Below are positions 1-64,000 of a stretch of 64,000 nt of DNA, one piece after another. A program made the translations under genes and the position numbers. The stretch comes from Pseudotabrizicola sp. (lineage in GTDB: Bacteria > Pseudomonadota > Alphaproteobacteria > Rhodobacterales > Rhodobacteraceae): contig NZ_JAUXOV010000070.1 of NCBI RefSeq assembly GCF_030684215.1, positions 124,001 to 188,000 on the forward strand, given 5' to 3'. The notes below the pieces were generated by a model. That model was not told where the DNA came from and ran no database searches. It was given only the letters and a program-made list of their open reading frames with translations. Within the stretch, counting starts at the first letter, position 1. Each line of letters begins with the position of its first letter.

Positions 1-40
1 TGGGGGGCTGTGACCCATCCGGGGGCCAAGGCTGAGAAGC

Positions 41-604
41 ATGTATACATGGACCAGTAGGCTGGTCCTGCTGATGGGGCTGGCGCTGAGCCAGCCCCTT
101 GTCAGCATGGCCGACGTGCCATTGCCAAAGACGGTCATGTTACGCGCGCAAGACCTGACTGTGCAGGGGGCAGCGGGCTATTGTCCTGATCCGGCGACAC
201 TGAAACAGACGGATGGCGCTGTGGCGGTGTTGTTGGGCAGGTGCAACGATCAGACCTCTATCGCGCCAGCGATCATCACCATTACCTTTGGCCGGGCCGG
301 AAGTGCTGCTGCCATGGCGGCGGGCGGGGCAGAGTTGGCTGCATTTTTCGCGACAGAGGCCGGGCGCAAATCCCTTAGTCGTCGTGGACGAGCGGCAGAT
401 GTGTCGGTGACCTCGGCGCGCAGTGTGGGAGATGTGTTCCTGTTCCGGGTGGCAGACCGGGGAGAAGGCACCTATTGGCGCGGCATGACGGCCCTGAAGG
501 GCCGCACGGTCAGCGTGAAGGTCTCGGGCCCTGATCTGGACGAGGCGACGAGCCGCAAGCTGGTCGAAGACACCGCAAAAGCGCTGCGTCGCGCCAATCG
601 CTGA
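41..604 (+). CDS. Putative secreted protein of unknown function
   Basis: The 187-residue product starts with a clear Sec signal peptide (charged TSR, then a hydrophobic run to about residue 22, with likely cleavage after SMA at residue 24), so it is probably periplasmic. Two cysteines (YCPD and LGRC, about residues 47 and 68) could form a disulfide. The C-terminal half is a basic, helix-prone domain with an EATSRKLVEDTAKALRRA helix at the end. I do not recognise the family; the layout resembles small conserved Rhodobacterales exported proteins. It is followed by a 146-nt gap before the next gene, so it may be a single transcription unit. Confidence 0.7.
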   Translation: MYTWTSRLVLLMGLALSQPLVSMADVPLPKTVMLRAQDLTVQGAAGYCPDPATLKQTDGAVAVLLGRCNDQTSIAPAIITITFGRAGSAAAMAAGGAELAAFFATEAGRKSLSRRGRAADVSVTSARSVGDVFLFRVADRGEGTYWRGMTALKGRTVSVKVSGPDLDEATSRKLVEDTAKALRRANR

Positions 605-750
605 GTGCCGGTTGCCGGGCTATTGTGATTGCACCCGTCGCCTCGCCTGCAAAGTGTGTGGAGTCTTAGGATTTTTCCGGCAATAAAGGGAATCGTTTCC
701 GCGCCGTCAACAATCGGCGCGGGTTACCGGGTAGAGTTGCGGAAAAGCAT

Positions 751-1524
751 ATGGCAGGCAGGTTTGACGCGTTTCTTGATCGGGTGTTGCAACGCCGGAT
801 GCAACGCCGTTGGGGCGCCGTGGCTGAACGTGCTGCCAGTTTGGATCTGGAGCAGCTCAGCACTTTGCGCGGACGCGCACGCGCGATCCGCCGTCAGTTG
901 GACCGGGTGATCCATGAGGCCGAGCATCGGCTGGCGTTGCCGGTGATCGGGTCCAACGCGATGCGCCGCCCGTTGGGCACGGACTGGTCATGGCGGCCAG
1001 CGCTGTGGCGGGGGCCTATTCCGGTGCCGGGTTTTTCCTCGGTGCCCGGCCGGGCGCTGGTTTGCGAGGGTGCGACGGTGTTTCACGATTGCCGCCGGAG
1101 TGAGTTGACCGTGCGCCAGATCCGCAACACACGGCAATCTGACCTTGCGCCCTTTGGCTTTCGGATGGACGTGTTCCGCTTTGACGGCTCGTTTCTGAGT
1201 CTGGTGCTGGATCTGCCGCCCGAGGCCGCGTCCGGGTTGAAGCTGCGCCATCTGATCCGGCTGGATGTGATCGTGGAAATGGAAAAACCGTTGGAGATTT
1301 TCGCGCGGCTGAACATCAAGCACGGGCCCAATGTCGAGCAGATTGTGCGTGAGTTGCCGCTTGGTGACGAGGAAGTGATGGTCGAATTCGACCTTGCCTA
1401 TACCAAGGTCAGTGAAAAGCGGGTGGAGCGTTTGTGGGTGGACCTGATCTTTGAAGGTCCGGAGATGAACCAGATCATCCTGCGCGATGTGACGTTCAGC
1501 CGTCGCCCCCGCGCTGAATTGTAA
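751..1524 (+). CDS. DUF6478 family protein
   Basis: The 257-residue product has no signal peptide or membrane segment. The N-terminal 60 residues are arginine-rich and helical (RVLQRRMQRRWGAVAERAA). The rest is beta-rich with conserved-looking stretches: GTDWSWRPALWRGP (about 79-92), FRMDVFRFDGSFLSLVLDLP (about 136-155) and VERLWVDLIFEGP near the end. This pattern matches my memory of the DUF6478 family found in Rhodobacterales; its function is unknown. The next gene begins within 25 nt, and the pair looks like one operon. ATG at 751 is the first sensible start. Confidence 0.7.
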   Translation: MAGRFDAFLDRVLQRRMQRRWGAVAERAASLDLEQLSTLRGRARAIRRQLDRVIHEAEHRLALPVIGSNAMRRPLGTDWSWRPALWRGPIPVPGFSSVPGRALVCEGATVFHDCRRSELTVRQIRNTRQSDLAPFGFRMDVFRFDGSFLSLVLDLPPEAASGLKLRHLIRLDVIVEMEKPLEIFARLNIKHGPNVEQIVRELPLGDEEVMVEFDLAYTKVSEKRVERLWVDLIFEGPEMNQIILRDVTFSRRPRAEL

Positions 1525-1547
1525 GCGTGGGCAAGTGTGAGGCAGAG

Positions 1548-1922
1548 ATGATCGAAAAGCGATTGACCAAGACCCGTATCCGCGCCGGCATCTGGGAGGG
1601 TGTGCTGAGCGGTGGGGACACGTTGCCCGCGCTTGAGGTGCTGTTGCTGGAGACCCCGTTGCCCGGCGTGAGCGTTGAGCCCGTTGCGGGCCGCGCCGGG
1701 GAATGGGCGGTGCGCGTGCCCATTCCGTCTGCGGTGCTGACAGACGGGGTGCAGACCTTCCTGATCCGCGAGATCGGTAGCACGGAGACTTTGGCACATT
1801 TCACAATCATCACCGGCGTGGTGCTGGAAGACGACCTGCGGGCCGAAGTGGATTTGCTGCGGCAGGAGTTGGACATGCTGAAACGTGCGTTCCGGCGGCA
1901 TTGTCTGGAAACCATGGACTGA
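1548..1922 (+). CDS. Hypothetical protein downstream of DUF6478 gene
   Basis: A short acidic protein (124 residues from ATG 1548). A GTG at 1527 in the same frame is also possible, but the ATG is preceded by a purine-rich GAGGCAGAG stretch. The sequence begins MIEKRLTKTRIRAGIWEG, has a beta-strand-rich centre (TLPALEVLLLETPLPG) and ends in a leucine-rich amphipathic helix (RAEVDLLRQELDMLKRAFR) that could be a coiled coil. I do not know the family. It sits only 23 nt after the DUF6478 gene, so the two are probably co-transcribed and may work together. Confidence 0.6.
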   Translation: MIEKRLTKTRIRAGIWEGVLSGGDTLPALEVLLLETPLPGVSVEPVAGRAGEWAVRVPIPSAVLTDGVQTFLIREIGSTETLAHFTIITGVVLEDDLRAEVDLLRQELDMLKRAFRRHCLETMD

Positions 1923-2009
1923 GCCCGTGACAGGCGTGATCTGACGGAGCGGGCGTTCCGCCCGCGCGCGGTATGTCGGGCCGCAGCTTGCGCCGCGATC
2001 CCTCCGGCG

Positions 2010-2078
2010 GGGGGGCGTTGCCCCCCGTCGCGCGAAGGGCGCGACTCCCCCCCAGGATATTTGTGAACAGGTAAATGA
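2010..2078 (+). repeat. Intergenic REP-like repeat, class B copy 1
   Basis: A G/C hairpin (GGGGGGC at 2010-2016, loop GTT, GCCCCCC at 2020-2026) and further GC-rich palindromic sequence lead into GGATATTTGTGAACAGG and AAATGA (2055-2078). A near-identical tail (GGATATTTGGGAACAGG, AAATGA) recurs at 63163-63185 after another GC hairpin. The same tail at two distant intergenic sites marks a dispersed repeat family, probably a REP-type element that may also act as a terminator for the gene ending at 1922. Confidence 0.6.
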
Positions 2079-2141
2079 GAGCGGGTTGTGGTTACGCTGG
2101 GTTTCTGAAAGCTTGCAGGGGACTGTGGCGAAAGGGCGACG

Positions 2142-3074
2142 ATGCTGCCGATCCTTCTGAAAACCCTGCCGTTCTTTGCTCTGATCGGGTTAGGCTATCT
2201 GGCTGGGCGCACACGGTTCTTCAGCGCCGAGGCGACGGCGGCGCTGACAAAGTTTGTGTTTTATTTTGCGCTGTCGGCGATGCTGTTCGGCTTTGCAGCC
2301 AACCTGTCGCTGGGGGAGATTTTCAACTGGACCTTCGTCTTTGCCTATCTGTCCGCTTCGGTCGTGGTGTATCTGCTGGCAACGGGTGTGGCGCTTTGGC
2401 GCGGCGTGTCGGTTGAGGAAGCTGCGGTTGAGGCGCAATGCGCGGTGATCGGCAATGTGGGCTTTCTGGGCGTGCCGATGCTGGTCTTGCTGCTGGGGGC
2501 TGCGGCGGCGGGGCCGGTTCTGTTGGTGCTGGCGGTGGATCTGATCGTGTTTTCGAGTGTGATCACGCTGGTGATCACCGCGCGGCGCGAGGGGCGGATG
2601 AGCCTTGGCATTTTCCGGGTGCTGGCGCTGGGCCTGTTGAAGAACCCGATGATTGTGTCAATTGTGCTGGGGCTGTCATGGGGGGCCACGGGCTGGGTGG
2701 TGCCGGGGCCGGTCAATGAGTTCATGACCACGCTTGGGGCTGCGGCCACGCCGGGGGCGCTGTTTGCGATTGGTGCATCGCTGGCGGGGCGCAGTGCTGA
2801 GCGGGTGCAGGTTGCGGCGTGGCTGGCGGCGGCCAAGCTGGTGCTGCATCCGGCGGCGGTGGCTGTGGCGGCTCTGGTGATTTTTCCGGTGGAGCGGTAT
2901 GCGGCAGGCGTGATGATTGCGGCCGCCGCCCTGCCGGTGGCGGGCAACGTGTATATTCTGGCTGCGCATTTCGGCGTGGCCCCGCAACGGGTTTCGACGG
3001 CGATCCTTTTGTCTACCGCGGCTTCGGTGCTGACGGTGACGGCGGTGATTGCCTTGGTGAATGGAGGGACGTGA
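2142..3074 (+). CDS. AEC family (auxin efflux carrier-type) transporter
   Basis: The 310-residue integral membrane protein has about ten hydrophobic segments. The two five-helix halves are separated by a polar loop near residues 145-160 (TARREGRMSLG). Typical AEC features are PILLKTLPFFALIGLGYLAG at the start, NVGFLGVPM (about 104-112) and a C-terminal LPVAGNVYILAAHFG helix with the conserved Asn. Such carriers export small carboxylates or other anions; the substrate cannot be read from sequence. The ATG has a good AAAGGGCG ribosome site. The stop overlaps the next gene's ATG (TGATG), so it is translationally coupled to fghA. Confidence 0.85.
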   Translation: MLPILLKTLPFFALIGLGYLAGRTRFFSAEATAALTKFVFYFALSAMLFGFAANLSLGEIFNWTFVFAYLSASVVVYLLATGVALWRGVSVEEAAVEAQCAVIGNVGFLGVPMLVLLLGAAAAGPVLLVLAVDLIVFSSVITLVITARREGRMSLGIFRVLALGLLKNPMIVSIVLGLSWGATGWVVPGPVNEFMTTLGAAATPGALFAIGASLAGRSAERVQVAAWLAAAKLVLHPAAVAVAALVIFPVERYAAGVMIAAAALPVAGNVYILAAHFGVAPQRVSTAILLSTAASVLTVTAVIALVNGGT

Positions 3075-3904
3075 TGAAGACGGTATCTGAGAACAGGGCG
3101 TTTGGTGGCGTGCAGGGGGTGTATTCGCATGCCTCTGCCGCGACTGGCACCGAGATGACTTTTGGCCTGTTCCTGCCCGAGGGGGCCGAGGATGGGCCGG
3201 TGCCGTTGGTCTGGTTCCTGTCGGGGCTGACCTGCACGCATGAGAATGCGATGGTGAAGTCGAACGCACAGCGCTGGGCGGCGGAGGCCGGGGTGGGGGT
3301 GGTGTTTCCCGACACCTCACCGCGTGGGGACGGGGTAGCGAATGATGCCGCTTTTGATCTGGGGCAGGGGGCGGGGTTTTATGTGAACGCTACGCAGAAA
3401 CCCTGGGCGCCGCATTTTCGGATGTGGGATTATGTGACGGATGAGTTGCCGCGGTTGTTGTTCAGCGCCTTTCCGCTGGCTGAGGAGGCGCAGGCGATCA
3501 CCGGGCATTCGATGGGCGGGCATGGGGCGCTTACCATTGCGATGAGCTTTCCGGGGCGGTTCAAGTCGGTGTCGGCCTTTGCGCCGATCTGTCATCCCAC
3601 GGCGGGCGACTGGGGGCGCAAGCAGTTTGCGGCCTATCTGGGCCGCGATGAGGCCACCTGGGCCGGGCATGATGCCACGCTGTTGATGCGCAAGCGCGGG
3701 TTTGACGGGCCGATTCTGGTGGATCAGGGCACGTCGGACCAGTTCATTGATCTGCTGAAGCCCGAGGCATTGGCCGAGGCGATGGCGGCGCGGCGGCAGG
3801 GTGGGGCGGTGCGGCTGCAAAAGGGCTATGATCACAGCTACTTCTTCGTCTCGACCTTTATGGAGGAGCATATCGGGTTTCATGCCAAGGCGCTTTATGG
3901 CTGA
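3074..3904 (+). CDS. fghA: S-formylglutathione hydrolase
   Basis: This 276-residue esterase-D-type alpha/beta hydrolase splits S-formylglutathione to glutathione and formate, the second step of glutathione-dependent formaldehyde detoxification. The nucleophile elbow GHSMGG is at about residues 145-150. The acid Asp lies in DQGTSDQF and the catalytic His in KGYDHSYFF near the C-terminus. The oxyanion region reads LSGLTCTHEN, and length matches the family. ATG 3074 overlaps the stop of the AEC gene. No glutathione-dependent formaldehyde dehydrogenase gene is next to it in this window. Confidence 0.93.
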   Translation: MKTVSENRAFGGVQGVYSHASAATGTEMTFGLFLPEGAEDGPVPLVWFLSGLTCTHENAMVKSNAQRWAAEAGVGVVFPDTSPRGDGVANDAAFDLGQGAGFYVNATQKPWAPHFRMWDYVTDELPRLLFSAFPLAEEAQAITGHSMGGHGALTIAMSFPGRFKSVSAFAPICHPTAGDWGRKQFAAYLGRDEATWAGHDATLLMRKRGFDGPILVDQGTSDQFIDLLKPEALAEAMAARRQGGAVRLQKGYDHSYFFVSTFMEEHIGFHAKALYG

Positions 3905-3910
3905 TCAGCG

Positions 3911-4372
3911 ATGACGCGGTTGTTCATTGATGCCGATGCCTGTCCGGTGAAGGCCGAGGCAGAGCGGGTGGCCACGCGGCATGGCGTGAAAATGCTGGTG
4001 GTGTCGAATGGTGGCATCCGGCCTTCGCCCAATCCTTTGGTGGAGAGTGTGTTCGTGGCCGCCGGCCCGGATGAGGCCGACAAGTGGATTGCCGACTCTT
4101 GTGGTCCCGGTGATGTGGTGGTGACGGGCGATATCCCTTTGGCGGCGAAATGTGTGGCTGCGGGGGCGCGGGTGCTCAAGCACAACGGCGAGGAATTGGG
4201 GACTGCCAATATCGGCATGGCACTGGCCACCCGCGATCTGATGCAGGATCTGCGCAGCGCAGATCCGTTCCGGCAGGGCGGCGGGCGGCCGTTTTCCAAG
4301 GCGGACAGGTCGCGGTTTCTGGATGTGCTGGACCGCGCGCTGCGGGCGGCGAAGGCACAGAGCGGGGGTTGA
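3911..4372 (+). CDS. YaiI/YqxD family protein (DUF188)
   Basis: The 153-residue product has the family hallmarks: N-terminal [16 protein letters not shown], the central [14 protein letters not shown], and [20 protein letters not shown] with [12 protein letters not shown], ending in [17 protein letters not shown]. The DUF188 family has a PIN-like nuclease fold with conserved acidic residues (here Asp7, Asp9 and the Asp of TGDIP). The cellular role is not established. It starts 6 nt after fghA and lies in the same + strand run. Confidence 0.9.
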
Positions 4373-4426
4373 AACTCTGGTTCGGGCAGAGCTCTATGGC
4401 CATGACGGATAGACCAAAGGTGTGCG

Positions 4427-5053
4427 ATGACACGACCCGAAGCAGTGGTTTTCGATATCGGCAATGTGCTGATGCACTGGAACCCTGAGGGGTTTTACGA
4501 CAGGCGGCTGGGTGAGGCCGGACGGCGACGGCTGTTTGCCGAGACGGGCATCGAGGAGATGAACGTGGCGGTTGATGCGGGTGCGCCCTTTCGCGCGACG
4601 GTCGAGGCGCATGCGGCGGCCCATCCCGATTGGGCCGAGGATATTCTGTGCTGGTATCACAACTGGATCGAGATGGCGGCTCCGCGCATTGAGGGGTCAA
4701 TCGCGTTGTTGCGGGCATTGCGCGCCAAGGGGATTCCGGTGCTGGCCCTGACCAATTTTGGCGACGACAGCTTTGCCTATGCCCAAAGTCAGTATGATTT
4801 CCTGAACGAGTTTGACCGCGCCTTTGTGTCGGGGCGGATGGGGGTGATCAAGCCGGATGCCGAGATCTACCGGCAGTTGGAAGACGCGACCGGGATCACG
4901 CCTGACAGGTTGATCTTTACCGATGACAAGGTGGAAAACATTGATGCGGCGGCGGCGCGGGGCTGGCGGGTGCATCTGTTTGTCGGCTGGCAGGCTTGGG
5001 CTGCGCGGCTGGTCGATGAGGGATTGCTGACGCAAGCAGAGGCGGGGTTATGA
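4427..5053 (+). CDS. HAD-superfamily hydrolase (YihX-like)
   Basis: A 208-residue haloacid-dehalogenase-fold phosphatase. Motif I is VVFDIGNVL near the start (nucleophile Asp10, with Gly where many members have a second Asp, as in YihX-type sugar phosphatases). Motif II is LALTNFG (about 106-112), motif III GVIKPDAEIYRQ (Lys), and motif IV FTDDKVENIDAAAARGW. The cap inserts after motif I. The substrate is probably a small phosphate ester. AAAGG precedes the ATG, and the stop overlaps the start of the next gene (ATGA). Confidence 0.85.
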   Translation: MTRPEAVVFDIGNVLMHWNPEGFYDRRLGEAGRRRLFAETGIEEMNVAVDAGAPFRATVEAHAAAHPDWAEDILCWYHNWIEMAAPRIEGSIALLRALRAKGIPVLALTNFGDDSFAYAQSQYDFLNEFDRAFVSGRMGVIKPDAEIYRQLEDATGITPDRLIFTDDKVENIDAAAARGWRVHLFVGWQAWAARLVDEGLLTQAEAGL

Positions 5054-5949
5054 CAGTGCAGATCATCGGGCAAGAGGTGGAGCCGCGGTTGACATGGGAC
5101 GGTCTGACCGCCGCGCTGGAGGCCGGGCATCGGCGGCCAAGGGCCGAGATCCGCGATATGGTGTTGTATCGTGGCGGCGATACGCTGCTGAACCGGGCTG
5201 CGTGGATTGACGGCCTTGGACAGTTGGTCAAGGTGGCAACCGTGTTTCCGGGCAATGGCGGTCATGGATTGCCGTCTGTGAACGGGGCGGTCACGCTGTA
5301 TGACGATCAGACCGGGGTGCTGACCGCACTGGTGGATTTTCATCTGGTGACCAAGTGGAAGACGGCCGGTGACAGTCTTTTGTCGGCCAAGCGGCTGGCG
5401 CGCAAGGACTCGCGCCGGATTTTGCTGGTGGGCGCGGGCACTGTGGCGCGGTCGATGATCAGCGCCTATTCCAGCCTGTTTGCGCAGGCCGAGTTCACAG
5501 TCTGGAGCAGGAACCGCGCCACGGCGCAGGCGATGGGTCATTCCGTGGCCGATGATCTGGAAACCGCAGTGCGCGCGGCCGATATCATCTGCACCGCTAC
5601 CATGTCACGTGAGCCGCTGGTGATGGGGGCCTGGTTGCAACCGGGGCAGCATCTGGACCTGATTGGCGCCTACACGCCCGCTATGCGTGAGGTGGACGAC
5701 GAGGCGATGGCGCGCGCTCGGGTGTTTGTTGACAGCCGTGCCACGACGATTGGCCATATTGGCGAAGTGATTGAGCCGATCAAAAGCGGCGCGATATCAG
5801 AGGCAGATGTGATTGCCGATTTCTACGACGATCCGACAAGCTATGTGCGGCGCTCGGCGGATGACATTACGATCGCCAAGAATGGCGGTGGGGCGCATCT
5901 TGATCTGATGACCGCAGATTATATCTCGCGGGTGGCGAACGCAGGTTAG
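5050..5949 (+). CDS. Ornithine cyclodeaminase / mu-crystallin family protein
   Basis: The 299-residue product is an NAD(P)-binding enzyme of the OCD/mu-crystallin fold, whose members interconvert cyclic imino acids, ornithine or related amino acids. Seen are RAEIRDMVLYRGGDTLLNR (substrate side), HLVTKWKTAGDSLLSAKRLAR, the Rossmann motif LLVGAGTVARSMI (about 126-138) and IGAYTPAMREVDDEAM. The usual catalytic Asp region is represented by the last motif. The 4-nt overlap with the HAD gene indicates coupling. Substrate is not assignable from sequence alone. Confidence 0.85.
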   Translation: MTVQIIGQEVEPRLTWDGLTAALEAGHRRPRAEIRDMVLYRGGDTLLNRAAWIDGLGQLVKVATVFPGNGGHGLPSVNGAVTLYDDQTGVLTALVDFHLVTKWKTAGDSLLSAKRLARKDSRRILLVGAGTVARSMISAYSSLFAQAEFTVWSRNRATAQAMGHSVADDLETAVRAADIICTATMSREPLVMGAWLQPGQHLDLIGAYTPAMREVDDEAMARARVFVDSRATTIGHIGEVIEPIKSGAISEADVIADFYDDPTSYVRRSADDITIAKNGGGAHLDLMTADYISRVANAG

Positions 5950-5994
5950 CGGGGGCCAGACTTTGCGGGGGCCAGTCTTTGCGGGGGCAGACTT
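5949..5994. repeat. Three tandem copies of a 16-nt G-rich unit
   Basis: Units GCGGGGGCCAGACTTT (5949-5964), GCGGGGGCCAGTCTTT (5965-5980) and a shortened GCGGGGGCAGACTT (5981-5994) follow head to tail. The first begins on the last base of the preceding gene's TAG stop. They contain no gene and probably arose by slippage. Confidence 0.7.
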
Positions 5995-6014
5995 GATTGA
6001 CCGCGGGTTCGAAA

Positions 6015-6079
6015 GGGGTAGGGCGGGGTTCACCCCGCCTTGCCTGCCACAAAAGGCGGGGTGAACCCCGCCCTACCCC
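6015..6079. repeat. 27-bp perfect inverted repeat (REP/BIME-like hairpin)
   Basis: The left arm 6015-6041 is the exact reverse complement of 6053-6079, with an 11-nt loop. Each arm also contains its own small hairpin (GGCGGGG, TTCA, CCCCGCC), so the element looks like two inverted REP units. It lies between the OCD-like gene (stop 5949) and lolA (start 6184). There is no T-run, so it is not a classical terminator, though a stem this stable would stall polymerase or protect mRNA ends. Confidence 0.85.
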
Positions 6080-6183
6080 ATCCGAATGGCCGAAAGACAT
6101 GTGACATCACAGGATCGGCAAAACCCCGCAATGTTTGTGCATTGCAGGATGCAAGACCGACTTGGCGCCATTATATTGCAATT

Positions 6184-6786
6184 ATGAACCGTAGAACCGC
6201 CATATTGGCCCCGCTCGCCCTTTTCGCGCTTGGCGCCCCGGCTTTCGCCGCCCGGATCTCGCTGGCCGATCTTTCTGCCTATCTGAACGGTCTGACGACT
6301 GTGCAGGCTGATTTTACGCAAGTGAACAGCAATGGCACCATTGCTACCGGAAAGCTGTTTATCCGTCGGCCGGGCCGTATCCGGTTCGAATATGCGCCGC
6401 CGGATCGCTCTTTGGTGATGGCGGGGGGCAGTCAGGTGGCGATATTCGACCCCAAGTCGAACCAGCCGCCCGAGCAATACCCGCTGGCCCGCACGCCGCT
6501 GAACCTTATTCTGGCGGCGAATGTCAACCTTGGCCGGTCGGGCATGGTAGTGGCGCACCGCGAGGTGGAAAACACCACGCGCGTGGTGGCGCAGGACCCG
6601 CAGAACCCCGGTTACGGCACGATCGAACTGGTGTTCACCGCCGGCCCGGTCGAGTTGCGTCAGTGGATCATCACCGATGATGTCGGGACCAAGACAACGG
6701 TGATTTTGGGTGAGATGAGCAAGGGCGGGTCAATTCCGGCCTCACATTTCGACATCACCGCCGAAACGCGCAAACGCAACCTGTAA
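6184..6786 (+). CDS. lolA: Outer-membrane lipoprotein carrier protein LolA
   Basis: This 200-residue periplasmic chaperone ferries lipoproteins from the LolCDE transporter to the outer membrane. ATG 6184 gives a proper signal peptide (MNRRTAILAPLALFALGAPAFA, cut after residue 22). The mature part starts with ISLADLSAYLNGLTTVQADFTQ, the typical LolA opening, followed by GKLFIRRPGRIRFEYAPPD and a C-terminal domain ending GGSIPASHFDI. A start farther upstream in frame would run through the hairpin repeat and is unlikely. It stands alone here, preceded by 235 nt of repeat-rich non-coding DNA. Confidence 0.88.
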   Translation: MNRRTAILAPLALFALGAPAFAARISLADLSAYLNGLTTVQADFTQVNSNGTIATGKLFIRRPGRIRFEYAPPDRSLVMAGGSQVAIFDPKSNQPPEQYPLARTPLNLILAANVNLGRSGMVVAHREVENTTRVVAQDPQNPGYGTIELVFTAGPVELRQWIITDDVGTKTTVILGEMSKGGSIPASHFDITAETRKRNL

Positions 6787-6847
6787 ACGGCTGCGCCTGA
6801 CGCGTATCGGCGGGCTGTGTCACGCACCACACTGCGGCGCGGGTCGA

Positions 6848-7438
6848 TCAGATCCGCCCGCAGGATGCGAGTTGTTGGGCATACATGCCGGACCGCCGTT
6901 CCACACGGGCGGCCACATCCACCAGCCAGGGTTTTGCCAGATAGCTTTGACGGGCATAGCCGGTGCGGCCTTCGTGATAGGCAAGATACTGGTTCTGGGC
7001 GTCGGTCTTTGAGATACCGAGGCGCTTTTGGGTCTGGTCCATATACCAGCCCATGAAATCGGTGGCGTCAGAGATTCGGTCACGGCGCGCACCGCCGCGG
7101 TTCTGCTCTTTCTGGTATTCCTCCCAAGTGCCATCCAGAGCCTGAGAATAGCCATAGGCCGAAGATTGCCGCCCCATCGGAATGATCCCCAGCGCAAACT
7201 GGTGCGGGGTTTGGGCATTGCCGATGAATTTCGATTCCTGATGGATCGTGGCCATCTGAACATGAATGGGCACACCCCATCTGCGTTCAGTTGCCTGCAT
7301 GGCACGGAAATATTGTGGACGCTCACGCACAATGGCGCAGGCGTTTTCCAAATCACGGGGCGCCGAAAATTGACTGCTTCCACCGCCACAGGCAGCCAGC
7401 AACAGCAACAACATCGACGCACGGAGAAGTCTGCTCAT
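6848..7438 (-). CDS. Lytic transglycosylase-like lipoprotein
   Basis: From ATG 7438 the 196-residue product has a lipoprotein signal (MSRLLRASMLLLLLAACGGG, lipobox LAAC, Cys17). A lysozyme-like SLT domain follows: HQESKF supplies the probable catalytic Glu, then SAYGYSQALDGTWEEYQ, the metal/substrate-side region RISDATDFMGWYM and LAYHEGRTGYARQSY near the end. It probably cleaves peptidoglycan glycan strands at the outer membrane. Length and motifs match small membrane-bound transglycosylase-domain proteins of Rhodobacterales. It follows the second AEC transporter on the same strand after 78 nt. Confidence 0.85.
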   Translation of the reverse strand: MSRLLRASMLLLLLAACGGGSSQFSAPRDLENACAIVRERPQYFRAMQATERRWGVPIHVQMATIHQESKFIGNAQTPHQFALGIIPMGRQSSAYGYSQALDGTWEEYQKEQNRGGARRDRISDATDFMGWYMDQTQKRLGISKTDAQNQYLAYHEGRTGYARQSYLAKPWLVDVAARVERRSGMYAQQLASCGRI

Positions 7439-7516
7439 CTGCCCCTCGCACGTTTTTCTTATTAACGGCCACAGTAGGGCAAAAACGCTGCGGGGGAAAT
7501 GGGGCACAATGCCCCG

Positions 7517-8428
7517 TCATAACAGAAATCCGAGAGTTATCGGCAAAGTGATGACCGCAAGCAGGGTGGAGGCAATGACAAGCCCCGCCACCGCATCGGC
7601 ATCGGCCCCGTATTTCTCGGCCAGCATATAGGACGTGACCGCGACCGGGGTGCTGATCTGTACCACAAGAACAGCAAAGGCCACCGGGTCCAGCGCAAAG
7701 AACCGGCCGATGGCCACCGCCACCGCCACGGTCAGCCCGCCGCGCATCACGGACAGCCAGACCGCGCGCCCCAGCCGCCCCGGTGTCAGCCGCGCAACCG
7801 CCACACCCAAGGTTATCAGCATCATCGGAATGGCAATCTGACCCAGCAGGGTCAGCGAGTTTGTCAGCCAGACCGGCGTTTGCCAGCCCTGCCACAAGAA
7901 CAGCGCGCCCAGCAGGGTCGCCGCCATCGCCGGCTCACGGATGACCCGCAGCACTGACCCGCCGCCCGACACCAGCCAGATGCCGAAGGTAAAACTCCAG
8001 ACCATCATTACTGCGAAGATGACAACGGCATAGCCGAGGCCCGCCTCGCCAAAGGCAAACAGCGCCAGTGGCAGGCCGACATTGCCGGTGTTGCCAAAGA
8101 TCAGCGGTGCCAGATAGGTGCGCCGATCAAACCCCAACACCTTTACCACGCCCCACAAGATCAGCGTCAGCGCACCGTAGGCGGCAATCGCGGCCAATGT
8201 CACGGCGGTCAGCGCGCCTGGGTCCAGTTCGGTTTTCATCAGCGCGGTAAAGATCAGCGCGGGCACCGACAGGGTCATCGACAGGCGGGTAATGAACTCC
8301 ATCCGGTATTCGTGGCCAGTCCGAACCCACAGGTAGCCGATGGCCCCAAGCAGACCGACCGGGGCCACGATTTCCAGCACTGTCAGGATAAGGACCACAG
8401 TTTGTTTCCCCAAATCAACGCCTGTCAT
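7517..8428 (-). CDS. AEC family transporter (second copy)
   Basis: The 303-residue membrane protein has about ten predicted segments. It carries the AEC signatures GNTGNVGLPLALFAFGEAGLGYAV (conserved NxGxxGxP, about residues 111-120) and a C-terminal VAVTSYMLAEKYGADADAVAG helix. It is only distantly similar to the copy at 2142-3074: the N-terminus, loop and C-terminus differ, so this is not a recent duplication. Probable substrates are small organic anions. Transcribed leftwards and divergent from hspQ. Confidence 0.85.
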   Translation of the reverse strand: MTGVDLGKQTVVLILTVLEIVAPVGLLGAIGYLWVRTGHEYRMEFITRLSMTLSVPALIFTALMKTELDPGALTAVTLAAIAAYGALTLILWGVVKVLGFDRRTYLAPLIFGNTGNVGLPLALFAFGEAGLGYAVVIFAVMMVWSFTFGIWLVSGGGSVLRVIREPAMAATLLGALFLWQGWQTPVWLTNSLTLLGQIAIPMMLITLGVAVARLTPGRLGRAVWLSVMRGGLTVAVAVAIGRFFALDPVAFAVLVVQISTPVAVTSYMLAEKYGADADAVAGLVIASTLLAVITLPITLGFLL

Positions 8429-8482
8429 GTGGACAAGACACTGCCATCGGGATTAATAACCATCATCAGGGGATGCAATGTG

Positions 8483-8809
8483 ATGCTGAGATTAACACCG
8501 AAATACCACCTTGGTCAGGTGCTGCGGCATCGCAAACATCCGTTCCGGGGTGTGGTGTTCGATGTGGATGCCATGTTTTCCAACACCGACGAATGGTATG
8601 AAAACATCCCCGAGGAAAGCCGCCCGTCAAAGGACCAGCCGTTTTACCATCTGTTGGCCGAAAATGACCAAAGCTTTTACGTCGCCTACGTGTCCGAACA
8701 GAACCTTGTGCCGGACGAAACCGGGGAGCCTGTCGGCCATCCTGATCTGGGCGATTTGTTCGGTGACTTTGAAGATGGCCGCTACCCGTTGCAGTTTCAG
8801 TTGAACTGA
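8483..8809 (+). CDS. hspQ: Heat shock protein HspQ
   Basis: ATG 8483 gives 108 residues, the usual HspQ length, and is preceded by AGGGG at 8468-8472. The start KYHLGQVLRHRKHPFRGVVFDVDAMF, the NTDEWYENIP motif, PFYHLLAENDQSFYVAYVSEQNLVPD and the closing GRYPLQFQLN are diagnostic. HspQ (YccV-like, hemimethylated-DNA-binding-like fold) is a small heat-shock protein that acts as a Lon specificity factor in enterobacteria. In-frame sequence upstream of 8483 overlaps the divergent transporter and is not part of the gene. Confidence 0.93.
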   Translation: MLRLTPKYHLGQVLRHRKHPFRGVVFDVDAMFSNTDEWYENIPEESRPSKDQPFYHLLAENDQSFYVAYVSEQNLVPDETGEPVGHPDLGDLFGDFEDGRYPLQFQLN

Positions 8810-8888
8810 CCCGTCATCGTTGCCCGCCGCTGTTGATTGATCGGTAACCTTCTGGGGTTAGCCTTTCGTCAGGACCCGGAGGGCACGA

Positions 8889-9233
8889 ATGCAACTGGAC
8901 TGCACCCAAACCCAAGATCTGATGATCGTTCATGTGCGCGAAACGCGCATTGATGCGGCTGGCGCCATTGATTTCAAGGACAAGATGCGCGACCTGACTG
9001 CGGCCAGCCAGTGTCGGGTGATGCTGGATCTGTCGCTTGTCGGCTTTATTGACAGCTCTGGTCTGGGCGCAGTGGTTGCTGTGCGCAAGTCATTGGGCCC
9101 TGACCGCCCGTTAGAGCTTGCCGCGCTGACCCCGGCGGTGGAAAAGGTTTTTCGCCTGACCCGCATGGATTCCGTGTTTATCATTCACCGTGATATTCCG
9201 GCCCGTGCAGACAGCTTTCGTGATGTCGTCTAA
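8889..9233 (+). CDS. Anti-sigma factor antagonist, STAS domain (RsbV/SpoIIAA type)
   Basis: A 114-residue single-STAS protein. The phosphoacceptor loop VGFIDSSGLGAVV places the serine at residue 56, the standard position for phosphorylation by an RsbW/SpoIIAB kinase. A good GGAGGG ribosome site precedes the ATG. It overlaps the next gene, an ATP-binding serine-kinase-like protein, by 11 nt, the classical partner-switch pair. No sigma factor or PP2C phosphatase gene is adjacent, so the controlled target must lie elsewhere or be a non-sigma partner. Confidence 0.9.
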   Translation: MQLDCTQTQDLMIVHVRETRIDAAGAIDFKDKMRDLTAASQCRVMLDLSLVGFIDSSGLGAVVAVRKSLGPDRPLELAALTPAVEKVFRLTRMDSVFIIHRDIPARADSFRDVV

Positions 9234-9669
9234 CGCCATCGGGGGCCGCACCCGTATCGTTATCGCCTCTGACCCGTTGGCCGTGCGACAGGCGCTTTGC
9301 GCGTTGTTTGATCGGCTGATGGCTGGGCGGATGGCGGAAGATGCCCGTGACACGGCACAGATTGTTCTGGCAGAAGCGCTGAACAATATTGTTGAGCACG
9401 CCTACGCACAAACGCCCGGAGAGATCGAGGTGACGGTAGATGTCTCGCCCGGCGGGCTGACCTGCTGGATCATGGATGCCGGTCTGCCCCTGCCGGACAG
9501 CGCCTTGCAAGATACTTTGCTTGTGCAGCCGCAGCCCGGCGACGATTTGCCGGAAGGTGGCTTTGGCTGGCATTTGATTCGCACCTTGTCCGATGATCTG
9601 GATTACCGGCGCGAAGGGGGACGAAACTTTCTGACATTCCGAATCTCGGCGCAACAATATTCGAATTGA
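9223..9669 (+). CDS. RsbW/SpoIIAB-like ATP-binding protein (HATPase_c_2)
   Basis: From ATG 9223 the product is 148 residues and begins MSSNAIGGRTRIVIASDPLAVRQAL. The GHKL fold shows the N-box VLAEALNNIVEHAYAQ (about 48-63) and the G1 box WIMDAGLPLPD (about 82-92), followed by GGFGWHLIRTLSDDLDYRREGGRNFLTF (G2 and last strand). Such proteins phosphorylate a STAS partner and bind its target alternately. The 11-nt overlap with the upstream STAS gene supports co-translation. A start at 9190 would overlap by 44 nt and has no better ribosome site. Confidence 0.85.
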   Translation: MSSNAIGGRTRIVIASDPLAVRQALCALFDRLMAGRMAEDARDTAQIVLAEALNNIVEHAYAQTPGEIEVTVDVSPGGLTCWIMDAGLPLPDSALQDTLLVQPQPGDDLPEGGFGWHLIRTLSDDLDYRREGGRNFLTFRISAQQYSN

Positions 9670-9730
9670 CCGGGGCACTGTTTCTTACTGCCAGATTTGA
9701 CGCGAAAGCGCCCAAATTTCCCCCTAAAAC

Positions 9731-9827
9731 TGACGCACTGTGCGTCAATATAAAAGGGGTAGCTGCATAAAGCTTCCCTCGGCGCTGCGGATAATTGCCC
9801 CCGCCCAGTTCGTGGCGCCGAGGTTTT
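9731..9827 (+). ncRNA. Possible small RNA or leader with operator palindrome and terminator hairpin
   Basis: In the 219-nt gap between the RsbW-like gene and the gamma-glutamyltransferase lies a palindrome TGACGCA-CTG-TGCGTCA (9731-9747), immediately followed by an AT-rich TATAAAA. About 30 nt on, CCTCGGCGC (9777-9785) pairs exactly with GCGCCGAGG (9815-9823), followed by TTTTCT. This could be a short regulated RNA (operator, -10 box, terminator), or just the terminator of the upstream operon plus an operator for the downstream gene. Only the repeats and T-run are seen; the rest is inference. Confidence 0.3.
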
Positions 9828-9888
9828 CTATGCTGTTTGCACTCTGCGCCCGGTGTGACTAGCCTGCCCCTGAATGACAGGGGGCAAA

Positions 9889-11460
9889 ATGCGCGATTTT
9901 CATCTTCCGGGCCGATCAGCCGTTTATGCCGAAAATGGGGTTTGTGCCACGTCGCACCCGTTGGCGGCGCAAGTGGCTGTGGATGTTCTGAAATCCGGTG
10001 GCAATGCGGTGGATGCCGCCGTTGCGGGCGCGGTCTTGCTTGGATTCTGCGAACCTCAGATGACCGGGCTGGGCGGCGATTGTTTCGTGCTGCTGAAGCC
10101 GGCCGGAGAAGAACGGGTGCTGGCGCTGAACGGGTCTGGCCGCGCGCCCGCCGGTTTGTCGGCGGCACAGATGCGCGACCGGGGCCTGTCGGCGGTGCCG
10201 TTGCGCGGGGTTGAAGCGGTGACACTGCCCGGTGCGGTGGATGCGTTCTGCACCTTGGTTGCGGATTGGGGGCGCCAGCCCTTGGCGCAAAGCCTTGCCC
10301 CTGCGATTCACTACGCTGAAGCTGGCGTGCCTGTCGCGCCGCGTGTGGCGTTCGACTGGGCCGATGATGCGCCAAGCTTGCAGGGGCGGGCGCGCGATCT
10401 GTTTTTGCTGAACGGTCAGGCCCCGAAACCCGGTCAGATGTTCCGGGCCCCCGGTCAGGCCGAGGTGCTGCGCCGTATCGCACAGCAAGGCCGCGCCGGG
10501 TTTTACGAGGGCGAAGTGGCTGATGACATGATCGCAAGCCTGCGCGCCCTTGGCGGCACGCATACGCTGGACGATCTGGCCGCCACCCGCTGCACCTGGG
10601 GCGAGCCTGTGCAGGGGCCCTACAAGGGCATCGACCTGTTGGAGCATCCGCCGAACGGGCAGGGCGCTACGGCGATTTTGCTTCTGAAAATCCTGTCGCA
10701 TTTCGATCTGGCCGCGATGGACCCCTTTGGCGCGGCCCGCGTGCATCTAGAGGCAGAGGCAGCAAAGCTGGCTTACGATGCGCGCAACCGGTTTATCGCC
10801 GACCCCGCCGCGCGGATTGACCATATGCTGTCGGATGATACGGCGGCAAAGCTGGCGGGGCTGATCCGTGCTGACCGCGTGATTGCAAAAGCCGCGCCGC
10901 TGACCGAGGCGATTCACCGCGATACGATCTATATCACGGTCGTTGACCGCGACCGGATGGCCGTTTCGCTGATCTATTCGGTGTTCTGGGGCTTTGGGTC
11001 TGGCATGGCCTCGGACAAATTTGGGTTGAATTTCCAGAACCGCGGCGCTGGTTTCACCCTGACCGCAGGCCATCCGAATGAGGCGGCGGGTGGCAAGCGG
11101 CCGATGCATACGATCATTCCGGGGATGGTGATGCAGGGTGGGCGCGTGACCATGCCCTTTGGCGTGATGGGCGGTGGGTATCAGCCAGCGGGCCATGCGC
11201 GGCTGATCTCGAACCTGTGCGATTTCGGGATGGACCTGCAATCGGCCATCGACGCCCCGCGCAGCTTTGCCGGGCCGGACGGGCTGGAGCTGGAGCGCGG
11301 TTATGGCGAAGGGGTGCGCGCCGAACTGGCGGCACTGGGGCACCATATTGTCACGCCTGATACCCCGCTTGGCGGCGCGCAGGCCATTGTGCTAGGGGCG
11401 GATGGCGTGCTGGTCGGCGGGTCTGATCCGCGCAAGGATGGCATTGCTCTGGGGTATTGA
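9889..11460 (+). CDS. Gamma-glutamyltransferase family protein
   Basis: An Ntn-hydrolase of the GGT family (523 residues from ATG 9889, which has AGGGGG 5 nt upstream). The N-terminal part shows ATSHPLAAQVAVDVLKSGGNAVDAAVA and MTGLGGDCFVL. The probable autocleavage site and catalytic Thr is in HRDTIYITVVDRDRMAVS (Thr of DTIY, about residue 350), where classical enzymes read TTH; small-subunit motifs GMVMQGGRVTMPFGVMGGGYQPAGH follow. No signal peptide is visible, so it may be cytoplasmic, unlike E. coli Ggt. It could act on glutathione or another gamma-glutamyl compound. Confidence 0.85.
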   Translation: MRDFHLPGRSAVYAENGVCATSHPLAAQVAVDVLKSGGNAVDAAVAGAVLLGFCEPQMTGLGGDCFVLLKPAGEERVLALNGSGRAPAGLSAAQMRDRGLSAVPLRGVEAVTLPGAVDAFCTLVADWGRQPLAQSLAPAIHYAEAGVPVAPRVAFDWADDAPSLQGRARDLFLLNGQAPKPGQMFRAPGQAEVLRRIAQQGRAGFYEGEVADDMIASLRALGGTHTLDDLAATRCTWGEPVQGPYKGIDLLEHPPNGQGATAILLLKILSHFDLAAMDPFGAARVHLEAEAAKLAYDARNRFIADPAARIDHMLSDDTAAKLAGLIRADRVIAKAAPLTEAIHRDTIYITVVDRDRMAVSLIYSVFWGFGSGMASDKFGLNFQNRGAGFTLTAGHPNEAAGGKRPMHTIIPGMVMQGGRVTMPFGVMGGGYQPAGHARLISNLCDFGMDLQSAIDAPRSFAGPDGLELERGYGEGVRAELAALGHHIVTPDTPLGGAQAIVLGADGVLVGGSDPRKDGIALGY

Positions 11461-11461
11461 G

Positions 11462-11920
11462 ATGAGCGTTGATTATGACGGCCTGCGCAGTGCGATCCTG
11501 TCGCTGACGGCTGGCGAGACGGATGCGGTGGCGCTTATGGCGACGGTGGCTTGTGAGGTGCATCACCACCACCCGTTCAGCGACTGGACCGGGTTTTACC
11601 GCGTGGTGGCCCCGGAACTGCTAAAGATCGGGCCGTATCAGGGCGGCCATGGTTGTCTTGTGATTCCGTTTTCGCGCGGGGTCTGCGGGGCTTGCGCGCG
11701 CACTGGGCAGGTGCAAAACGTGCCGGATGTTGACGCCTTTCCGGGGCATATCGCCTGTGCATCGTCAACCCGGTCGGAACTGGTGCTGCCAGTCTGGACC
11801 GGGGCAGGGGTGTTGCTGGGCGTGCTGGATCTGGACAGCAACACGCCTGCGGCCTTTACGGCGCAGGATGAGGCATTTTTCACCACCCTTCTGGCGGATG
11901 TGTTCCGCGACGCTTCCTGA
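11462..11920 (+). CDS. msrC: Free methionine-(R)-sulfoxide reductase, GAF domain
   Basis: A 152-residue GAF-domain enzyme that reduces free Met-(R)-SO using thioredoxin. All three cysteines known from E. coli MsrC are present at matching spacing: Cys65 (GGHGCLVI), Cys75 (GVCGACA) and Cys99 (FPGHIACASSTRSELVLPV). The N-terminus FSDWTGFYRVVAPELLKIGPYQG and the ending GVLDLDSNTPAAFTAQDE are typical. ATG 11462 begins 1 nt after the gamma-glutamyltransferase stop, so the two are co-transcribed; a longer in-frame start would lie inside that gene. Confidence 0.9.
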   Translation: MSVDYDGLRSAILSLTAGETDAVALMATVACEVHHHHPFSDWTGFYRVVAPELLKIGPYQGGHGCLVIPFSRGVCGACARTGQVQNVPDVDAFPGHIACASSTRSELVLPVWTGAGVLLGVLDLDSNTPAAFTAQDEAFFTTLLADVFRDAS

Positions 11921-11931
11921 AAGGCACTCTT

Positions 11932-12828
11932 ATGGCACAGATCACATTGTTGGACGGGGGAATGGGGCAGGAACTTATCGCCCGCGCGGGGGATGACCGC
12001 TCTGCGCTGTGGGCCACGCGTGCGATGATCGACCATCCGGGTCTGGTGCGCGAGATCCACGCCGAGTATTTTGCCGCCGGGGCATCGGTTGCCACCACCA
12101 ACACCTATAACATCCTGCATGACCGTCTGACCAAGGAAGGCCTGGACCACCTGTATCACGCGCTGCATCTGAGTGCGCTGCTTCAGGCGCATGAGGCGCG
12201 GGCCGAGCATGGCCGGGGCATCATCGCCGGGTCGATGGGGCCTTTGGGTGAAAGCTATCGACCTGACCTGACACCTCCGGTCGCGGTTTCGGCGGCGCTT
12301 TATGCCGAAAAGGCGCGACTGATGGCGGCGCATGTCGATGTGATCTTGTGCGAAACCATGTCCTCGCTGGACCTTGCGCGCGGGGCGTTGCAGGGGGCGC
12401 AGGCGGCGGGGATGCCAGTCTGGCTGTCGGTATCGGTGGATGACCGCGACGGCAGCAAACTGCGGTCGGGGGAGCCTGTGGCGGCACTGGCCGAGGTGAT
12501 CGCAGAGCATCCTACAGCCGCGGTGCTGGCCAATTGCTCGATGCCCGAGGCGATGCTGGCGGCTTTGACCGAGCTTTCGACCATGGGCTTGCCCTTCGGG
12601 GCCTATGCCAACGGGTTTTCCGAGATTTCCAGCCTGCCGCTGCCGGAAAGTCATGACGCGCCCGCTTATACCCATCGCCACGACCTGACGCCGGAGAAAT
12701 ACGCTGATTTTGCGATGCAGTGGGTTGATCTGGGGGCCACCATCGTTGGTGGCTGTTGCGAAGTGGGGCCGGCCCACATCCGGCATCTGGCCGCCCGCCT
12801 GACAGCGGCGGGCCATACCATCTTATGA
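11932..12828 (+). CDS. Homocysteine S-methyltransferase family protein
   Basis: A 298-residue TIM-barrel methyltransferase of the MmuM/BHMT type. It starts ITLLDGGMGQELIARAG, has ASVATTNTYNI and AGSMGPLGESYRPDL, and carries zinc ligands in AVLANCSMPEAM (about residue 203) and the C-terminal VGGCCEVGPAHIRHL. It probably transfers a methyl group from S-methylmethionine or a related donor to homocysteine. Preceded by the free-Met-sulfoxide reductase (11-nt gap), giving a small methionine-metabolism run. The stop overlaps the next start (ATGA). Confidence 0.88.
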   Translation: MAQITLLDGGMGQELIARAGDDRSALWATRAMIDHPGLVREIHAEYFAAGASVATTNTYNILHDRLTKEGLDHLYHALHLSALLQAHEARAEHGRGIIAGSMGPLGESYRPDLTPPVAVSAALYAEKARLMAAHVDVILCETMSSLDLARGALQGAQAAGMPVWLSVSVDDRDGSKLRSGEPVAALAEVIAEHPTAAVLANCSMPEAMLAALTELSTMGLPFGAYANGFSEISSLPLPESHDAPAYTHRHDLTPEKYADFAMQWVDLGATIVGGCCEVGPAHIRHLAARLTAAGHTIL

Positions 12829-13514
12829 CGCGGCGCATTGTCCCGGATCATGCGCCCAGCCTGATCCCCGATTTCAGCTATGACCCGCCAGACGTGCCGC
12901 TGTCGGTGCTGCATGAGGACAAGCAGATTCTGGTGGTCGAGAAGCCCGCCGGGTTGCTGAGCGTGCCGGGCAAGCTGGAGGGGCGACAGGATTGCCTGAT
13001 CACCCGGCTTCAGGCAGAATATTGGGATGCGCTGGTGGTGCATCGGCTGGATTGCGACACTTCGGGCGTGATGATCTTTGCCCGGACCAAACAGGCGCAA
13101 GCCTTTCTGGGCCAAGAGTTCGAGCAGCGCCGGGCGCGCAAGACCTATGTGGCAAGGGTCTGGGGCGCAATGAAAGATGAGAGCGGCCATGTAGATTTGC
13201 CGATTGGCAGCGACTGGCCGCGCCGCCCGCGTCAGATGGTGGACCCTGAAAACGGACGCCCCGCGCGCACCGACTGGGAGGTGGTCGGGCGGTCAGAGCT
13301 TGAAACGCGGGTGCAGTTGCATCCGCTGACCGGGCGCAGCCATCAGTTACGGGTGCATATGCTGGCGCTGGGGCATGTCATCATCGGTGACCAGATTTAT
13401 GCGACCGGTCCTGCGCGTGAGGCCCCGCGCCTGATGTTGCATTCCGAGACATTGCGCCTGCATCATCCGGCCACGCAGGAACTGGTAACCTTTGTCGCCC
13501 CGGCGCCCTTCTGA
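12825..13514 (+). CDS. RluA-family RNA pseudouridine synthase
   Basis: The 229-residue enzyme converts specific uridines in rRNA or tRNA to pseudouridine. The RluA signature HRLDCDTSG holds the catalytic Asp (about residue 75). Before it is LVVEKPAGLLSVPGK, after it RARKTYVARVWG, and the C-terminal LHPLTGRSHQLRVHMLALGHVIIGDQIY is also standard. There is no S4 domain, as in RluA itself, which points to a tRNA-32 / 23S-746 type enzyme. ATG 12825 overlaps the previous stop by 4 nt. Confidence 0.9.
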   Translation: MTRRIVPDHAPSLIPDFSYDPPDVPLSVLHEDKQILVVEKPAGLLSVPGKLEGRQDCLITRLQAEYWDALVVHRLDCDTSGVMIFARTKQAQAFLGQEFEQRRARKTYVARVWGAMKDESGHVDLPIGSDWPRRPRQMVDPENGRPARTDWEVVGRSELETRVQLHPLTGRSHQLRVHMLALGHVIIGDQIYATGPAREAPRLMLHSETLRLHHPATQELVTFVAPAPF

Positions 13515-13560
13515 GCAAATCTGCTTTCCTCTGGCGGGGTTAATGGTCTAAGCATTTGCC

Positions 13561-14229
13561 ATGAGATGGACGCTTCCCAATATCCTGACGGTGATGCGCC
13601 TGATTGCAGCCCCCGGCGTCGCGATCATGTTTTTGTATTTTCATCGCCCCTGGGCAGACTGGTTTGCGCTGACCCTGTTCATCGTGGCGGCAATAACCGA
13701 CTGGTTTGACGGTTATATCGCCCGGCGCTGGCAACAGGAATCGAAGTTTGGTGCCATGCTGGACCCGATTGCCGACAAGGCGATGGTGGTGATCGCGCTG
13801 GTCATCATAACGGGGTATTCGGGGATGAATCCCTGGCTGATACTGCCGGTGACGCTGATCCTGTTCCGCGAAGTGTTCGTCTCTGGCCTGCGCGAGTTTC
13901 TTGGGGCAAAGGCCGGGCTTTTGAAGGTGACAAATCTGGCCAAGTGGAAAACCACCGCGCAGATGGTGGCGATTGCGGTGCTGTTTCTGGGCACCGGGCT
14001 GGAGCATCTGGAGGGCATTGCACGGCGGGGGATGACAACCGAGCAATATGCCGATCTGGTCACGCGCGGGCTGGCCGACCCATTGCGGTCTTGTGGCGCG
14101 CGGGGGTGCTCGTCGATGGCCACGCTGGTTGGTTTGTGGATGATCTGGATTGCGGCTGCGCTGACAATGATGACCGGCTGGGATTATTTCCGCAAATCCC
14201 TGCCGTTTCTGAAGGATGACAAGCCGTGA
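13561..14229 (+). CDS. pgsA: CDP-diacylglycerol-glycerol-3-phosphate 3-phosphatidyltransferase
   Basis: The committed enzyme of phosphatidylglycerol synthesis, an inner-membrane protein of 222 residues. The CDP-alcohol phosphotransferase motif DWFDGYIARRWQ...KFGAMLDPIADK (about residues 45-75) is complete. There are four or more hydrophobic segments. An unusual loop with two close cysteines (SCGARGCSS, about 179-187) lies before the last helix. It forms an operon with moaD and moaE (GTGA overlap with moaD), an order I know from other Rhodobacteraceae, where uvrC often lies upstream but is not present here. Confidence 0.92.
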   Translation: MRWTLPNILTVMRLIAAPGVAIMFLYFHRPWADWFALTLFIVAAITDWFDGYIARRWQQESKFGAMLDPIADKAMVVIALVIITGYSGMNPWLILPVTLILFREVFVSGLREFLGAKAGLLKVTNLAKWKTTAQMVAIAVLFLGTGLEHLEGIARRGMTTEQYADLVTRGLADPLRSCGARGCSSMATLVGLWMIWIAAALTMMTGWDYFRKSLPFLKDDKP

Positions 14230-14477
14230 GCGTCGAGGTCTTGTATTTCGCATGGGTGCGCGAGCGGATCGGCCTGCCCCGCGAAAAGGTGCAGACCGAT
14301 GCGGCGACCGTTGCCGACCTGATCGCCGAACTGGTCGCGCGTGAAGACCGCTATGCGTTGGCCTTTGCTGATCTGGCCTCTTTGCGGGTGGCGCTTGATC
14401 AGGAGCTGTCATCGTTTGATGCGCCCCTTGCCGGGGTGCGTGAGGTGGCCTTTTTTCCGCCGATGACCGGGGGGTAA
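14226..14477 (+). CDS. moaD: Molybdopterin synthase small subunit MoaD
   Basis: An 83-residue ubiquitin-fold sulfur carrier that ends in the obligatory Gly-Gly (FFPPMTGG), the site of thiocarboxylation. The start is MSVEVLYFAWVRERIGLPREKV. With MoaE it converts precursor Z (cPMP) to molybdopterin in molybdenum-cofactor synthesis. The GTG start overlaps the pgsA stop, and moaE follows after 1 nt. Confidence 0.93.
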   Translation: MSVEVLYFAWVRERIGLPREKVQTDAATVADLIAELVAREDRYALAFADLASLRVALDQELSSFDAPLAGVREVAFFPPMTGG

Positions 14478-14478
14478 G

Positions 14479-14919
14479 ATGCGGCTGTCTGTGCAGAGCG
14501 CGCCGTTCGATCTGGGGGCCGAGTCGGTTGCCTTTGCCAAAGGCGCTGCGGGGGCCGGGGCGGTGGTGACCTTTACCGGCATCGTGCGCGACAATGGCGG
14601 AGCGCTGGCCGCGATGGAGATCGAGCATTACCCCGGCATGACCGAACGCGCGATTGGTGCGATCATGGATCAGGCGATGGCGCGCTGGTCGCTGGCAGAC
14701 GCGCTGGTGATTCACCGCCATGGGCGGCTTGCGGGCGGTGAGATGATCATGATGGTCGCCACCGCGTCACCGCACCGGGCAGATGCCTTTGCAGCGGCAG
14801 AGTTTCTGATGGATTACCTTAAATCCCGCGCGCCGTTCTGGAAAAAGGAACTGGGGCCGGATGGGGCCACTTGGGTTGCGGCCAAGGATGAGGACGAGGC
14901 GGCCCTGCTGCGCTGGTAG
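14479..14919 (+). CDS. moaE: Molybdopterin synthase catalytic subunit MoaE
   Basis: The 146-residue catalytic subunit of molybdopterin synthase. Recognised by GAGAVVTFTGIVRDNG, LEIEHYPGM-like AMEIEHYPGMTERAI, VIHRHGRLAGGEMIMMV and the active-site lysine region YLKSRAPFWKKELGPDGATWV. It accepts sulfur from MoaD, encoded immediately upstream. A dispersed repeat follows after its stop. Confidence 0.94.
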   Translation: MRLSVQSAPFDLGAESVAFAKGAAGAGAVVTFTGIVRDNGGALAAMEIEHYPGMTERAIGAIMDQAMARWSLADALVIHRHGRLAGGEMIMMVATASPHRADAFAAAEFLMDYLKSRAPFWKKELGPDGATWVAAKDEDEAALLRW

Positions 14920-14938
14920 CGCTTGTGGCTTTTGGGGA

Positions 14939-14961
14939 ATGCGCTCCGCGCGGGAGTATTT
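14939..14961 (+). repeat. Dispersed repeat class A, copy 1
   Basis: ATGC followed by GCTCCGCGCGGGAGTATTT, then GACAAAGCAGCAA. The 23-nt core is identical at 20919-20941, where TCAAGAGCAGCAA follows. Contains the small palindrome CTCCCGCGCGGAG on the opposite strand. It begins 20 nt after the moaE stop and lies in the leader of rnr. Confidence 0.7.
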
Positions 14962-15021
14962 GACAAAGCAGCAAATGCTGGTGGCTTTCTTGCGCGGCAG
15001 CGGCGTGCTAGGGCTGGCGGT

Positions 15022-17271
15022 ATGGAACAATTGCCCAGCAAAGAGCAGATCCTGCAATGGATCACCGAGAACCCCGGTCTTCAGGCCAAGCGCGATATTG
15101 CAAAGGCCTTTGGCATCAAGGGCGCGGCGCGGATCGAGTTGAAACGCATATTGGCGGAGCTTGAGGATGAGGGGCATGTGGCCAAAAAGGGCCGCAGCTA
15201 CCGTGACCCGGAAAGCCTGCCCCCCGTTTCGATTCTGGTGATCACCGGGCCAGATGCGCAGGGCGATGTGTTTGCCCGGCCGATGGAATGGGATGGCGAG
15301 GGCGAGGCCCCGCGTGTGCTGTTCATTGCCAAGAAGGGCGACCCGGCGTTGGCGGCGGGCGACCGGATTCTGGCGCGGTTGTCGCCGGTGGATGTGGGCG
15401 AGTATCAGTATGAGGCGCGGCTGATCCGCCATATCGGGACCAACCCGTTGCGGGTGTTGGGCGTGTTTCGTGCGAATGCCGAAGGCGGACGGATTGTGCC
15501 CATCGACAAGGGTCAGGACAAGGAATGGCGCGTCGGGCGCGACATGACCCTTGGGGCCAAGGACGGCGAGCTGGTCGAGGGTGAGGCTATCGGGCGGCGC
15601 AACATGGGGTTGCCGCAAGCGCGGGTGACGGCGGTTCTGGGCGATCCGTCGGGGCCGCGCGCGGTCAGTCTGATTGCGATTCATCAGCACGGCATTCCTG
15701 ATCAGTTTCCTGATGCGGTGATTGCCGAGGCGGACCGGGCAGAGCCTGCGGTACTGGCCGGGCGCGAGGATTTGCGTGATCTGCCGCTGTTGACCATTGA
15801 CCCTGCGGATGCGCGCGACCGCGATGACGCGGTTTACGCCGAGCACGACGCCGAGCCGGGCAATCCGGGCGGGTTCATCGTTTGGGTCGCGATTGCGGAT
15901 GTGGCCTATTATGTGCGCCCCGGATCGGCGCTGGACCGTGAGGCGCGCAAGCGTGGCAATTCAACTTATTTCCCCGACCGGGTGGTGCCGATGTTGCCGG
16001 ACATTTTGTCGGGCGATTTGTGCAGCTTGCATCAGCATGTGGACCGGGCCTGTCTGGCGGTGCGGATGCGGCTGGATGCCCAAGGCGCCAAGGTCAGCCA
16101 TCGTTTCGTGCGCGGGATCATGCGGTCTGTGGCCAGTCTGAGCTATGAGCAGGTGCAGGCGGCTGTGGATGGCAGCCCCGATGCGGTGACAGAACCGCTG
16201 CTGGAGCCGGTGCTAAAGCCGCTTTACGCCGCCTATGCTGCCACCAAACTGGCGCGGGCCTTGCGCCAGCCGTTGGATCTGGACCTGCCCGAGCGCAAGA
16301 TCGAGCTGTCGGATGCGGGCGAGGTGAGGGCGGTGTCGTTCAAGGAGCGCTTTGACGCGCACCGCTTGATTGAAGAGTTCATGATCCTTGCCAATGTGGC
16401 GGCAGCGGAAGAACTGGTGCGGCTGAAGCGGCCGCTGTTGTTCCGGGTGCATGAAGAACCGACGCCGGAAAAGCTGGACAATCTGCGCGAGGTGGCCGAG
16501 GCATCAGGCTTTGTGCTGGCCAAGGGGCAGGTGTTGCAGACGCGGCATCTGAACACGTTGCTGGCGGCGGCGCAGGGCACCGAGTTTGACGAGTTGCTGA
16601 ACATCAGCACGCTGCGCAGCATGACGCAGGCCTATTATTTTCCGCAGAACTTTGGCCATTTCGGGCTGGCGCTGAAGAATTATGCGCATTTCACCAGCCC
16701 GATCCGGCGCTACTCCGACCTGATCGTGCACCGGGCGCTGATTGCCGGGCATCGCTGGGGCAATGACGGGTTGTCGGTGCAAGACGTGGAAACGCTGGAG
16801 GAAACCGCCAAGCTGATTTCTGACAGCGAGCGGCGCAGCATGGCGGCGGAACGCGACACGACGGACCGTTATCTTGCGGCCTATCTGGCCGACCGGGTGG
16901 GCGCAGATTTCACCGGGCGGATTTCAGGCGTGCAGCGCTTTGGCCTGTTTGTGAAGCTGGACGAAACCGGGGCAGATGGGCTGATCCCCATTCGCAGCAT
17001 CGGGCGCGAGTTTTTCCATTATGATCAGGACAGTCAGACCCTGACCGGGGCTGATAGCGGCATGACGATTGGGATTGGCCAGCGGGTCACGGTGCGGCTG
17101 GCCGAAGCCACGCCTGTCACTGGCGGCATCACGCTGGACCTTTTGACCATTGAAGGCGGGGCGATGCCGAAAACCGCACAACGGCGCGGTCGGTTCAGCC
17201 CGCGCAAGCCGGGGCAGGCGGTGGCAAAGGACAGCAAGCTGAAACGCAAGGTGCTGCGTAAACGGCGCTAG
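15022..17271 (+). CDS. rnr: Ribonuclease R
   Basis: A 749-residue 3'-5' exoribonuclease that degrades structured RNA. N-terminal winged-helix (QILQWITENPGLQAKRDIAKAFGIKG), cold-shock/OB domains, then the RNB catalytic domain. Its Asp cluster is DPADARDRDDAVYAE (about 260-275), followed by VAIADVAYYVRPGSALDREARKRGNSTYFPDRVVPMLP, GLALKNYAHFTSPIRRYSDLIVHRAL and a C-terminal S1 domain and basic tail. ATG 15022 (MEQLPSKEQ) is the natural start; the in-frame sequence upstream is the dispersed repeat. The stop shares a CTAG with the convergent rpoN stop. Confidence 0.93.
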   Translation: MEQLPSKEQILQWITENPGLQAKRDIAKAFGIKGAARIELKRILAELEDEGHVAKKGRSYRDPESLPPVSILVITGPDAQGDVFARPMEWDGEGEAPRVLFIAKKGDPALAAGDRILARLSPVDVGEYQYEARLIRHIGTNPLRVLGVFRANAEGGRIVPIDKGQDKEWRVGRDMTLGAKDGELVEGEAIGRRNMGLPQARVTAVLGDPSGPRAVSLIAIHQHGIPDQFPDAVIAEADRAEPAVLAGREDLRDLPLLTIDPADARDRDDAVYAEHDAEPGNPGGFIVWVAIADVAYYVRPGSALDREARKRGNSTYFPDRVVPMLPDILSGDLCSLHQHVDRACLAVRMRLDAQGAKVSHRFVRGIMRSVASLSYEQVQAAVDGSPDAVTEPLLEPVLKPLYAAYAATKLARALRQPLDLDLPERKIELSDAGEVRAVSFKERFDAHRLIEEFMILANVAAAEELVRLKRPLLFRVHEEPTPEKLDNLREVAEASGFVLAKGQVLQTRHLNTLLAAAQGTEFDELLNISTLRSMTQAYYFPQNFGHFGLALKNYAHFTSPIRRYSDLIVHRALIAGHRWGNDGLSVQDVETLEETAKLISDSERRSMAAERDTTDRYLAAYLADRVGADFTGRISGVQRFGLFVKLDETGADGLIPIRSIGREFFHYDQDSQTLTGADSGMTIGIGQRVTVRLAEATPVTGGITLDLLTIEGGAMPKTAQRRGRFSPRKPGQAVAKDSKLKRKVLRKRR

Positions 17272-18518
17272 GGCTTGAGGCGGCGGCGGTGTGCAGGGGG
17301 GATACGCAGCTCGGCGCGGTATTTCGCGACGGTGCGCCGGGCAAGGGCTGCCCCGTCTGTGCAAAGCGCCTGCGCCAAGGCATCATCTGACATCGGCTGT
17401 GCCGCGTCTTCAGTTGCGACCAGCCGGGCCAGACGGGCGTGCAGTGCGGCGGCGGCGGTATCGGCCCCCATGTCGGACGAGAACAGGCGGCGTAGCCACC
17501 ATGTGCCGTGTGGTGTGTCCACAGCAGCCCCCGCGACCACACGACTGACCGTGGATTTGTGCAGCCCGATTGTTTCGGCAAGGCTTTGCATTGTCAGCGG
17601 TCGCAGGGCCGAAGGGCCGACATCCAGCGCGGCGCGCTGATGAGACAGAATGGCCTGTGCGACGTTCAGCAAGGTGGTGTTGCGCGTCTCGACCAGCCGG
17701 ATCACTTCGCGCGCCCGTGCGGCACCTGACGCGTCGGGGTCTATGGTCAGCGCGGGCAGGGCAGAGTGGTTCAGGGTGATTTGCCAGCCGCCTTCGCCTT
17801 GACGCGCGATCAGATCTGGTTCGCGCAATGGGCTGGCAATGGCCGCGAAGCTGGCCCCCGGTTTCGGGTTGAAGCTGCGGATCAGCCGGAACCGCACCAG
17901 AATCTCGGCCTCGGAGGTTTGTGCCGCCCGTGCGAGTGTAGCCCAGTCGCCTGACGCCACCAGATCAAGCCGCGACAGCATGGTGGTCAGGATCGGGTCT
18001 GTCACCTCGGCGTCGATGGCTTGCAGGCGCAGACATTCCGCCAGATCGCGGGCAAAAAGGCCGGGCGGGTCGATGCGGTGCAGCCGGGACAGGACAGGGC
18101 TGACGGCATCCACCGACAGGCCCAACTCGGCGGCTATGTCTTCAAGGCGGCGCCCCAGCCAGCCAGATGGTTCCAGCGCATCGGCCAGTGCAAGCGCGAT
18201 TTTGCGGTCACGTTCGCCAGAGACAAGAGCCGGGATGGCGCTGACCACATGGGCCATCAGGCTGGGGCCATGTGCGGCAAGGGTGGCGACCTCGTCCGGA
18301 CCGCTATGCGGCAGGACGCCTGACCAGCGAGGCAGCCAGTCGCCTGCCCCCGGAAACACCGGGCGCAGCACAAGAGCCGGAGTTTCGGCGGCCTGCTCCT
18401 CCAGATACCTGATCAGGGCGGCGGCATCGGCGCGCAGCACGTGCAACGCTGTTTGCAGCCCCAGACTGAGGTTCATCCGATGGGTCTGCGTGATCTGCAG
18501 GTTGGTGCGTGCCTTCAT
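17268..18518 (-). CDS. rpoN: RNA polymerase sigma-54 factor
   Basis: Recognises -24/-12 promoters and needs an enhancer-binding ATPase. Region I is short (QTHRMNLSLGLQTALHVLRADAAALIRYLEEQA); the acidic region II typical of longer sigma-54 proteins is nearly absent, and the total is 416 residues, somewhat short for the family (commonly about 480). Core-binding and DNA-binding regions follow, with the HTH TMQSLAETIGLHKSTVSRVVAG and the RpoN box ARRTVAKYRAELRIPP near the C-terminus. The usual neighbours (lptB, hpf, ptsN) are absent here; whether it is the main or an accessory copy is not decidable from the window. Confidence 0.9.
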   Translation of the reverse strand: MKARTNLQITQTHRMNLSLGLQTALHVLRADAAALIRYLEEQAAETPALVLRPVFPGAGDWLPRWSGVLPHSGPDEVATLAAHGPSLMAHVVSAIPALVSGERDRKIALALADALEPSGWLGRRLEDIAAELGLSVDAVSPVLSRLHRIDPPGLFARDLAECLRLQAIDAEVTDPILTTMLSRLDLVASGDWATLARAAQTSEAEILVRFRLIRSFNPKPGASFAAIASPLREPDLIARQGEGGWQITLNHSALPALTIDPDASGAARAREVIRLVETRNTTLLNVAQAILSHQRAALDVGPSALRPLTMQSLAETIGLHKSTVSRVVAGAAVDTPHGTWWLRRLFSSDMGADTAAAALHARLARLVATEDAAQPMSDDALAQALCTDGAALARRTVAKYRAELRIPPAHRRRLKP

Positions 18519-18668
18519 GGCGGCAGCTTACGGTGCTGCGCAAAGGTCGGGCAAGGGCCTGTCTGACAGCGGTGGCACTGCGCAACACAAAGGGTTGTGC
18601 CGGCAGCCCTCGCCCTTGGAACAGCAAGCGCGTAGGGTTGGGGCGGTTCCGATGAAAGGTCTTTGTTG

Positions 18669-20876
18669 ATGCACATGCCCCCGCTTCCCCTGACACGCGA
18701 CATTGTGCTGATCGGCGGCGGGCATAGCCATGCGCTTGTGCTGCGGATGTGGGCGATGGACCCTTTGCCGGGGGTGCGGATCACGGTGATCAACCCCGGC
18801 CCGGTTGCGCCCTATACCGGGATGTTGCCGGGTGCGATTGCCGGGCATTACACGCGTGATGCCATGATGATCGACCTTGTGCGGCTGGCGCGGTTTGCAG
18901 GCGCGCGGGTGATCCTTGACCGGGCCTGCGGGATTGACCGGGCGGCTGGCAAGGTAGTGCTGAAGTCCGGGCGGTGGCTGCGTTATGATGTGGCATCGGT
19001 CGATATCGGGATCGCGTCGGATTTGCCGGATGTGCCGGGATACGACGAACACGGGGTCGCAGCCAAGCCACTTGGGGCCTATGCCGCGCGGTGGGAGGCG
19101 TTTGTGGCGGCGTCCAATGCTGCGCCGCAGTTAACCATAATTGGTGCGGGGGTCGGCGGGGTCGAACTGGCGCTGGCGTCGGCGCATCGGTTGCTTGCGA
19201 TGGGCAAAACGCCCCGGATTACGCTGCTGGACCGGGGGGCAGAGGCCTTGCAGGGCGTGTCACCCGGAACAAGGCGTAACCTGATTGCGGCGATGACGGC
19301 GCATGGGGTGTCGTTGCTGACCGGGGTGACGGTGGCGGAGGTGTTGGCCGATGCGGTGGTGCTGAGTGACGGGCAGCAGCTTGGGTCAGACTTTACGCTG
19401 TCTGTGGCGGGTGCGCGACCGCAGGACTGGCTGACCGGCACCGGGCTTGCGCTGACGGAGGGGTTCATCGATGTGGGGCCGACACTGCAATCCTCTGACC
19501 CCGGGATCTTTGCGGTGGGGGATTGCGCGCATCTGACCCATGCGCCGCGCCCCAAGGCAGGGGTCTTTGCGGTGCGGGAGGCCCCGTTTTTGCTGCATAA
19601 TCTGCGGGCAGCGGTGTCGGGTGGCACGATGCGCAGATACCGGCCGCAGCGCGATTACCTGAAGCTGGTGTCTGTGGGCGGCAAAACGGCGGTGGCGGAC
19701 AAATTCGGGTTGCGCTCTGGCGGGGCATGGCTTTGGGGGTTGAAAGACCAGATTGACGCGAGGTTCATGGCAAAGTTTGCCGCGTTCCCGGCGATGGCCC
19801 GGCCCGTTTTGCCGCAGCCGCATGCCCTTGGGCTTGCCGAGGCGGTGGGCGACAGGCCAATGTGCGGCGGCTGTGGGGCCAAGGTGGGTGCGGGCGCTTT
19901 GCGGGTGGCGTTGGCGACATTGCCCGCCACGGGCCGCGTCGATGTGCTGACCGGTGCGGGCGATGATGCCGCCATTCTGCGCATCGGTGGGCAGGCGCAG
20001 GTGATTACCACTGACCATTTGCGCGCGTTTAGCCATGACCCGGCGCTAATGGCGCGGCTGGCGGCGGTGCATGCGCTGGGCGATATATGGGCGATGGGCG
20101 CGGATCCGCAGGCGGCACTGGCACAAATAACCCTGCCGCGTCTGTCCGAGGCGCTTCAGGCCGATATGCTGGCCGAAGTGATGCAGGCGGCGGGGGCGGT
20201 TTTTCGCGCGGCCGGGGCCGATGTGGTCGGCGGGCATTCGTCGGTGGGCGATGAGCTGACGGTGGGGTTCACCGTGACCGGGCTGCTGGAGGGGCCGGTG
20301 CTGCGCAAGTCCGGGGCGCGGCCGGGGGATGCGATTGTGTTGACCAAGCCTTTGGGCACCGGTGTTGTTCTGGCGGCAGAGATGGCGATGGTGCAGCCCG
20401 ATCTGACCGGCACCGGCGGATTGATGATGGGCGAGATCTGGGCCGCCTGTATGGCCAGTATGGAGCAGCCCTTGGCACGTGCGGCGGCCATCCTGCGTGA
20501 GCGGGCAACGGCGATGACCGATGTGACCGGCTTTGGACTGGCGGGGCATCTGTGGGAGATGCTGGAGCCTGCCGGGCTGGGGGCCGATCTGTCGCTGGCG
20601 GCGTTGCCGCTGCTGCCGGGGGCGGAGGGGTTGGCGCGACAGGGTGTCGCCTCGACCCTTGCGCCATCAAACCGGGTGGCCGTGGGCTGGCAGGTGGAGG
20701 CGGTTGCGGGGCCGCGGCTGGACCTGTTGTTCGATCCGCAGACCTGTGGCGGGCTGCTGGCAACGGTGCCGGCGGAATGGCTGCGCCCGATGTTGGTTGA
20801 CCTGACGCGTGCGGGTGAGCATGCGGTGGTGATTGGGCATGTGACCGCCGGGCCGGGGCGGATCGTACTGCGCTGA
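18669..20876 (+). CDS. selD: Fused FAD/NAD(P)-dependent oxidoreductase-selenide,water dikinase (SelD)
   Basis: A 735-residue two-domain protein. Residues 1-380 are an NDH-2-like flavoprotein (IVLIGGGHSHALVLRMW near the start, TIIGAGVGGVELALASAHR, GIFAVGDCAHL). From about 395 follows a full SelD: GGCGAKVGAGAL with catalytic Cys402 and Lys405, GAGDDAAIL, TDHLRAF, VGGHSSVGDE, TDVTGFGLAGHLWEM and the ending FDPQTCGGLLATVP. SelD makes selenophosphate from selenide and ATP; the flavoprotein may supply or reduce selenide. Cys402 is encoded by TGT, not a Sec TGA. AAAGG lies 9 nt before ATG 18669. Convergent with mnmH. Confidence 0.93.
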   Translation: MHMPPLPLTRDIVLIGGGHSHALVLRMWAMDPLPGVRITVINPGPVAPYTGMLPGAIAGHYTRDAMMIDLVRLARFAGARVILDRACGIDRAAGKVVLKSGRWLRYDVASVDIGIASDLPDVPGYDEHGVAAKPLGAYAARWEAFVAASNAAPQLTIIGAGVGGVELALASAHRLLAMGKTPRITLLDRGAEALQGVSPGTRRNLIAAMTAHGVSLLTGVTVAEVLADAVVLSDGQQLGSDFTLSVAGARPQDWLTGTGLALTEGFIDVGPTLQSSDPGIFAVGDCAHLTHAPRPKAGVFAVREAPFLLHNLRAAVSGGTMRRYRPQRDYLKLVSVGGKTAVADKFGLRSGGAWLWGLKDQIDARFMAKFAAFPAMARPVLPQPHALGLAEAVGDRPMCGGCGAKVGAGALRVALATLPATGRVDVLTGAGDDAAILRIGGQAQVITTDHLRAFSHDPALMARLAAVHALGDIWAMGADPQAALAQITLPRLSEALQADMLAEVMQAAGAVFRAAGADVVGGHSSVGDELTVGFTVTGLLEGPVLRKSGARPGDAIVLTKPLGTGVVLAAEMAMVQPDLTGTGGLMMGEIWAACMASMEQPLARAAAILRERATAMTDVTGFGLAGHLWEMLEPAGLGADLSLAALPLLPGAEGLARQGVASTLAPSNRVAVGWQVEAVAGPRLDLLFDPQTCGGLLATVPAEWLRPMLVDLTRAGEHAVVIGHVTAGPGRIVLR

Positions 20877-20918
20877 GAGCAAGATGGCTGATGGCGCGGC
20901 TGTTGTGGCAAGCGTCGG

Positions 20919-20941
20919 ATGCGCTCCGCGCGGGAGTATTT
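20919..20941 (+). repeat. Dispersed repeat class A, copy 2
   Basis: The 23-nt core GCTCCGCGCGGGAGTATTT with ATGC in front is identical to that at 14939-14961, followed by the related tail NNANAGCAGCAA. It lies between the convergent selD and mnmH genes, 42 nt after the selD stop, where a terminator would be expected. Confidence 0.7.
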
Positions 20942-20964
20942 CAAGAGCAGCAATCCGGCAGGGG

Positions 20965-22011
20965 TCAGCTTTGGTGGAGCGCACTTGCGATGCGGCGGGC
21001 CAGATCGGGCAGTTGGTCCTGGTCCAGCGTGGGGGTGGTGAGTTCGGTCATGGCCTGTGTGCTGCGGGTCCGGTGCTTGGCGTAGCGCGGATCATAGTGA
21101 TGCTGCATCAGGCCTGACGCCAGGGCAGTGAACTGATCAGTTTGGGCCAGATCCTGCCACTCTGCGATGCGTTCGGCGGAATGCGAGGGGCGCAGTTGAT
21201 GCAGCGCCGCGTCCAGTCGTGCGCTGTCGCTGACAAGATCGGTGTAGGCATGCGACAGGTAGCGGGCGCGCGCGTCCAGCGGGGCCGAAATCGCGATGCG
21301 CGGGGCCTGCACCATGGCCCGCCACAGACCGGCGGGCAGGCGCAGGTCGCCGATTTTGGAGCTTTCCGCCTCGACCACGACGGGGCGGGCCGGGTCAAGC
21401 CGGGTGATGGCAACGGCCAGCTGGCCCTCGAAGCTGCGTTGCGATGGCTGCGGACCCATGGCGCCGAACAGGGAGCCGCGGTGGTTTGCGAGGCCCTCAA
21501 GGTCGATCACCTGCACGCCTTGGGCAGGCAGATGGTTCAGCACTTCGGTCTTGGCGGTGCCGGTATTGCCGTCCAGCACGATCAGCGGGCAAGGAAAGGG
21601 CTGGTCATACAGCGCCTGCACCACCAGGCTGCGCCATGTCTTGTAGCCGCCGCTGATCACCTGAACCCGCCAGCCGATCTGCGACAGGATGGAGGCGAAG
21701 GAATTGGAGCGTTGCCCGCCGCGCCAGCAATAGACCAGCGGTTGCCAGCTGCCGGGCCGGTCCGCCAGTGGCCCCATCAGATGGGCGGCGGCGTTCTTTG
21801 CCACCAGAGCGGCGCCGATCTTGCGCGCGTCAAAGGGGGATACCTGTTTGTAGATGGTGCCAACGCGGGCGCGTTCAGCATCATCCAGCACCGGCAAAGA
21901 GATTGCGCCGGGCAGATGGTCGTCGGCATATTCCGCAGGCGCGCGCACGTCGATGATGTCATCAAAGCGCGAGGCCAACACATCGGCCAGTGAGGTCAGT
22001 TCTATGGCCAT
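20965..22011 (-). CDS. mnmH: tRNA 2-selenouridine(34) synthase
   Basis: The 348-residue enzyme replaces sulfur by selenium (via geranyl-2-thiouridine) at wobble uridine of Lys/Glu/Gln tRNAs, using selenophosphate. N-terminal rhodanese domain with DVRAPAEYADDHLPGAISLPV and the active-site Cys95 in LVYCWRGGQRSNSFA. C-terminal P-loop domain with LDGNTGTAKTEVL (Walker A), LEGLANHRGSLFGAMG and VEAESSKIGDLRLP. Its neighbour, convergent selD, makes the substrate, so the pair forms a complete selenouridine module in one locus. Confidence 0.93.
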   Translation of the reverse strand: MAIELTSLADVLASRFDDIIDVRAPAEYADDHLPGAISLPVLDDAERARVGTIYKQVSPFDARKIGAALVAKNAAAHLMGPLADRPGSWQPLVYCWRGGQRSNSFASILSQIGWRVQVISGGYKTWRSLVVQALYDQPFPCPLIVLDGNTGTAKTEVLNHLPAQGVQVIDLEGLANHRGSLFGAMGPQPSQRSFEGQLAVAITRLDPARPVVVEAESSKIGDLRLPAGLWRAMVQAPRIAISAPLDARARYLSHAYTDLVSDSARLDAALHQLRPSHSAERIAEWQDLAQTDQFTALASGLMQHHYDPRYAKHRTRSTQAMTELTTPTLDQDQLPDLARRIASALHQS

Positions 22012-22111
22012 TACGCCCCCTGTTCAGGACGCAGCATTAGCGGGTTGATGGCGGGGCGCAAGGCCGGGTGCGAGGTGCTGGCGACGGAATTTGTCACAAG
22101 ATACCCTAGTC

Positions 22112-22693
22112 TCAGGCCAAGGCTGCCACGCGCGCATGACAGGGGCATGTCAGCAGATGGTCGTTGACCATGCCCGTTGCCTGCATGAAAGCGTAGACAA
22201 TCGTCGGGCCGCAAAAGGTGAATCCTTCGGCCTTGAGCGCCTTTGACATGGCTTGGGAAACGGGGGTCTGTGCAGGCACTTGCGACAGGCTTTCCCATTG
22301 GTTTTGCTGCACGGTCCCATCCTGAAACTGCCAGATGAAATTGGCAAACCCTTCGCGCTGTTCAATCCGCTGATAGGCGCGCGCCGATTGAATTGTGCCC
22401 GCGATCTTGCCCCGGTGCCGGACGATGCCGGGGTTTGCCAAGAGGCGGGTTATGTCTTCCTCGGTCCAAGAGGCAATCAGATCGGGGCGGAACCCGTCGA
22501 ATGCCGCCCGAAAATTATCACGCTTTTTCAGAATGGTGATCCAGCTTAGCCCGGCCTGAAACCCGTCGAGGATGAGTTTTTCCCAGAGCGTCCGGCCATC
22601 CCGTTCCGGGACGCCCCATTCATGATCATGATAATCCACATAAATCTGCTCTGTCCCGCACCAGCCGCAGCGCAGCGCTGTCTGAGTGTTCAT
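22112..22693 (-). CDS. tag: DNA-3-methyladenine glycosylase I
   Basis: A base-excision repair enzyme that removes 3-methyladenine. ATG 22693 gives 193 residues, the normal length. Zinc ligands come from RCGWCG near the start with DYHDHEWG, and from NDHLLTCPCH at the C-terminus. LWEKLILDGFQAGLSWITILKKRDNFR and NPGIVRHRGKIAGTIQSAR are the other family blocks. The gene stands alone, 100 nt downstream of the mnmH start on the same strand. Confidence 0.92.
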   Translation of the reverse strand: MNTQTALRCGWCGTEQIYVDYHDHEWGVPERDGRTLWEKLILDGFQAGLSWITILKKRDNFRAAFDGFRPDLIASWTEEDITRLLANPGIVRHRGKIAGTIQSARAYQRIEQREGFANFIWQFQDGTVQQNQWESLSQVPAQTPVSQAMSKALKAEGFTFCGPTIVYAFMQATGMVNDHLLTCPCHARVAALA

Positions 22694-22808
22694 TATTTGT
22701 CTTTCGCTGGCCAACAATTCCGACAATTGGAACAAAATGTGAAACTTTACGCAAGCTTTACCCTTGTGGCGGCATCAAGGCACTTGGGTCGGCATAAGGG
22801 CGTGCATC

Positions 22809-23642
22809 ATGGAAAAGACAGTTCTGAGTCAAGATGTGCCCTTTGCCGAAGCCAGCCCGTTGGCCTTTGCTGTTTCTGAGAATGACCGTCAGACGATCGC
22901 TATGGTGCGGGATGCGTTGCGCACCGGGCGTTTGCGGCTGGCGTATCAACCCATTGTGCTGGCGGCGGACACGAATCGCATCGGGTTTTACGAAGGGCTG
23001 ATGCGGGTGCTGGACCCATCGGGCCGCGTCATTCCGGCGCGTGACTTCATGGGCGCGGTTGAAGCCCACGAAATCGGGCGGGAAATTGATTGCTCTGCTT
23101 TGGCGATGGGGCTGGCAACATTGGTTTCACAACCCCAATTGCGCCTGGCGGTGAACATGTCGGCACGGTCCATCGGCTACCCGAAATGGACGGCGATTCT
23201 GCGCAAGGCCCTGCGCATTCACCCCGGTCTGGGAGAGCGGCTGATTCTGGAGATCACCGAAAGCTCGGCCATGCTGGTGCCCGAAATCGTTGTCGCTTTC
23301 ATGGACAACCTGCAAGCCGAAGGGATCGCCTTTGCGCTGGATGATTTTGGGGCGGGCTTTACCGCCATTCGCTACCTGAAGGATTTCTCCTTTGATATCA
23401 TGAAGATTGACGGTGAGTATATTCGCAACATCCATTCAGACGCTGACAATCAGGTGGTTGCCGCCGCCCTTCTGGCGATTGGTAAACAGTTCGACATGCT
23501 TTGTGTCGCGGAATCGGTCGAAACGCTGGCCGATGCAGAATACTTGCAGGCTTTGGGTGTCGATTGTTTGCAGGGGTATCTGTTCGGGGCACCCACAGTC
23601 AGGCCGGAGTGGGCTGTTTCTGGCCGCAAACAAAGGGCCTGA
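22809..23642 (+). CDS. Stand-alone EAL domain protein (c-di-GMP phosphodiesterase)
   Basis: The 277-residue cytoplasmic protein is almost entirely an EAL domain. Catalytic residues look intact: YEGLMR (EGL in place of EAL), the Asn of AVNMSAR, ITESSAM (Glu), the DDFGAGF loop-6 motif, KIDGEYI (Lys), ESVET (Glu) and the C-terminal QGYLFG. It should linearise c-di-GMP to pGpG. A 35-residue N-terminal extension carries no recognisable sensor. ATG 22809 follows a modest ribosome site; an upstream in-frame start adds 15 unlikely residues. Confidence 0.88.
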   Translation: MEKTVLSQDVPFAEASPLAFAVSENDRQTIAMVRDALRTGRLRLAYQPIVLAADTNRIGFYEGLMRVLDPSGRVIPARDFMGAVEAHEIGREIDCSALAMGLATLVSQPQLRLAVNMSARSIGYPKWTAILRKALRIHPGLGERLILEITESSAMLVPEIVVAFMDNLQAEGIAFALDDFGAGFTAIRYLKDFSFDIMKIDGEYIRNIHSDADNQVVAAALLAIGKQFDMLCVAESVETLADAEYLQALGVDCLQGYLFGAPTVRPEWAVSGRKQRA

Positions 23643-23670
23643 CCCCACATTCCTGACGCTGCGTCATATC

Positions 23671-23682
23671 TTGCGCGCAAGA
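23671..23682. promoter_or_regulatory. CTTGCGCGCAAG palindrome upstream of phaA
   Basis: A 12-bp perfect palindrome in the 128-nt gap between the EAL gene and phaA, followed by AATCTTGCGC. The inner TTGCGCGCAA half-sites recur in the stem of the large inverted repeat between phaA and phaB (24966-24998). It may be an operator; no regulator gene is nearby. Confidence 0.35.
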
Positions 23683-23770
23683 ATCTTGCGCTTTGTGGCA
23701 TGGGAGCTTAGGTCGGAGGGGAAGGCAGGGGAAGGGACCTCTGCCGCCTTGGCCAAGGGAGAGAGATCAC

Positions 23771-24943
23771 ATGACCAATGTCGTAATCGTTGCTGCGGGG
23801 CGGACCGCTGTGGGCAGCTTCAATGGTGCTTTTGCCAATGTGCCTGCGCATGACCTGGGCGCCGCCGTGATCGCAGGTGTTGTGGAGCGCGCCGGGATTG
23901 ACAAGGCCGAAGTGGAAGAAACCATTCTGGGTCAGGTGCTGACTGCCGGCCAAGGCCAGAACCCCGCACGGCAGGCACATATCAAGGCCGGTCTGGCGAA
24001 AGAGGCCAGTGCATGGTCGCTTAATCAGGTCTGCGGCTCGGGTCTGCGCGCAGTGGCGCTGGGCGCGCAGCATGTGCAGCTGGGCGATGCGCGCATCGTC
24101 GTTGCAGGCGGTCAGGAAAACATGAGCCTTTCGCCCCATGTCGCGCACCTGCGCGCCGGGCAGAAGATGGGCGATCTGAATTTCATCGATTCGATGATCC
24201 GCGACGGGCTGTGGGATGCGTTCAACAGCTATCACATGGGCCAGACCGCCGAGAACGTCGCCAATCAGTGGCAGATTTCGCGCGACATGCAGGACGAATT
24301 CGCACTCGCCAGCCAGAACAAGGCCGAAGCCGCGCAAAAGGCCGGCAAGTTCGCGGATGAGATCATCGGCTACACCGTGAAGACCCGTAAAGGGGAAACG
24401 GTGGTCGATCAGGACGAATACATCCGCCACGGTGCCACGCTGGATAGCATGCAGAAACTGCGCCCGGCCTTTGCCAAGGATGGATCGGTGACGGCGGGCA
24501 ATGCATCGGGGTTGAACGATGGCGCGGCCGCGGTTTTGATCATGTCGGAAGAAGAAGCCGCCAAGCGCGGTCTGAAGATCATCGCGCGTATCGCGTCATA
24601 TGCGACTGCCGGGCTTGATCCGTCGATCATGGGCGTTGGCCCGATCCACGCCTCACGCAAGGCGTTGACCAAGGCGGGCTGGTCGGTGGGCGACCTTGAT
24701 CTGGTAGAGGCGAATGAGGCCTTTGCCGCACAGGCGTGCGCTGTGAACAAGGATATGGGCTGGGATCCGTCGATTGTGAACGTGAACGGCGGCGCAATTG
24801 CCATCGGTCACCCGATCGGCGCTTCGGGCTGCCGCATCCTGAACACGCTGCTGCATGAGATGGCGCGGCGCGATGCGAAGAAGGGTCTCGCGACTCTGTG
24901 CATCGGTGGCGGCATGGGCGTTGCCATGTGCCTTGAGCGCTAA
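23771..24943 (+). CDS. phaA: Acetyl-CoA C-acetyltransferase (beta-ketothiolase)
   Basis: The 390-residue thiolase condenses two acetyl-CoA to acetoacetyl-CoA, the first step of PHB synthesis (also reversible in degradation). Nucleophile Cys88 is in [22 protein letters not shown] holds the catalytic His and [13 protein letters not shown] the second Cys at the C-terminus. AGGGAGAGATCAC precedes ATG 23771. The next gene is acetoacetyl-CoA reductase, which fixes its role in PHB formation; no synthase (phaC) is in this window. Confidence 0.95.
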
Positions 24944-24965
24944 ATAATTCGTCGCTGCACCTGCA

Positions 24966-24998
24966 CAATGGGCGCGCAATAATCTTGCGCGCCCATTG
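24966..24998. promoter_or_regulatory. 14-bp perfect inverted repeat between phaA and phaB
   Basis: CAATGGGCGCGCAA (24966-24979), loop TAATC, TTGCGCGCCCATTG (24985-24998). This very stable hairpin lies 22 nt after the phaA stop and 47 nt before phaB. There is no T-run, so it is an imperfect terminator: it could attenuate read-through, stabilise phaA mRNA, or be a protein-binding site. It shares TTGCGCGCAA-like sequence with the palindrome upstream of phaA. Confidence 0.6.
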
Positions 24999-25045
24999 GC
25001 TTAACGATACCTATATTTCAAGAATGCCAGAATTAGGAGGATACT

Positions 25046-25771
25046 ATGGCTAGAGTTGCATTGGTTACGGGGGGCTCGCGCGGGATTGGTGCGGCGATTT
25101 CTGTCGCGTTGAAAGCCGCCGGTTATACCGTTGCCGCGAATTATGCGGGCAATGATGAGGCCGCGGCCGCTTTCACCAAGGAAACCGGTATCCCCACCTA
25201 TAAATGGTCTGTCGCCGAATATGACGCTTGCGCGGCTGGCATCAGCCGGGTGGAGGCCGAACTGGGCCCGGTCGACGTGTTGGTCAACAACGCGGGCATC
25301 ACCCGCGATTCGATGTTCCACAAAATGACCCCCGGCCAGTGGAAAGAGGTGATCGACACCAACCTGACAGGCCTGTTCAACATGACCCATCCGCTGTGGT
25401 CGGGCATGCGCGACCGCAAATTTGGCCGGGTGATCAATATCTCATCGATCAACGGGCAAAAAGGGCAGGCGGGGCAAGTCAACTATTCCGCCGCCAAGTC
25501 GGGCGATCTGGGCTTTACCAAGGCTCTGGCGCAAGAAGGCGCGCGCGCTGGAATCACCGTGAATGCAATCTGCCCCGGTTATATCGGAACCGAAATGGTG
25601 CGCGCGATTGATGAAAAAGTGCTCAACGAGCGCATCATCCCGCAAATTCCGGTCGGCCGTCTGGGCGAGCCCGAAGAAATCGCGCGTTGCGTGGTGTTCC
25701 TTGCGGCAGAAGATGCCGGTTTCATCACTGGCGCAACGATCAGCGCGAATGGTGGCCAGTTCTTCGTCTGA
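25046..25771 (+). CDS. phaB: Acetoacetyl-CoA reductase
   Basis: A 241-residue NADPH-dependent short-chain dehydrogenase making (R)-3-hydroxybutyryl-CoA for PHB. Cofactor motif TGGSRGIGAAIS (about residues 8-19), NNAGI, the active-site INISSINGQKGQAGQVNYSAAKSG (Ser, Tyr and Lys) and the C-terminal GATISANGGQFFV, typical of PhbB. A strong AGGAGGA ribosome site precedes the ATG. Followed by a terminator-like hairpin. Confidence 0.94.
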   Translation: MARVALVTGGSRGIGAAISVALKAAGYTVAANYAGNDEAAAAFTKETGIPTYKWSVAEYDACAAGISRVEAELGPVDVLVNNAGITRDSMFHKMTPGQWKEVIDTNLTGLFNMTHPLWSGMRDRKFGRVINISSINGQKGQAGQVNYSAAKSGDLGFTKALAQEGARAGITVNAICPGYIGTEMVRAIDEKVLNERIIPQIPVGRLGEPEEIARCVVFLAAEDAGFITGATISANGGQFFV

Positions 25772-25790
25772 GTCGATCTGACAAACTGAA

Positions 25791-25816
25791 AGGGCCGTCC
25801 CAAGTGGGGCGGCCCT
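25791..25816. terminator. Terminator-like hairpin after phaB
   Basis: AGGGCCGTCCC (25791-25801), loop AAGT, GGGGCGGCCCT (25806-25816): 11-bp stem with one G-T-type mismatch, 19 nt after the phaB stop and just before the convergent small gene. T-run is weak (GTTCTGTC). Confidence 0.55.
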
Positions 25817-25822
25817 GTTCTG

Positions 25823-25969
25823 TCAGGCTTTTGCCACGTTGCCCACAACAGGCTTGCGACGGAAAAAGCTGATGATGCTGCGCATCATGTCTGCCATTGC
25901 CTGTGCACGCAGAGCGCGCGCTTCGCGCATGATGGCGTCGTGATCAATGTGAACTTTTGTTTCCAACAT
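25823..25969 (-). CDS. Small basic protein, 48 residues (RSP_7527-like)
   Basis: ATG 25969 with AAGGA 9-13 nt upstream on the minus strand gives MLETKVHIDHDAIMREARAL, then an RAQAMADMMRSIISFFRRK amphipathic segment and a short tail, stop at 25823. The pattern H-x-A-x-x-x-EARxLRAxA followed by a membrane-surface helix resembles the short RSP_7527/DUF1127-like proteins common in Rhodobacteraceae. Related small proteins have been tied to RNA binding or stress, but I cannot assign a role here. Convergent with phaB and divergent from the exporter at 26154. Confidence 0.6.
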   Translation of the reverse strand: MLETKVHIDHDAIMREARALRAQAMADMMRSIISFFRRKPVVGNVAKA

Positions 25970-26153
25970 CGGACATTTCCTTTTGGATCTGTCCTCCCTG
26001 CATTAAAAATGCCTGTTGTGTCAGAACATTGCAACCTGAGAGTCCATGCGTTTTCTGCATTGCCGCTGCCCGGAAAACGCAAGCGCGGGCTTGACCTTAA
26101 GCCGTGGCTGGCATCTGTTCCGCACCGATTGAGCATCGCAAAGGGGCGGTATC

Positions 26154-27026
26154 GTGACGCAAAGCATGGCCACCGCCATCGGGTTTACAGCTGTTCTGAT
26201 GTGGGCGCTGCTGGCGCTGTTGACCATTGGATCGGCCCCGGTACCGCCGTTTTTGCTGAATGCCTTGTGCTTTGGCATTGGTGGATTGATCGGTCTGGTC
26301 TGGACCGCGCGGCGTGGCTTTGGCGTGTTGCGCGGCGTGTCGTGGAAGGTTTACGCCTTTGGCACGCTGGGCCTGTTTGGCTATCATTTCTTGTATTTCA
26401 CCGCGTTTCGCATCGCGCCAACGGCTGAAACCGGGCTGATCGCCTATCTGTGGCCGCTGTTCATCGTGCTGTTTTCCGGCCTGTTGCCGGGGGAGCGGTT
26501 GCGCGGCCAGCATATCGTCGGCGCGCTGGTGGCTTTTGCTGGCGCGGCCCTGATCGTGCTGCGCGGCGGGGTTGATCTTGGTGGGGCATCGGCACCCGGT
26601 TTGCTGCTGGGTTTTGGCTGCGCGATCACCTGGGCGGCTTATTCGGTGCTGTCGCGACGTCTGGGAAATGTGCCGACCGAAAGCGTGACGGTGTTCTGCC
26701 TTGCCACTGCTGCGCTGTCACTGGTGGCGCATCTGGCGCTGGAACAGACGGTCTGGCCCGCGAACACGCTTGGCTGGCTGGCCGTGCTGGCACTGGGGCT
26801 TGGCCCGGTGGGGCTTGCGTTTTTCACCTGGGATATCGGCATGAAAAAAGGCGACATCCAGCTTTTGGGCGTCGCCTCTTATGCTGCGCCTTTGCTGTCA
26901 ACGCTGGTGCTTATCGCCGCCGGTATAACGCCCGCCACCCCTGTCATCGGGGTGGCGGCGCTTTTGATTGCCGGGGGCGCTGCGCTGGCGGCACGCGCAA
27001 GTGCCAGCGCGCCCAAATCGTTGTAA
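26154..27026 (+). CDS. DMT/EamA transporter, YddG (aromatic amino acid exporter)-like
   Basis: The 290-residue inner-membrane protein has ten hydrophobic segments in two EamA repeats. Family-like features are IGFTAVLMWALLALLTIGSAPVPPF, FGYHFLYFTAFRIAPTAETGLIAYLWPLFIVLFSG and the second-repeat GLGPVGLAFFTWDIGMKKGDIQLLGVASYAAPLLSTL, which fit the YddG subgroup. It probably exports aromatic or other amino acids. The GTG start at 26154 has AAAGGGG 7 nt upstream; an ATG at 26166 is an alternative. Confidence 0.82.
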   Translation: MTQSMATAIGFTAVLMWALLALLTIGSAPVPPFLLNALCFGIGGLIGLVWTARRGFGVLRGVSWKVYAFGTLGLFGYHFLYFTAFRIAPTAETGLIAYLWPLFIVLFSGLLPGERLRGQHIVGALVAFAGAALIVLRGGVDLGGASAPGLLLGFGCAITWAAYSVLSRRLGNVPTESVTVFCLATAALSLVAHLALEQTVWPANTLGWLAVLALGLGPVGLAFFTWDIGMKKGDIQLLGVASYAAPLLSTLVLIAAGITPATPVIGVAALLIAGGAALAARASASAPKSL

Positions 27027-27028
27027 GG

Positions 27029-27196
27029 TCAGGCCTGCGCGAGGCGGTTGATTTCTTCCTTCAGCTTCATTTTTTGCTTTTTCATATCGGCGATCTTCAG
27101 TGCATCCGTTGCCGGGCTGCGCTGCTCACGCTCCACCATGTCCGAGAGGTGCTCATGCTTGCGGCGCAGTTCCTGCAGGTGCGAAGCAACGGTCAT
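27029..27196 (-). CDS. YdcH family protein (DUF465), 55 residues
   Basis: Reads MTVASHLQELRRKHEHLSDM, then VEREQRSPATDALKIADMKK and QKMKLKEEINRLAQA. The pattern LRRKHxxLxxxVEREQ...DxLKIADMKKQKMKLKEEIxRL is the DUF465 helical hairpin. Function unknown; these are small abundant coiled-coil-forming proteins. The AGGAGGGT-type ribosome site (GGAGGGTTAAG) lies just upstream on the minus strand. It is convergent with the YddG-like gene, with 2 nt between the stops. Confidence 0.85.
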   Translation of the reverse strand: MTVASHLQELRRKHEHLSDMVEREQRSPATDALKIADMKKQKMKLKEEINRLAQA

Positions 27197-27296
27197 CTTA
27201 ACCCTCCTTTGGTCAGTTCCAATATGACGATTGCATCACAAGAGTTGAGTCGTGTCGCCATAAATCGACCGCTGCACAGCAGCGATTACAGCAAAT

Positions 27297-28052
27297 TCAG
27301 CGAAAGCGCGCCAAAAGGTCGCTGCCATTGCGCAGAACTGCGCTCGCCTCTGGCGTGTAATTCTCGCGGTCGCCGTCATGGGCCAGACCGGTATGCAGCA
27401 CAAAGGGTGCCAGCAGGCGAAACGGGGCGCGCCCGCCTTTGCGGGCCTGAACGATAATGCGCTGTGCCATACGGCCCGCGCGGGGGGCCAGCGGCAGCAC
27501 TGCGATAGAGCCAAGTTTGGACATGCCGCGCAGCACGTCGGGCAAGCCATCGGTGCCGCAGATCAGTGTCAGCCAGCCGCGCGGGGCCAGTCTGCGCGCG
27601 CCGGCTTGCACCCAATCGCCCAAGGGCAGATCGACCTGCATCGCGCGCGCGCGTTCGGGCAGGGGCGATGGGGTGCCTGCGGGCGGGTAATAGGGCGGGT
27701 TCATGATGACATGGTCAAAGTCCATCCGCAGCGCGGCGGGGATTTGAGACAGATCGCCGTCATGCACCTGCATCGCCAGCCCATTGCGCGCGGCATTGCG
27801 GCGGGCAAGGTCGGCGTAGACGGGCTGCACCTCCAGCCCCCAAAGCTGCGCGCCGGGCACGCGCGCCCCAAGGCAAAGGCTTGCCGCCCCTGCGCCGCAG
27901 CCGATATCCAGCACACGATCGCCCGCCAGCGCTGGACAGGCGGCGGCCAGTAAAACCGGGTCGGTCGCGGCACGATAGCCTTTGACGGGCTGCAACAGCT
28001 GCAAGCGGCCGCAGAGGAACTTGTCATCCGTCAATTCAGCGTCAGTGAACAT
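27297..28052 (-). CDS. trmN6: tRNA1(Val) A37 N6-methyltransferase-like protein
   Basis: The 251-residue Rossmann methyltransferase resembles TrmN6/YfiC. It has LQPVKGYRAATDPVLLAAA, the SAM motif VLDIGCGAGAASLCLGAR (about 46-63) and the adenine-N6 catalytic motif MNPPYYPPAG (NPPY, about 115-124). A C-terminal extension (QRIIVQARKGGRAPFRLLAPFVLH) also fits. Predicted to methylate A37 of tRNA(Val) in the cytoplasm. Upstream DUF2007 gene ends 14 nt before its start on the same strand. Confidence 0.85.
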   Translation of the reverse strand: MFTDAELTDDKFLCGRLQLLQPVKGYRAATDPVLLAAACPALAGDRVLDIGCGAGAASLCLGARVPGAQLWGLEVQPVYADLARRNAARNGLAMQVHDGDLSQIPAALRMDFDHVIMNPPYYPPAGTPSPLPERARAMQVDLPLGDWVQAGARRLAPRGWLTLICGTDGLPDVLRGMSKLGSIAVLPLAPRAGRMAQRIIVQARKGGRAPFRLLAPFVLHTGLAHDGDRENYTPEASAVLRNGSDLLARFR

Positions 28053-28066
28053 TGCGGTGCAGCATC

Positions 28067-28282
28067 CTACTGGCCAAGGTCGATATCATTGTCGCGCATC
28101 ACAGTCCGGGCCATGAACAGATCCTGATCGCGCACCATCAGGCGGCGCGGCAATATGCCAAGGCTGCCGTCAAGGATGCTCATGTGGACGTCCATTTCAA
28201 ACGTCGCTATACCCTCGCCCTGTAGTAGGGTCTGTGCATAGGCGATCACTGTGATGTCGTTTGTGCGCAGTAGCTCTTTCAT
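28067..28282 (-). CDS. DUF2007 domain protein, 71 residues
   Basis: MKELLRTNDITVIAYAQTLL, EGIATFEMDVHMSILDGSLGILPRRLMVRDQDLFMARTVM: the beta-alpha-beta layout with the ILPRRLMV block is that of DUF2007 (putative prokaryotic signal-transducing protein, PII-like fold). Function is unknown. Divergent from the polyprenyl synthase and just upstream of trmN6 on the same strand, an arrangement I know from other Rhodobacterales. Confidence 0.88.
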   Translation of the reverse strand: MKELLRTNDITVIAYAQTLLQGEGIATFEMDVHMSILDGSLGILPRRLMVRDQDLFMARTVMRDNDIDLGQ

Positions 28283-28336
28283 ACGCCCAGATTTATGGTC
28301 TTTTCCATGAAAAGGCGAGAGTGGAGCGGACAGGGG

Positions 28337-29353
28337 ATGAGTTTGGATCACATGGCAGCAAAGCAGGCCGCGCAAAAGCCGCAAGAACGGCTGTCTGCAT
28401 GGCTGGCAAACGATATGGATGCCGTTAATCTGCTGATCCGCGACCGCATGGCCAGCGAACATGCACCACGCATTCCGCAAGTGACCGCGCATCTGATTGA
28501 GGCCGGGGGCAAGCGGTTGCGCCCGATGCTGACTTTGGCGGCGGCGCGGCTGTGTGGCTATGACGGGCCGTTTCATGTGCATCTGGCGGCGACGGTGGAA
28601 TTCATTCACACCGCCACGCTGTTGCATGATGATGTGGTCGATGAAAGCCGCCAGCGGCGTGGGCGGCCTACGGCTAACCTTTTGTGGGACAACAAATCCA
28701 GCGTGCTGGTTGGCGATTACCTCTTTGCCCGCAGCTTTCAGTTGATGACCGAAACCGGCAATATGCGGGTGCTGTCGATCCTGTCCAATGCGTCCGCCGT
28801 GATTGCCGAGGGTGAGGTGTTGCAGCTGACCGCCGCGCAGGATCTGCGCACGGATGAAAGCATTTACCTGAAAGTGGTGCGCGGCAAGACCGCCGCCCTG
28901 TTCTCTGCCGCGACAGAGGTGGGCGGCGTGATCGCCGGGGCCACGCCCGCACAGGTGCAGGCGCTGTATGAGTATGGCGATGCGCTTGGCATCGCCTTTC
29001 AGATCGTCGATGACCTGCTGGATTATGGCGGCACTGACGCGGCCATCGGCAAGAACACCGGCGATGATTTCCGTGAGCGTAAACTGACCCTGCCGGTGAT
29101 CAAGGCCGTGGCTCAAGCCACGGTTGAGGAACGCGCGTTCTGGGAGCGGGTGATCGAAAAGGGCGACCAGCGCGATGGCGATCTGGAGCAGGCCCGCGCG
29201 ATCATGGCCCGCCATGGCGCGATGGAGGCGGCGCGTCACGATGCGCTGGCATGGGCCGCCCGCGCCCGCAACGCACTGGATGACCTGCCCGCGCATGATC
29301 TGCGCGACATGCTGGCCGATCTGGCCGATTATGTGGTCGAGCGGATCAGCTGA
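28337..29353 (+). CDS. ispB: Polyprenyl diphosphate synthase (octaprenyl/decaprenyl type)
   Basis: A long-chain trans-prenyltransferase of 338 residues that makes the ubiquinone side chain from FPP and IPP. First Asp-rich motif [20 protein letters not shown] (about residues 97-116), second [34 protein letters not shown] (about 221). [14 protein letters not shown] is the IPP-binding block. ATG 28337 is chosen because the sequence after it matches the usual MSLD...[20 protein letters not shown] start; earlier in-frame ATGs are possible. Chain length (C40/C50) is not readable by eye. Confidence 0.9.
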
Positions 29354-30197
29354 GCATTTGCGCCGGGGCGACCCACCAACCGGGTTGCGCGGCCTGAACC
29401 GCGCGGGCGGCAGCGCTGGCGGTCAGGCCATCGGCGAACAGCCCGAAGCAGGTGGCCCCAGACCCCGACATCCGCGCAATCAGGCAGCCGGGCTGCGCTG
29501 AAAGCGCGGATTTGACGGTGCCGATCATCGGGGCAACGGCCAGTGCTGGCAGCTCCATGTCGTTGCGCATCATCTGCAAGAACGCGGCAAGCTCGGCGGT
29601 GGACCGCAGGCGCGGCATCTCGCGTGGCATCGGCGGGTTGTCCTTGCGGGACAGGCCGCGAAACACATCCGGGGTTGCGACGGCGACCCCCGGATTGGCC
29701 AGCACCAGCCAGCCCGTGGGCAGCGGGGGAGCCGCGATCAACCGTTCGCCCACGCCTTGCATCCGGGTGGCACGCCCCGTGAGGCAGACCGGCACATCCG
29801 CCCCAAGGGTCAGGACAGCGCCAGCATCGGGCAAGTTCTGCCCGCCAAGCCGCGCCAAAGCCCGTAGCGTGGCCGCCGCATCGGCAGAGCCGCCCCCGAT
29901 GCCAGAAGCGACGGGCAGGATTTTTTCAAGGGTGATCGCAGCAGTCGCGCCCATCAGCCGCGCCGCCCGCAGAACAAGATTGTCGTCACCGACCGGCAAA
30001 GCCGCCGCCTGTGGACCTGTGATCTGCAACGACAACTGGTCTGAGGCGTGCACATGCACCCGGTCGCCCACATCGGCAAACACCACCAGACTGTCCAGCA
30101 GGTGATAGCCGTCTGCGCGTTGCCCGGTGATGTGCAGGGTCAGGTTGATCTTGGCCGGGGCAAATTCGCTGTGACCTGCCTTGGCTTCAGTTGCCAT
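29346..30197 (-). CDS. ispE: 4-diphosphocytidyl-2-C-methyl-D-erythritol kinase
   Basis: A GHMP kinase of the MEP isoprenoid pathway, 283 residues from ATG 30197. Features: [32 protein letters not shown] at the start, the ATP loop [20 protein letters not shown] (about 90-109) and the C-terminal [14 protein letters not shown]. It overlaps the TPR gene upstream by 11 nt and converges on the polyprenyl synthase with an 8-nt overlap of the gene ends, so isoprenoid supply and the prenyl-chain enzyme lie side by side. Confidence 0.93.
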
Positions 30198-31947
30198 TCG
30201 CCACCGCTTGCAAAGACGGTGCGCCTTCTTCGGCCAGAACGGCATCCAGCCCGATTTCCAGCTTGCGGCGGATGCGGATCGCGTCTTTCTCTACGGGGTC
30301 AAAAGACAGCGCGCGGCGCCACTGGAACCGCGCTTCGAGCTGGCGCCCGACGGCCCAGTACACATCGCCCAGATGGTCTGTCACCACCGGGTCTACAGGT
30401 TCGAGCAGGCTGGCCCGTTCCATCTGTGGCAAGGCGTCTTCATAGCGGCCAAGCCGGAAATAGGCCCATGCCAGGCTGTCGATGATATAGCCTGCGTCGG
30501 GGCGGGCGGCGACCGCGCGCTCGATCATGCCAAGCGCTTCTTCAAGGTTTTCACCCCGGTCAACAAAGCTGTAGCCCAGATAGTTCAGTACCTGCGGCTG
30601 ATCAGGGTTCAGCTCCAGCGCCTTGCGGAAATCGGCTTCGGCCTTGTTCCATTGGTCGGACCGTTCATGCGCAACCGCACGCGAATAGAACAGCCCCCAA
30701 TGCCGTTCGGTCGGCTCTGACACAAGACCGACCGCGACATCATAGGCTTCCGCAGCTTGCTCAAACTGTTCATTGCGGCGCAGGGCATCACCGTAAGCCA
30801 TGTGAACGATCAGCAGTGCCGGATGGCTTTCCGTAAGGGCCTTGAGCGCGGCGAGGGCTTCGTCTTTCTTGTCCATCGCCAGCAGGGATGCCGTGCGCCC
30901 TATCTCGGCGGAATGAAAGCTGGGGTGATCCTTTGGCAAAAGGGCGTAGGTTTCGCCCGCCAGTTCGGATTGGCCCAACTGTTCCAGCAGCCCCGCCGAC
31001 AGCAGCGTGGCATCTGTATGGGCCGGGTTCAGATCAAGTGCAGCGCGTGAATAAAGCAAGGTGTAGCCGTCTTCGGCCTCGCCATTGAGGGCGACGGCGA
31101 CGGTGAAGAACACTTCGGCAATGCCATCCTTGGCACTGCGCACCACGTCAAACGCCAAAGGCGTGCGCGCAGAAAGTTGGGCGCGCAACGCGATCATTTC
31201 CGGCTCTGGTTCGGTGCCGAAGCTTTGGTCCAAAAGCGCCAGGGCATCGTCGAATTGTTCCAACTGGCTCAGCATCTGCACATGCGCGATGATGCCACGG
31301 CGGTTGACCACCAGCGGGCCTTCGGCGCGGCCTGACAGAATATCGTCGGCGCTTTCAAAATCGCCCACAGCTGCCAGCGCCAAAGCCTTGTGATACAGGC
31401 CAAAGGCCTTCAACCCGTCGGTCCTTGCAATCGCGTCAAAGGCGGCGGTTGCCTCTGACATCCTGCCCGTGCCGAATTCAGCCCATGCGCGCACCAGATC
31501 GTCCATCAGATTGCCGATCTTGCGCGAGTCGGGCAGCGCAAGAATGGCTTCGTAATTTTCGGCCTGCGTGTCGCGGACCAAAAGCGCCATGCTGGCCCCG
31601 ATGCTGCGGCCCTCAAGCTCGGTCAGGCGGGCGGCGGATTGGCCGGCTTTCACGAAATCGCCCACACCGATATATGACAGGATCGCCCCCTCGAGCAGCC
31701 CAAGGTTATCGGGGTCGCTTTCCAATGCGCGCGAAAACCAATGCGCCCCTTCGCGGAAATCGCCCTGCGAAGACGCCGAGCGCGCCGCAAGATAGGCCCC
31801 CGCGTCGCCCGGTTCGGCACTTTGCTGGGCGTCAGGGGCAGGGTCGGTCTGCGCGGGCAACGTGCCCGGATGCAGGGAAACAAGGCCCGCCAGCAAAAGG
31901 GCAGTCAGGCGGGGCGGCAGGGCATGGGTCATTGGGGCACTTTTCAT
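30187..31947 (-). CDS. Secreted tetratricopeptide-repeat protein
   Basis: From ATG 31947 the product has 586 residues. A signal peptide ([19 protein letters not shown]) is followed by at least eight TPR-like helical pairs, e.g. [51 protein letters not shown] and the C-terminal [32 protein letters not shown]. It is probably a periplasmic scaffold; such proteins are often found beside ispE in Rhodobacterales. Its end overlaps ispE by 11 nt, so the two are translationally linked. An in-frame upstream extension lacks a plausible start. Confidence 0.85.
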
Positions 31948-32027
31948 CTTGGCTCGGTCCAAAGCTAGCCCCCGCCAGCGTCGCTGGCAATGGCAGCGGG
32001 GCGCTACAGGCAATGATCGCGCAATTG

Positions 32028-32456
32028 TCAGATCCAGCGCAGAACGGCGATCACCAGCGCAGCCAGAACCGGCAGACCAAACAGGATCAGCGGTGCATTC
32101 AGCCATTGCCGCGAGGCGGCCACGCTTAGCACCGGGTAGGTCACCGGCCAGCGCCCGGTCTGCGCGGCGTATGCCAAGGTGCTGACCGCGATGGGCAGGC
32201 GCACACCGAACAGATGGGGGGCCGGAAACGGCCAGCCGGGCCGCAGCAATCGCTGTTCGTCGCGGTGGTGAAACCGGGGTTCATACCCGGTCAGGTCCAC
32301 CCCGAACTCTGCTGCAAAGCTGGTCATGAAGGCGGCAGCGTTTTCGCCGTCAAGCGAAAGCGCGGCCAGCACATCAGCCTGTTGCAGCGGGCTGAGCCGC
32401 CGCCCGAACCGGGCTTCGATGAACATTACAATGTCTTCTCGCCCCGGTCCGTTCAT
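32028..32456 (-). CDS. DUF1493-like acyl-carrier-fold membrane protein
   Basis: The 142-residue product starts MNGPGREDIVMFIEARFGRR, then LSLDGENAAAFMTSFAAEFGVDLTGYEPRFHHRDE, close to the pattern of DUF1493 (acyl-carrier-protein-like helical fold) but without the DSL serine of true carriers. A predicted transmembrane helix ends it (LILFGLPVLAALVIAVLRW). Function unknown. It begins 6 nt after the ETF-QO stop on the same strand, so it may be read from that mRNA. Confidence 0.6.
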   Translation of the reverse strand: MNGPGREDIVMFIEARFGRRLSPLQQADVLAALSLDGENAAAFMTSFAAEFGVDLTGYEPRFHHRDEQRLLRPGWPFPAPHLFGVRLPIAVSTLAYAAQTGRWPVTYPVLSVAASRQWLNAPLILFGLPVLAALVIAVLRWI

Positions 32457-32462
32457 GCTGGG

Positions 32463-34112
32463 TCACATATTGGGATAGTTCGGACCGCCCGCGCCCTGAG
32501 GCGTGGTCCAGACGATGTTTTGCGACGGGTCTTTGATGTCGCAGGTCTTGCAGTGAACGCAGTTCTGGAAGTTGATGACAAAGCGTGGCTCTTTGCCATC
32601 TTCGGCCACCACCTCATACACCCCCGCCGGGCAATAGCGCTGCGCAGGTTCGGCATATTTCGGCAGGTTGACCGCGATGGGAACCGACGGGTCGCGCAGT
32701 TTCAGATGCGCGGGCTGCGCCTCGTCATGGTTGGTGAAGCTGTAGGCCACGTTGGTCAGCCGGTCGAAGGACAGCTTGCCATCAGGGCGCGGATAGTCGA
32801 TGGGCGCGAAATCCTTGGCCAGCCCGGTAGCGGCGGCATCAGATTTACCGTGCTTCAGCGTGCCAAACAGCGAAAAGCCGAGCGTGTTGGTCCACATGTC
32901 GATGCCGCCGCCAAGCAGGCTGGCAACAAGGCCATACTTTGACCACAAGGGTTTGACGTTGCGCACCTTTTTCAGATCGCGGCCAATCGCGCCACCGCGC
33001 ACATCGGTTTCATAGGCCGACAGCTCATCGCCCTGACGTCCGGCCTTGATCGCGGCATGCGCGGCCTCTGCTGCGGCCTTGCCTGACAGCATGGCATTGT
33101 GATTGCCCTTGATGCGCGGCACGTTGACCATGCCGACCGAACAGCCCAGCAGCGCCACGCCGGGGGCCACCATTTTTGGCATAGACTGATAGCCGCCCTC
33201 GGAAATCGCCCGCGCGCCGTAAGCCACGCGTTTGCCGCCTGCAAGCAGGTCGGCAATCATCGGGTGATGCTTGAAGCGCTGGAATTCCATATAGGGGTAG
33301 AGATGCGGGTTTTCGTAGTTCAGGTGGACCACAAAGCCGACGTAGACCTGATTGTTTTCAAGATGATAGATGAACGATCCGCCGCCCGCATTGCTGCCCA
33401 ACGGCCAGCCCATCGTATGCGTGACCGTGCCTTCGCTGTGCTTGGCCGGGTCAATTTCCCAGATTTCCTTCATGCCAAGGCCGAATTTCTGTGGGCAATG
33501 CCCTTTTGACAGATCGTATTTGTCCATCACCTGTTTGGCGAGGCTGCCGCGCACGCCTTCGGACAGGAACACATATTTGCCGTGCAGCTCCATGCCGGGC
33601 TCATAGCTTGGCCCCGGCTCTCCGGTCGCGGGGTCGCGGCCAAACTCGCCTGCCACCACTCCTGCCACACGGTCGCCGTCGAAGACCAGTTCCGAGCATG
33701 ACATGCCGGGGAAAATCTCGACCCCAAGGCCCTCGGCCACGCCCGCCATCCAGCGGCAGACATTGGCCATCGACACGATGTAGTTGCCGTGGTTGTTCAT
33801 CAGGGGCGGCATCGGGAAGTTGGGAATGCGGATCTGACCCGCAGGGCCAAGCATGTAGAAATTGTCTTCTTTCACCAGCGTTTTGATCGGCGCACCCATG
33901 CTGTGCCAGTCGGGCAGCAGCGCATCCAGTCCCGACGGGTCGAGCACCGCGCCTGACAGGATATGCGCGCCAACCTCAGAGCCTTTTTCCAGCACCACGA
34001 CCGACAGATCGCTGTCCAACTGCTTGAGTCGAATGGCCGCGGACAGGCCCGCCGGGCCTGCGCCCACGATAACCACGTCATATTCCATCGTTTCGCGCGT
34101 GATCTGGCTCAT
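32463..34112 (-). CDS. etfD: Electron transfer flavoprotein-ubiquinone oxidoreductase
   Basis: A 549-residue peripheral inner-membrane enzyme that passes electrons from ETF (acyl-CoA and amine dehydrogenases) to ubiquinone. FAD motif [17 protein letters not shown] near the N-terminus, [20 protein letters not shown], the FAD/UQ regions [22 protein letters not shown] and the C-terminal [4Fe-4S] cluster: CPAGVYEV, then [18 protein letters not shown]. The domain set is complete. It fits with the acyl-CoA dehydrogenase at 36960-38672, whose electrons would reach it via ETF. Divergent from greA. Confidence 0.95.
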
Positions 34113-34340
34113 CTATCGTCTCCGCTCGCCGGGCCGGGCCCGTATCTGACTTGGGTGATTTTGCTGGTATCGTCATTGCCCCAAGGCTCGCCCATGGTCA
34201 ACCATAACGCAACATCACGTTTCCGCATTGCAGCATTGCCGCAATATTCTTGCTTGTTGGCGACAAGCCGCCGCCCGGTTGCGCCATCTCCTCTTGCATT
34301 TCATGCCGTCATCCGTTTGGGTGATATCCAGTTAGTGACG

Positions 34341-34377
34341 GGCCATGGCCCCCGACAGGGGCCGTGGCCTCCCTTTT
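34341..34377 (+). promoter_or_regulatory. Terminator-like hairpin in the greA leader
   Basis: GGCCATGGCCCC (34341-34352), loop CGACA, GGGGCCGTGGCC (34358-34369), a 12-bp stem with one mismatch, followed by TCCCTTTT. It ends 15 nt before the greA ATG at 34392. The upstream 34113-34340 stretch has no gene that I can support. The hairpin could abort leader transcripts, as reported for the E. coli greA leader RNA (GraL), but this is inference. Confidence 0.5.
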
Positions 34378-34391
34378 CGTGGAAGATGACG

Positions 34392-34862
34392 ATGGAAAAG
34401 ATCCCGATGACCCGCGGTGGGTATGATGCTCTGGATGAAGAGCTGAAAATCCTCAAATCGGTGGAGCGCCCCGCTGTGATCCGCGCAATTGCCGAAGCCC
34501 GCGAACATGGCGATCTGTCGGAAAATGCCGAGTACCATTCGGCCCGCGAAAAGCAGTCCTTTATTGAGGGTCGCATCAAGGAGCTTGAAGGGATTTTGTC
34601 GCTGGCCGAGGTTATTGACCCGACCAAGCTGTCAGGCTCTATCAAGTTCGGGGCCACTGTGGTGCTGGTCGATGAAGACACCGACGAGGAAAAGAAGTAT
34701 CAGATCGTAGGTGAGACCGAAGCCGATATCGAACGTGGTTTGCTGAACATACGCTCGCCTTTGGCCCGTGCCCTGATCGGCAAGGACGAAGGTGACAGCG
34801 TCGAGGTGAAGACCCCCGGCGGGGATCGCAGTTATGAAGTGGTAAGCGTTCGTTACGTCTGA
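34392..34862 (+). CDS. greA: Transcription elongation factor GreA
   Basis: A 156-residue RNA-polymerase secondary-channel protein that stimulates transcript cleavage in backtracked complexes. N-terminal coiled coil [20 protein letters not shown] with the catalytic-tip acidic pair in [19 protein letters not shown] (Asp/Glu of GDLSENAEY), and C-terminal FKBP-like domain with [30 protein letters not shown] and [17 protein letters not shown] 34392 matches the family start; GGAAG lies 8 nt upstream. A hairpin with T-run sits between its probable promoter and the ATG. Confidence 0.95.
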
Positions 34863-34887
34863 TCCCCCGGAACGGAACGAGGCGACC

Positions 34888-35895
34888 ATGCCCGACAAAA
34901 CTGATAAAAACGTTGATCTTGGGGCAATTGCCCGCAGCGAAGAGCCAGGCTTTTCAGCAGCTGAAGTTGTGGCATCTGGTCTGGCGGTTGTCTGGGTCGT
35001 GGCCGTGGTCGTCTTTGTGCTGCGCGCGCCAGAAGGCACCGGAACGCTGGGGCTGGTGATGACGCTGCTGGTGGTCTTTCTGCCGCTTGCGCTGATCTGG
35101 GCGGCGGTGACGACGCTGCGCTCGGTGCGGGTGCTGCGGCTTGAGGCTGCACGGTTGCAGGCCTCGGTGGATGCAATGCGCAACGCTTTTATCAACAGCC
35201 AGCAGTCTGGTGCTGCGGGCCTGCGGCCATCGGTCGAGAAAAAGCTGGATGACATCGCGCGCCAGACCGAAACCGCATTGGCCACCTTTACCTCGCGGCG
35301 TGATACGGTGCTGACGGTGCCATCAGCCGACCGCAAGGCCGCGCTGATCCCGGCGCCGACACCTTTGCCGGGCGAGGAGCAACCGGGTCTTGCGCTTGGC
35401 ACCCCGGCCGAGGCGCTGCGTCCGCCTCTGTCGGTCGCGGACTTCATCCGCGCGTTGCAATTTCCGGAAAACCCAGACGACCGCGAAGGGTTTCGTGCGC
35501 TGCGTCTGGCGCTGGAAGACCGCGACGTGGCAAAGCTGATCCGTGCCGCCCAGGATGTGCTGACGCTGATGAGCCAAGAGGGCATCTATATGGATGACCT
35601 GCGCCCTGACCGCGCCCGGCCAGAACTGTGGCGACGCTTTGCGGCGGGGGAACGGGGGCGCGGCGTTGCGGCGATTGGCGGCGTGCGGGATCGGTCATCG
35701 CTGGCGCTGACGGCCGGGCGGATGCGCGAAGACCCGGTGTTCCGCGATGCAGGCCACCACTTTCTGCGCACCTTTGACCGCATGTTCCAGCAGTTTGAAA
35801 AGAACGCGACGGATGCCGAGATTTCAGACCTTGCCGATACCCGCACCGCCCGCGCGTTCATGCTGTTTGGCCGGGTGATGGGAGTGTTTGACTAA
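34888..35895 (+). CDS. Conserved membrane protein of unknown function
   Basis: A 335-residue protein with two transmembrane helices near the N-terminus (about 26-45, EVVASGLAVVWVVAVVVFVL; about 52-72, LVMTLLVVFLPLALIWAAV), then a coiled-coil stretch VLRLEAARLQASVDAMRNAF and a proline-rich linker (IPAPTPLPGEEQPGL). The C-terminal 150 residues are a helical cytoplasmic domain that starts SVADFIRALQFPENPDDREGF. I recognise it only as a Rhodobacterales conserved hypothetical. It starts 25 nt after greA; GGAACGAGG serves as ribosome site. Its end overlaps the convergent tsaC stop. Confidence 0.75.
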   Translation: MPDKTDKNVDLGAIARSEEPGFSAAEVVASGLAVVWVVAVVVFVLRAPEGTGTLGLVMTLLVVFLPLALIWAAVTTLRSVRVLRLEAARLQASVDAMRNAFINSQQSGAAGLRPSVEKKLDDIARQTETALATFTSRRDTVLTVPSADRKAALIPAPTPLPGEEQPGLALGTPAEALRPPLSVADFIRALQFPENPDDREGFRALRLALEDRDVAKLIRAAQDVLTLMSQEGIYMDDLRPDRARPELWRRFAAGERGRGVAAIGGVRDRSSLALTAGRMREDPVFRDAGHHFLRTFDRMFQQFEKNATDAEISDLADTRTARAFMLFGRVMGVFD

Positions 35896-36848
35896 TTGCG
35901 GGGGGCTGCGGCCCTGCGCAAACGGTCGTTGATCGCGCGGCCAAGCCCGGATTCGGGCACCGGGGCAAAGGCGATCCGTCCGCCCGGACCCGCCAAGGCA
36001 TCCGCATCGCGCAGAGTCTGAAACAGTGCCGCCGCCGCCTCTATCAGATCACCACCGGGCGAGAGTGACAGGGCGGCACCCTTGCAACCGGGCCCAAAGC
36101 CCACCCAAACCTCATCCGCCTGTGGCGCGGTTACGGCCAGCCGCACCCCGGCCTCGGGTGCGTAATGGCTGGCCAATTGCCCCGGCGCGTTGGGTTTGTG
36201 CGCGTCCCCGCCCATGCAGATTGGCCCCAGCATCGCCTCTAGCGCCTCAAGTGGCACCCCACCGGGACGCAGCAGCGTAGGCGCACCGTCCAAGCCAAGA
36301 ATGGTTGATTCCACCCCCACAGTGCAGGGGCCACCGTCGAGGACCGCGTCAATCCGCCCGGTCAGTCCTGCCCGCACATGATCTGCCCGCGTGGGCGATA
36401 CCCGGCCCGATGGGTTGGCCGACGGCGCCGCCAACGGCCCGCCAAATGCCCGCAACAACGCTTGCGCCACCGGATGCGCCGGGCAGCGGATGGCCACCGT
36501 TGACAAGCCTGCGGTGACCAGTGGTGACAGCCCGGCATCGCTGCGCAACGGTAAAACCAGCGTCAGCGCGCCCGGCCACAACGCCGCCGCCACCGCGCGC
36601 GCGCGGTCATCAAACACGGCCAAGGTCTCGGCCATCTCCAGTCCGGTCACATGTGCAATCAGCGGGTTGAAGGTGGGCCGCGCCTTGGCTGCGAAAATCT
36701 GCGCCACCGCAGTCCCATTGCGCGCATCGCCCGCCAGCCCGTAGACCGTTTCCGTAGGCATAGCCACCAGACCGCCCGCCCGCAAAATCGCGGCGGCACG
36801 TGCCACGCCTTCATCCGAAGCCATAAGGTCTTGCGTAATAAGTATCAT
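35892..36848 (-). CDS. tsaC: L-threonylcarbamoyladenylate synthase (Sua5 type)
   Basis: Makes the threonylcarbamoyl-AMP used for the t6A37 tRNA modification. From ATG 36848 there are 318 residues: a full YrdC domain (AAILRAGGLVAMPTETVYGLAGDA; FAAKARPTFNPLIAHV; LWPGALTLVLPLR; VAIRCPAHPVAQALL; SANPSGRVSPTRADHV) plus the Sua5 C-terminal domain with linker PGQLASHYAPEAGVRL. The two-domain length makes it the Sua5 rather than the short TsaC form. It is divergent from the acyl-CoA dehydrogenase with 111 nt between. Confidence 0.93.
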   Translation of the reverse strand: MILITQDLMASDEGVARAAAILRAGGLVAMPTETVYGLAGDARNGTAVAQIFAAKARPTFNPLIAHVTGLEMAETLAVFDDRARAVAAALWPGALTLVLPLRSDAGLSPLVTAGLSTVAIRCPAHPVAQALLRAFGGPLAAPSANPSGRVSPTRADHVRAGLTGRIDAVLDGGPCTVGVESTILGLDGAPTLLRPGGVPLEALEAMLGPICMGGDAHKPNAPGQLASHYAPEAGVRLAVTAPQADEVWVGFGPGCKGAALSLSPGGDLIEAAAALFQTLRDADALAGPGGRIAFAPVPESGLGRAINDRLRRAAAPRN

Positions 36849-36959
36849 GTGACGCAGCGTAGGGCTTGAGAGGTCGGCCCCCATGGCTAACCTATGCACA
36901 TTGCCCATACTCTTGCCCGCCGTCTTTGCCAAGGCTGGCCGCCCAGACCCGAGGTTTCG

Positions 36960-38672
36960 ATGCCCTACCGCGCCCCAATGTCCGACCTGCGATTCCTGAT
37001 GGATCACGTTGTTGGTTTCGCTCAGGTTGCTGCGACTGACCGATTTGCCGAAGCCACCCCGGAAACGGTCGAGGCAGTCTTGTCCGAAGCGGGCCGTCTG
37101 GCGTCCGAAGTGCTGGCCCCGGTCAACCGCTCTGGTGACAAGGTGCCTGCGCGTCTGGAAAACGGCGTGGTGCGCACGTCACCCGGCTTTGCCGAGGCCT
37201 ATCAGGCGATGGCAACGGGCGGTTGGGTGGCGATTACGGCTGGGGTGGACCATGGCGGCATGGGGCTGCCGCTGACGTTGGCCAGTGCTGTGAATGACAT
37301 GTTTTCCGGGGCTTGCCTGTCGCTGCAACTGAATCCGTTGCTGACCCAAGGCCAGATTGAGGCGCTGGAGCATCACGCCAGTGATGAACTGAAAGCCCGG
37401 TATCTGCCCAAGCTGATTTCCGGCGAATGGAACGGCACCATGAACCTGACAGAGCCGCAGGCCGGGTCTGACGTCGGCGCACTGCGGTCAAAGGCCGAAC
37501 CCAATGGCGATGGCAGCTATGCGATCAGCGGGCAGAAAATCTACATCACATGGGGGGATTCGGATTTTCAGGCCAATACGATTCATCTGGTGCTGGCTCG
37601 TCTGCCCGATGCAGCCCCCGGCACTGCGGGGATCAGCCTGTTTCTGGTGCCGAAATTCCTGCCAGATGCTGCGGGCAACCCTGGCCTGCGCAACAGCCTT
37701 ACGGTGGTCAGTCTTGAGCACAAGCTGGGCATCCACGGCAGCCCGACCTGTGTGATGCAGTTTGATGGCGCGCAAGGCTGGCTTGTGGGGGCTGCGCACA
37801 AGGGCATGGCCGCGATGTTCACCATGATGAACAACGCCCGGCTGGGGGTTGGTCTGCAAGGCGTTGGCGTGGCCGAGGCCGCGTATCAGCAGGCATATGA
37901 TTACGCCATGACCCGCCAGCAGGGCCACACCAGTGACCCGCATACGCCCACCATCATCGGCCATGCCGATGTGCGCCGGATGTTGGCCACGATGAAGGCA
38001 CAGGTGTTTTCTGCCCGTGCCATCGGTTTGTCATGTGCGGTGGCCATCGACATGGCCACTGCAACAGGCGAGGCAGATTGGAAAGCCCGCGCGGCGTTTC
38101 TGACCCCGATTGCCAAGGCTTATGGCACCGATGTCGGCGTTGCTGTTGCATCCGAGGGCGTGCAGATTCACGGCGGCATGGGGTTTATCGAAGAAACTGG
38201 CGCGGCCCAGTTCCTGCGCGATGTGCGAATTACGTCGATCTATGAGGGCACCAACGGCATTCAGGCGATGGATCTGGTCGCGCGCAAGATGATGGACAAC
38301 GGCGAGGCCGCGTTCCGCCTCATCCGCGAGATTGAAATGGGGGCGCAAACCGCCCGTGCCAGTCTGCCCGATATTGCTGAAGATCTATGGCAGGCCTGCG
38401 AAACGCTGCGCGAAGCGACAGAAGCGCTGTTGACGCAAGGTATGACCGACCGTTTTGCTGGGGCTGTGCCCTATCTGCGGGCGTTCGCGCTTGTTTTGGG
38501 CGGGCATTTCCACCTTAGGGCGGCATTGGCAGAGGGTGGCACTGGCCCGCGCAGCGCATTGGCGCGGGTTGCGGTGAAGCGATTGCTGCCTGAACACCTT
38601 GGTCTGCTGGTGCAGATGCGCGAGGGCGCGGCTGATCTGTTCGCGCTGACCCCGGAAGACTTTGCGGCGTGA
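36960..38672 (+). CDS. Acyl-CoA dehydrogenase with C-terminal extension (DmdC-like)
   Basis: A 570-residue FAD enzyme, longer than typical acyl-CoA dehydrogenases (about 380). N-terminus MPYRAPMSDLRFLMDHVVGF, the flavin/substrate-binding motif MNLTEPQAGSDVGALRSKA (about 161), the signature LGVGLQGVGVAEAAYQQA and the catalytic-Glu loop SIYEGTNGIQAMDLVARKM. The 150-residue extra C-terminal helical domain is that of the family including DmdC (methylmercaptopropionyl-CoA dehydrogenase), but close paralogs oxidise other acyl-CoAs; substrate stays open. It overlaps the MBL gene by 4 nt (GTGA). Confidence 0.85.
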   Translation: MPYRAPMSDLRFLMDHVVGFAQVAATDRFAEATPETVEAVLSEAGRLASEVLAPVNRSGDKVPARLENGVVRTSPGFAEAYQAMATGGWVAITAGVDHGGMGLPLTLASAVNDMFSGACLSLQLNPLLTQGQIEALEHHASDELKARYLPKLISGEWNGTMNLTEPQAGSDVGALRSKAEPNGDGSYAISGQKIYITWGDSDFQANTIHLVLARLPDAAPGTAGISLFLVPKFLPDAAGNPGLRNSLTVVSLEHKLGIHGSPTCVMQFDGAQGWLVGAAHKGMAAMFTMMNNARLGVGLQGVGVAEAAYQQAYDYAMTRQQGHTSDPHTPTIIGHADVRRMLATMKAQVFSARAIGLSCAVAIDMATATGEADWKARAAFLTPIAKAYGTDVGVAVASEGVQIHGGMGFIEETGAAQFLRDVRITSIYEGTNGIQAMDLVARKMMDNGEAAFRLIREIEMGAQTARASLPDIAEDLWQACETLREATEALLTQGMTDRFAGAVPYLRAFALVLGGHFHLRAALAEGGTGPRSALARVAVKRLLPEHLGLLVQMREGAADLFALTPEDFAA

Positions 38673-39703
38673 CCTATGCAGGGGTGACAGGCATTGCCCA
38701 TCCTTTCCCCGAAGCTCCGGCCGAGGGGGAGGCGACCGAAATCGCCCCCGGCATCCTGTGGATGCGCCTGCCGCTGCCGATGGTGCTGGATCATGTCAAT
38801 GTCTACGCACTTGATGATGGGGACGGCTGGACGCTGATTGACACCGGTATGGCCAGCACCCGCAGCCGTGCGATCTGGCAACGGCTGCTGGATGGACCTT
38901 TGGCGGGCCGCCCCGTGCTCCGGGTGATTGTGACCCACCATCACCCCGATCACGTCGGTCTTGCCGGCTGGTTTCAGCAGCAAGGCGCGGCATTGCTGAT
39001 GCCCCGCACCGCTTGGCTTTATGCCCGGATGCTGGTTTTGGACGAACAACCCCTTCCCGCCGCCGAGGCCCAGCTTTTCTACCAACGCGCCGGAATGCCT
39101 GCCGCCATGCTGGCCGAACGCGCGGCGCAGCGCCCGTTCAACTTTTGCGATATCGTGGCCCCCTTGCCGCTGGGGTTCACCGCGCTGGCCGATGGTAGCA
39201 CGATCCACATGGCCGGGCGCGATTGGGACATTCGGTTTGGCTCTGGCCATGCACCGGATCATGCAACCTTTTGGTCGGGTGATCTGATCCTTGGCGGCGA
39301 TCAGTTGCTGCCGGGTATTTCCGCCAATATCGGCGTGTACCCGACCGAGCCCGATGCTGACCCCCTGGCTGATTGGCTGGCCAGTTGTCGTGGCTTTCAG
39401 CCATTGGCCCTCGACAGCCATCTGGTGCTGCCCGGCCACAAGCTGCCCTTTACCGGGCTGCCTCTGCGCCTGACCCAGATGATCGACAATCATCTGGGCG
39501 CGCTGAACCGTCTGCTGGGCCATCTGGCACAGCCCCACACCGCCGCCGATTGCTTTTTGCCGCTGTTCAAACGCGACATCACCGGACCCGCCTATGGCAT
39601 GGCGCTGGTTGAGTCGGTGGCGCATCTGAACCATCTCTTGCACCAGAGGCAGGTTTCACGCCACCTTTCCGATGAAGGGGCATGGCTTTGGCAAAGGGGG
39701 TAA
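38669..39703 (+). CDS. MBL-fold metallo-hydrolase
   Basis: A 344-residue metallo-beta-lactamase-fold hydrolase. HxHxDH motif VTHHHPDHVGLAG (about residues 90-102), then FGSGHAPDHATFW (second His), DLILGGDQLLPGI and LDSHLVLPGHKLPFTG for the last metal ligands. A C-terminal winged-helix-like tail (MALVESVAHLNHLLHQRQV) resembles the BPL-type/LACTB2 subgroup. GTG start overlaps the acyl-CoA dehydrogenase stop, which suggests that it handles a thioester or related product of the dehydrogenase. Confidence 0.85.
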   Translation: MTYAGVTGIAHPFPEAPAEGEATEIAPGILWMRLPLPMVLDHVNVYALDDGDGWTLIDTGMASTRSRAIWQRLLDGPLAGRPVLRVIVTHHHPDHVGLAGWFQQQGAALLMPRTAWLYARMLVLDEQPLPAAEAQLFYQRAGMPAAMLAERAAQRPFNFCDIVAPLPLGFTALADGSTIHMAGRDWDIRFGSGHAPDHATFWSGDLILGGDQLLPGISANIGVYPTEPDADPLADWLASCRGFQPLALDSHLVLPGHKLPFTGLPLRLTQMIDNHLGALNRLLGHLAQPHTAADCFLPLFKRDITGPAYGMALVESVAHLNHLLHQRQVSRHLSDEGAWLWQRG

Positions 39704-39705
39704 CG

Positions 39706-40104
39706 ATGGAAGATTCGAACGAGAGGCTGCCAGCGAAGGCATCCAAGGACGCTCCATCCCCCAAAACCAAAAGCGAGGCCGAATGGGCCTATGAGCGCGT
39801 CATCCAGTATCTGCGGAACTTCGAAGCACAGCTCGACAACGCGCATGAGGTGGCGCTTGGCTTTACCGGATCAAACGCGGGGGTTCTTCAGATCGAGGGG
39901 CTTGGTTTTTATGAGCCCGACATCGTGACCTTCTATGGCATCGACGAAGAAGGGTTGAAAACCCAATTGATTCAACACGTCAGCCAGTTAAATGTGATCT
40001 TGCGCGCAGTGCCCAAGCGCCGCTCTGCTGAACCGCCGCGCCGGATCGGCTTTCACATGCCAACCGGCTGGGTAGGGGGAGAGTCAGGGGACGGGTCGGT
40101 GTGA
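39706..40104 (+). CDS. DUF6173 family protein
   Basis: ATG 39706 (preceded by GGGGG) gives 132 residues. Central block EWAYERVIQYLRNFEAQLDN, then HEVALGFTGSNAGVLQIEGLGFYEPDIVTFYGIDEEGLKTQLIQHVSQLNVILRAVPK is typical of DUF6173, a small Rhodobacterales cytoplasmic family of unknown function. The N-terminal 25 residues are polar and probably disordered. It begins 2 nt after the MBL gene stop and may be the last member of that operon. Confidence 0.75.
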   Translation: MEDSNERLPAKASKDAPSPKTKSEAEWAYERVIQYLRNFEAQLDNAHEVALGFTGSNAGVLQIEGLGFYEPDIVTFYGIDEEGLKTQLIQHVSQLNVILRAVPKRRSAEPPRRIGFHMPTGWVGGESGDGSV

Positions 40105-40215
40105 ACAGCCCAGAATACCAACATATCACAGTCAAGTTTGTCGCGCATCCAGCCTCGTGACAGGCCGCGATGAATCGTTTATCAGCAGGAAAAGACCAAC
40201 ACAGGAAGTCGCATC

Positions 40216-40350
40216 ATGGCCGAACACAAGCATGGCAGCATGGATACCACCACTCAGGAAAAGACCTTTGCCGGCTTTATCCGCATGGTGACCTGGGGTG
40301 CTGGGATCAGCATAGCCATTTTGATCTTCATGGCTTTGGTCAACGCCTGA
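40216..40350 (+). CDS. aa3-type cytochrome c oxidase subunit IV
   Basis: A 44-residue protein: MAEHKHGSMDTTTQEKTFAG, then FIRMVTWGAGISIAILIFMALVNA. The short polar N-terminus with a single transmembrane helix and the T-(Q/E)-EKTFAGF pattern is the hallmark of the small subunit IV of the alphaproteobacterial aa3 oxidase. AGGAAG lies upstream. It is separated from the other oxidase genes, as usual. It follows DUF6173 after 111 nt. Confidence 0.85.
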   Translation: MAEHKHGSMDTTTQEKTFAGFIRMVTWGAGISIAILIFMALVNA

Positions 40351-40355
40351 AAGAC

Positions 40356-40973
40356 ATGCACATGGTTCGCCTGATTCTCGCCTTTGCGGCGATGTTATTT
40401 CTTGTTGCCTGCGGGGCAGAGCCTAAATGGGCCTCTGATGAAGCGGTGTCGCAAGCGCGCTATGTGCACAACGGCCCGCCGTCTGTCACTCTGTTCACCG
40501 TGTTGTCTACCCGTGACGGGTCTGGCGCGCATTCCGGGCTGATGATCAACGGGTCTGAGCGTATCATTTTTGACCCGGCCGGCACGTGGCAGCATCCGCA
40601 ATTGCCCGAGCGCAATGATGTTCATTTCGGTATGACACCGAAGATGGTGGCGTTCTACATCGACTATCATGCGCGCGAGACGTTTGATGTGATTGAGCAA
40701 ACGATCATCGTGTCGCCCGGCGTGGCGGAGTTGGTGGCGCAGCGGGCAAAGGCCTATGGTGCCGTGCCAAAAGCGCAATGCACCAAGTCGATCTCGGCGA
40801 TCCTGAGCGAAGTTCCGGGCTTTGAATCGCTGCCCTCTACCTGGTATCCGGCCAAGTATATGGAAGCATTCGCCAAACTGCCCAGCGTTACCAGTCGCAA
40901 GATCACCGATACGGATGCCGACAACAATCACGGCGTGTTGCTGGTTCAGGCAGGCGATCCGCGGGTTCAGTAG
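40356..40973 (+). CDS. Putative lipoprotein of unknown function
   Basis: From ATG 40356 the product has 205 residues with a lipoprotein signal (VRLILAFAAMLFLVACG, lipobox LVAC, Cys about 20). The mature part has SVTLFTVLSTRDGSGAHSGLMINGSERIIFDPAGTW, a pattern with His and Asp spaced as in papain/NlpC-like hydrolases, and two cysteines-poor helical regions later. I cannot assign a family with confidence. It starts 5 nt after the oxidase subunit IV gene and could be co-transcribed. Confidence 0.65.
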   Translation: MHMVRLILAFAAMLFLVACGAEPKWASDEAVSQARYVHNGPPSVTLFTVLSTRDGSGAHSGLMINGSERIIFDPAGTWQHPQLPERNDVHFGMTPKMVAFYIDYHARETFDVIEQTIIVSPGVAELVAQRAKAYGAVPKAQCTKSISAILSEVPGFESLPSTWYPAKYMEAFAKLPSVTSRKITDTDADNNHGVLLVQAGDPRVQ

Positions 40974-41297
40974 TCAGATCCACAACACCGCATACAACGT
41001 CACGCCCCCCGCAAGGATCGCCCCGATCACGCTGCGTGTGGCAATTCCCACTGCAAGTGTTACGCAGGCCGCCGCCAGTCGCGCGGGGTCGGTCTGACCT
41101 GCTGTTGCGGCTGGCCATAATACCGCTGGCGCGACCAGCCCCGGCAGGATGGCCACAGCCGTATAGCGCAAGGCGCGGCGCAGGCCTAGAGGCAAGGGGC
41201 GGCTTCCCAGCACGCCCAGAAAAGACAGCCGTATCAGATAGGTGCCAAGCCCAAGGGCAGGCAGCACGATCCAGAATGTTGCCGGATCAATCTTCAT
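40974..41297 (-). CDS. azlD: AzlD family branched-chain amino acid export subunit
   Basis: A 107-residue protein with four hydrophobic segments: FWIVLPALGLGTYLIRLSFLGVL, RRALRYTAVAILPGLVAPAVLWPA and a last IGAILAGGVTLYAVLW. It is the small partner of AzlC, which overlaps it by 11 nt upstream on the minus strand. Together they form a branched-chain amino acid exporter of the LIV-E type in the inner membrane. Confidence 0.88.
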   Translation of the reverse strand: MKIDPATFWIVLPALGLGTYLIRLSFLGVLGSRPLPLGLRRALRYTAVAILPGLVAPAVLWPAATAGQTDPARLAAACVTLAVGIATRSVIGAILAGGVTLYAVLWI

Positions 41298-42000
41298 GAC
41301 CCTGCCTCCGGTTCAGCGCAACCTCGGTTCCGGCACCTGCTGCCATGGCCAGCACCGCCGCAATCAGCAGCCCGGTGCCGTAAGGCATGACCGCCAGCAC
41401 CAGCGCCGCCACGATCGACACCGCCGCCGCAACCACATGCGGAATTGAGCGCAGCATCGGGGCGCAAATGGCGAGAAAGGTAATGGGCACTGCGAAATCC
41501 AAGGCATAGGCCTTGGGAATCGCCTCGCCGACCACGGCACCGGCAAAGGTGGCGATGAACCATAGCGGCGCAATTGGCGTTACGGTGCCGAAAAAGAACG
41601 CCACCTTGTCAGCGAGCGGCTGATCGGGCCTGCGTTCAAACTCTATCTGGCTGGCGGCAAAGCTTTGATCCACAAGAAAATATGCCATCAGTGCGCGCGT
41701 GCCAAACGGGGCCGCGCCTAGGTGCGGGGCCATGGCCACCGAATACATCACCATCCGCAGATTGACCGCCAGCGATGTGGCCAAAACGATCAGCACCGGG
41801 GCCTGATCCTGCATCAGTTGCACAGCGGCAAATTGCGAGGCCCCGGCAAAGACGCTGAAGGAAAACAGCATCACTTGCAGCAGATCAAGCCCGGCTTCGG
41901 TTGCGACCACGCCAAACAGGAGCGCAAACGGCACCACCACGATGACAAATGGTGCAGAGGCAAGGCAGCCCCGCAAAAATGGAGATCGGATGGGGGTCAT
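41287..42000 (-). CDS. azlC: AzlC family branched-chain amino acid permease
   Basis: A 237-residue inner-membrane protein with about eight segments. The family block RGCLASAPFVIVVVPFALLFGVVATEAGLDLLQVMLFSFSVFAGASQFAAVQLM and MAYFLVDQSFAASQIEFERRP are typical. AzlC works with AzlD (overlapping downstream gene) as a two-component exporter of Leu/Ile/Val analogues. Divergent from the acetyltransferase at 42071. Confidence 0.9.
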   Translation of the reverse strand: MTPIRSPFLRGCLASAPFVIVVVPFALLFGVVATEAGLDLLQVMLFSFSVFAGASQFAAVQLMQDQAPVLIVLATSLAVNLRMVMYSVAMAPHLGAAPFGTRALMAYFLVDQSFAASQIEFERRPDQPLADKVAFFFGTVTPIAPLWFIATFAGAVVGEAIPKAYALDFAVPITFLAICAPMLRSIPHVVAAAVSIVAALVLAVMPYGTGLLIAAVLAMAAGAGTEVALNRRQGHED

Positions 42001-42070
42001 GGCTTTGGCCTTTACCGGGCGTTGTTGACGGCTTAGGCATTTTGAGAGCGACTGAAAAGGGGCAAACAGG

Positions 42071-42652
42071 GTGCAAGTCAGGCTTGGTCTGCCGGATCAG
42101 CTGAAACCAGAGGCGGCCAGGCTGTATTGGCAGGCCTTTGGCGGAAAACTTGGCCGGGTGATGGGGCCAGAGGATCGGGCGCACGCGTTCTTGCTGCGGG
42201 TGATCCGTGCCGATCATTGCATCTGTGCCGTATCGGATGACGGCGCCTTGTTGGGGATTGCCGGGTTCAAATCGCCGTTTGGAAGTTTTGCGGGCGGTGA
42301 ATTGAGCGATATGCAGGTCGTTTATGGCCGCGTCGGGGCTGCATGGCGCAGCAACCTGCTGCGCCTTTTGCAAAGTGATATCGACAATGATCGCTTTCTG
42401 ATCGACGGAATCTGTGTCGCGCGCGAACAGCGCGGGCAGGGGATTGGCAGCAGCCTTGTCGCCGCCTTGATGCGCGAAGGGGTGGCGCGGGGCTATCCCG
42501 CAATCCGGCTGGAGGTGATCGACACCAACATTCGCGCGCGCGCTTTGTATGAACGCTTTGGCTTTGCGCCATGGCGCAGCGAAACGCTGGGGCCGTTGCG
42601 GCATGTCTTTGGCTTTTCCCGGTCTGTGACCATGGTGCGTGCACTGCCATAG
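42071..42652 (+). CDS. GNAT family N-acetyltransferase
   Basis: A 193-residue acetyltransferase. Motif A is [57 protein letters not shown] (acetyl-CoA loop RGQGIGSSL, about residues 120-128). The N-terminal half is [34 protein letters not shown], which recalls ribosomal or small-molecule acetyltransferases. GTG 42071 has AAAGGGG 8 nt upstream. The target is unknown. Confidence 0.85.
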
Positions 42653-42786
42653 CAGTTGATAGCGCTTTGGTTGCGATAATTCCCCCTTTTTTATGGTCGT
42701 ATCTGTGGCATAACCAATGCGCTTGTGGTCGACGCATGGGTGGAAAGGCTGTCAAAAAGGCGGCCGCACAAAGGGGATATGTGGAT

Positions 42787-43218
42787 ATGCTTAACGAATT
42801 CAAAGCCTTTATTGCCAAAGGCAATGTGGTTGATCTTGCGGTTGGTATCATCATCGGTGTGGCGTTCACGGCCATCGTCAATTCGCTTGTGGGCGATTTG
42901 ATTAACCCGATCATTGGTCTGATGACTGGAGGTCTCGATTTCTCCAATTTGTTCATCGACCTGTCGGGCACCAATCCGGCGTCGCTGGCCATCGCGCGTG
43001 AGGCGGGTGTGCCCGTCTTTGCTTACGGTGCCTTCATCACCGCCATTATCAATTTCCTGATCATCGCTTGGGTGGTGTTCCTGTTGGTCAAAGCCGTCAA
43101 CAAGCTGAAAGAGGCAACCGCGCGCAAAGAGGCCGCCGAGGCTGCTGCTGCGGCACCGGCTGGCCCGACCGAACTGGACTTGCTCAAAGAGATCCGCGAC
43201 TCGCTGCAACAGCGCTGA
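42787..43218 (+). CDS. mscL: Large-conductance mechanosensitive channel MscL
   Basis: The 143-residue channel opens under membrane tension to release osmolytes. [44 protein letters not shown] is the N-terminal helix plus TM1; the periplasmic loop [10 protein letters not shown] follows, then TM2 [21 protein letters not shown] and a C-terminal helix [12 protein letters not shown]. Length is normal. AAGGGG is 10 nt before ATG 42787; an in-frame GTG at 42781 is also possible. Ends at a strong bidirectional terminator. Confidence 0.94.
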
Positions 43219-43232
43219 ACGCATAACGATAG

Positions 43233-43265
43233 AAAAAAGGCCCCCGTTTTCCGGGGGCCTTTTTT
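43233..43265. terminator. Strong bidirectional rho-independent terminator
   Basis: AAAAAAGGCCCCCG (43233-43246), loop TTTTC, CGGGGGCCTTTTTT starting at 43252: GC stem flanked by an A-run and a T-run. Serves both mscL (+) and ald (-). Confidence 0.9.
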
Positions 43266-43268
43266 ATG

Positions 43269-44387
43269 TCAGATCTTCATCGCCTCATCCGCAGTGATCG
43301 ACGCAAGGCCCAATGCCTCACCCACTGCGGCATAGGTCAGATGTCCGGCATGGGTGTTGAGCCCGGCTTTCAGATGCGGGTCATCGGCACAAGCCGCCTT
43401 CCATCCCTTGTTCGCCAGCGACAGCAGAAACGGCAACGTGGCATTGCCGAGGGCCTGCGTAGAGGTGCGGGCCACTGCGCCGGGCATGTTTGCCACGCAA
43501 TAGTGGATGATGCCATCCACATCATAGATCGGGTCTTGATGCGTGGTGGCCCGGCTGGTCTCAAAGCAACCGCCCTGATCAATTGCCACATCCACAATCG
43601 CGGCCCCCGGCTTCATCGTGGCCAGTTGCGCCCGGCTGACCAGCTTGGGCGCTGCTGCGCCGGGGATCAGCACGGCGCCGATCACCAGATCCGCCTCGGT
43701 TACGGCCGCTGCTGTTGCGGCCCCGCTGGCATAGGCGTTGCGGAATTGCCCGCCAAACACATCATCCAGATAGCGCAGCCGGGTCAGTGAGCGGTCAAGC
43801 ACCACCACATCCGCCCCCATGCCCGCCGCGACACGCGCTGCGTGCGTGCCGACCACGCCGCCGCCGATCACCACGACCTTGGCAGGCAGAACCCCTGGCA
43901 CACCGCCCAGCAGAACGCCGCGCCCGCCATTGGCCTTTTGGAGCGTCCATGCGCCAACCTGTGGCGCAAGCCGCCCCGCCACTTCTGACATCGGTGCCAG
44001 CAGTGGCAGACCGCCTGCACGGTCGGTCACGGTTTCATAGGCAATCGCCGTCACACCCGATTCCAGCAGATCGCGGGTCTGGTCCGGGTCTGGCGCAAGA
44101 TGCAGATAGGTGAACAGGATCTGCCCGTCGCGCAGGCGCTTGCGCTCTGCCGCTTGGGGTTCCTTTACCTTGACGATCATTCCGGCCTCGGCAAACACCG
44201 TCTCGGCATCTGGTGCGATCTGTGCCCCGGCGGCGATGTAGTCGCCATCGGCAAAACCAGAGCCAAGACCCGCCCCGGTTTCCAGCAGCACAGAATGGCC
44301 ATGCGCCACCGCGTCGCGCACCGCATCGGGCGTCATGCCCACGCGAAACTCTTGTGGTTTGATCTCTTTCGGGCAACCGATTTTCAT
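43269..44387 (-). CDS. ald: Alanine dehydrogenase
   Basis: The 372-residue NAD-dependent enzyme interconverts L-alanine and pyruvate plus ammonia. [34 protein letters not shown] (catalytic Lys, about 75), [15 protein letters not shown] (catalytic His, about 96), the Rossmann [31 protein letters not shown] and [36 protein letters not shown] are all family blocks. Length matches. An Lrp/AsnC regulator gene is divergent, 145 nt away, and is the probable local activator. Confidence 0.95.
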
Positions 44388-44532
44388 GATGAGTCCCTGT
44401 TGGTTTATTGGTTATACTCTCCAGTGTTGCGCCGATTGGCCGTCACTTCTTTGAATTTTCCGCGACAGTGGGTCTAGATTGGCGTAGAATACTTCGCAGC
44501 ACCCCACTTTGGCGAAAGAAACCACCAACTCC
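44388..44532. promoter_or_regulatory. Divergent ald/lrp promoter region
   Basis: 145-nt intergenic region. Towards the regulator: TTGAAT (44451-44456), 18-nt spacer, TAGATT (44475-44480), a fair sigma-70-type promoter. Towards ald on the minus strand, a TATAAC box lies at about 44412-44417. The regulator probably binds between; no clear Lrp-type repeat is visible to me. Confidence 0.45.
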
Positions 44533-44991
44533 ATGGATCTTGATGCAACAGACCGCCGCATTCTGAACGTGTTGCAACGCGATGGTCGCATCACCAATGC
44601 AGACCTGTCAGAGCGGGTGAATCTTTCGCCTTCGGCCTGCCACAGAAGAACGCAGCGGTTGGAAGAGGAGGGCTATATCGCGGGTTACGTCGCCTTGCTT
44701 GATACGCGCAAGATCGGACGGCTGACGACGGTATTCGTTGAAATCACCCTGCAAAGTCAGGCCGAAGACCTGCTTGACGCGTTCGAACGCGAGGTGGCGC
44801 GGTTGCCTGACCTGCTGGAATGTCATCTGATGGCAGGCACGGCGGATTATCTGCTGAAAATCATGGCCGAGGACACCGAGGATTTCGCCCGCATCCACCG
44901 ACAGTTCCTGTCGCGATTGCCCGGCGTGCGGCAGATGCAGTCCTCTTTTGCGCTGCGCACCGTGGTGAAAACCACTGCAATTGCTGTCTAA
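44533..44991 (+). CDS. Lrp/AsnC family transcriptional regulator
   Basis: A 152-residue regulator from ATG 44533 (MDLDATDRRILNVLQRDGRITNADLSERV). N-terminal winged HTH with recognition helix NLSPSACHRRTQRLEEEGYI, then the RAM/AsnC ligand domain (TTVFVEITLQSQ, LLECHLMAGTADYLLKIMAEDTEDF). A TTG at 44509 in frame lacks a ribosome site. Divergent from ald, as in AldR-type pairs, so it probably regulates ald in response to alanine or another amino acid. Confidence 0.9.
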   Translation: MDLDATDRRILNVLQRDGRITNADLSERVNLSPSACHRRTQRLEEEGYIAGYVALLDTRKIGRLTTVFVEITLQSQAEDLLDAFEREVARLPDLLECHLMAGTADYLLKIMAEDTEDFARIHRQFLSRLPGVRQMQSSFALRTVVKTTAIAV

Positions 44992-45070
44992 AATATCCGG
45001 CAGAATCTGTCTGGATTTTGGATTTCTTAAAGGGTCCGCGCCTAACCTCCTGACAACGGATGAGGTTGCG

Positions 45071-45367
45071 ATGAATGTCACGCTTTCCCTTTTGGCGGTG
45101 CTTGTCACCCTGCTTGGCCCACTTGGTCTTGTCATGTCGGCTGCCCCTGTGGCCGGACAGCCCGTGTTGGTGATCGTGCCGCCCTGGGCCGATGCGGGCG
45201 CCATTATCGCGCAGGCCGGGGGGCAGGAGATCTCGCCCTTGCGTGCAGCGATGGCCACGCTGGCCTATGCCGAGGCCCCTGATTTCGTTCAGCGATTGCA
45301 TCAGCAGGGGGCCTGGGCCGTCCGCAACGGCAGCTTTGACACCCTTTTCTGCGGAAAGTTCCTATGA
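45071..45367 (+). CDS. Small membrane-anchored protein of unknown function
   Basis: From ATG 45071 the product has 98 residues: a signal-anchor ([22 protein letters not shown]), then [25 protein letters not shown], a short beta/alpha region and [27 protein letters not shown] at the end. Unrecognised; the middle looks like a small alpha/beta periplasmic domain. It overlaps the chemotaxis-receptor gene by 4 nt (ATGA), so both are translated from one mRNA and may be functionally paired. Confidence 0.65.
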
Positions 45368-47079
45368 CCTATTCCTTGAGTGAGCTGCGCCAAAGTCAAG
45401 ATCGGGCCTGTCGCGCTCTGCTGATCGCGGCCAGTCTGATGCTGCCTGTTGTGATGCTAAGCGCCTTTCTTGTCGGCGCAGGGCTGCTTGCGCCCGTGCT
45501 TTCGGCATCGTTTCTGGCGATTGGTTGGCTGGGCCAAAGCAAGGGGGATCTGACTGCCCGGCTTGGCGTCAGCTTTGGCGTGATCGGTCAGGCCATCGCG
45601 ATGACCGCTGCCTTTGCCGGGCATCCGTGGCAGCTTGACATGCACATGACCTTTTTTGCCGCGCTGGCGACCCTGATCCTGCTGGTGGATATCAGGCCGA
45701 TTCTGGCAGCGACCGGGCTGATTGTTCTGCACCACCTGTCGCTGAGTGTGGTGATGCCCGGCCTGATCTACCCATCAGCCGATGTTGCGGACAATATCGC
45801 GCGCACGCTGCTGCATGGTGCCACGGTCGGCGTGGAAACTGCGGCGCTGATTGCGGCGGTCATCATCCGGCTTCGCTTGCATGCGCAGGCGGATGAAAAG
45901 GAACGGGAACTGACGCTGGCCCGCGAAATTGCCTCTGACATGCTGGTCAAGGCAGAGGTCGCCCGCGATCAAGCTGACCTGCAACGGCGCGAGGCCGATC
46001 AGATGCGAGAAGCTGCCGAAGCCGCGCAAGAGCGTATCGCCACGCAAAGCGCCGACGCCGAAGTCGCGCACCGGCTGGCGCGCGAGATCGACGAGAAGCA
46101 GGCCGCACACCGCGCAAAAGTTCTGGAGGAACAGGGGCTTATCGTAGCCGCCTTGTGTGATGCGCTGGATCGTCTGTCGGGTGGCGATTTGACGGTGACG
46201 ATCACAACCGACTTCCCGCCCGAATTTGGGAACCTGCGCGATGACTTCAACACCTCGGTCGGCCGTCTGCGGCAGGTGATTGCGCAGGTGGCCGAAGTCT
46301 CGGGCTATGTTCAGGAAAAGGCGGCAGATATCCGCGGCTCGGCCGAAAACCTGTCGGTCCGCACCGAACGGCAGGCCGCCACGCTGGAGGAAACCTCGGC
46401 CGCGATGGTCGAGTTTCTTGCCAGTGTGCGCCAGTCCGCCCATATCGCCTCGAACGCCGAGGCGTCCACAGCCCTTGCGCAAAGAGAGGCACTGGGCGGC
46501 AGCCGCGTGGTGGAACAGGCGATTGCGTCGATGCAAAGCATCGCGGAAAGTTCGCAAAAGATTGCCCGGATCAACTCGGTCATCGACGAAATCGCGTTTC
46601 AAACCAATCTGCTGGCGCTGAACGCCGGGGTCGAGGCGGCCCGCGCGGGCGAGGCGGGGCGTGGCTTTGCGGTGGTCGCGTCAGAGGTGCGCGCCCTTTC
46701 GCAACGCTGTTCCGACGCGGCCAAGGAAATCACCGGTCTGGTGCAGGAAGCTGGCCTGCACGTCCGCGAAGGGGTCGATCTGGTGGGCCAGACTGGAACC
46801 GCACTGACGGTCATAACCCAAAGCGTCGCCGCCGCGGCCAAACAGGTTGCGGCCATCGCCAGCACGGCCAGCGACCAATCCCGCTCGCTGAGCGAGATCA
46901 CCGCAGCAATCAACGATCTGGACAATGTGACCCAACAAAACGCGTCGATGTTCGCGGAAACCACGGTTGCCTGCCAGTCGCTGGACGAAGCCACCGAGTC
47001 GATGATCGACATGGTCAGCCAACTGAACGTCACCCTGCCGGAGCGCGCGCCGGTTGCCTATCGGCGCAAGCTGGCCTGA
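45364..47079 (+). CDS. Methyl-accepting chemotaxis protein
   Basis: A 571-residue receptor. The N-terminal 170 residues are a multi-helix membrane sensor (about six hydrophobic segments, e.g. [57 protein letters not shown]) with no large periplasmic domain. A long coiled coil with HAMP-like [25 protein letters not shown] follows, then the MCP signalling domain: [42 protein letters not shown] is the hairpin tip. No CheR-tethering pentapeptide at the C-terminus. No other che gene nearby. Overlaps the small gene upstream by 4 nt. Confidence 0.9.
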
Positions 47080-47106
47080 CGCACCCCGGCGACCGGCAAA
47101 AAGAAA

Positions 47107-47132
47107 AACCCCCGGCCTTGCGGACGGGGGTT
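47107..47132 (-). terminator. Terminator of rpsU (minus strand)
   Basis: AACCCCCG (47107-47114), 10-nt loop, CGGGGGTT (47125-47132). Read on the minus strand, the stem is followed by TTTTTCTTTTT, a good rho-independent terminator 50 nt after the rpsU stop. It can also end the MCP transcript. Confidence 0.75.
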
Positions 47133-47181
47133 GATCGTGGGGCAAGGGCATACAGCCCCCACCCAGCATTCCAAGAACGAC

Positions 47182-47388
47182 TTAAACGCCGCCTTCGCGC
47201 AATGCCTTTTTGCGCGCAAGCTTGCGCGCACGGCGAACGGCTTCGGCTTGCTCGCGCGCTTTTTTGACGGAGGGTTTCTCGAAATGTTGCTTGAGCTTCA
47301 TTTCGCGGAACACGCCTTCGCGCTGGAGCTTTTTCTTGAGGGCCCGAAGGGCTTGCTCAACGTTGTTGTCACGGACGCTGACCTGCAT
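47182..47388 (-). CDS. rpsU: 30S ribosomal protein S21
   Basis: 68 residues: [67 protein letters not shown]. This is the standard S21 sequence, needed for 30S platform assembly and mRNA/anti-SD interaction. The gene is transcribed alone, leftward, with a terminator downstream. Divergent from coq9. Confidence 0.96.
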
Positions 47389-47496
47389 GTGGTTGTCACC
47401 ACCTTCCTAGGTTAGAGTTGCACTGTTTGTGCAGGCAGGCTGCGCTATAACAAAGCCAATAGCCCCTGTCCACCGCCATGACGGAAGGATGACGAC

Positions 47497-48195
47497 ATGA
47501 CGACCGAGAACACGACCCCCACGCCCGCAGATCGTGTGCTGGATGCCGCTTTGCTGCATGTGCCCTTTGATGGATGGTCCGAAACCACCCTGCGTGCCGC
47601 GATTTCCGAATCGGGGGTGCATGATGCGCTGGCCCGGTCGCTGTTCCCGCGCGGCGGGGTTGATCTGGCGCTGGCCTATCACCGCCGGGGCGATGCGCTG
47701 ATGCGTGACCGGCTGGCCGCGACCGATCTGGCCGCGCTGCGCTACCGCGACCGGATCACCACCGCCATTCGCCTGCGTCTTGAACTGGTCGAAGACAAAG
47801 AGGCAGTGCGCCGGGGCACCACTTTGTTCGCCCTGCCGATCCACACCGCAGATGGCGCCCGCGCGATATGGGGCACGTCGGATGCGATCTGGACCGCGCT
47901 TGGCGACACCAGCCGCGATATCAACTGGTATACCAAACGCGCTACGCTTTCGGCAGTCTATTCGGCCACCGTGCTGTTCTGGCTGGGCGACGACAGCATC
48001 GGCCATCAGGCCACGTGGGATTTTCTTGACCGCCGGATCGAAGATGTGATGCGCATCGAAAAGGCCAAAGCCGCGATGCGTGATAACCCGGTTGCAAAGG
48101 CATTGCTTGCCGGGCCGATGAAACTGATGGAAAAGATCCGCAAGCCCGATGTTCCCGATGATCTGCCGGGCAAGATGATGGACCGTTTCCGCTGA
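47497..48195 (+). CDS. coq9: COQ9 family protein
   Basis: The 232-residue product has the TetR-like COQ9 fold: ADRVLDAALLHVPFDGWSETTLRAAISESGV, ALARSLFPRGGVDLALAYHRRGD, RDRITTAIRLRLELVEDKEAVRRGTTLFALP, HTADGARAIWGTSDAIWTALGDTSRDINWYTKRATLSAVYSATVLFWLGD, and the C-terminal amphipathic membrane helix region. COQ9 binds isoprenoid lipid and assists the ubiquinone hydroxylase COQ7. Common next to rpsU in alphaproteobacteria. 10 nt before the quinone oxidoreductase, so a ubiquinone-linked pair. Confidence 0.92.
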   Translation: MTTENTTPTPADRVLDAALLHVPFDGWSETTLRAAISESGVHDALARSLFPRGGVDLALAYHRRGDALMRDRLAATDLAALRYRDRITTAIRLRLELVEDKEAVRRGTTLFALPIHTADGARAIWGTSDAIWTALGDTSRDINWYTKRATLSAVYSATVLFWLGDDSIGHQATWDFLDRRIEDVMRIEKAKAAMRDNPVAKALLAGPMKLMEKIRKPDVPDDLPGKMMDRFR

Positions 48196-48205
48196 AAGGC
48201 CACTG

Positions 48206-49198
48206 ATGACCCTGTCCCATACCATGCGCGCCGTTGAAATTTCTGAACCCGGCGGGCCAGAGGTTCTGAAACCCGCGACCATGCCAGTTCCGGTGCCGAG
48301 CCATGGCCAGATCGTCATTCGTGTGGCCTATGCCGGGGTCAACCGTCCTGATGCCCTGCAACGTGCGGGTCTTTATGCACCCCCCGCCAACGCCTCGCCC
48401 CTGCCGGGGTTGGAGGCGTCGGGCACGGTGGTTGCGTTGGGGCCGAACGTGATCCGCTGGAGCATCGGTGACAAGGTTTGCGCCCTGCTGCCCGGTGGTG
48501 GTTATGCCGAATATGTCACCACCCATGAATCCCACGCTTTGCCCGTGCCGCCCGGCATGGGCATGAAGGAAGCCGCCTGCCTGCCGGAAACCTGCTTTAC
48601 CGTCTGGTCAAACGTGGTGATGCGTGGCGGTCTGCGCGGCGGCGAGCGTTTCCTTGTTCACGGTGGTGCGTCCGGCATCGGCACCACCGCCATCCAGATC
48701 GCCCGCAGCCTGGGCGCGCGCGTCTTCACCACCGCAGGCACCGACGACAAGGCCCGCGCATGTGAGGCACTGGGGGCCGAGCGCGCCTTTAATTACAAAA
48801 CCGAAGATTGGGCGACCGAAGTCAAGGCCGCAGGGGGGGCCGACCTGATCCTTGATATGGTCGGCGGCCCGTATCTGCCGCGCAATATCCGCACGCTGGC
48901 CGATGATGGCCGCCTTGTGCAGATCGCGTTTCTGCAAGGCCCCAAGATCGAGCTGAACTTTGCCGAGATGATGATGCGCCGCCTGACCATCACCGGATCA
49001 ACCCTGCGCCCGCAATCGGATGCCGCCAAGGCCCGCATCGCGCGCGAGGTGGAAACCCACGTCTGGCCGATGATCGCCGCTGGCCACTTTGCCCCGGTGA
49101 TGGACAGTGAATTTCCGCTGGAGCAGGCTGCTGACGCCCACACGCGTATGGAAAGCTCGGGCCATACCGGCAAGATCGTGCTGAAGGTCGAAAGATAG
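48206..49198 (+). CDS. NAD(P)H quinone oxidoreductase (PIG3/Qor type)
   Basis: A 330-residue zinc-independent medium-chain reductase. VKxS-like start MRAVEISEPGGPEVLKPATM, AYAGVNRPDALQRAGLY, LPGLEASGTVVALGPNV, CALLPGGGYAEYVTTHES and the NADP-binding VHGGASGIGTTAIQIARSLGARVFTTAG (about 153-180). Features match PIG3-type NADPH quinone oxidoreductases. It is co-oriented with coq9 at 10 nt (GAAAGG ribosome site), which agrees with a role in quinone redox. Confidence 0.88.
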   Translation: MTLSHTMRAVEISEPGGPEVLKPATMPVPVPSHGQIVIRVAYAGVNRPDALQRAGLYAPPANASPLPGLEASGTVVALGPNVIRWSIGDKVCALLPGGGYAEYVTTHESHALPVPPGMGMKEAACLPETCFTVWSNVVMRGGLRGGERFLVHGGASGIGTTAIQIARSLGARVFTTAGTDDKARACEALGAERAFNYKTEDWATEVKAAGGADLILDMVGGPYLPRNIRTLADDGRLVQIAFLQGPKIELNFAEMMMRRLTITGSTLRPQSDAAKARIAREVETHVWPMIAAGHFAPVMDSEFPLEQAADAHTRMESSGHTGKIVLKVER

Positions 49199-49208
49199 GC
49201 GCGGGCGC

Positions 49209-50918
49209 TCAGCCCGCGTCACGCGCTTCGGATGAGATTTCGGGAATATCGGTGCGTTCTGATGCCTCTGCCCCGGTCAGCAGGTCCACGGCGCGGTCAG
49301 CGGCATCCTGAAACGGTTCCAACACGGTATTGGCGCCAGCATCCAGCAAGGCCTGTGTCTCTGTCGCCCCGTGCGAAGCCATGGCGATCTTGCCAGAGAA
49401 CCCGGACGCGCGCGCCAGTTGCATAAGCGTGTGGCGGGTATCTTCGTGGCTTAGCCCGGTCAGATGCACTGGCACTGTCGAAACGACCCAATTTGCCTCG
49501 CGCAAGGGCAGTTCGGCCAGAAACTCCGGGTCTGTCGCATCGCCAAATTCGGCGTCCAGGTCTAGTTCGCGCCAGCGCTTCACGGCCTGCGGGTTGAAAT
49601 CCACTCCCAAAACCTTGATGCCGCGCTTTTTCAGCCGCATGCCGATTGCCGTGCCAAACCGCCCCAGACCAAAGAGGATGATTTCGGGCCGTTCGCTTCG
49701 ATTGGTGCTGTCGTCGCCTGTTTCGCGCGGGGTGCCCTTGCGCTCAAACACCCCAAGATAGGGCTCGAACACGGCATAAAGCGTGTGCGAGAATGTGATC
49801 ATGTAGGTCGAGGCCGCAATGGTGACCAACCCGACCATGGTCACCAGCCCCAAGGCGTCATCCGGCACATGGCCGAGGCTGACACCCATCGCCACAAAGA
49901 TCAGCGAAAACTCACTGATCTGCGCAACGGTCAGCCCGGCCAGAAAGCCGGTGCGCTTGCGATACCCCATGACCCCCATGATGACCAAAACGATCAGCGG
50001 GTTCCCGATCAGCACAAACAGGGAAAAGATCACCGCCCCAGTAACATGCGTGCCAAGCAAAGACAGATCCAGCGTGGCCCCGAGGGCGATGAAAAAGAAC
50101 AACAGCAGGAAATCGCGCAACGGGGCCAGCCGGGCGGCAATCGTTTCGCGGTAGTTGGTCGAGGCCAGTGCGACCCCGGCCATCAGTCCGCCCACCTCTT
50201 TGCCCAAGCCCACGGCATCCCCTATAGCGGCAAACAAAGCAGCCAGTGCAATCGCAAAGATCACCAGCAGTTCGGGCGCTTGTGCCAGCCGTTCGGTCAG
50301 CGGATTTGCGGCAAAACGGATAAACAGAACCACCGCCGCCACCATGGCCAGACCCGCGATCAGGACGGTCCACACCGACCCGCCGCCATCTTCCGCGCCA
50401 CCGATGCCAATGGCCGACAGCACGATCATCGCCAGCACCACCACCAGATCCTGCACGATCAGGAAGCCCAGTGCGATCTGGCCATGCAGCGAGTCGATCT
50501 CGCGCTTGTCGGACATCAGTTTCACAATGATGATGGTGGATGAAAACGTCAGCGCGATGGCTACGTATAGGCTGGTGATCTGCCCGAGACCAAGTGCAAG
50601 GCCGATCAGATAGCCAAAGAACGCGGTAAAGGCGACCTGGCCCAAGCCTGTCACCACAGAAACCGCCCCCAAAGAGCGGACCATTTTCACATCCAGCTTT
50701 ATCCCCACCAGAAACAACAGAACTGCGATTCCCAGTTCGGACAGGATCTCAATCTGTTCGTCTGAATGCACCAGATTAAGCGCTGATGGCCCCGCAATCA
50801 GGCCCACAGCAATAAAGCTGACTATCAGCGGTTGCCGCAAAAGCGTGCCGACAATCCCGATCCCCGCCGCCATGACCAACAGAACGGCAATTTCAGCAAA
50901 AGGCGTCATTGTCAGCAT
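49209..50918 (-). CDS. CPA2-family cation:proton antiporter (KefB-like) with TrkA-N domain
   Basis: From ATG 50918 (AAAGGA upstream) the product has 569 residues. Residues 1-390 hold about 12 transmembrane segments of the Na/H-exchanger fold (QPLIVSFIAVGLIAGPSALNLV; GLGKEVGGLMAGVALASTNYRETIAARLAPLRDFLLLFFFIALGA). A cytosolic Rossmann TrkA-N domain follows: EIILFGLGRFGTAIGMRLKKRGIKVLGVDFNP. No C-terminal TrkA-C. It probably exchanges K+ or Na+ for H+ under nucleotide control. Located immediately before the tRNA-Pro island. Confidence 0.9.
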   Translation of the reverse strand: MLTMTPFAEIAVLLVMAAGIGIVGTLLRQPLIVSFIAVGLIAGPSALNLVHSDEQIEILSELGIAVLLFLVGIKLDVKMVRSLGAVSVVTGLGQVAFTAFFGYLIGLALGLGQITSLYVAIALTFSSTIIIVKLMSDKREIDSLHGQIALGFLIVQDLVVVLAMIVLSAIGIGGAEDGGGSVWTVLIAGLAMVAAVVLFIRFAANPLTERLAQAPELLVIFAIALAALFAAIGDAVGLGKEVGGLMAGVALASTNYRETIAARLAPLRDFLLLFFFIALGATLDLSLLGTHVTGAVIFSLFVLIGNPLIVLVIMGVMGYRKRTGFLAGLTVAQISEFSLIFVAMGVSLGHVPDDALGLVTMVGLVTIAASTYMITFSHTLYAVFEPYLGVFERKGTPRETGDDSTNRSERPEIILFGLGRFGTAIGMRLKKRGIKVLGVDFNPQAVKRWRELDLDAEFGDATDPEFLAELPLREANWVVSTVPVHLTGLSHEDTRHTLMQLARASGFSGKIAMASHGATETQALLDAGANTVLEPFQDAADRAVDLLTGAEASERTDIPEISSEARDAG

Positions 50919-51097
50919 TCGTGGTCCTTTCAAAGCCCGTCGAGATCAGGTGCAGGGTTTGGGGCGGGCGTGTTCAGATACCAACGCCAGACCCCTGTTT
51001 GCAATCTGTTCAGGATTGCCAATAGCATTCGTTCGGCCAATGTGACCGACAAAAGCGCAGTCAGGATTATTTCTCGTGTATTACTGCGGGAATTTAC

Positions 51098-51121
51098 TGG
51101 TCGGAGCGAGAGGATTCGAAC
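51098..51121 (-). repeat. attL-like partial copy of tRNA-Pro 3' end
   Basis: TGGTCGGAGCGAGAGG plus ATTCGAAC is identical over 24 nt to 57281-57304, the 3' end (CCA tail, acceptor stem, T arm) of the intact tRNA-Pro gene. Beyond it the match decays (3 of 7 mismatched). It is the duplicated/displaced tRNA end produced by integration, not a functional tRNA. Confidence 0.88.
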
Positions 51122-51180
51122 TTCTTACAAATCCATAAATCCCTTATTTTGTTGACGTTTTGTGGAATCTCCTTGTGAAA

Positions 51181-52854
51181 ATGGCCGATTCTACCATACA
51201 AAATACCATACAGTTACCATACACGGACCCTCAGATGACCGCCCGAAAGAGGAAGAACGTCGACCTAATCGACCACGTCACCAAGACCTCAAGCGGCGCA
51301 TACAAGTACGCCCGCCGGGTTCCGAAAGACCTTGTGGAAGTCTTGGGCCGCACAGTCTGGGACTATTCTTTGGGTTCCGACATCAACAAGGCCGTTTCCC
51401 GAGGGCTGGCTTACACCCAAGAGCATGACGAACTGATAGCTAGGCTTTCCACCCCGGAAGCCAGAAACGGGTTCGCCGCCCGGCAGGAGTCAGAGGTGGC
51501 AGCCGTTGCGTTTTCTTTGCCTCTACAGCTAGCGGCGCAAGCCCGCGCGCCTGAGGCAAGCGAAGACGTCAGATTGGCGGCTGACGCCGCCGCATCGCTT
51601 ATCGCCCCCGGCCTGAGAGTCGACGTGTCCGCGTCCGTCTGGCGGCGCACAGAAGAGGCCATGCAGCAAGCCCGCGCCTTGCCCGCCAAGGCCGAACGCG
51701 ACAAGCTAGCCCTGTTCGCGGCTTACGCCTTCGGTGATCGGTCCTATCTGGACGAACAGGCAGTTGATGACCCTTTCGGCAACATGCTTGTGGAGACCCT
51801 GCAACCCAGCCGCCCCTTGGACAAGACCGGCGGCATGTTCTGGGATGCGTACAAGGCAGCGCTGGACGCCAGACTTGCTGAATTGACCCCAGAGACCCGA
51901 GTCGACACGTCGCTGTGCATCAAGGAGTTGATGGACGTTTACGCAGCGACCAAGCGCCCGCAGACCCGCCGCGCCTACATAGACAAGGTGCGCCGCCTCA
52001 CCGATGCACAGGGGAACCACCCGCCCGCGTATTACACCAAAGAACGCCTGCAAGAGCATCGCGACCTGTTGCTGAAAGACGGAGTCAGCCCGGCAACTAT
52101 CGCCAAGCATTTCGAGACGCTCAAGACGCTGTGGCGGTGGGCCGTTCGCGAGAAAAGCGCCCTCGCCGGGCTGACCTTTCCCGACATCGTCATGCCCGAC
52201 ATCACCACGACTGTGGAGGATACACGGTGGCAGGCGTTCGATGACGATCAAATCAAACAGGTTTGGCGCTTGCTGAATGATGCGTGGGGGCCGGAAGCAG
52301 AAAGCGGGCTGTCACAGTCGCGCCGCGCCGCCTTCCTCATGGGCTTCCGGGTTCTGCTGTACACGGGGATGCGACCTGTAGAGTTGTTCCACCTTGGACC
52401 GGACAGCGCGAAGAACGGAGAACTGCACATTAGGTACACCAAGACTGGCACGCCCCGGCGCATTCCCCTTGCTGCGGCCCTTTCGAACCTGCCGGAATTC
52501 CTTGTGAAAGGTGGCTTCGCAGCAGAGCTTGAGGCAGGCAAGACCGCAGTCCGACAAGGAAAGGTCTATGGGCAGGCAACCAAGCCCGACTCGCTAGCGC
52601 GGGCGTACACTACGGCATTTTCAACAGTGATCCGGTCGGGCGGTTTTACTAATGACCGGCACGTACTCTACAGCACCAAGGATACCCTGATTGACCGCTT
52701 GCAGCGCCAAGGCATGACAGATGACGTCATGCGCGGCATCATCGGGCATGTAGGCGGGCAAGGCAAACTGCGGCACTACAAGACGCCCTTTGGGCAATCC
52801 AAGCATGGTATGGCACAGATGCGGGCAGCGCTGGATGCGATAACTTACTGGTGA
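51181..52854 (+). CDS. Tyrosine-type site-specific integrase
   Basis: A tyrosine recombinase that presumably inserts and excises the island at tRNA-Pro. N-terminal DUF6538-like segment (SSGAYKYARRVPKDLVEVLG), a core-binding region (KHFETLKTLWRWAVREKSALAGL) and a catalytic domain with YTGMRPVELFHLGP (first Arg), GIIGHVGGQGKLRHYKT (His and the tyrosine). The canonical HxxR box reads YSTK, with Lys for the second Arg. I use ATG 51181; ATG 51235 (MTARKRKNV) is a likely alternative, as the stretch between is packed with arm-type repeats. Confidence 0.85.
   Translation: MADSTIQNTIQLPYTDPQMTARKRKNVDLIDHVTKTSSGAYKYARRVPKDLVEVLGRTVWDYSLGSDINKAVSRGLAYTQEHDELIARLSTPEARNGFAARQESEVAAVAFSLPLQLAAQARAPEASEDVRLAADAAASLIAPGLRVDVSASVWRRTEEAMQQARALPAKAERDKLALFAAYAFGDRSYLDEQAVDDPFGNMLVETLQPSRPLDKTGGMFWDAYKAALDARLAELTPETRVDTSLCIKELMDVYAATKRPQTRRAYIDKVRRLTDAQGNHPPAYYTKERLQEHRDLLLKDGVSPATIAKHFETLKTLWRWAVREKSALAGLTFPDIVMPDITTTVEDTRWQAFDDDQIKQVWRLLNDAWGPEAESGLSQSRRAAFLMGFRVLLYTGMRPVELFHLGPDSAKNGELHIRYTKTGTPRRIPLAAALSNLPEFLVKGGFAAELEAGKTAVRQGKVYGQATKPDSLARAYTTAFSTVIRSGGFTNDRHVLYSTKDTLIDRLQRQGMTDDVMRGIIGHVGGQGKLRHYKTPFGQSKHGMAQMRAALDAITYW
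51192..51223 (+). repeat. Three TACCATACA repeats (arm-type sites, left end)
   Basis: TACCATACA at 51192-51200, 51204-51212 and 51215-51223, spaced 11-12 bp (one helical turn). Two further copies are at the right end (57201-57209 exact; 57224-57231 ACCATACA). The arrangement near both att sites is that of integrase arm-binding sites. It lies at, or just before, the start of the integrase coding region. Confidence 0.65.
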
Positions 52855-53199
52855 GACCCGCTGACGCGGAAAAGCGTCAAGCCTGAATATCGACAACGCC
52901 ACCAAGCATGGCGGCTGACACTGCGCGCGACAGAGAGACGTATTTGCTGCGTAGCTAGACGCTGCCCGACGCGTCCTCATGCGGGAAATATTCCCTATCT
53001 TCGCCGCCTTCCTGAATGGTGTCCCGGCAAAGTCAGCTTGAAGCTGAACTTGGCCGGAACCCTTCCCCCAAGGTCGGCCCAAAGTTAGCTTGAAGACGAA
53101 CTAAAGGCTTGATTTTGAACAATAAAGATTCGACTCGCCTGCCTTTTTTAGGTTAGAAGACATTTACAGGACAGGCAAATCGGACAGAAAGGGCAGATC
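52855..53199. other. Intergenic region with inverted/direct repeats before the resolvase
   Basis: 345 nt without a supported gene. It holds two similar segments: AAAGTCAGCTTGAAGCTGAACT (53029-53050; written here as AAAGTCAGCTTG and AAGCTGAACT) and AAAGTTAGCTTGAAGACGAACT at 53081-53102 in the same direction. The first lies inside an imperfect inverted repeat from CCGGC (53024) to GGCCGG (53057), with the perfect core CAGCTT-G-AAGCTG. These may be binding sites of the serine recombinase encoded from 53200 (a res/sub-site cluster) or its operator. Confidence 0.5.
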
Positions 53200-53775
53200 A
53201 TGGGCGAGTTGATCGGTTACGCGCGAGTATCCAGTCGGGGACAGTCGCTCGACGTCCAAGAAGTTGCCCTTCGCAACGCGGGCGTCAGCCCGGAACACCT
53301 TTACACTGAGAAGGTAAGCGGGCGCAGCCGCGACGGCAGGGCCGCGCTGGCTGAGCTTCTTGGGCGCGGTACTCGCAAGGGCGACACTGTCGTATGTACG
53401 CGCCTTGATCGCCTAGCACGTTCAACGCGCGACCTTCTGGAAATAGCAAAGACCCTTGAGGACAAGGGCGTGCACTTGCGCGTTCTTGAACAGCCCATTG
53501 ATACCAGCACCGCCGCAGGCAAGCTGTTCTTCACCATTCTTGGGGCGTTCGGAGAATTTGAAGCCACGATCAGGACAGAGCGCCAAAGAGAAGGCATCGA
53601 CGCTGCGCTTGCAAAGGGCGAAGCCAGCCCCTTTAAGGGTCGACCGGCGACCATAGACGCGGGTAAGGTTCGCGCATTGCGGCAGCAAGGAAAAACGCCA
53701 ACATATATTGCTAAATCGCTTGGTGTGGCGCGGTCATCTGTCTACCGGTATCTGCTTGAGCAAGGCTCAATTTAG
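53200..53775 (+). CDS. Serine recombinase (resolvase/invertase family)
   Basis: A 191-residue protein with N-terminal catalytic domain: LIGYARVSSRGQSLDVQ (nucleophile Ser about 11), VVCTRLDRLARSTRDLLEIA, then GKLFFTILGAFGEFEATIRTERQREGIDAAL, the E-helix, and a C-terminal HTH (TPTYIAKSLGVARSSVYRYLLEQG). All catalytic Arg are present. AAAGGGCAG precedes the ATG. It could resolve multimers or invert DNA; the repeats upstream are candidate sites. It is an unusual second recombinase on so small an island. Confidence 0.92.
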   Translation: MGELIGYARVSSRGQSLDVQEVALRNAGVSPEHLYTEKVSGRSRDGRAALAELLGRGTRKGDTVVCTRLDRLARSTRDLLEIAKTLEDKGVHLRVLEQPIDTSTAAGKLFFTILGAFGEFEATIRTERQREGIDAALAKGEASPFKGRPATIDAGKVRALRQQGKTPTYIAKSLGVARSSVYRYLLEQGSI

Positions 53776-53865
53776 GGCCTGTAATCCATTCGGTCGTCAC
53801 CGACTCTACAAACGCCTATCGGATGACGCTCGCCATCCGGACAAGTGACATGCTGAAATTTTTGA

Positions 53866-53900
53866 CAGGGTCCCAAGAGGGTATATCACCCTGCCTTTTT
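53866..53900 (+). terminator. Possible terminator after the serine recombinase
   Basis: CAGGGT (53866-53871) pairs with ACCCTG (53888-53893), followed by CCTTTTT. It lies 90 nt after the recombinase stop and before the convergent methyltransferase end. The stem is short, so this is weak evidence. Confidence 0.4.
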
Positions 53901-53983
53901 CCCCGACACAGTAGCTGCGGGCACATATGCAACTAGTCTATTTGGTTGCCATCGTGGCCAATAACTCGCAGAACCGTCGTGCC

Positions 53984-55087
53984 TTATTCAGCAGCTACGG
54001 GCACTTGCAAAGCCGCGTCACCGGATAGTGCGCCCGCGACAACTCGTGCAACCGCCTCTGCGAGCAATGGCGGCACTGCATTTCCCAATTGGCGATACTG
54101 AGCGCTTCTAGAACCAGCCAGCCTATAGTTGGCCGGAAATGTCTGAACGGCGATGCACTCATCTATCGTCAACCTACGAAGACGCTTGGGGGCTTCCCCA
54201 ACTCTTGGCTCGCCGCCAGCCATCAGGTGGCGGTGGTAGGTTTCAATATAGCTCTCTTCGCCATCAAAAATCTCTGCTTCATCAACGATAGGCGTTTTGT
54301 TTCCACCCATAGAAGCAGGAAGGGTCGTCGCCCATTTTGATGGAGGCAAGGGTCGACCTGCCCCGTTGAACATCATCCCTGCATATGGTGACTTTCGCAT
54401 AATGGGCGCACGGGCGAATGTGATCTTAGCTGCGCAGGTTCTTGAATTTCCAGACGTGCCAGCACGCCCTAAGTCGCGAATGATATCAGCAACTGTTCTT
54501 GGTTTTCTGACTTGGGCTAGAAGGGCTGCTTCGATCATGTTCTGAAGCTCTGTATCAGACCCAGCAAAAACCTCCTTATGCAGCCCAATCAAGAACATGC
54601 GTTCCCGGATTTGAGGGACGCCATAATCGGATGCGTTCAGTATGATTAGGGCAATGCGATAGGCCTTGCGACCGCGTGCAAAAAGCGCATTCCTTACGCT
54701 TTGCCACTTGGTAAGAACAGCAAGAGCCTTCACATTCTCACAAACGAAGGCCTTGGGTTGCAGCAAATCCACCACGTCAAAGAATGAGTGGATTAGTTGA
54801 CTCCTCTCATCGTCAGGGTCCATTTTCCCGGCAACGGAAAATCCCTGACAAGGTGGACCACCAAAGACCAAGTCAACCGCCCGTCCAGCCACCAGTTCAA
54901 GCGGGTTGATACTGAGCAAGCTTGCTTGGGCGATGCTATCACCATGATTTAGTCGGTATGTCGCGCAAGCGTCAGGGTCAATGTCGTTGGCGAACAGGAT
55001 GTTGAAGCCAGCATTGGCAAAGCCAATGTCCATCCCTCCGGCACCGGAGAAGAGCGAGACAGCCGAGAAGGCGTTGCGCCGGTCCAT
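53984..55087 (-). CDS. DNA (cytosine-5-)-methyltransferase
   Basis: Modification enzyme of the R-M system, 367 residues from ATG 55087 (GGGAGGG ribosome site; ATG 55111 is weaker). Motifs: I VSLFSGAGGMDIGFANAGF, IV VFGGPPCQGFS (catalytic Cys80), VI FVCENVKAL, VIII VPQIRERMFLIG, IX RRLTIDECIAVQTFP, X QYRQLGNAVPPLLAEAV. The region between VIII and IX (about 200-290), with SPYAGMMFNGAGRPLPPSKWATTLPASMGGNK, is the target-recognition domain; I cannot name its target. The gene is divergent from the controller gene with the operator between. Confidence 0.93.
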   Translation of the reverse strand: MDRRNAFSAVSLFSGAGGMDIGFANAGFNILFANDIDPDACATYRLNHGDSIAQASLLSINPLELVAGRAVDLVFGGPPCQGFSVAGKMDPDDERSQLIHSFFDVVDLLQPKAFVCENVKALAVLTKWQSVRNALFARGRKAYRIALIILNASDYGVPQIRERMFLIGLHKEVFAGSDTELQNMIEAALLAQVRKPRTVADIIRDLGRAGTSGNSRTCAAKITFARAPIMRKSPYAGMMFNGAGRPLPPSKWATTLPASMGGNKTPIVDEAEIFDGEESYIETYHRHLMAGGEPRVGEAPKRLRRLTIDECIAVQTFPANYRLAGSRSAQYRQLGNAVPPLLAEAVARVVAGALSGDAALQVPVAAE

Positions 55088-55167
55088 CTTGCTGTGCCCT
55101 CCCGCTGGCATTCTTACATCATTTAGTTACCGATACCCTACCGTCCACAAGAAATCTAGCCCAATGT

Positions 55168-55193
55168 GACTTATAGTCCGTGGACGCATAATC
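55168..55193. promoter_or_regulatory. C-protein operator (two C-box half-operators)
   Basis: GACTTATAGTC (55168-55178), a perfect GACT-TAT-AGTC palindrome, then CGTG and the imperfect GACGCATAATC (55183-55193). The left part, ATGTGACTTATAGTCCGTG (55164-55182), is as I remember it the same as the start of the C.Esp1396I operator. It lies between the divergent methyltransferase and C-gene, 25 nt before the C ATG. Expected action: dimer binding at the strong half activates C-R transcription; filling of the second half represses it. Confidence 0.85.
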
Positions 55194-55217
55194 TACATAG
55201 ACGCTACCGCTAGGTGC

Positions 55218-55451
55218 ATGGAAACATTGGATTCAGCCCTTGTTCAGGCCTTCGCGAGCAACCTCAAACGGCTGCGGACCAAGGCGCGGCTGACGCAGGA
55301 AGAGTTGGCATTACGTGCAGGACTTGACCGCACTTACATCAGCGGTTGCGAACGTGGCGTCCGCAACCCGTCCTTGCTGTCCGTCGAGAAGATTGCAGAA
55401 GCTCTGAACGCGACCGCCACTGATCTGCTGGGAGGCGGTAAGGATGTTTGA
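55218..55451 (+). CDS. R-M controller (C) protein, XRE-family HTH
   Basis: 77 residues, the usual C-protein size. HTH: NLKRLRTKARLTQEELALRAGLDRTYISGCERGVRNPSLLSVEKIAEAL; the recognition helix LDRTYISGxERxxRN is the same as in C.Esp1396I/C.PvuII-type controllers. It would delay restriction until DNA is methylated by activating the C-R operon. AGG is close to the ATG and no good ribosome site is visible, which fits a leaderless mRNA as known for this family. Its end overlaps the next gene by 8 nt. Confidence 0.9.
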   Translation: METLDSALVQAFASNLKRLRTKARLTQEELALRAGLDRTYISGCERGVRNPSLLSVEKIAEALNATATDLLGGGKDV

Positions 55452-57117
55452 ACTCCGAGCGGCAGTGCGCGGAATTCTGTTGCCCGTGGCATCAGCAAGA
55501 GAAGCGGAGTTCTTGGCGGAGGTTACCCGGCTACTGGAAATTGCCGGAGTCACGGACGACAAGGCTAGCTGGATTTCTCTGCAACTGCGACGCTGGCAAC
55601 GTGACGGCGCACCGACGCCCGCATTCCGCGCATTTGTCCGTGATCTTCTTTTTCTTGCAGACCGAGACCCAAAGACATTCATTTTTGATAGCCTTGAAGG
55701 TCCGAATGGAGCTGCATATCAGAACGCTTCCCGGCTTGCGTCAGCGAATTTCTTTGACCTTCATGCAGCGCTTGTATCTGCCCACTTGCTTGACCACGAC
55801 TCAGCAAGACAAATCTTGTCGCATTCTGGGATGATAGCGCGGCTTGCTGTTGAAGAGAAAATGACGGCTTCTGAAATAAGCCGATTGATTGCAGTCAGAG
55901 ACAACCGCTTTTCTCTCAATTGGCGTGCTGTTCAAGCCATACTCACAAAATTCGGGTGTGCACCGACCCTATCACTCCCAGCGTCAAATGAAGTATTTGA
56001 GGATGATATGTCCGCAGAGCCAGCGCTATTTGGCGATTTGGACATAGAAGGCGGAATCGAGCGTGTTGCAGAGGTAGCCAAAAGTCTTGGGTGTGCTGGA
56101 GACTTTTCTGCTTGGCTGTCGGACCTCTTCATAAATGATCTTCACCATCCTTATCTGCTTCTGCTGCACTACCAGCTCCTGATTCAGGCTCGCTTCGACC
56201 ATGCTGTAACCTACGCATATGAATTCAAGCCGCGCGGACAGATTGCGGATTGGCTGACAGAGAAGTACATCTCATCGGGCATTCCCGTGGCCAAGAACGC
56301 TTTCTTGAACAATGCCAAGGCTACGCTTCGCTTCGATCAGGTGTGGGTGACAGGTCGCACTGATAGCCCTCGTTCTGCGACCGCACTGGCAAACATTCTG
56401 GAGACGATTGAGAATCTTGGCTCACTGGCGAAAGACGAACTTGCTGCGCAGATTCGTGGACTACTGCACCGCTACATCCGCGTGGAGTCAGAGAAAAACA
56501 ACGGCGATATTCCTCATAGGATTCCCGTTTTGAATGTCGCTCAAGCGACTACTTTGCTGAACGCTACTGGTAACGGCAACACCGGCACAAACGGAATTCT
56601 GGAACAGCGACTATTGGACTGCTACGGTCTGATGCACCACACGGTGGCAAACGGTTGGACTCCGAAGGGGTTACGGGACTCAGTTTTTGCCGCGAATACC
56701 TTCCGCAAGAAGTTTGGGGACGTCGAGTTCGAGCGCCCCGTTAGACCCAACCCTGAAGTGGTTGCCTATGAATCGCATGGTGGACGTCTTACTCTTCCCT
56801 ATGTTCTGGATCACTTGGACTCGTTTGCCTCTGTTCTGGCCCTGCGAGAAGAGGAGCTAACCAGTATCGCGCCACTTGCAGACTGGCGCTTTGAGGTTGT
56901 GTTCGTTGCACACGTTTTTGATGCAGCCTTGCCGCCCGTTCGCGTTGTCAGGGGCGTCAATGTCGCGGTCCGATACATAACCTTTGCAGCGGCTGCGCTT
57001 GAACTGGCAGCCGCAAATGCGACGGCATCTGTCAACTCTCACATAGTGGACGCGCTTAACAATGGCTTCATTCACCCTCAGGTAAGGCAGCGCGCTTTGG
57101 GGATGATCGCGCCCTAG
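55444..57117 (+). CDS. Candidate type II restriction endonuclease of unknown family
   Basis: 557 residues, start ATG 55444 with GGGAGG 8 nt upstream, overlapping the C gene by 8 nt. Position in an M<-|->C-R locus makes it the expected restriction enzyme. No signal peptide, membrane segment or recognisable HNH, GIY-YIG, PLD or PD-(D/E)XK motif is clear to me; the N-terminal 200 residues look helical, followed by a more beta-rich region. Conserved-looking blocks: FEFKP-like YEFKPRGQIADWLTEKY (about 259-275), HGGRLTLPYVLDHLD (about 445-459) and WRFEVVFVAHVFD (about 481-493). Function as nuclease is inferred from context. Confidence 0.55.
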   Translation: MFELRAAVRGILLPVASAREAEFLAEVTRLLEIAGVTDDKASWISLQLRRWQRDGAPTPAFRAFVRDLLFLADRDPKTFIFDSLEGPNGAAYQNASRLASANFFDLHAALVSAHLLDHDSARQILSHSGMIARLAVEEKMTASEISRLIAVRDNRFSLNWRAVQAILTKFGCAPTLSLPASNEVFEDDMSAEPALFGDLDIEGGIERVAEVAKSLGCAGDFSAWLSDLFINDLHHPYLLLLHYQLLIQARFDHAVTYAYEFKPRGQIADWLTEKYISSGIPVAKNAFLNNAKATLRFDQVWVTGRTDSPRSATALANILETIENLGSLAKDELAAQIRGLLHRYIRVESEKNNGDIPHRIPVLNVAQATTLLNATGNGNTGTNGILEQRLLDCYGLMHHTVANGWTPKGLRDSVFAANTFRKKFGDVEFERPVRPNPEVVAYESHGGRLTLPYVLDHLDSFASVLALREEELTSIAPLADWRFEVVFVAHVFDAALPPVRVVRGVNVAVRYITFAAAALELAAANATASVNSHIVDALNNGFIHPQVRQRALGMIAP

Positions 57118-57200
57118 TTGGCCCCAAGAATCAGCTAGTTCCTGGCAGTTCCAAAACCCGGATAAACGGTAGGTCAGACAAGCTGAAGCCAACTTTCCTC

Positions 57201-57231
57201 TACCATACAAAAACGGCGCTGGCACCATACA
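57201..57231 (+). repeat. TACCATACA arm-type sites, right end
   Basis: TACCATACA at 57201-57209 (within CTACCATACAAAA, also seen at 51191) and ACCATACA at 57224-57231, 50-80 nt inside the right att repeat. These match the three copies beside the left end, as expected of integrase arm sites. The 57118-57280 gap holds nothing else I can support. Confidence 0.55.
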
Positions 57232-57280
57232 TGCGGCCGCGAAAATCTTCTTAAGTATTTGAAATTATTCGGGAAAAAAT

Positions 57281-57357
57281 TGGTCGGAGCGAGAGGATTC
57301 GAACCTCCGACCCCCTGCTCCCGAAGCAGGTGCGCTACCAGACTGCGCTACGCTCCG
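57281..57357 (-). tRNA. tRNA-Pro(CGG)
   Basis: 77 nt on the minus strand with encoded CCA. Acceptor stem CGGAGCG/CGCTCCG, D arm GCGCAGTCTGGTAGCGC, anticodon arm CCTGC-TTCGGGA-GCAGG with anticodon CGG (reads CCG, proline), T arm with GGTTCGAATCC. Its 3' 24 nt are duplicated at 51098-51121, so this tRNA gene is the integration site of the island and is kept intact. It is the right boundary (attR). Confidence 0.95.
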
Positions 57358-57411
57358 ACCGTGGGGAACGCCGTAAACTTTTCGCTTTTGCTTTTCAAGA
57401 GGGCGGCGGCG

Positions 57412-58371
57412 TTACTCTGCCCGCCTACGGTCACCACGTTTCAAGAGCAGGCTGATGCGCGGCATCAACCCGGTTTCGGGACGTGATTTGTTCGACAACA
57501 CGGGGCTGTTTTTCGACACGCTGCCGGTGCCTTCGCGCAAGACGATATAGATGCCCGACGCGATGATTACCGATGTCCCGACCAGCGTATAAAAATCTGC
57601 CGCCTCGTCAAACAGCAGCGCCCCATAGATCACGGCCCAGATGATCTGCGAATATTGCATCGGGGCCACGATGATGGCGGGGGCGGTGCGATAGGCGGAA
57701 ATCGACAGCATGGCGGCGATAAATCCTAAAAAGGCAATCACCCCGGTCAGCGCCAGATGCTCCAGCGGCATCGGGACATAGACAAAGGGCATCGCGGCCC
57801 CGGTAAGAATGAAGGTCGCGACCATCGGATAAAGCATCAGGACGGCCGAGCGTTCCTCGGCCCCGATCTTGCGCACGATGACAGAGGTCAGCGATCCGGT
57901 CAGCGCCGCCGACAGCGCCGCCAGATGGCCCCATGACAGCTCGGCCGAACCGGGGCGCAGCACGATCAGAACCCCGATCAGCCCGACCACAACCGCGATC
58001 CCGCGCCGGAACCCCACCTTTTCGCCCAGCATCGGAATGGCCAGCACTGTGATCAGCAGCGGCATGGCGAACAAGATTGCATAGGTTTGCGCCAGCGGCA
58101 GCACGGTAAAGGCATAAAACCCTGCCGCCCCGGTCGATACGGCCGTCAGCGACCGCAACAGGGACCACCACGGATGGCGTGGAATCAGGTTGCCATCTGT
58201 GCGGTCGCTCATCAGCATGAAGGTGATGATGGGAAAGCCCAGAAGCCCTGAGAAAAAGATGATCTGGAACGAATTATAGCTTTCGCCCAGATACTTGATG
58301 ACAACATCATGAGTCGCATAAAGCGCGAATGCGAGCAGCGCCAGCAGCGCACCTTTCAGATTGTGACCCAT
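57412..58371 (-). CDS. DMT-family (EamA) transporter
   Basis: ATG 58371 with AGGAGATAGC upstream gives 319 residues. Ten hydrophobic segments in two EamA repeats: LKGALLALLAFALYATHDVVIKYLGESYNSFQIIFFSGLLGFPIITFML; VLPLAQTYAILFAMPLLITVLAIPMLGEKVGFRRG; YRTAPAIIVAPMQYSQIIWAVIYGALLFDE. Inner-membrane exporter of unknown substrate. The C-terminus extends about 25 polar residues. It is immediately right of the tRNA-Pro and not part of the island. Confidence 0.85.
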   Translation of the reverse strand: MGHNLKGALLALLAFALYATHDVVIKYLGESYNSFQIIFFSGLLGFPIITFMLMSDRTDGNLIPRHPWWSLLRSLTAVSTGAAGFYAFTVLPLAQTYAILFAMPLLITVLAIPMLGEKVGFRRGIAVVVGLIGVLIVLRPGSAELSWGHLAALSAALTGSLTSVIVRKIGAEERSAVLMLYPMVATFILTGAAMPFVYVPMPLEHLALTGVIAFLGFIAAMLSISAYRTAPAIIVAPMQYSQIIWAVIYGALLFDEAADFYTLVGTSVIIASGIYIVLREGTGSVSKNSPVLSNKSRPETGLMPRISLLLKRGDRRRAE

Positions 58372-58535
58372 GCTATCTCCTTTGCCAGCAGGGGCAGAAC
58401 GCCACACCTGTTTGCGCTGGCAGCTTTGGCAGAAAGCGGGCCAAGGCTCAAGCAGGGTCGGCAACAGATCGCGGGACATAGTTCCGCCGCAGCCGTCGGA
58501 TACCCCGTTTTTGATCAGCTAAGTGCGGAGCCTGT

Positions 58536-59198
58536 GTGTTGAAACGTGTTCAGACAGTTCCGGGGTTGGGGGCGGCGGCGTTGGTTGGCCTTGCCCTCTT
58601 TTTGTGGCCCTGCGGTGCTCAGGCGCAATCCGCCGCCGATCCAGTGCCCACTTTTCTGACAGCCATTCGACTGAGCACCACGGCGACGCGGTTTGACCGC
58701 TCTGACGTGGTTCTTGATCGCTGCGTCATTCGGCATCTCAAATCCGACAGCGCGATCTGCGCGCGCGGTCTTCCACACTCTTTGTGGCAATATGAAACGG
58801 TCGTTGAGCTGCGGTCGCTGGCCGGGGCGACCGTTTCGGACGGGCCAGCGATTCGGGATGGCGCTTATCAGGCGGATCGGCTGATCATTGGCCTTGCCCC
58901 TGCAGTTCAGGAAATGCTTTTGCGCGCATCGGCAAATTACATGGATCTTTTTGCAACGTCACAGAATGGCGTTTTGCGTGATCTGCCTTGGCAAAGTCCC
59001 GCTGCGCGTGAGGCTGGGTTTGAGTCGTTTCTGGAAGGGCAGGTGCGTGATGCCGCCCCGATGTACACGGTGGCAACCGCCTGCGATGGAACCCGCTGGC
59101 TTACCCTGCCCAATCGTGACGCTGTGATCTTGCACCATCCTATGCCGCCGGGGGCTGCGCTGTCGGCCCTGCGCTACGCTTTGCACCAGTGTCGTTGA
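58536..59198 (+). CDS. Exported protein of unknown function
   Basis: GTG 58536 (GGAG 5 nt upstream) gives 220 residues. Signal peptide GLGAAALVGLALFLWPCGAQA, likely cut after AQA (about 30). The mature part contains CVIRHLKSDSAICARGLPHSLWQYETVVELRSL with paired cysteines and a C-terminal ACDGTRWLTLPNRDAVILHHPMPP. I do not recognise the family. It is divergent from the DMT transporter and convergent with leuB, with a perfect 30-bp palindrome between. Confidence 0.65.
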   Translation: MLKRVQTVPGLGAAALVGLALFLWPCGAQAQSAADPVPTFLTAIRLSTTATRFDRSDVVLDRCVIRHLKSDSAICARGLPHSLWQYETVVELRSLAGATVSDGPAIRDGAYQADRLIIGLAPAVQEMLLRASANYMDLFATSQNGVLRDLPWQSPAAREAGFESFLEGQVRDAAPMYTVATACDGTRWLTLPNRDAVILHHPMPPGAALSALRYALHQCR

Positions 59199-59215
59199 CC
59201 TGTACGGCCAACGAG

Positions 59216-59245
59216 CAAGGCCCGCACCAATTGGTGCGGGCCTTG
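59216..59245. terminator. Bidirectional terminator-like 30-bp palindrome
   Basis: CAAGGCCCGCACCAA paired with TTGGTGCGGGCCTTG (59216-59245), a perfect palindrome between the convergent gene at 58536-59198 and leuB. It can end transcripts in both directions, although the T-run after it is short. Confidence 0.7.
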
Positions 59246-59267
59246 TTCATCAACCATTGGGCAGTGC

Positions 59268-60374
59268 TTACAGGCTGGCGTCCAGCGCCGCGATGATGGC
59301 ATCGCCCATCTGGGTGGTGGTGATCGGTGTGCCGCCGTCCGGACCCATCAGATCGGCGGTGCGCAGCCCGTCGGCCAGCACCTTCTCGACAGCCTTTTCG
59401 ATGCGGGCCGCATCTTCGCCCATGTCGAAGGAATAGCGCAGCGCCATAGCGAACGACAGGATACAGGCGATGGGGTTGGCTTTGCCCGTGCCCGCGATAT
59501 CGGGGGCAGAGCCGTGGACGGGTTCATACAGTGCTTTGGGCCGGCCGTTGGCCATTGGCGCACCAAGGCTGGCCGAGGGCAGCATGCCCAAGCTGCCGGT
59601 CAGCATCGCGGCGCAATCTGAAAGCACATCGCCAAACAGGTTGTCGGTGACGATCACATCAAACTGCTTGGGCCAGCGCACCAGCTGCATTGCGCCATTG
59701 TCGGCATACATATGCGACAGCGCCACATCGGGATATTCCTTGTCATGGATTTCCTGCACCACTTCGCGCCACAGGATGCCGGATTCCATGACATTGGCCT
59801 TCTCCATCGAGCAGACCTTGTTGGCACGCTTGCGGGCCAGTTCAAAAGCCGACCGCGCCACACGGGCGATTTCGCTTTCGGTATAGCGCTGGGTGTTTAT
59901 GCCCACCCGCTCATTGCCCTCTACGAAAATGCCGCGCGGCTCGCCGAAATAGACGCCGGAGGTCAGTTCGCGCACGATCACGATATCCAGCCCGGCCACG
60001 ACGTCTTTTTTCAGCGACGAGAAGTCGGCCAAAGCGTCAAAGCACTGTGCCGGGCGCAGGTTGGAAAACAGGTCCATTTCCTTGCGAAGACGCAGCAGGC
60101 CGCGTTCGGGCTTTACGCTGAAATCGAGGTTGTCATATTGCGGACCACCCACGGCACCCAACAGCACGGCATCGACCTCTTGCGCCTTTGCCATGGTGTC
60201 ATCATGCAGTGGCACGCCATGCTTGTCATAGGCGCAGCCGCCGACCAGATCTTCGGTTACATCAAAGGTGACGCTGCGCTTGGCGCCCATCCAGCCGATG
60301 ATTTTCTTCACTTCGGCCATGACTTCAGGGCCGATGCCGTCACCGGCGAGGATAAGAAGGGAAGGGTTGGCCAT
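59268..60374 (-). CDS. leuB: 3-isopropylmalate dehydrogenase
   Basis: The leucine-pathway oxidative decarboxylase, 368 residues from ATG 60374. [56 protein letters not shown], the metal/substrate block [30 protein letters not shown] and [27 protein letters not shown] are all typical. Length matches. Located about 2.1 kb after leuD on the same strand, separated by two other genes. Confidence 0.95.
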
Positions 60375-60457
60375 CACAAAGGCTCCTGTCTTGGGGTTGG
60401 CTGCGGGGTAGCCAATGGGCCGCACAGGGTCAAGCGGTCCTTGGGGAAAGCGGGGGG

Positions 60458-61525
60458 TCAGGGTGTGATTTCTACCCAAATCGGGTGATGCCGTGCGCCT
60501 TCTGGCGTGGGGGCGTGGCCTGAAGCGGTGACCGCGATCCCGGCCGAGGGCAGGATATAGCTGACCCGCAGCGACCCGAGCGTGCCACCGTAGTCTACCG
60601 TGTCGCCCATAAGCACATCTTGCAGCCGGGGGTCCGCCAGCAAGGCGCGGATTGCGGCCGGGTTGCCATTGCCTTTTGCGGGGTCCACATTGGCCTGTCC
60701 CAGCAGCACAAACGGCGGCTGTGGGGTTTGCGGGCTGTTCAGCAAATGCAACCAGAACGCGGCCTCGTCATGGTTGCGCCTTGTGTTGCGCAGGTCGGGC
60801 CCGTCAAAGGCGGGCGGGGTGGCATGCCATGTCAGAAGATGCAGGTGGCGCCCATCCGGCAGCACAACGGCGGTATCGTGATGGCCGGTCGAAGACAGCC
60901 GCAACATATCTGCTGCACCATCGGGCAAGGGCGGCACATCAGCCCCCGGCAGATCGCGCCACAGCAACCCCGAATGATCGGCACCTGCGCCCGCATCAAG
61001 CGGCAGCCGCGACAGCACCACCATGCCGCCTTCGCCTGGAAACCGGCCATAGGCGATGGCGTCACGCGGCTCAAAGCTGCGTCCGTTGCCATCAAGGTCA
61101 AATCCGCTGGGAATGCCGGTATTGGGGCGCAGTGCGGCAAGATGAGGATAGGGTAGCGGCAAGGCCGAGTTCAGCGCCGCCAGCGCCAACCCGCCTGCAT
61201 CATAGTCAAACCCCGAAAGCACCAGCAGATCGGCGTTCAGGGCCGCAATCGCGGCTGTTGCCGTAGTCAGGTCAGTAGACTTTCCCGCCACCAGATCGCG
61301 CAAAAGCAAGCCCGGCCCGGCCCGGTTCAGATCGGTGTTCCAATAGGCAACCCGAAGCGTCTCGGCTTGTGCCGCTGCGCTCAGCGCAATCAGAAGGCCC
61401 GCGAGGCCCGCGCCATAGCAATTTCGTCCCTTGCGCCCTGAATGCGGCGGATCTGGCGGATCATGTCGGCAATTCGGCCCATGGCGATGCCGCGCATGAA
61501 CAAGCTTGCAGGAAGAAAGGCCCAT
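60458..61525 (-). CDS. Endonuclease/exonuclease/phosphatase-fold exported protein (start uncertain)
   Basis: The reading frame gives 355 residues. A signal peptide [17 protein letters not shown] lies at residues 38-54, then [24 protein letters not shown], typical of the EEP fold. Later blocks: [51 protein letters not shown] and the ending [12 protein letters not shown]. The catalytic GDxN Asp appears as Gln (GQAN). No usable start codon sits just before the signal peptide; the only ATG is at 61525, which overlaps the upstream gene by 136 nt. Start is therefore uncertain. Confidence 0.6.
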
Positions 61526-62253
61526 GCTGTCATTGTCCAGATCAAGGTTTGCGAGGCTGTCATGCTGTCCGGGTTGACGCCAGTTGACGACAGGCTGACA
61601 ACAAAGGGAATGATGAATGGTAACAAAAAGCCAAGGGCGATGTTGATGCGCGCGTCACGCTCCAGCCGTTCAACCATGTCCCCGGCGGTCGGATCAAACG
61701 TGGGCAGATTGACCCAGACGTTGAACACCCGGTTCCGCATCGGCCAGCTTCCGGCCTTGAGCATCACGACAAATACGCTCAACGATATCAGCGAAGTGAT
61801 ATAGGCAAGCCCTGCGGCATCCCGAACCGCCTGCACCTGTTCGATGGTTGCGGTTTCGGCCAGCATCAGCTTGGCCAAGCGCACGGGTGAATAGGGGAAA
61901 TCCATGGAGCGTCCGACAAGATGGCCTATCGCTTGCACCAGATCGGTCAGGCTGGTGGATTGCGCCCGGCCACTTTCCATCACCGAAAGACAAAAGACGG
62001 TGAAAAACAGCATGCCCAAGCGCACGCGGTTGAATGGTGGGGCATCGCGGAATTCGATCAGGCTGGGCGCTTCGGCATTGTATTCAACAAAGGTCAACAG
62101 CCCGGCAAACAGCGCGACCAGCGCGGCCATCTGTTTGGCATCGCTGGAGACATCCGACAAAAGGACAGAGGGCGTAACCACCACAGCCATGACCAGCATA
62201 GCTCTTATGAAAGCCCCCGAGAAACGCGAGACCACTGCTTTTCTACCTTCCAT
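61390..62253 (-). CDS. Membrane protein of unknown function
   Basis: From ATG 62253 (MEGRKAVVSRFSGAF) there are 287 residues; a longer in-frame start exists at 62430 but its sequence looks non-coding. At least five hydrophobic segments: FIRAMLVMAVVVTPSVLLSD, QMAALVALFAGLLTFVEYNA, LGMLFFTVFCLSVME, LAYITSLISLSVFVVML, IALGFLLPFIIPFVVSLS. The C-terminus is charged. Family unrecognised. It overlaps the EEP gene frame and is 84 nt... upstream of the leuD terminator; probably an operon with the EEP gene. Confidence 0.65.
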   Translation of the reverse strand: MEGRKAVVSRFSGAFIRAMLVMAVVVTPSVLLSDVSSDAKQMAALVALFAGLLTFVEYNAEAPSLIEFRDAPPFNRVRLGMLFFTVFCLSVMESGRAQSTSLTDLVQAIGHLVGRSMDFPYSPVRLAKLMLAETATIEQVQAVRDAAGLAYITSLISLSVFVVMLKAGSWPMRNRVFNVWVNLPTFDPTAGDMVERLERDARINIALGFLLPFIIPFVVSLSSTGVNPDSMTASQTLIWTMTAWAFLPASLFMRGIAMGRIADMIRQIRRIQGARDEIAMARASRAF

Positions 62254-62442
62254 CCGGTCGGTCCCGATACTGTGCCGGGCCCTTGTTCCGAAGATCTCCC
62301 ACCATTTGTGGCGGGTTGCCTCAATCTTGCCCAATTTGTGCCTTCTTTCGCTTCGGCCCGCAATCGCCTGATATGGTTTGATTAAATATTGTGGCACATT
62401 CACGGTGAATGTGTCGCCAGATTGCATCAAGAAAGAGGAAAC

Positions 62443-62467
62443 AAAAAGGCCGCCCTGTGGGGCGGCC
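62443..62467 (-). terminator. Terminator after leuD (minus strand)
   Basis: GGCCGCCC (62448-62455), loop TGTG, GGGCGGCC (62460-62467). On the minus strand it is followed by TTTTT (complement of AAAAA at 62443-62447), 25 nt after the leuD stop. Confidence 0.75.
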
Positions 62468-62491
62468 CAAGATGTTGTGGTTCAACGCGTG

Positions 62492-63097
62492 TCAGGCCCA
62501 AGGGCGCAGGGTGGCGGCGGTTGCTTCATAGCTGTCGATGGCGGCGGCCTTTTCGAGAGTGAGGCCGATATCGTCCAATCCGTTCAGCAAACAGTGCTTG
62601 CGGTGGCTGTCCACGTCAAAGCCAAAGCTCTGTCCGTCCGATGTGGTGACCGTCTGCGCTTCCAGATCGATGGTCACGCGGGCGTTTGCCCCTTTGCGTG
62701 CATCGGCCATCAGCACATCGACAACATCCTGCGGCATCACGATCGGCAGAATGCCGTTCTTGAAGCAGTTGTTGTAGAAGATGTCGGCAAAGCTGGTGGC
62801 GATCACGCAGCGGATGCCGAAGTCGAGCAAGGCCCATGGCGCATGTTCGCGCGACGATCCGCAGCCGAAGTTATCGCCTGCGATGATGATCTCGGACTGG
62901 CGATAGGCGGGCTGGTTCAGCACGAAGTCAGGAATTTCCTGCCCGTCTTGCGTGAAGCGCATTTCGTCAAACAGGTTCTTGCCAAGGCCGGATCGCTGAA
63001 TGGTCTTCAGGAACTGCTTGGGAATGATCATGTCGGTGTCGATGTTGACCAGCGGCATGGGGGCCGCAATGCCGGTCAGGGTGGTGAATTTGTCCAT
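62492..63097 (-). CDS. leuD: 3-isopropylmalate dehydratase small subunit
   Basis: 201-residue small subunit of isopropylmalate isomerase. [93 protein letters not shown] is the typical swivel domain, and the ending matches. Works with LeuC, encoded upstream (88 nt gap that includes a dispersed repeat). Confidence 0.95.
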
Positions 63098-63133
63098 GGG
63101 ATGCCTCTGGTGATCTGCCGGTGGTCCGGGCGG

Positions 63134-63185
63134 AGAGCCCCGGGGCTCTGCCCCGGACCCCGGGATATTTGGGAACAGGAAATGA
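63134..63185 (+). repeat. Intergenic REP-like repeat, class B copy 2
   Basis: Palindrome AGAGCCCCGGGGCTCT (63134-63149) and CCCCGG lead to GGATATTTGGGAACAGG, AAATGA (63163-63185), matching the tail at 2055-2078. It abuts the leuC stop (complement TCA at 63186) and separates leuC from leuD within the operon. Confidence 0.6.
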
Positions 63186-64000
63186 TCAGACAGCTTCGGT
63201 CATCAACTCGCGCACATCGGTCAGGTGGCCGGTCAACGCTGCCGCCGCTGCCATCGCGGGCGACATCAGATGCGTGCGACCGCCACGGCCCTGACGGCCC
63301 TCAAAGTTGCGGTTGCTGGTCGCGGCACAGCGTTCACCCGGCGCCAGTTGGTCGGGGTTCATCGCAAGGCACATTGAGCAGCCTGCCAGACGCCATTCAA
63401 ACCCTGCGTCGATGAAGATCTGGGCCAGACCTTCTTCTTCCGCCTGCGCCCTCACAAGGCCCGAGCCGGGGACGACCATCGCGCGGATGCCGTCTTTCTT
63501 CTTCTTGCCTTTCAGGATGGCGGCCGCCGCCCGCAGATCTTCGATCCGGCCATTGGTGCATGACCCGATGAAAACCGTGTCGATCTTGATATCGGTCAGG
63601 TTCATGCCCGGAGTCAGGCCCATATAGTCAAGGCTGCGCTGCGCCGCCTCGACCTTGCCGCCGGTGAAGTCGCTGGCCGCAGGCACGGTGCCGGTGATCG
63701 ACAGCACGTCTTCGGGGCTGGTGCCCCAGGTCACGACGGGAGCGATATCTTCGCCCCTGAGGGTCACCACTTTGTCCCAATGCGCGCCGTCATCAGAGAA
63801 CAGGGTTTTCCAGTAGGCGACGGCCGCTTCCCATTTTGCGCCCTTTGGCGCATGCGGGCGGCCCATGCAGTATGCGAATGTCTTTTCGTCTGGCGCGATC
63901 AGACCGGCACGTGCGCCGCCCTCAATCGCCATGTTGCAGACGGTCATCCGGCCTTCCATCGACAGTTCGCGAATGGCTTGCCCGCAATATTCGATGACAT
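63186..64000 (-). CDS. leuC: 3-isopropylmalate dehydratase large subunit, partial
   Basis: C-terminal part of LeuC; the gene continues beyond 64000, so the start is not in the window. Aconitase-type cluster cysteines: [16 protein letters not shown] (first) and [15 protein letters not shown] (second and third). [31 protein letters not shown] is the usual C-terminus. It forms isopropylmalate isomerase with LeuD downstream; the 88-nt gap to leuD holds a dispersed repeat. Confidence 0.95.

Follow-up and report, generated by a model that had tools for sequence, protein, structure and literature searches.

SacI recognizes the sequence GAGCTC, and EcoT38I, a type II enzyme of the SacI family represented in the Protein Data Bank (PDB) by entries 7edb and 7e8r, recognizes GRGCYC. 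A profile of the SacI family (PF09566) that was built without EcoT38I finds this enzyme at 1e-58, covering 347 of its 351 residues. Another group of described systems that bears on the locus analyzed here comprises the Esp1396I-type systems, in which a C protein regulates restriction and modification genes. In the portion of the literature cited here, the OL oligonucleotide of Esp1396I begins with the 15 letters ATGTGACTTATAGTC, which are common to it and to the operator described below (PMC3758141).

Here, we describe a computational analysis of a 64,000-nucleotide stretch of DNA from Pseudotabrizicola sp. (hereafter the window), in which an initial annotation had proposed that a large gene, R, encodes the nuclease of a C-controlled type II system. 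We conclude that a 6.2-kb island in the window very probably carries all the parts of a C-regulated type II restriction-modification system, and that R is very probably its endonuclease, a remote and enlarged relative of SacI and EcoT38I.

The mobile island and its M-C-R locus

The gene order is apparent from the sequence itself, as are the methyltransferase M, the controller protein C, the C operator and the conservation described below. R, the predicted restriction endonuclease (55444-57117, forward strand, stop codon included), encodes 557 amino acids from an ATG start and was assigned from its ORF call and its place after C; the start agrees with those of R homologues on sequence comparison. 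C (55218-55451, forward strand), a 77-amino-acid protein called as an ORF and identified from library and PDB matches, overlaps R by 8 nt (55444-55451). M (53984-55111, reverse strand) encodes a DNA (cytosine-5) methyltransferase of 375 amino acids that matches PF00145 at 3.5e-61 and dcm (TIGR00675), and a DNA methyltransferase gene is thus present at the locus. M is divergent from C and R, with the C operator lying in between. The start of M is probably at 55087 and not at 55111, since homologous M proteins begin, as read by eye, at the methionine of an MxDRRNAF sequence. Both the 8-nt overlap and the divergent methyltransferase had been described in the initial annotation, and the ORF coordinates agree with it on each.

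The C protein matches HTH_3 in Pfam (1.1e-14) and Control_protein in PADLOC (1e-18), and its PDB matches include C.BclI (4.1e-12) and C.AhdI (9.7e-12), two C proteins of solved structure, as well as the chains of entry 3clc (1e-9), which we take to be C.Esp1396I. The C operator (55165-55193, forward strand) consists of an exact C-box, GACTTATAGTC, at 55168-55178 and a second, weaker box at 55183-55193 that contains 2 mismatches and lies 15 nt after the first. The longer sequence TGTGACTTATAGTCCGT is present at 55165-55181 with 0 mismatches and is the sole match in the window at up to 2 mismatches, against an expectation of 0.02; the operator that had been placed between M and C is therefore confirmed and is of the Esp1396I type. 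Thus, the window C resembles C.Esp1396I-class chains and the window operator shares ATGTGACTTATAGTC with the OL oligonucleotide, whereas the window nuclease, with no PDB or library match, is unrelated to Esp1396I-type systems as far as tested.

These genes are part of a 6.2-kb island (51087-57307) at tRNA-Pro(CGG) that contains an integrase, a serine recombinase and M-C-R. The island is bounded by two 38-nt direct repeats, 87% identical, of which the left, att-like one (51087-51124, forward strand) is a copy of the 3' end of tRNA-Pro and the right one (57270-57307, forward strand) overlaps the 3' end of the tRNA-Pro(CGG) gene (57281-57357, reverse strand). Beside the left repeat lies the probable tyrosine integrase of the island (51160-52854, forward strand), which matches DUF6538 at 1e-7 and Phage_integrase at only 0.0049; the serine recombinase (53200-53775, forward strand), of the resolvase/invertase type, is island cargo (PF00239, 1.3e-39). 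G+C content is 55.3% inside the island versus 61.8% outside. Ten congeners were compared, and the one informative genome, G046, has an empty site with the two flanks 184 bases apart, versus 6348 in the window; in the others the flanks were on different contigs or the upstream flank was not found.

Homologues of R and their gene neighbourhoods

None of Pfam, NCBIfam, PADLOC, PHROGs and the PDB sequences yielded a significant match to R, and the earlier view that it belongs to an unrecognised family is supported by the absence of a name in all five. The best library values were 0.031 (DUF5946, Pfam), 0.099 (AlsR, NCBIfam) and 0.19 (PHROGs), with none in PADLOC up to an E-value of 1 and none in the PDB by phmmer up to 10; the R-family profile gave one chance match to PDB sequences, at an E-value of 1.1. 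RE_SacI (PF09566) is absent among the Pfam matches up to an E-value of 10, and because R falls below the curated cut-off of that family we count it as a remote relative and not as a member.

Relatives of R are rare in the collections searched. An order-level search of 390 genomes found matches in 4, counting that of the window itself, with G287 matched by a 31-residue fragment only, and a phylum-level profile search matched 2 of 398 genomes, again including the window's own. Matches were present on 1 plasmid among 72,556 records and at six loci in genome contigs; no relative was found among 50,697 phage records, nor among the 2 and 600 pattern stretches obtained from viral contigs. Seven non-redundant copies are intact: the window copy, those of Hoeflea (L006), Tropicibacter (L007) and Roseovarius (L008; 69-70% identity), and those of Mameliella (L009), a Rhodobacteraceae MAG (L010) and a Paracoccus plasmid (L005; 33-37% identity). 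L002/L003 and L012/L013 were left out as repeats of L007/L010 and the window. An eighth copy (L011) is broken, missing its N-terminal 56 residues, with no M recognized by eye in its ORF list; it was excluded from the R-family alignments and used for its motif only. At this locus (L011, 1444-7712), the broken R is downstream of two 471-aa ORFs that share the same sequence start and are, judged by eye, probably transposases. A contig-end fragment (L004, 1453-1686) contains the R-family stretch GDSVFATN...KKFGDAEL followed by unrelated sequence.

The neighbourhood of R is conserved. The same type of M, 55-74% identical to the window M, adjoins R in all seven intact loci, window included, and C is ahead of R in five of them (the window and L005 to L008). 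Homologues found mostly without methyltransferase or C genes, which the initial annotation had named as an argument against a nuclease, are thus not what the loci present. The first C-box is exact in four of the five C-bearing loci and has 2 mismatches in the Paracoccus plasmid, and the two-box spacing of the window is identical in L006, L007 and L008.

L009 (2063-4978) and L010 (4749-7659), which lack C, carry M and R in direct divergence and have no C-box operator in between, the search having allowed 2 mismatches; no ORF of at least 70 aa lies between the two genes. L009 is a 5.4-kb contig, and a C gene elsewhere in that genome is possible. Other genes adjoin some of the systems: on the Paracoccus plasmid (L005, 2566-4493), M-C-R is accompanied by genes for a serine recombinase and for a HEPN protein of the Swt1 type, and in the Rhodobacteraceae MAG a P-loop ATPase ORF followed by a UvrD-like helicase ORF (L010, 938-4647) resembles, by eye, a Gabija pair.

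Profile and fold links to SacI and EcoT38I

The kinship of R with SacI and EcoT38I, like its fold and its active-site residues, was derived from profile comparisons and predicted structures. A bridge is provided by the Psychrobacter plasmids pA53P3 and pA15BP2, in which relatives of M, approximately 49% identical to it, stand beside an HTH gene and a gene for a 358-aa protein that is annotated as hypothetical and is a nuclease candidate. The HTH gene is ahead of the 358-aa protein gene and the two overlap by 8 nt, as do C and R in the window; the plasmids differ in that no C-box of the GACTnnnAGTC kind was found upstream. Sequence libraries gave nothing for the Psychrobacter protein. When the R-family HMM was searched against seven neighbour proteins, only the window's own and the two Psychrobacter proteins were found, the latter at 1.9e-7 and 6.1e-7 for 7 sequences.

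Profile-profile alignment with hhalign, whose pairwise E-values carry no database size, joins the window R family to the Psychrobacter R (probability 93.7, E 2e-7) and the Psychrobacter R, over nearly its full length, to the SacI family (93.5, 2.2e-7). The direct comparison of the window R family with the SacI family gave a probability of 23 and an E-value of 8.7e-4, or 36 and 3.8e-4 with one relative added, and with fewer rows the values were 75.6 and 2.4e-5 (R-Psychrobacter), 69.4 and 4.3e-5 (Psychrobacter-SacI) and 20.7 and 1.1e-3 (R-SacI). The scores lie above those of 100 of 100 column shuffles for R-Psychrobacter (46.1 versus a maximum of 26.2), for Psychrobacter-SacI (42.3 versus 19.9) and for the direct R-SacI alignment (35.6 versus 23.1; with the added relative, 38.8 versus 24.5); the catalytic core of R alone scores 22.5 against the SacI family, barely over its shuffle maximum of 21.7 (100 shuffles). 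The direct alignment is collinear over about 257 columns, pairing R columns 177-456 with SacI-family columns 7-272.

According to this alignment, a SacI-like part of R may be delimited as residues 177-557 (55972-57114, forward strand), preceded by an N-terminal extension of 176 residues (55444-55971, forward strand) that is all-helical in the model and has neither a SacI-family counterpart nor one in the Psychrobacter R. A sub-profile of R residues 1-200 matched neither the SacI-family profile (E 0.077) nor that of the Psychrobacter R (E 0.89). A helix-turn-helix around residues 128-170 is possible as a guess, because the HTH_20 match there reaches only an E-value of 0.14.

Relatives of M also occur next to recognized SacI-family genes. 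An M 51% identical to that of the window adjoins an RE_SacI gene (1.2e-70) in L022, from the same bacterial family, and two Evtepia phage records that are nearly identical to each other each have an M 46% identical to that of the window next to a gene of the SacI family, the second record judged from coordinates. SacI-family genes are also found with unrelated methyltransferases, namely an adenine methylase in L028 and M proteins 29% and 33% identical in L029 and L023. M therefore does not fix specificity, and a target deduced from M alone was rejected. Three further loci (L014, L017 and L032) have M relatives without a recognised R. On the Acinetobacter plasmid pAS6-4 (L016, 1905-3045) and on a viral contig (L031, 5001-6086), an R of the Psychrobacter type is broken into overlapping frames with the same type of M adjacent; in L031, which was left out of the Psychrobacter R alignment, M is split too.

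The predicted fold leads to the same family. The full-length model of R (pLDDT 81.2, pTM 0.62) gave nothing useful in a fold search, with FokI first at an E-value of 0.34 and many non-nucleases. An AlphaFold2 model of residues 361-557 (56524-57114, forward strand) reached a pLDDT of 91.2 and a pTM of 0.88, and a Foldseek search with it placed EcoT38I (7edb) first of 350,542 PDB chains (E 3.7e-3, probability 1.00, TMq 0.57) and FokI at ranks 2-4 (E 0.045-0.15). A search of BFVD returned Mrr-type and other weak matches, and no search, whether with the full length, with the C-terminal domain or in BFVD, gave a match at 0.001 or better. The Paracoccus plasmid copy was left out of the fold modelling. 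The initial annotation had called for an AlphaFold comparison with PD-(D/E)XK, HNH, GIY-YIG and PLD nucleases; ranks 1-4 favour the first, and the other three were rejected, with no Pfam or PDB match and with PD-(D/E)XK enzymes as the best folds. The core fold of the PD-(D/E)XK superfamily is thus predicted to be present in the C-terminal domain of R.

These results bear on two other explanations of R. The initial annotation had allowed for a new fold, and the lack of any sequence-library match, or of a fold match at 0.001 or better, is what would be expected of a type II nuclease unrelated to known ones. Fold and profiles are two separate roads, and the same enzyme, EcoT38I, is reached by both, as the best fold match and through the family to which the profiles lead; a nuclease of unrelated fold is therefore extremely unlikely. 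It is also very unlikely, if slightly less so, that R is a non-nuclease accessory of the M-C pair, a regulator or otherwise, with the nuclease encoded elsewhere. Its large all-helical N-terminal part with the faint HTH-like match would suit such a role, but no other nuclease-like gene was seen in the 6.2-kb island, a SacI-linked protein occupies the same place behind C in Psychrobacter, and the predicted fold is EcoT38I-like. The proposal that R is the nuclease of the C-controlled system is, then, very probably correct, given its M and C neighbours and its profile and fold links to SacI and EcoT38I.

The predicted active site and a proposed mode of action

Two residues of the predicted PD-(D/E)XK active site are present in R, the motif II aspartate as D426 (codon 56719-56721, forward strand) and the motif III glutamate as E443, whereas the motif III lysine is missing and is replaced by H445 (E443-S444-H445 codons, 56770-56778, forward strand). 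None of the three residues varies among the 8 copies, the broken one included, down to 34% identity. Alignment by hhalign places D426 on the SacI-family aspartate, E443 on the glutamate and H445 on the lysine; because the alignment of R with the Psychrobacter R ends at residue 432, short of E443, the latter is placed only by the R-SacI alignments and the model. The active-site aspartate and glutamate of EcoT38I likewise align with those of R. In the SacI set the residue two positions after the glutamate is lysine in six of seven rows and arginine in one, and a lysine at +4 is invariant; motif III reads E-V-K-D-K in EcoT38I and E-I-T-V-K in the Psychrobacter R, but E-S-H-G-G in R, with glycine at +4. 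R further differs from EcoT38I in its length, 557 versus 351 residues, and in that the R-family profile does not itself find EcoT38I by sequence. The suspicion of a diverged active site was accordingly well founded.

In the published passages cited here, the lysine of PD-(D/E)XK enzymes is replaced by glutamate, glutamine or asparagine (PMC4081073) or by threonine together with a migrated lysine (PMC1913061), and since such replacements are tolerated, its loss does not exclude R from the superfamily. No precedent for E-x-H was found in the portions of the literature searched, where DEXH referred to helicases, which does not prove that none is in print; the search for SacI-family precedents yielded nothing usable.

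The same substitution could indicate that R, though derived from a SacI-like nuclease, cuts very poorly or not at all, the locus being kept as a methyltransferase and regulator or for some other role of R. Motif III has lost the invariant +4 lysine as well, and broken relatives are known (L011, the Acinetobacter plasmid L016 and L031). Against this, the aspartate, glutamate and histidine do not vary among the eight copies, other restriction enzymes work with glutamate, glutamine or asparagine in place of lysine, according to the passage cited above (PMC4081073), and the Tropicibacter and Roseovarius R genes are under strong purifying selection, with dN/dS far below 1 (dN 0.07, dS 1.6-2.3; other pairs were saturated). 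We therefore regard an R that cuts poorly or not at all as improbable.

If R is an active endonuclease, as we favour, the system may operate as follows. M would methylate a cytosine within the sites of the host, and C would bind its two-box operator such that C and R are turned on late, after M has protected the host DNA. R would bind the site of M, probably a palindromic, G+C-rich sequence resembling those of SacI and EcoT38I, although this target is a guess, and its C-terminal PD-(D/E)XK-like domain would cut unmethylated DNA, with Mg2+ held by D426 and E443. H445 would stand in the position of the lysine of its relatives; its role, like that of the N-terminal 176 residues, is conjectural. 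A bolder proposal, which we consider possible and somewhat short of probable, is that R represents a branch undescribed in the libraries searched, a PD-(D/E)XH cutter in which His445 takes the place of the lysine throughout the family and an acquired helical N-terminal domain of 176 residues reads or gates DNA, an architecture that would be new to the SacI/EcoT38I clan.

With this assignment, a protein that is annotated as hypothetical and is unnamed in the five libraries searched very probably finds its place among the restriction enzymes. Furthermore, the seven intact R homologues, five with C and two without, offer a natural comparison between a regulated and an unregulated form of the same system.
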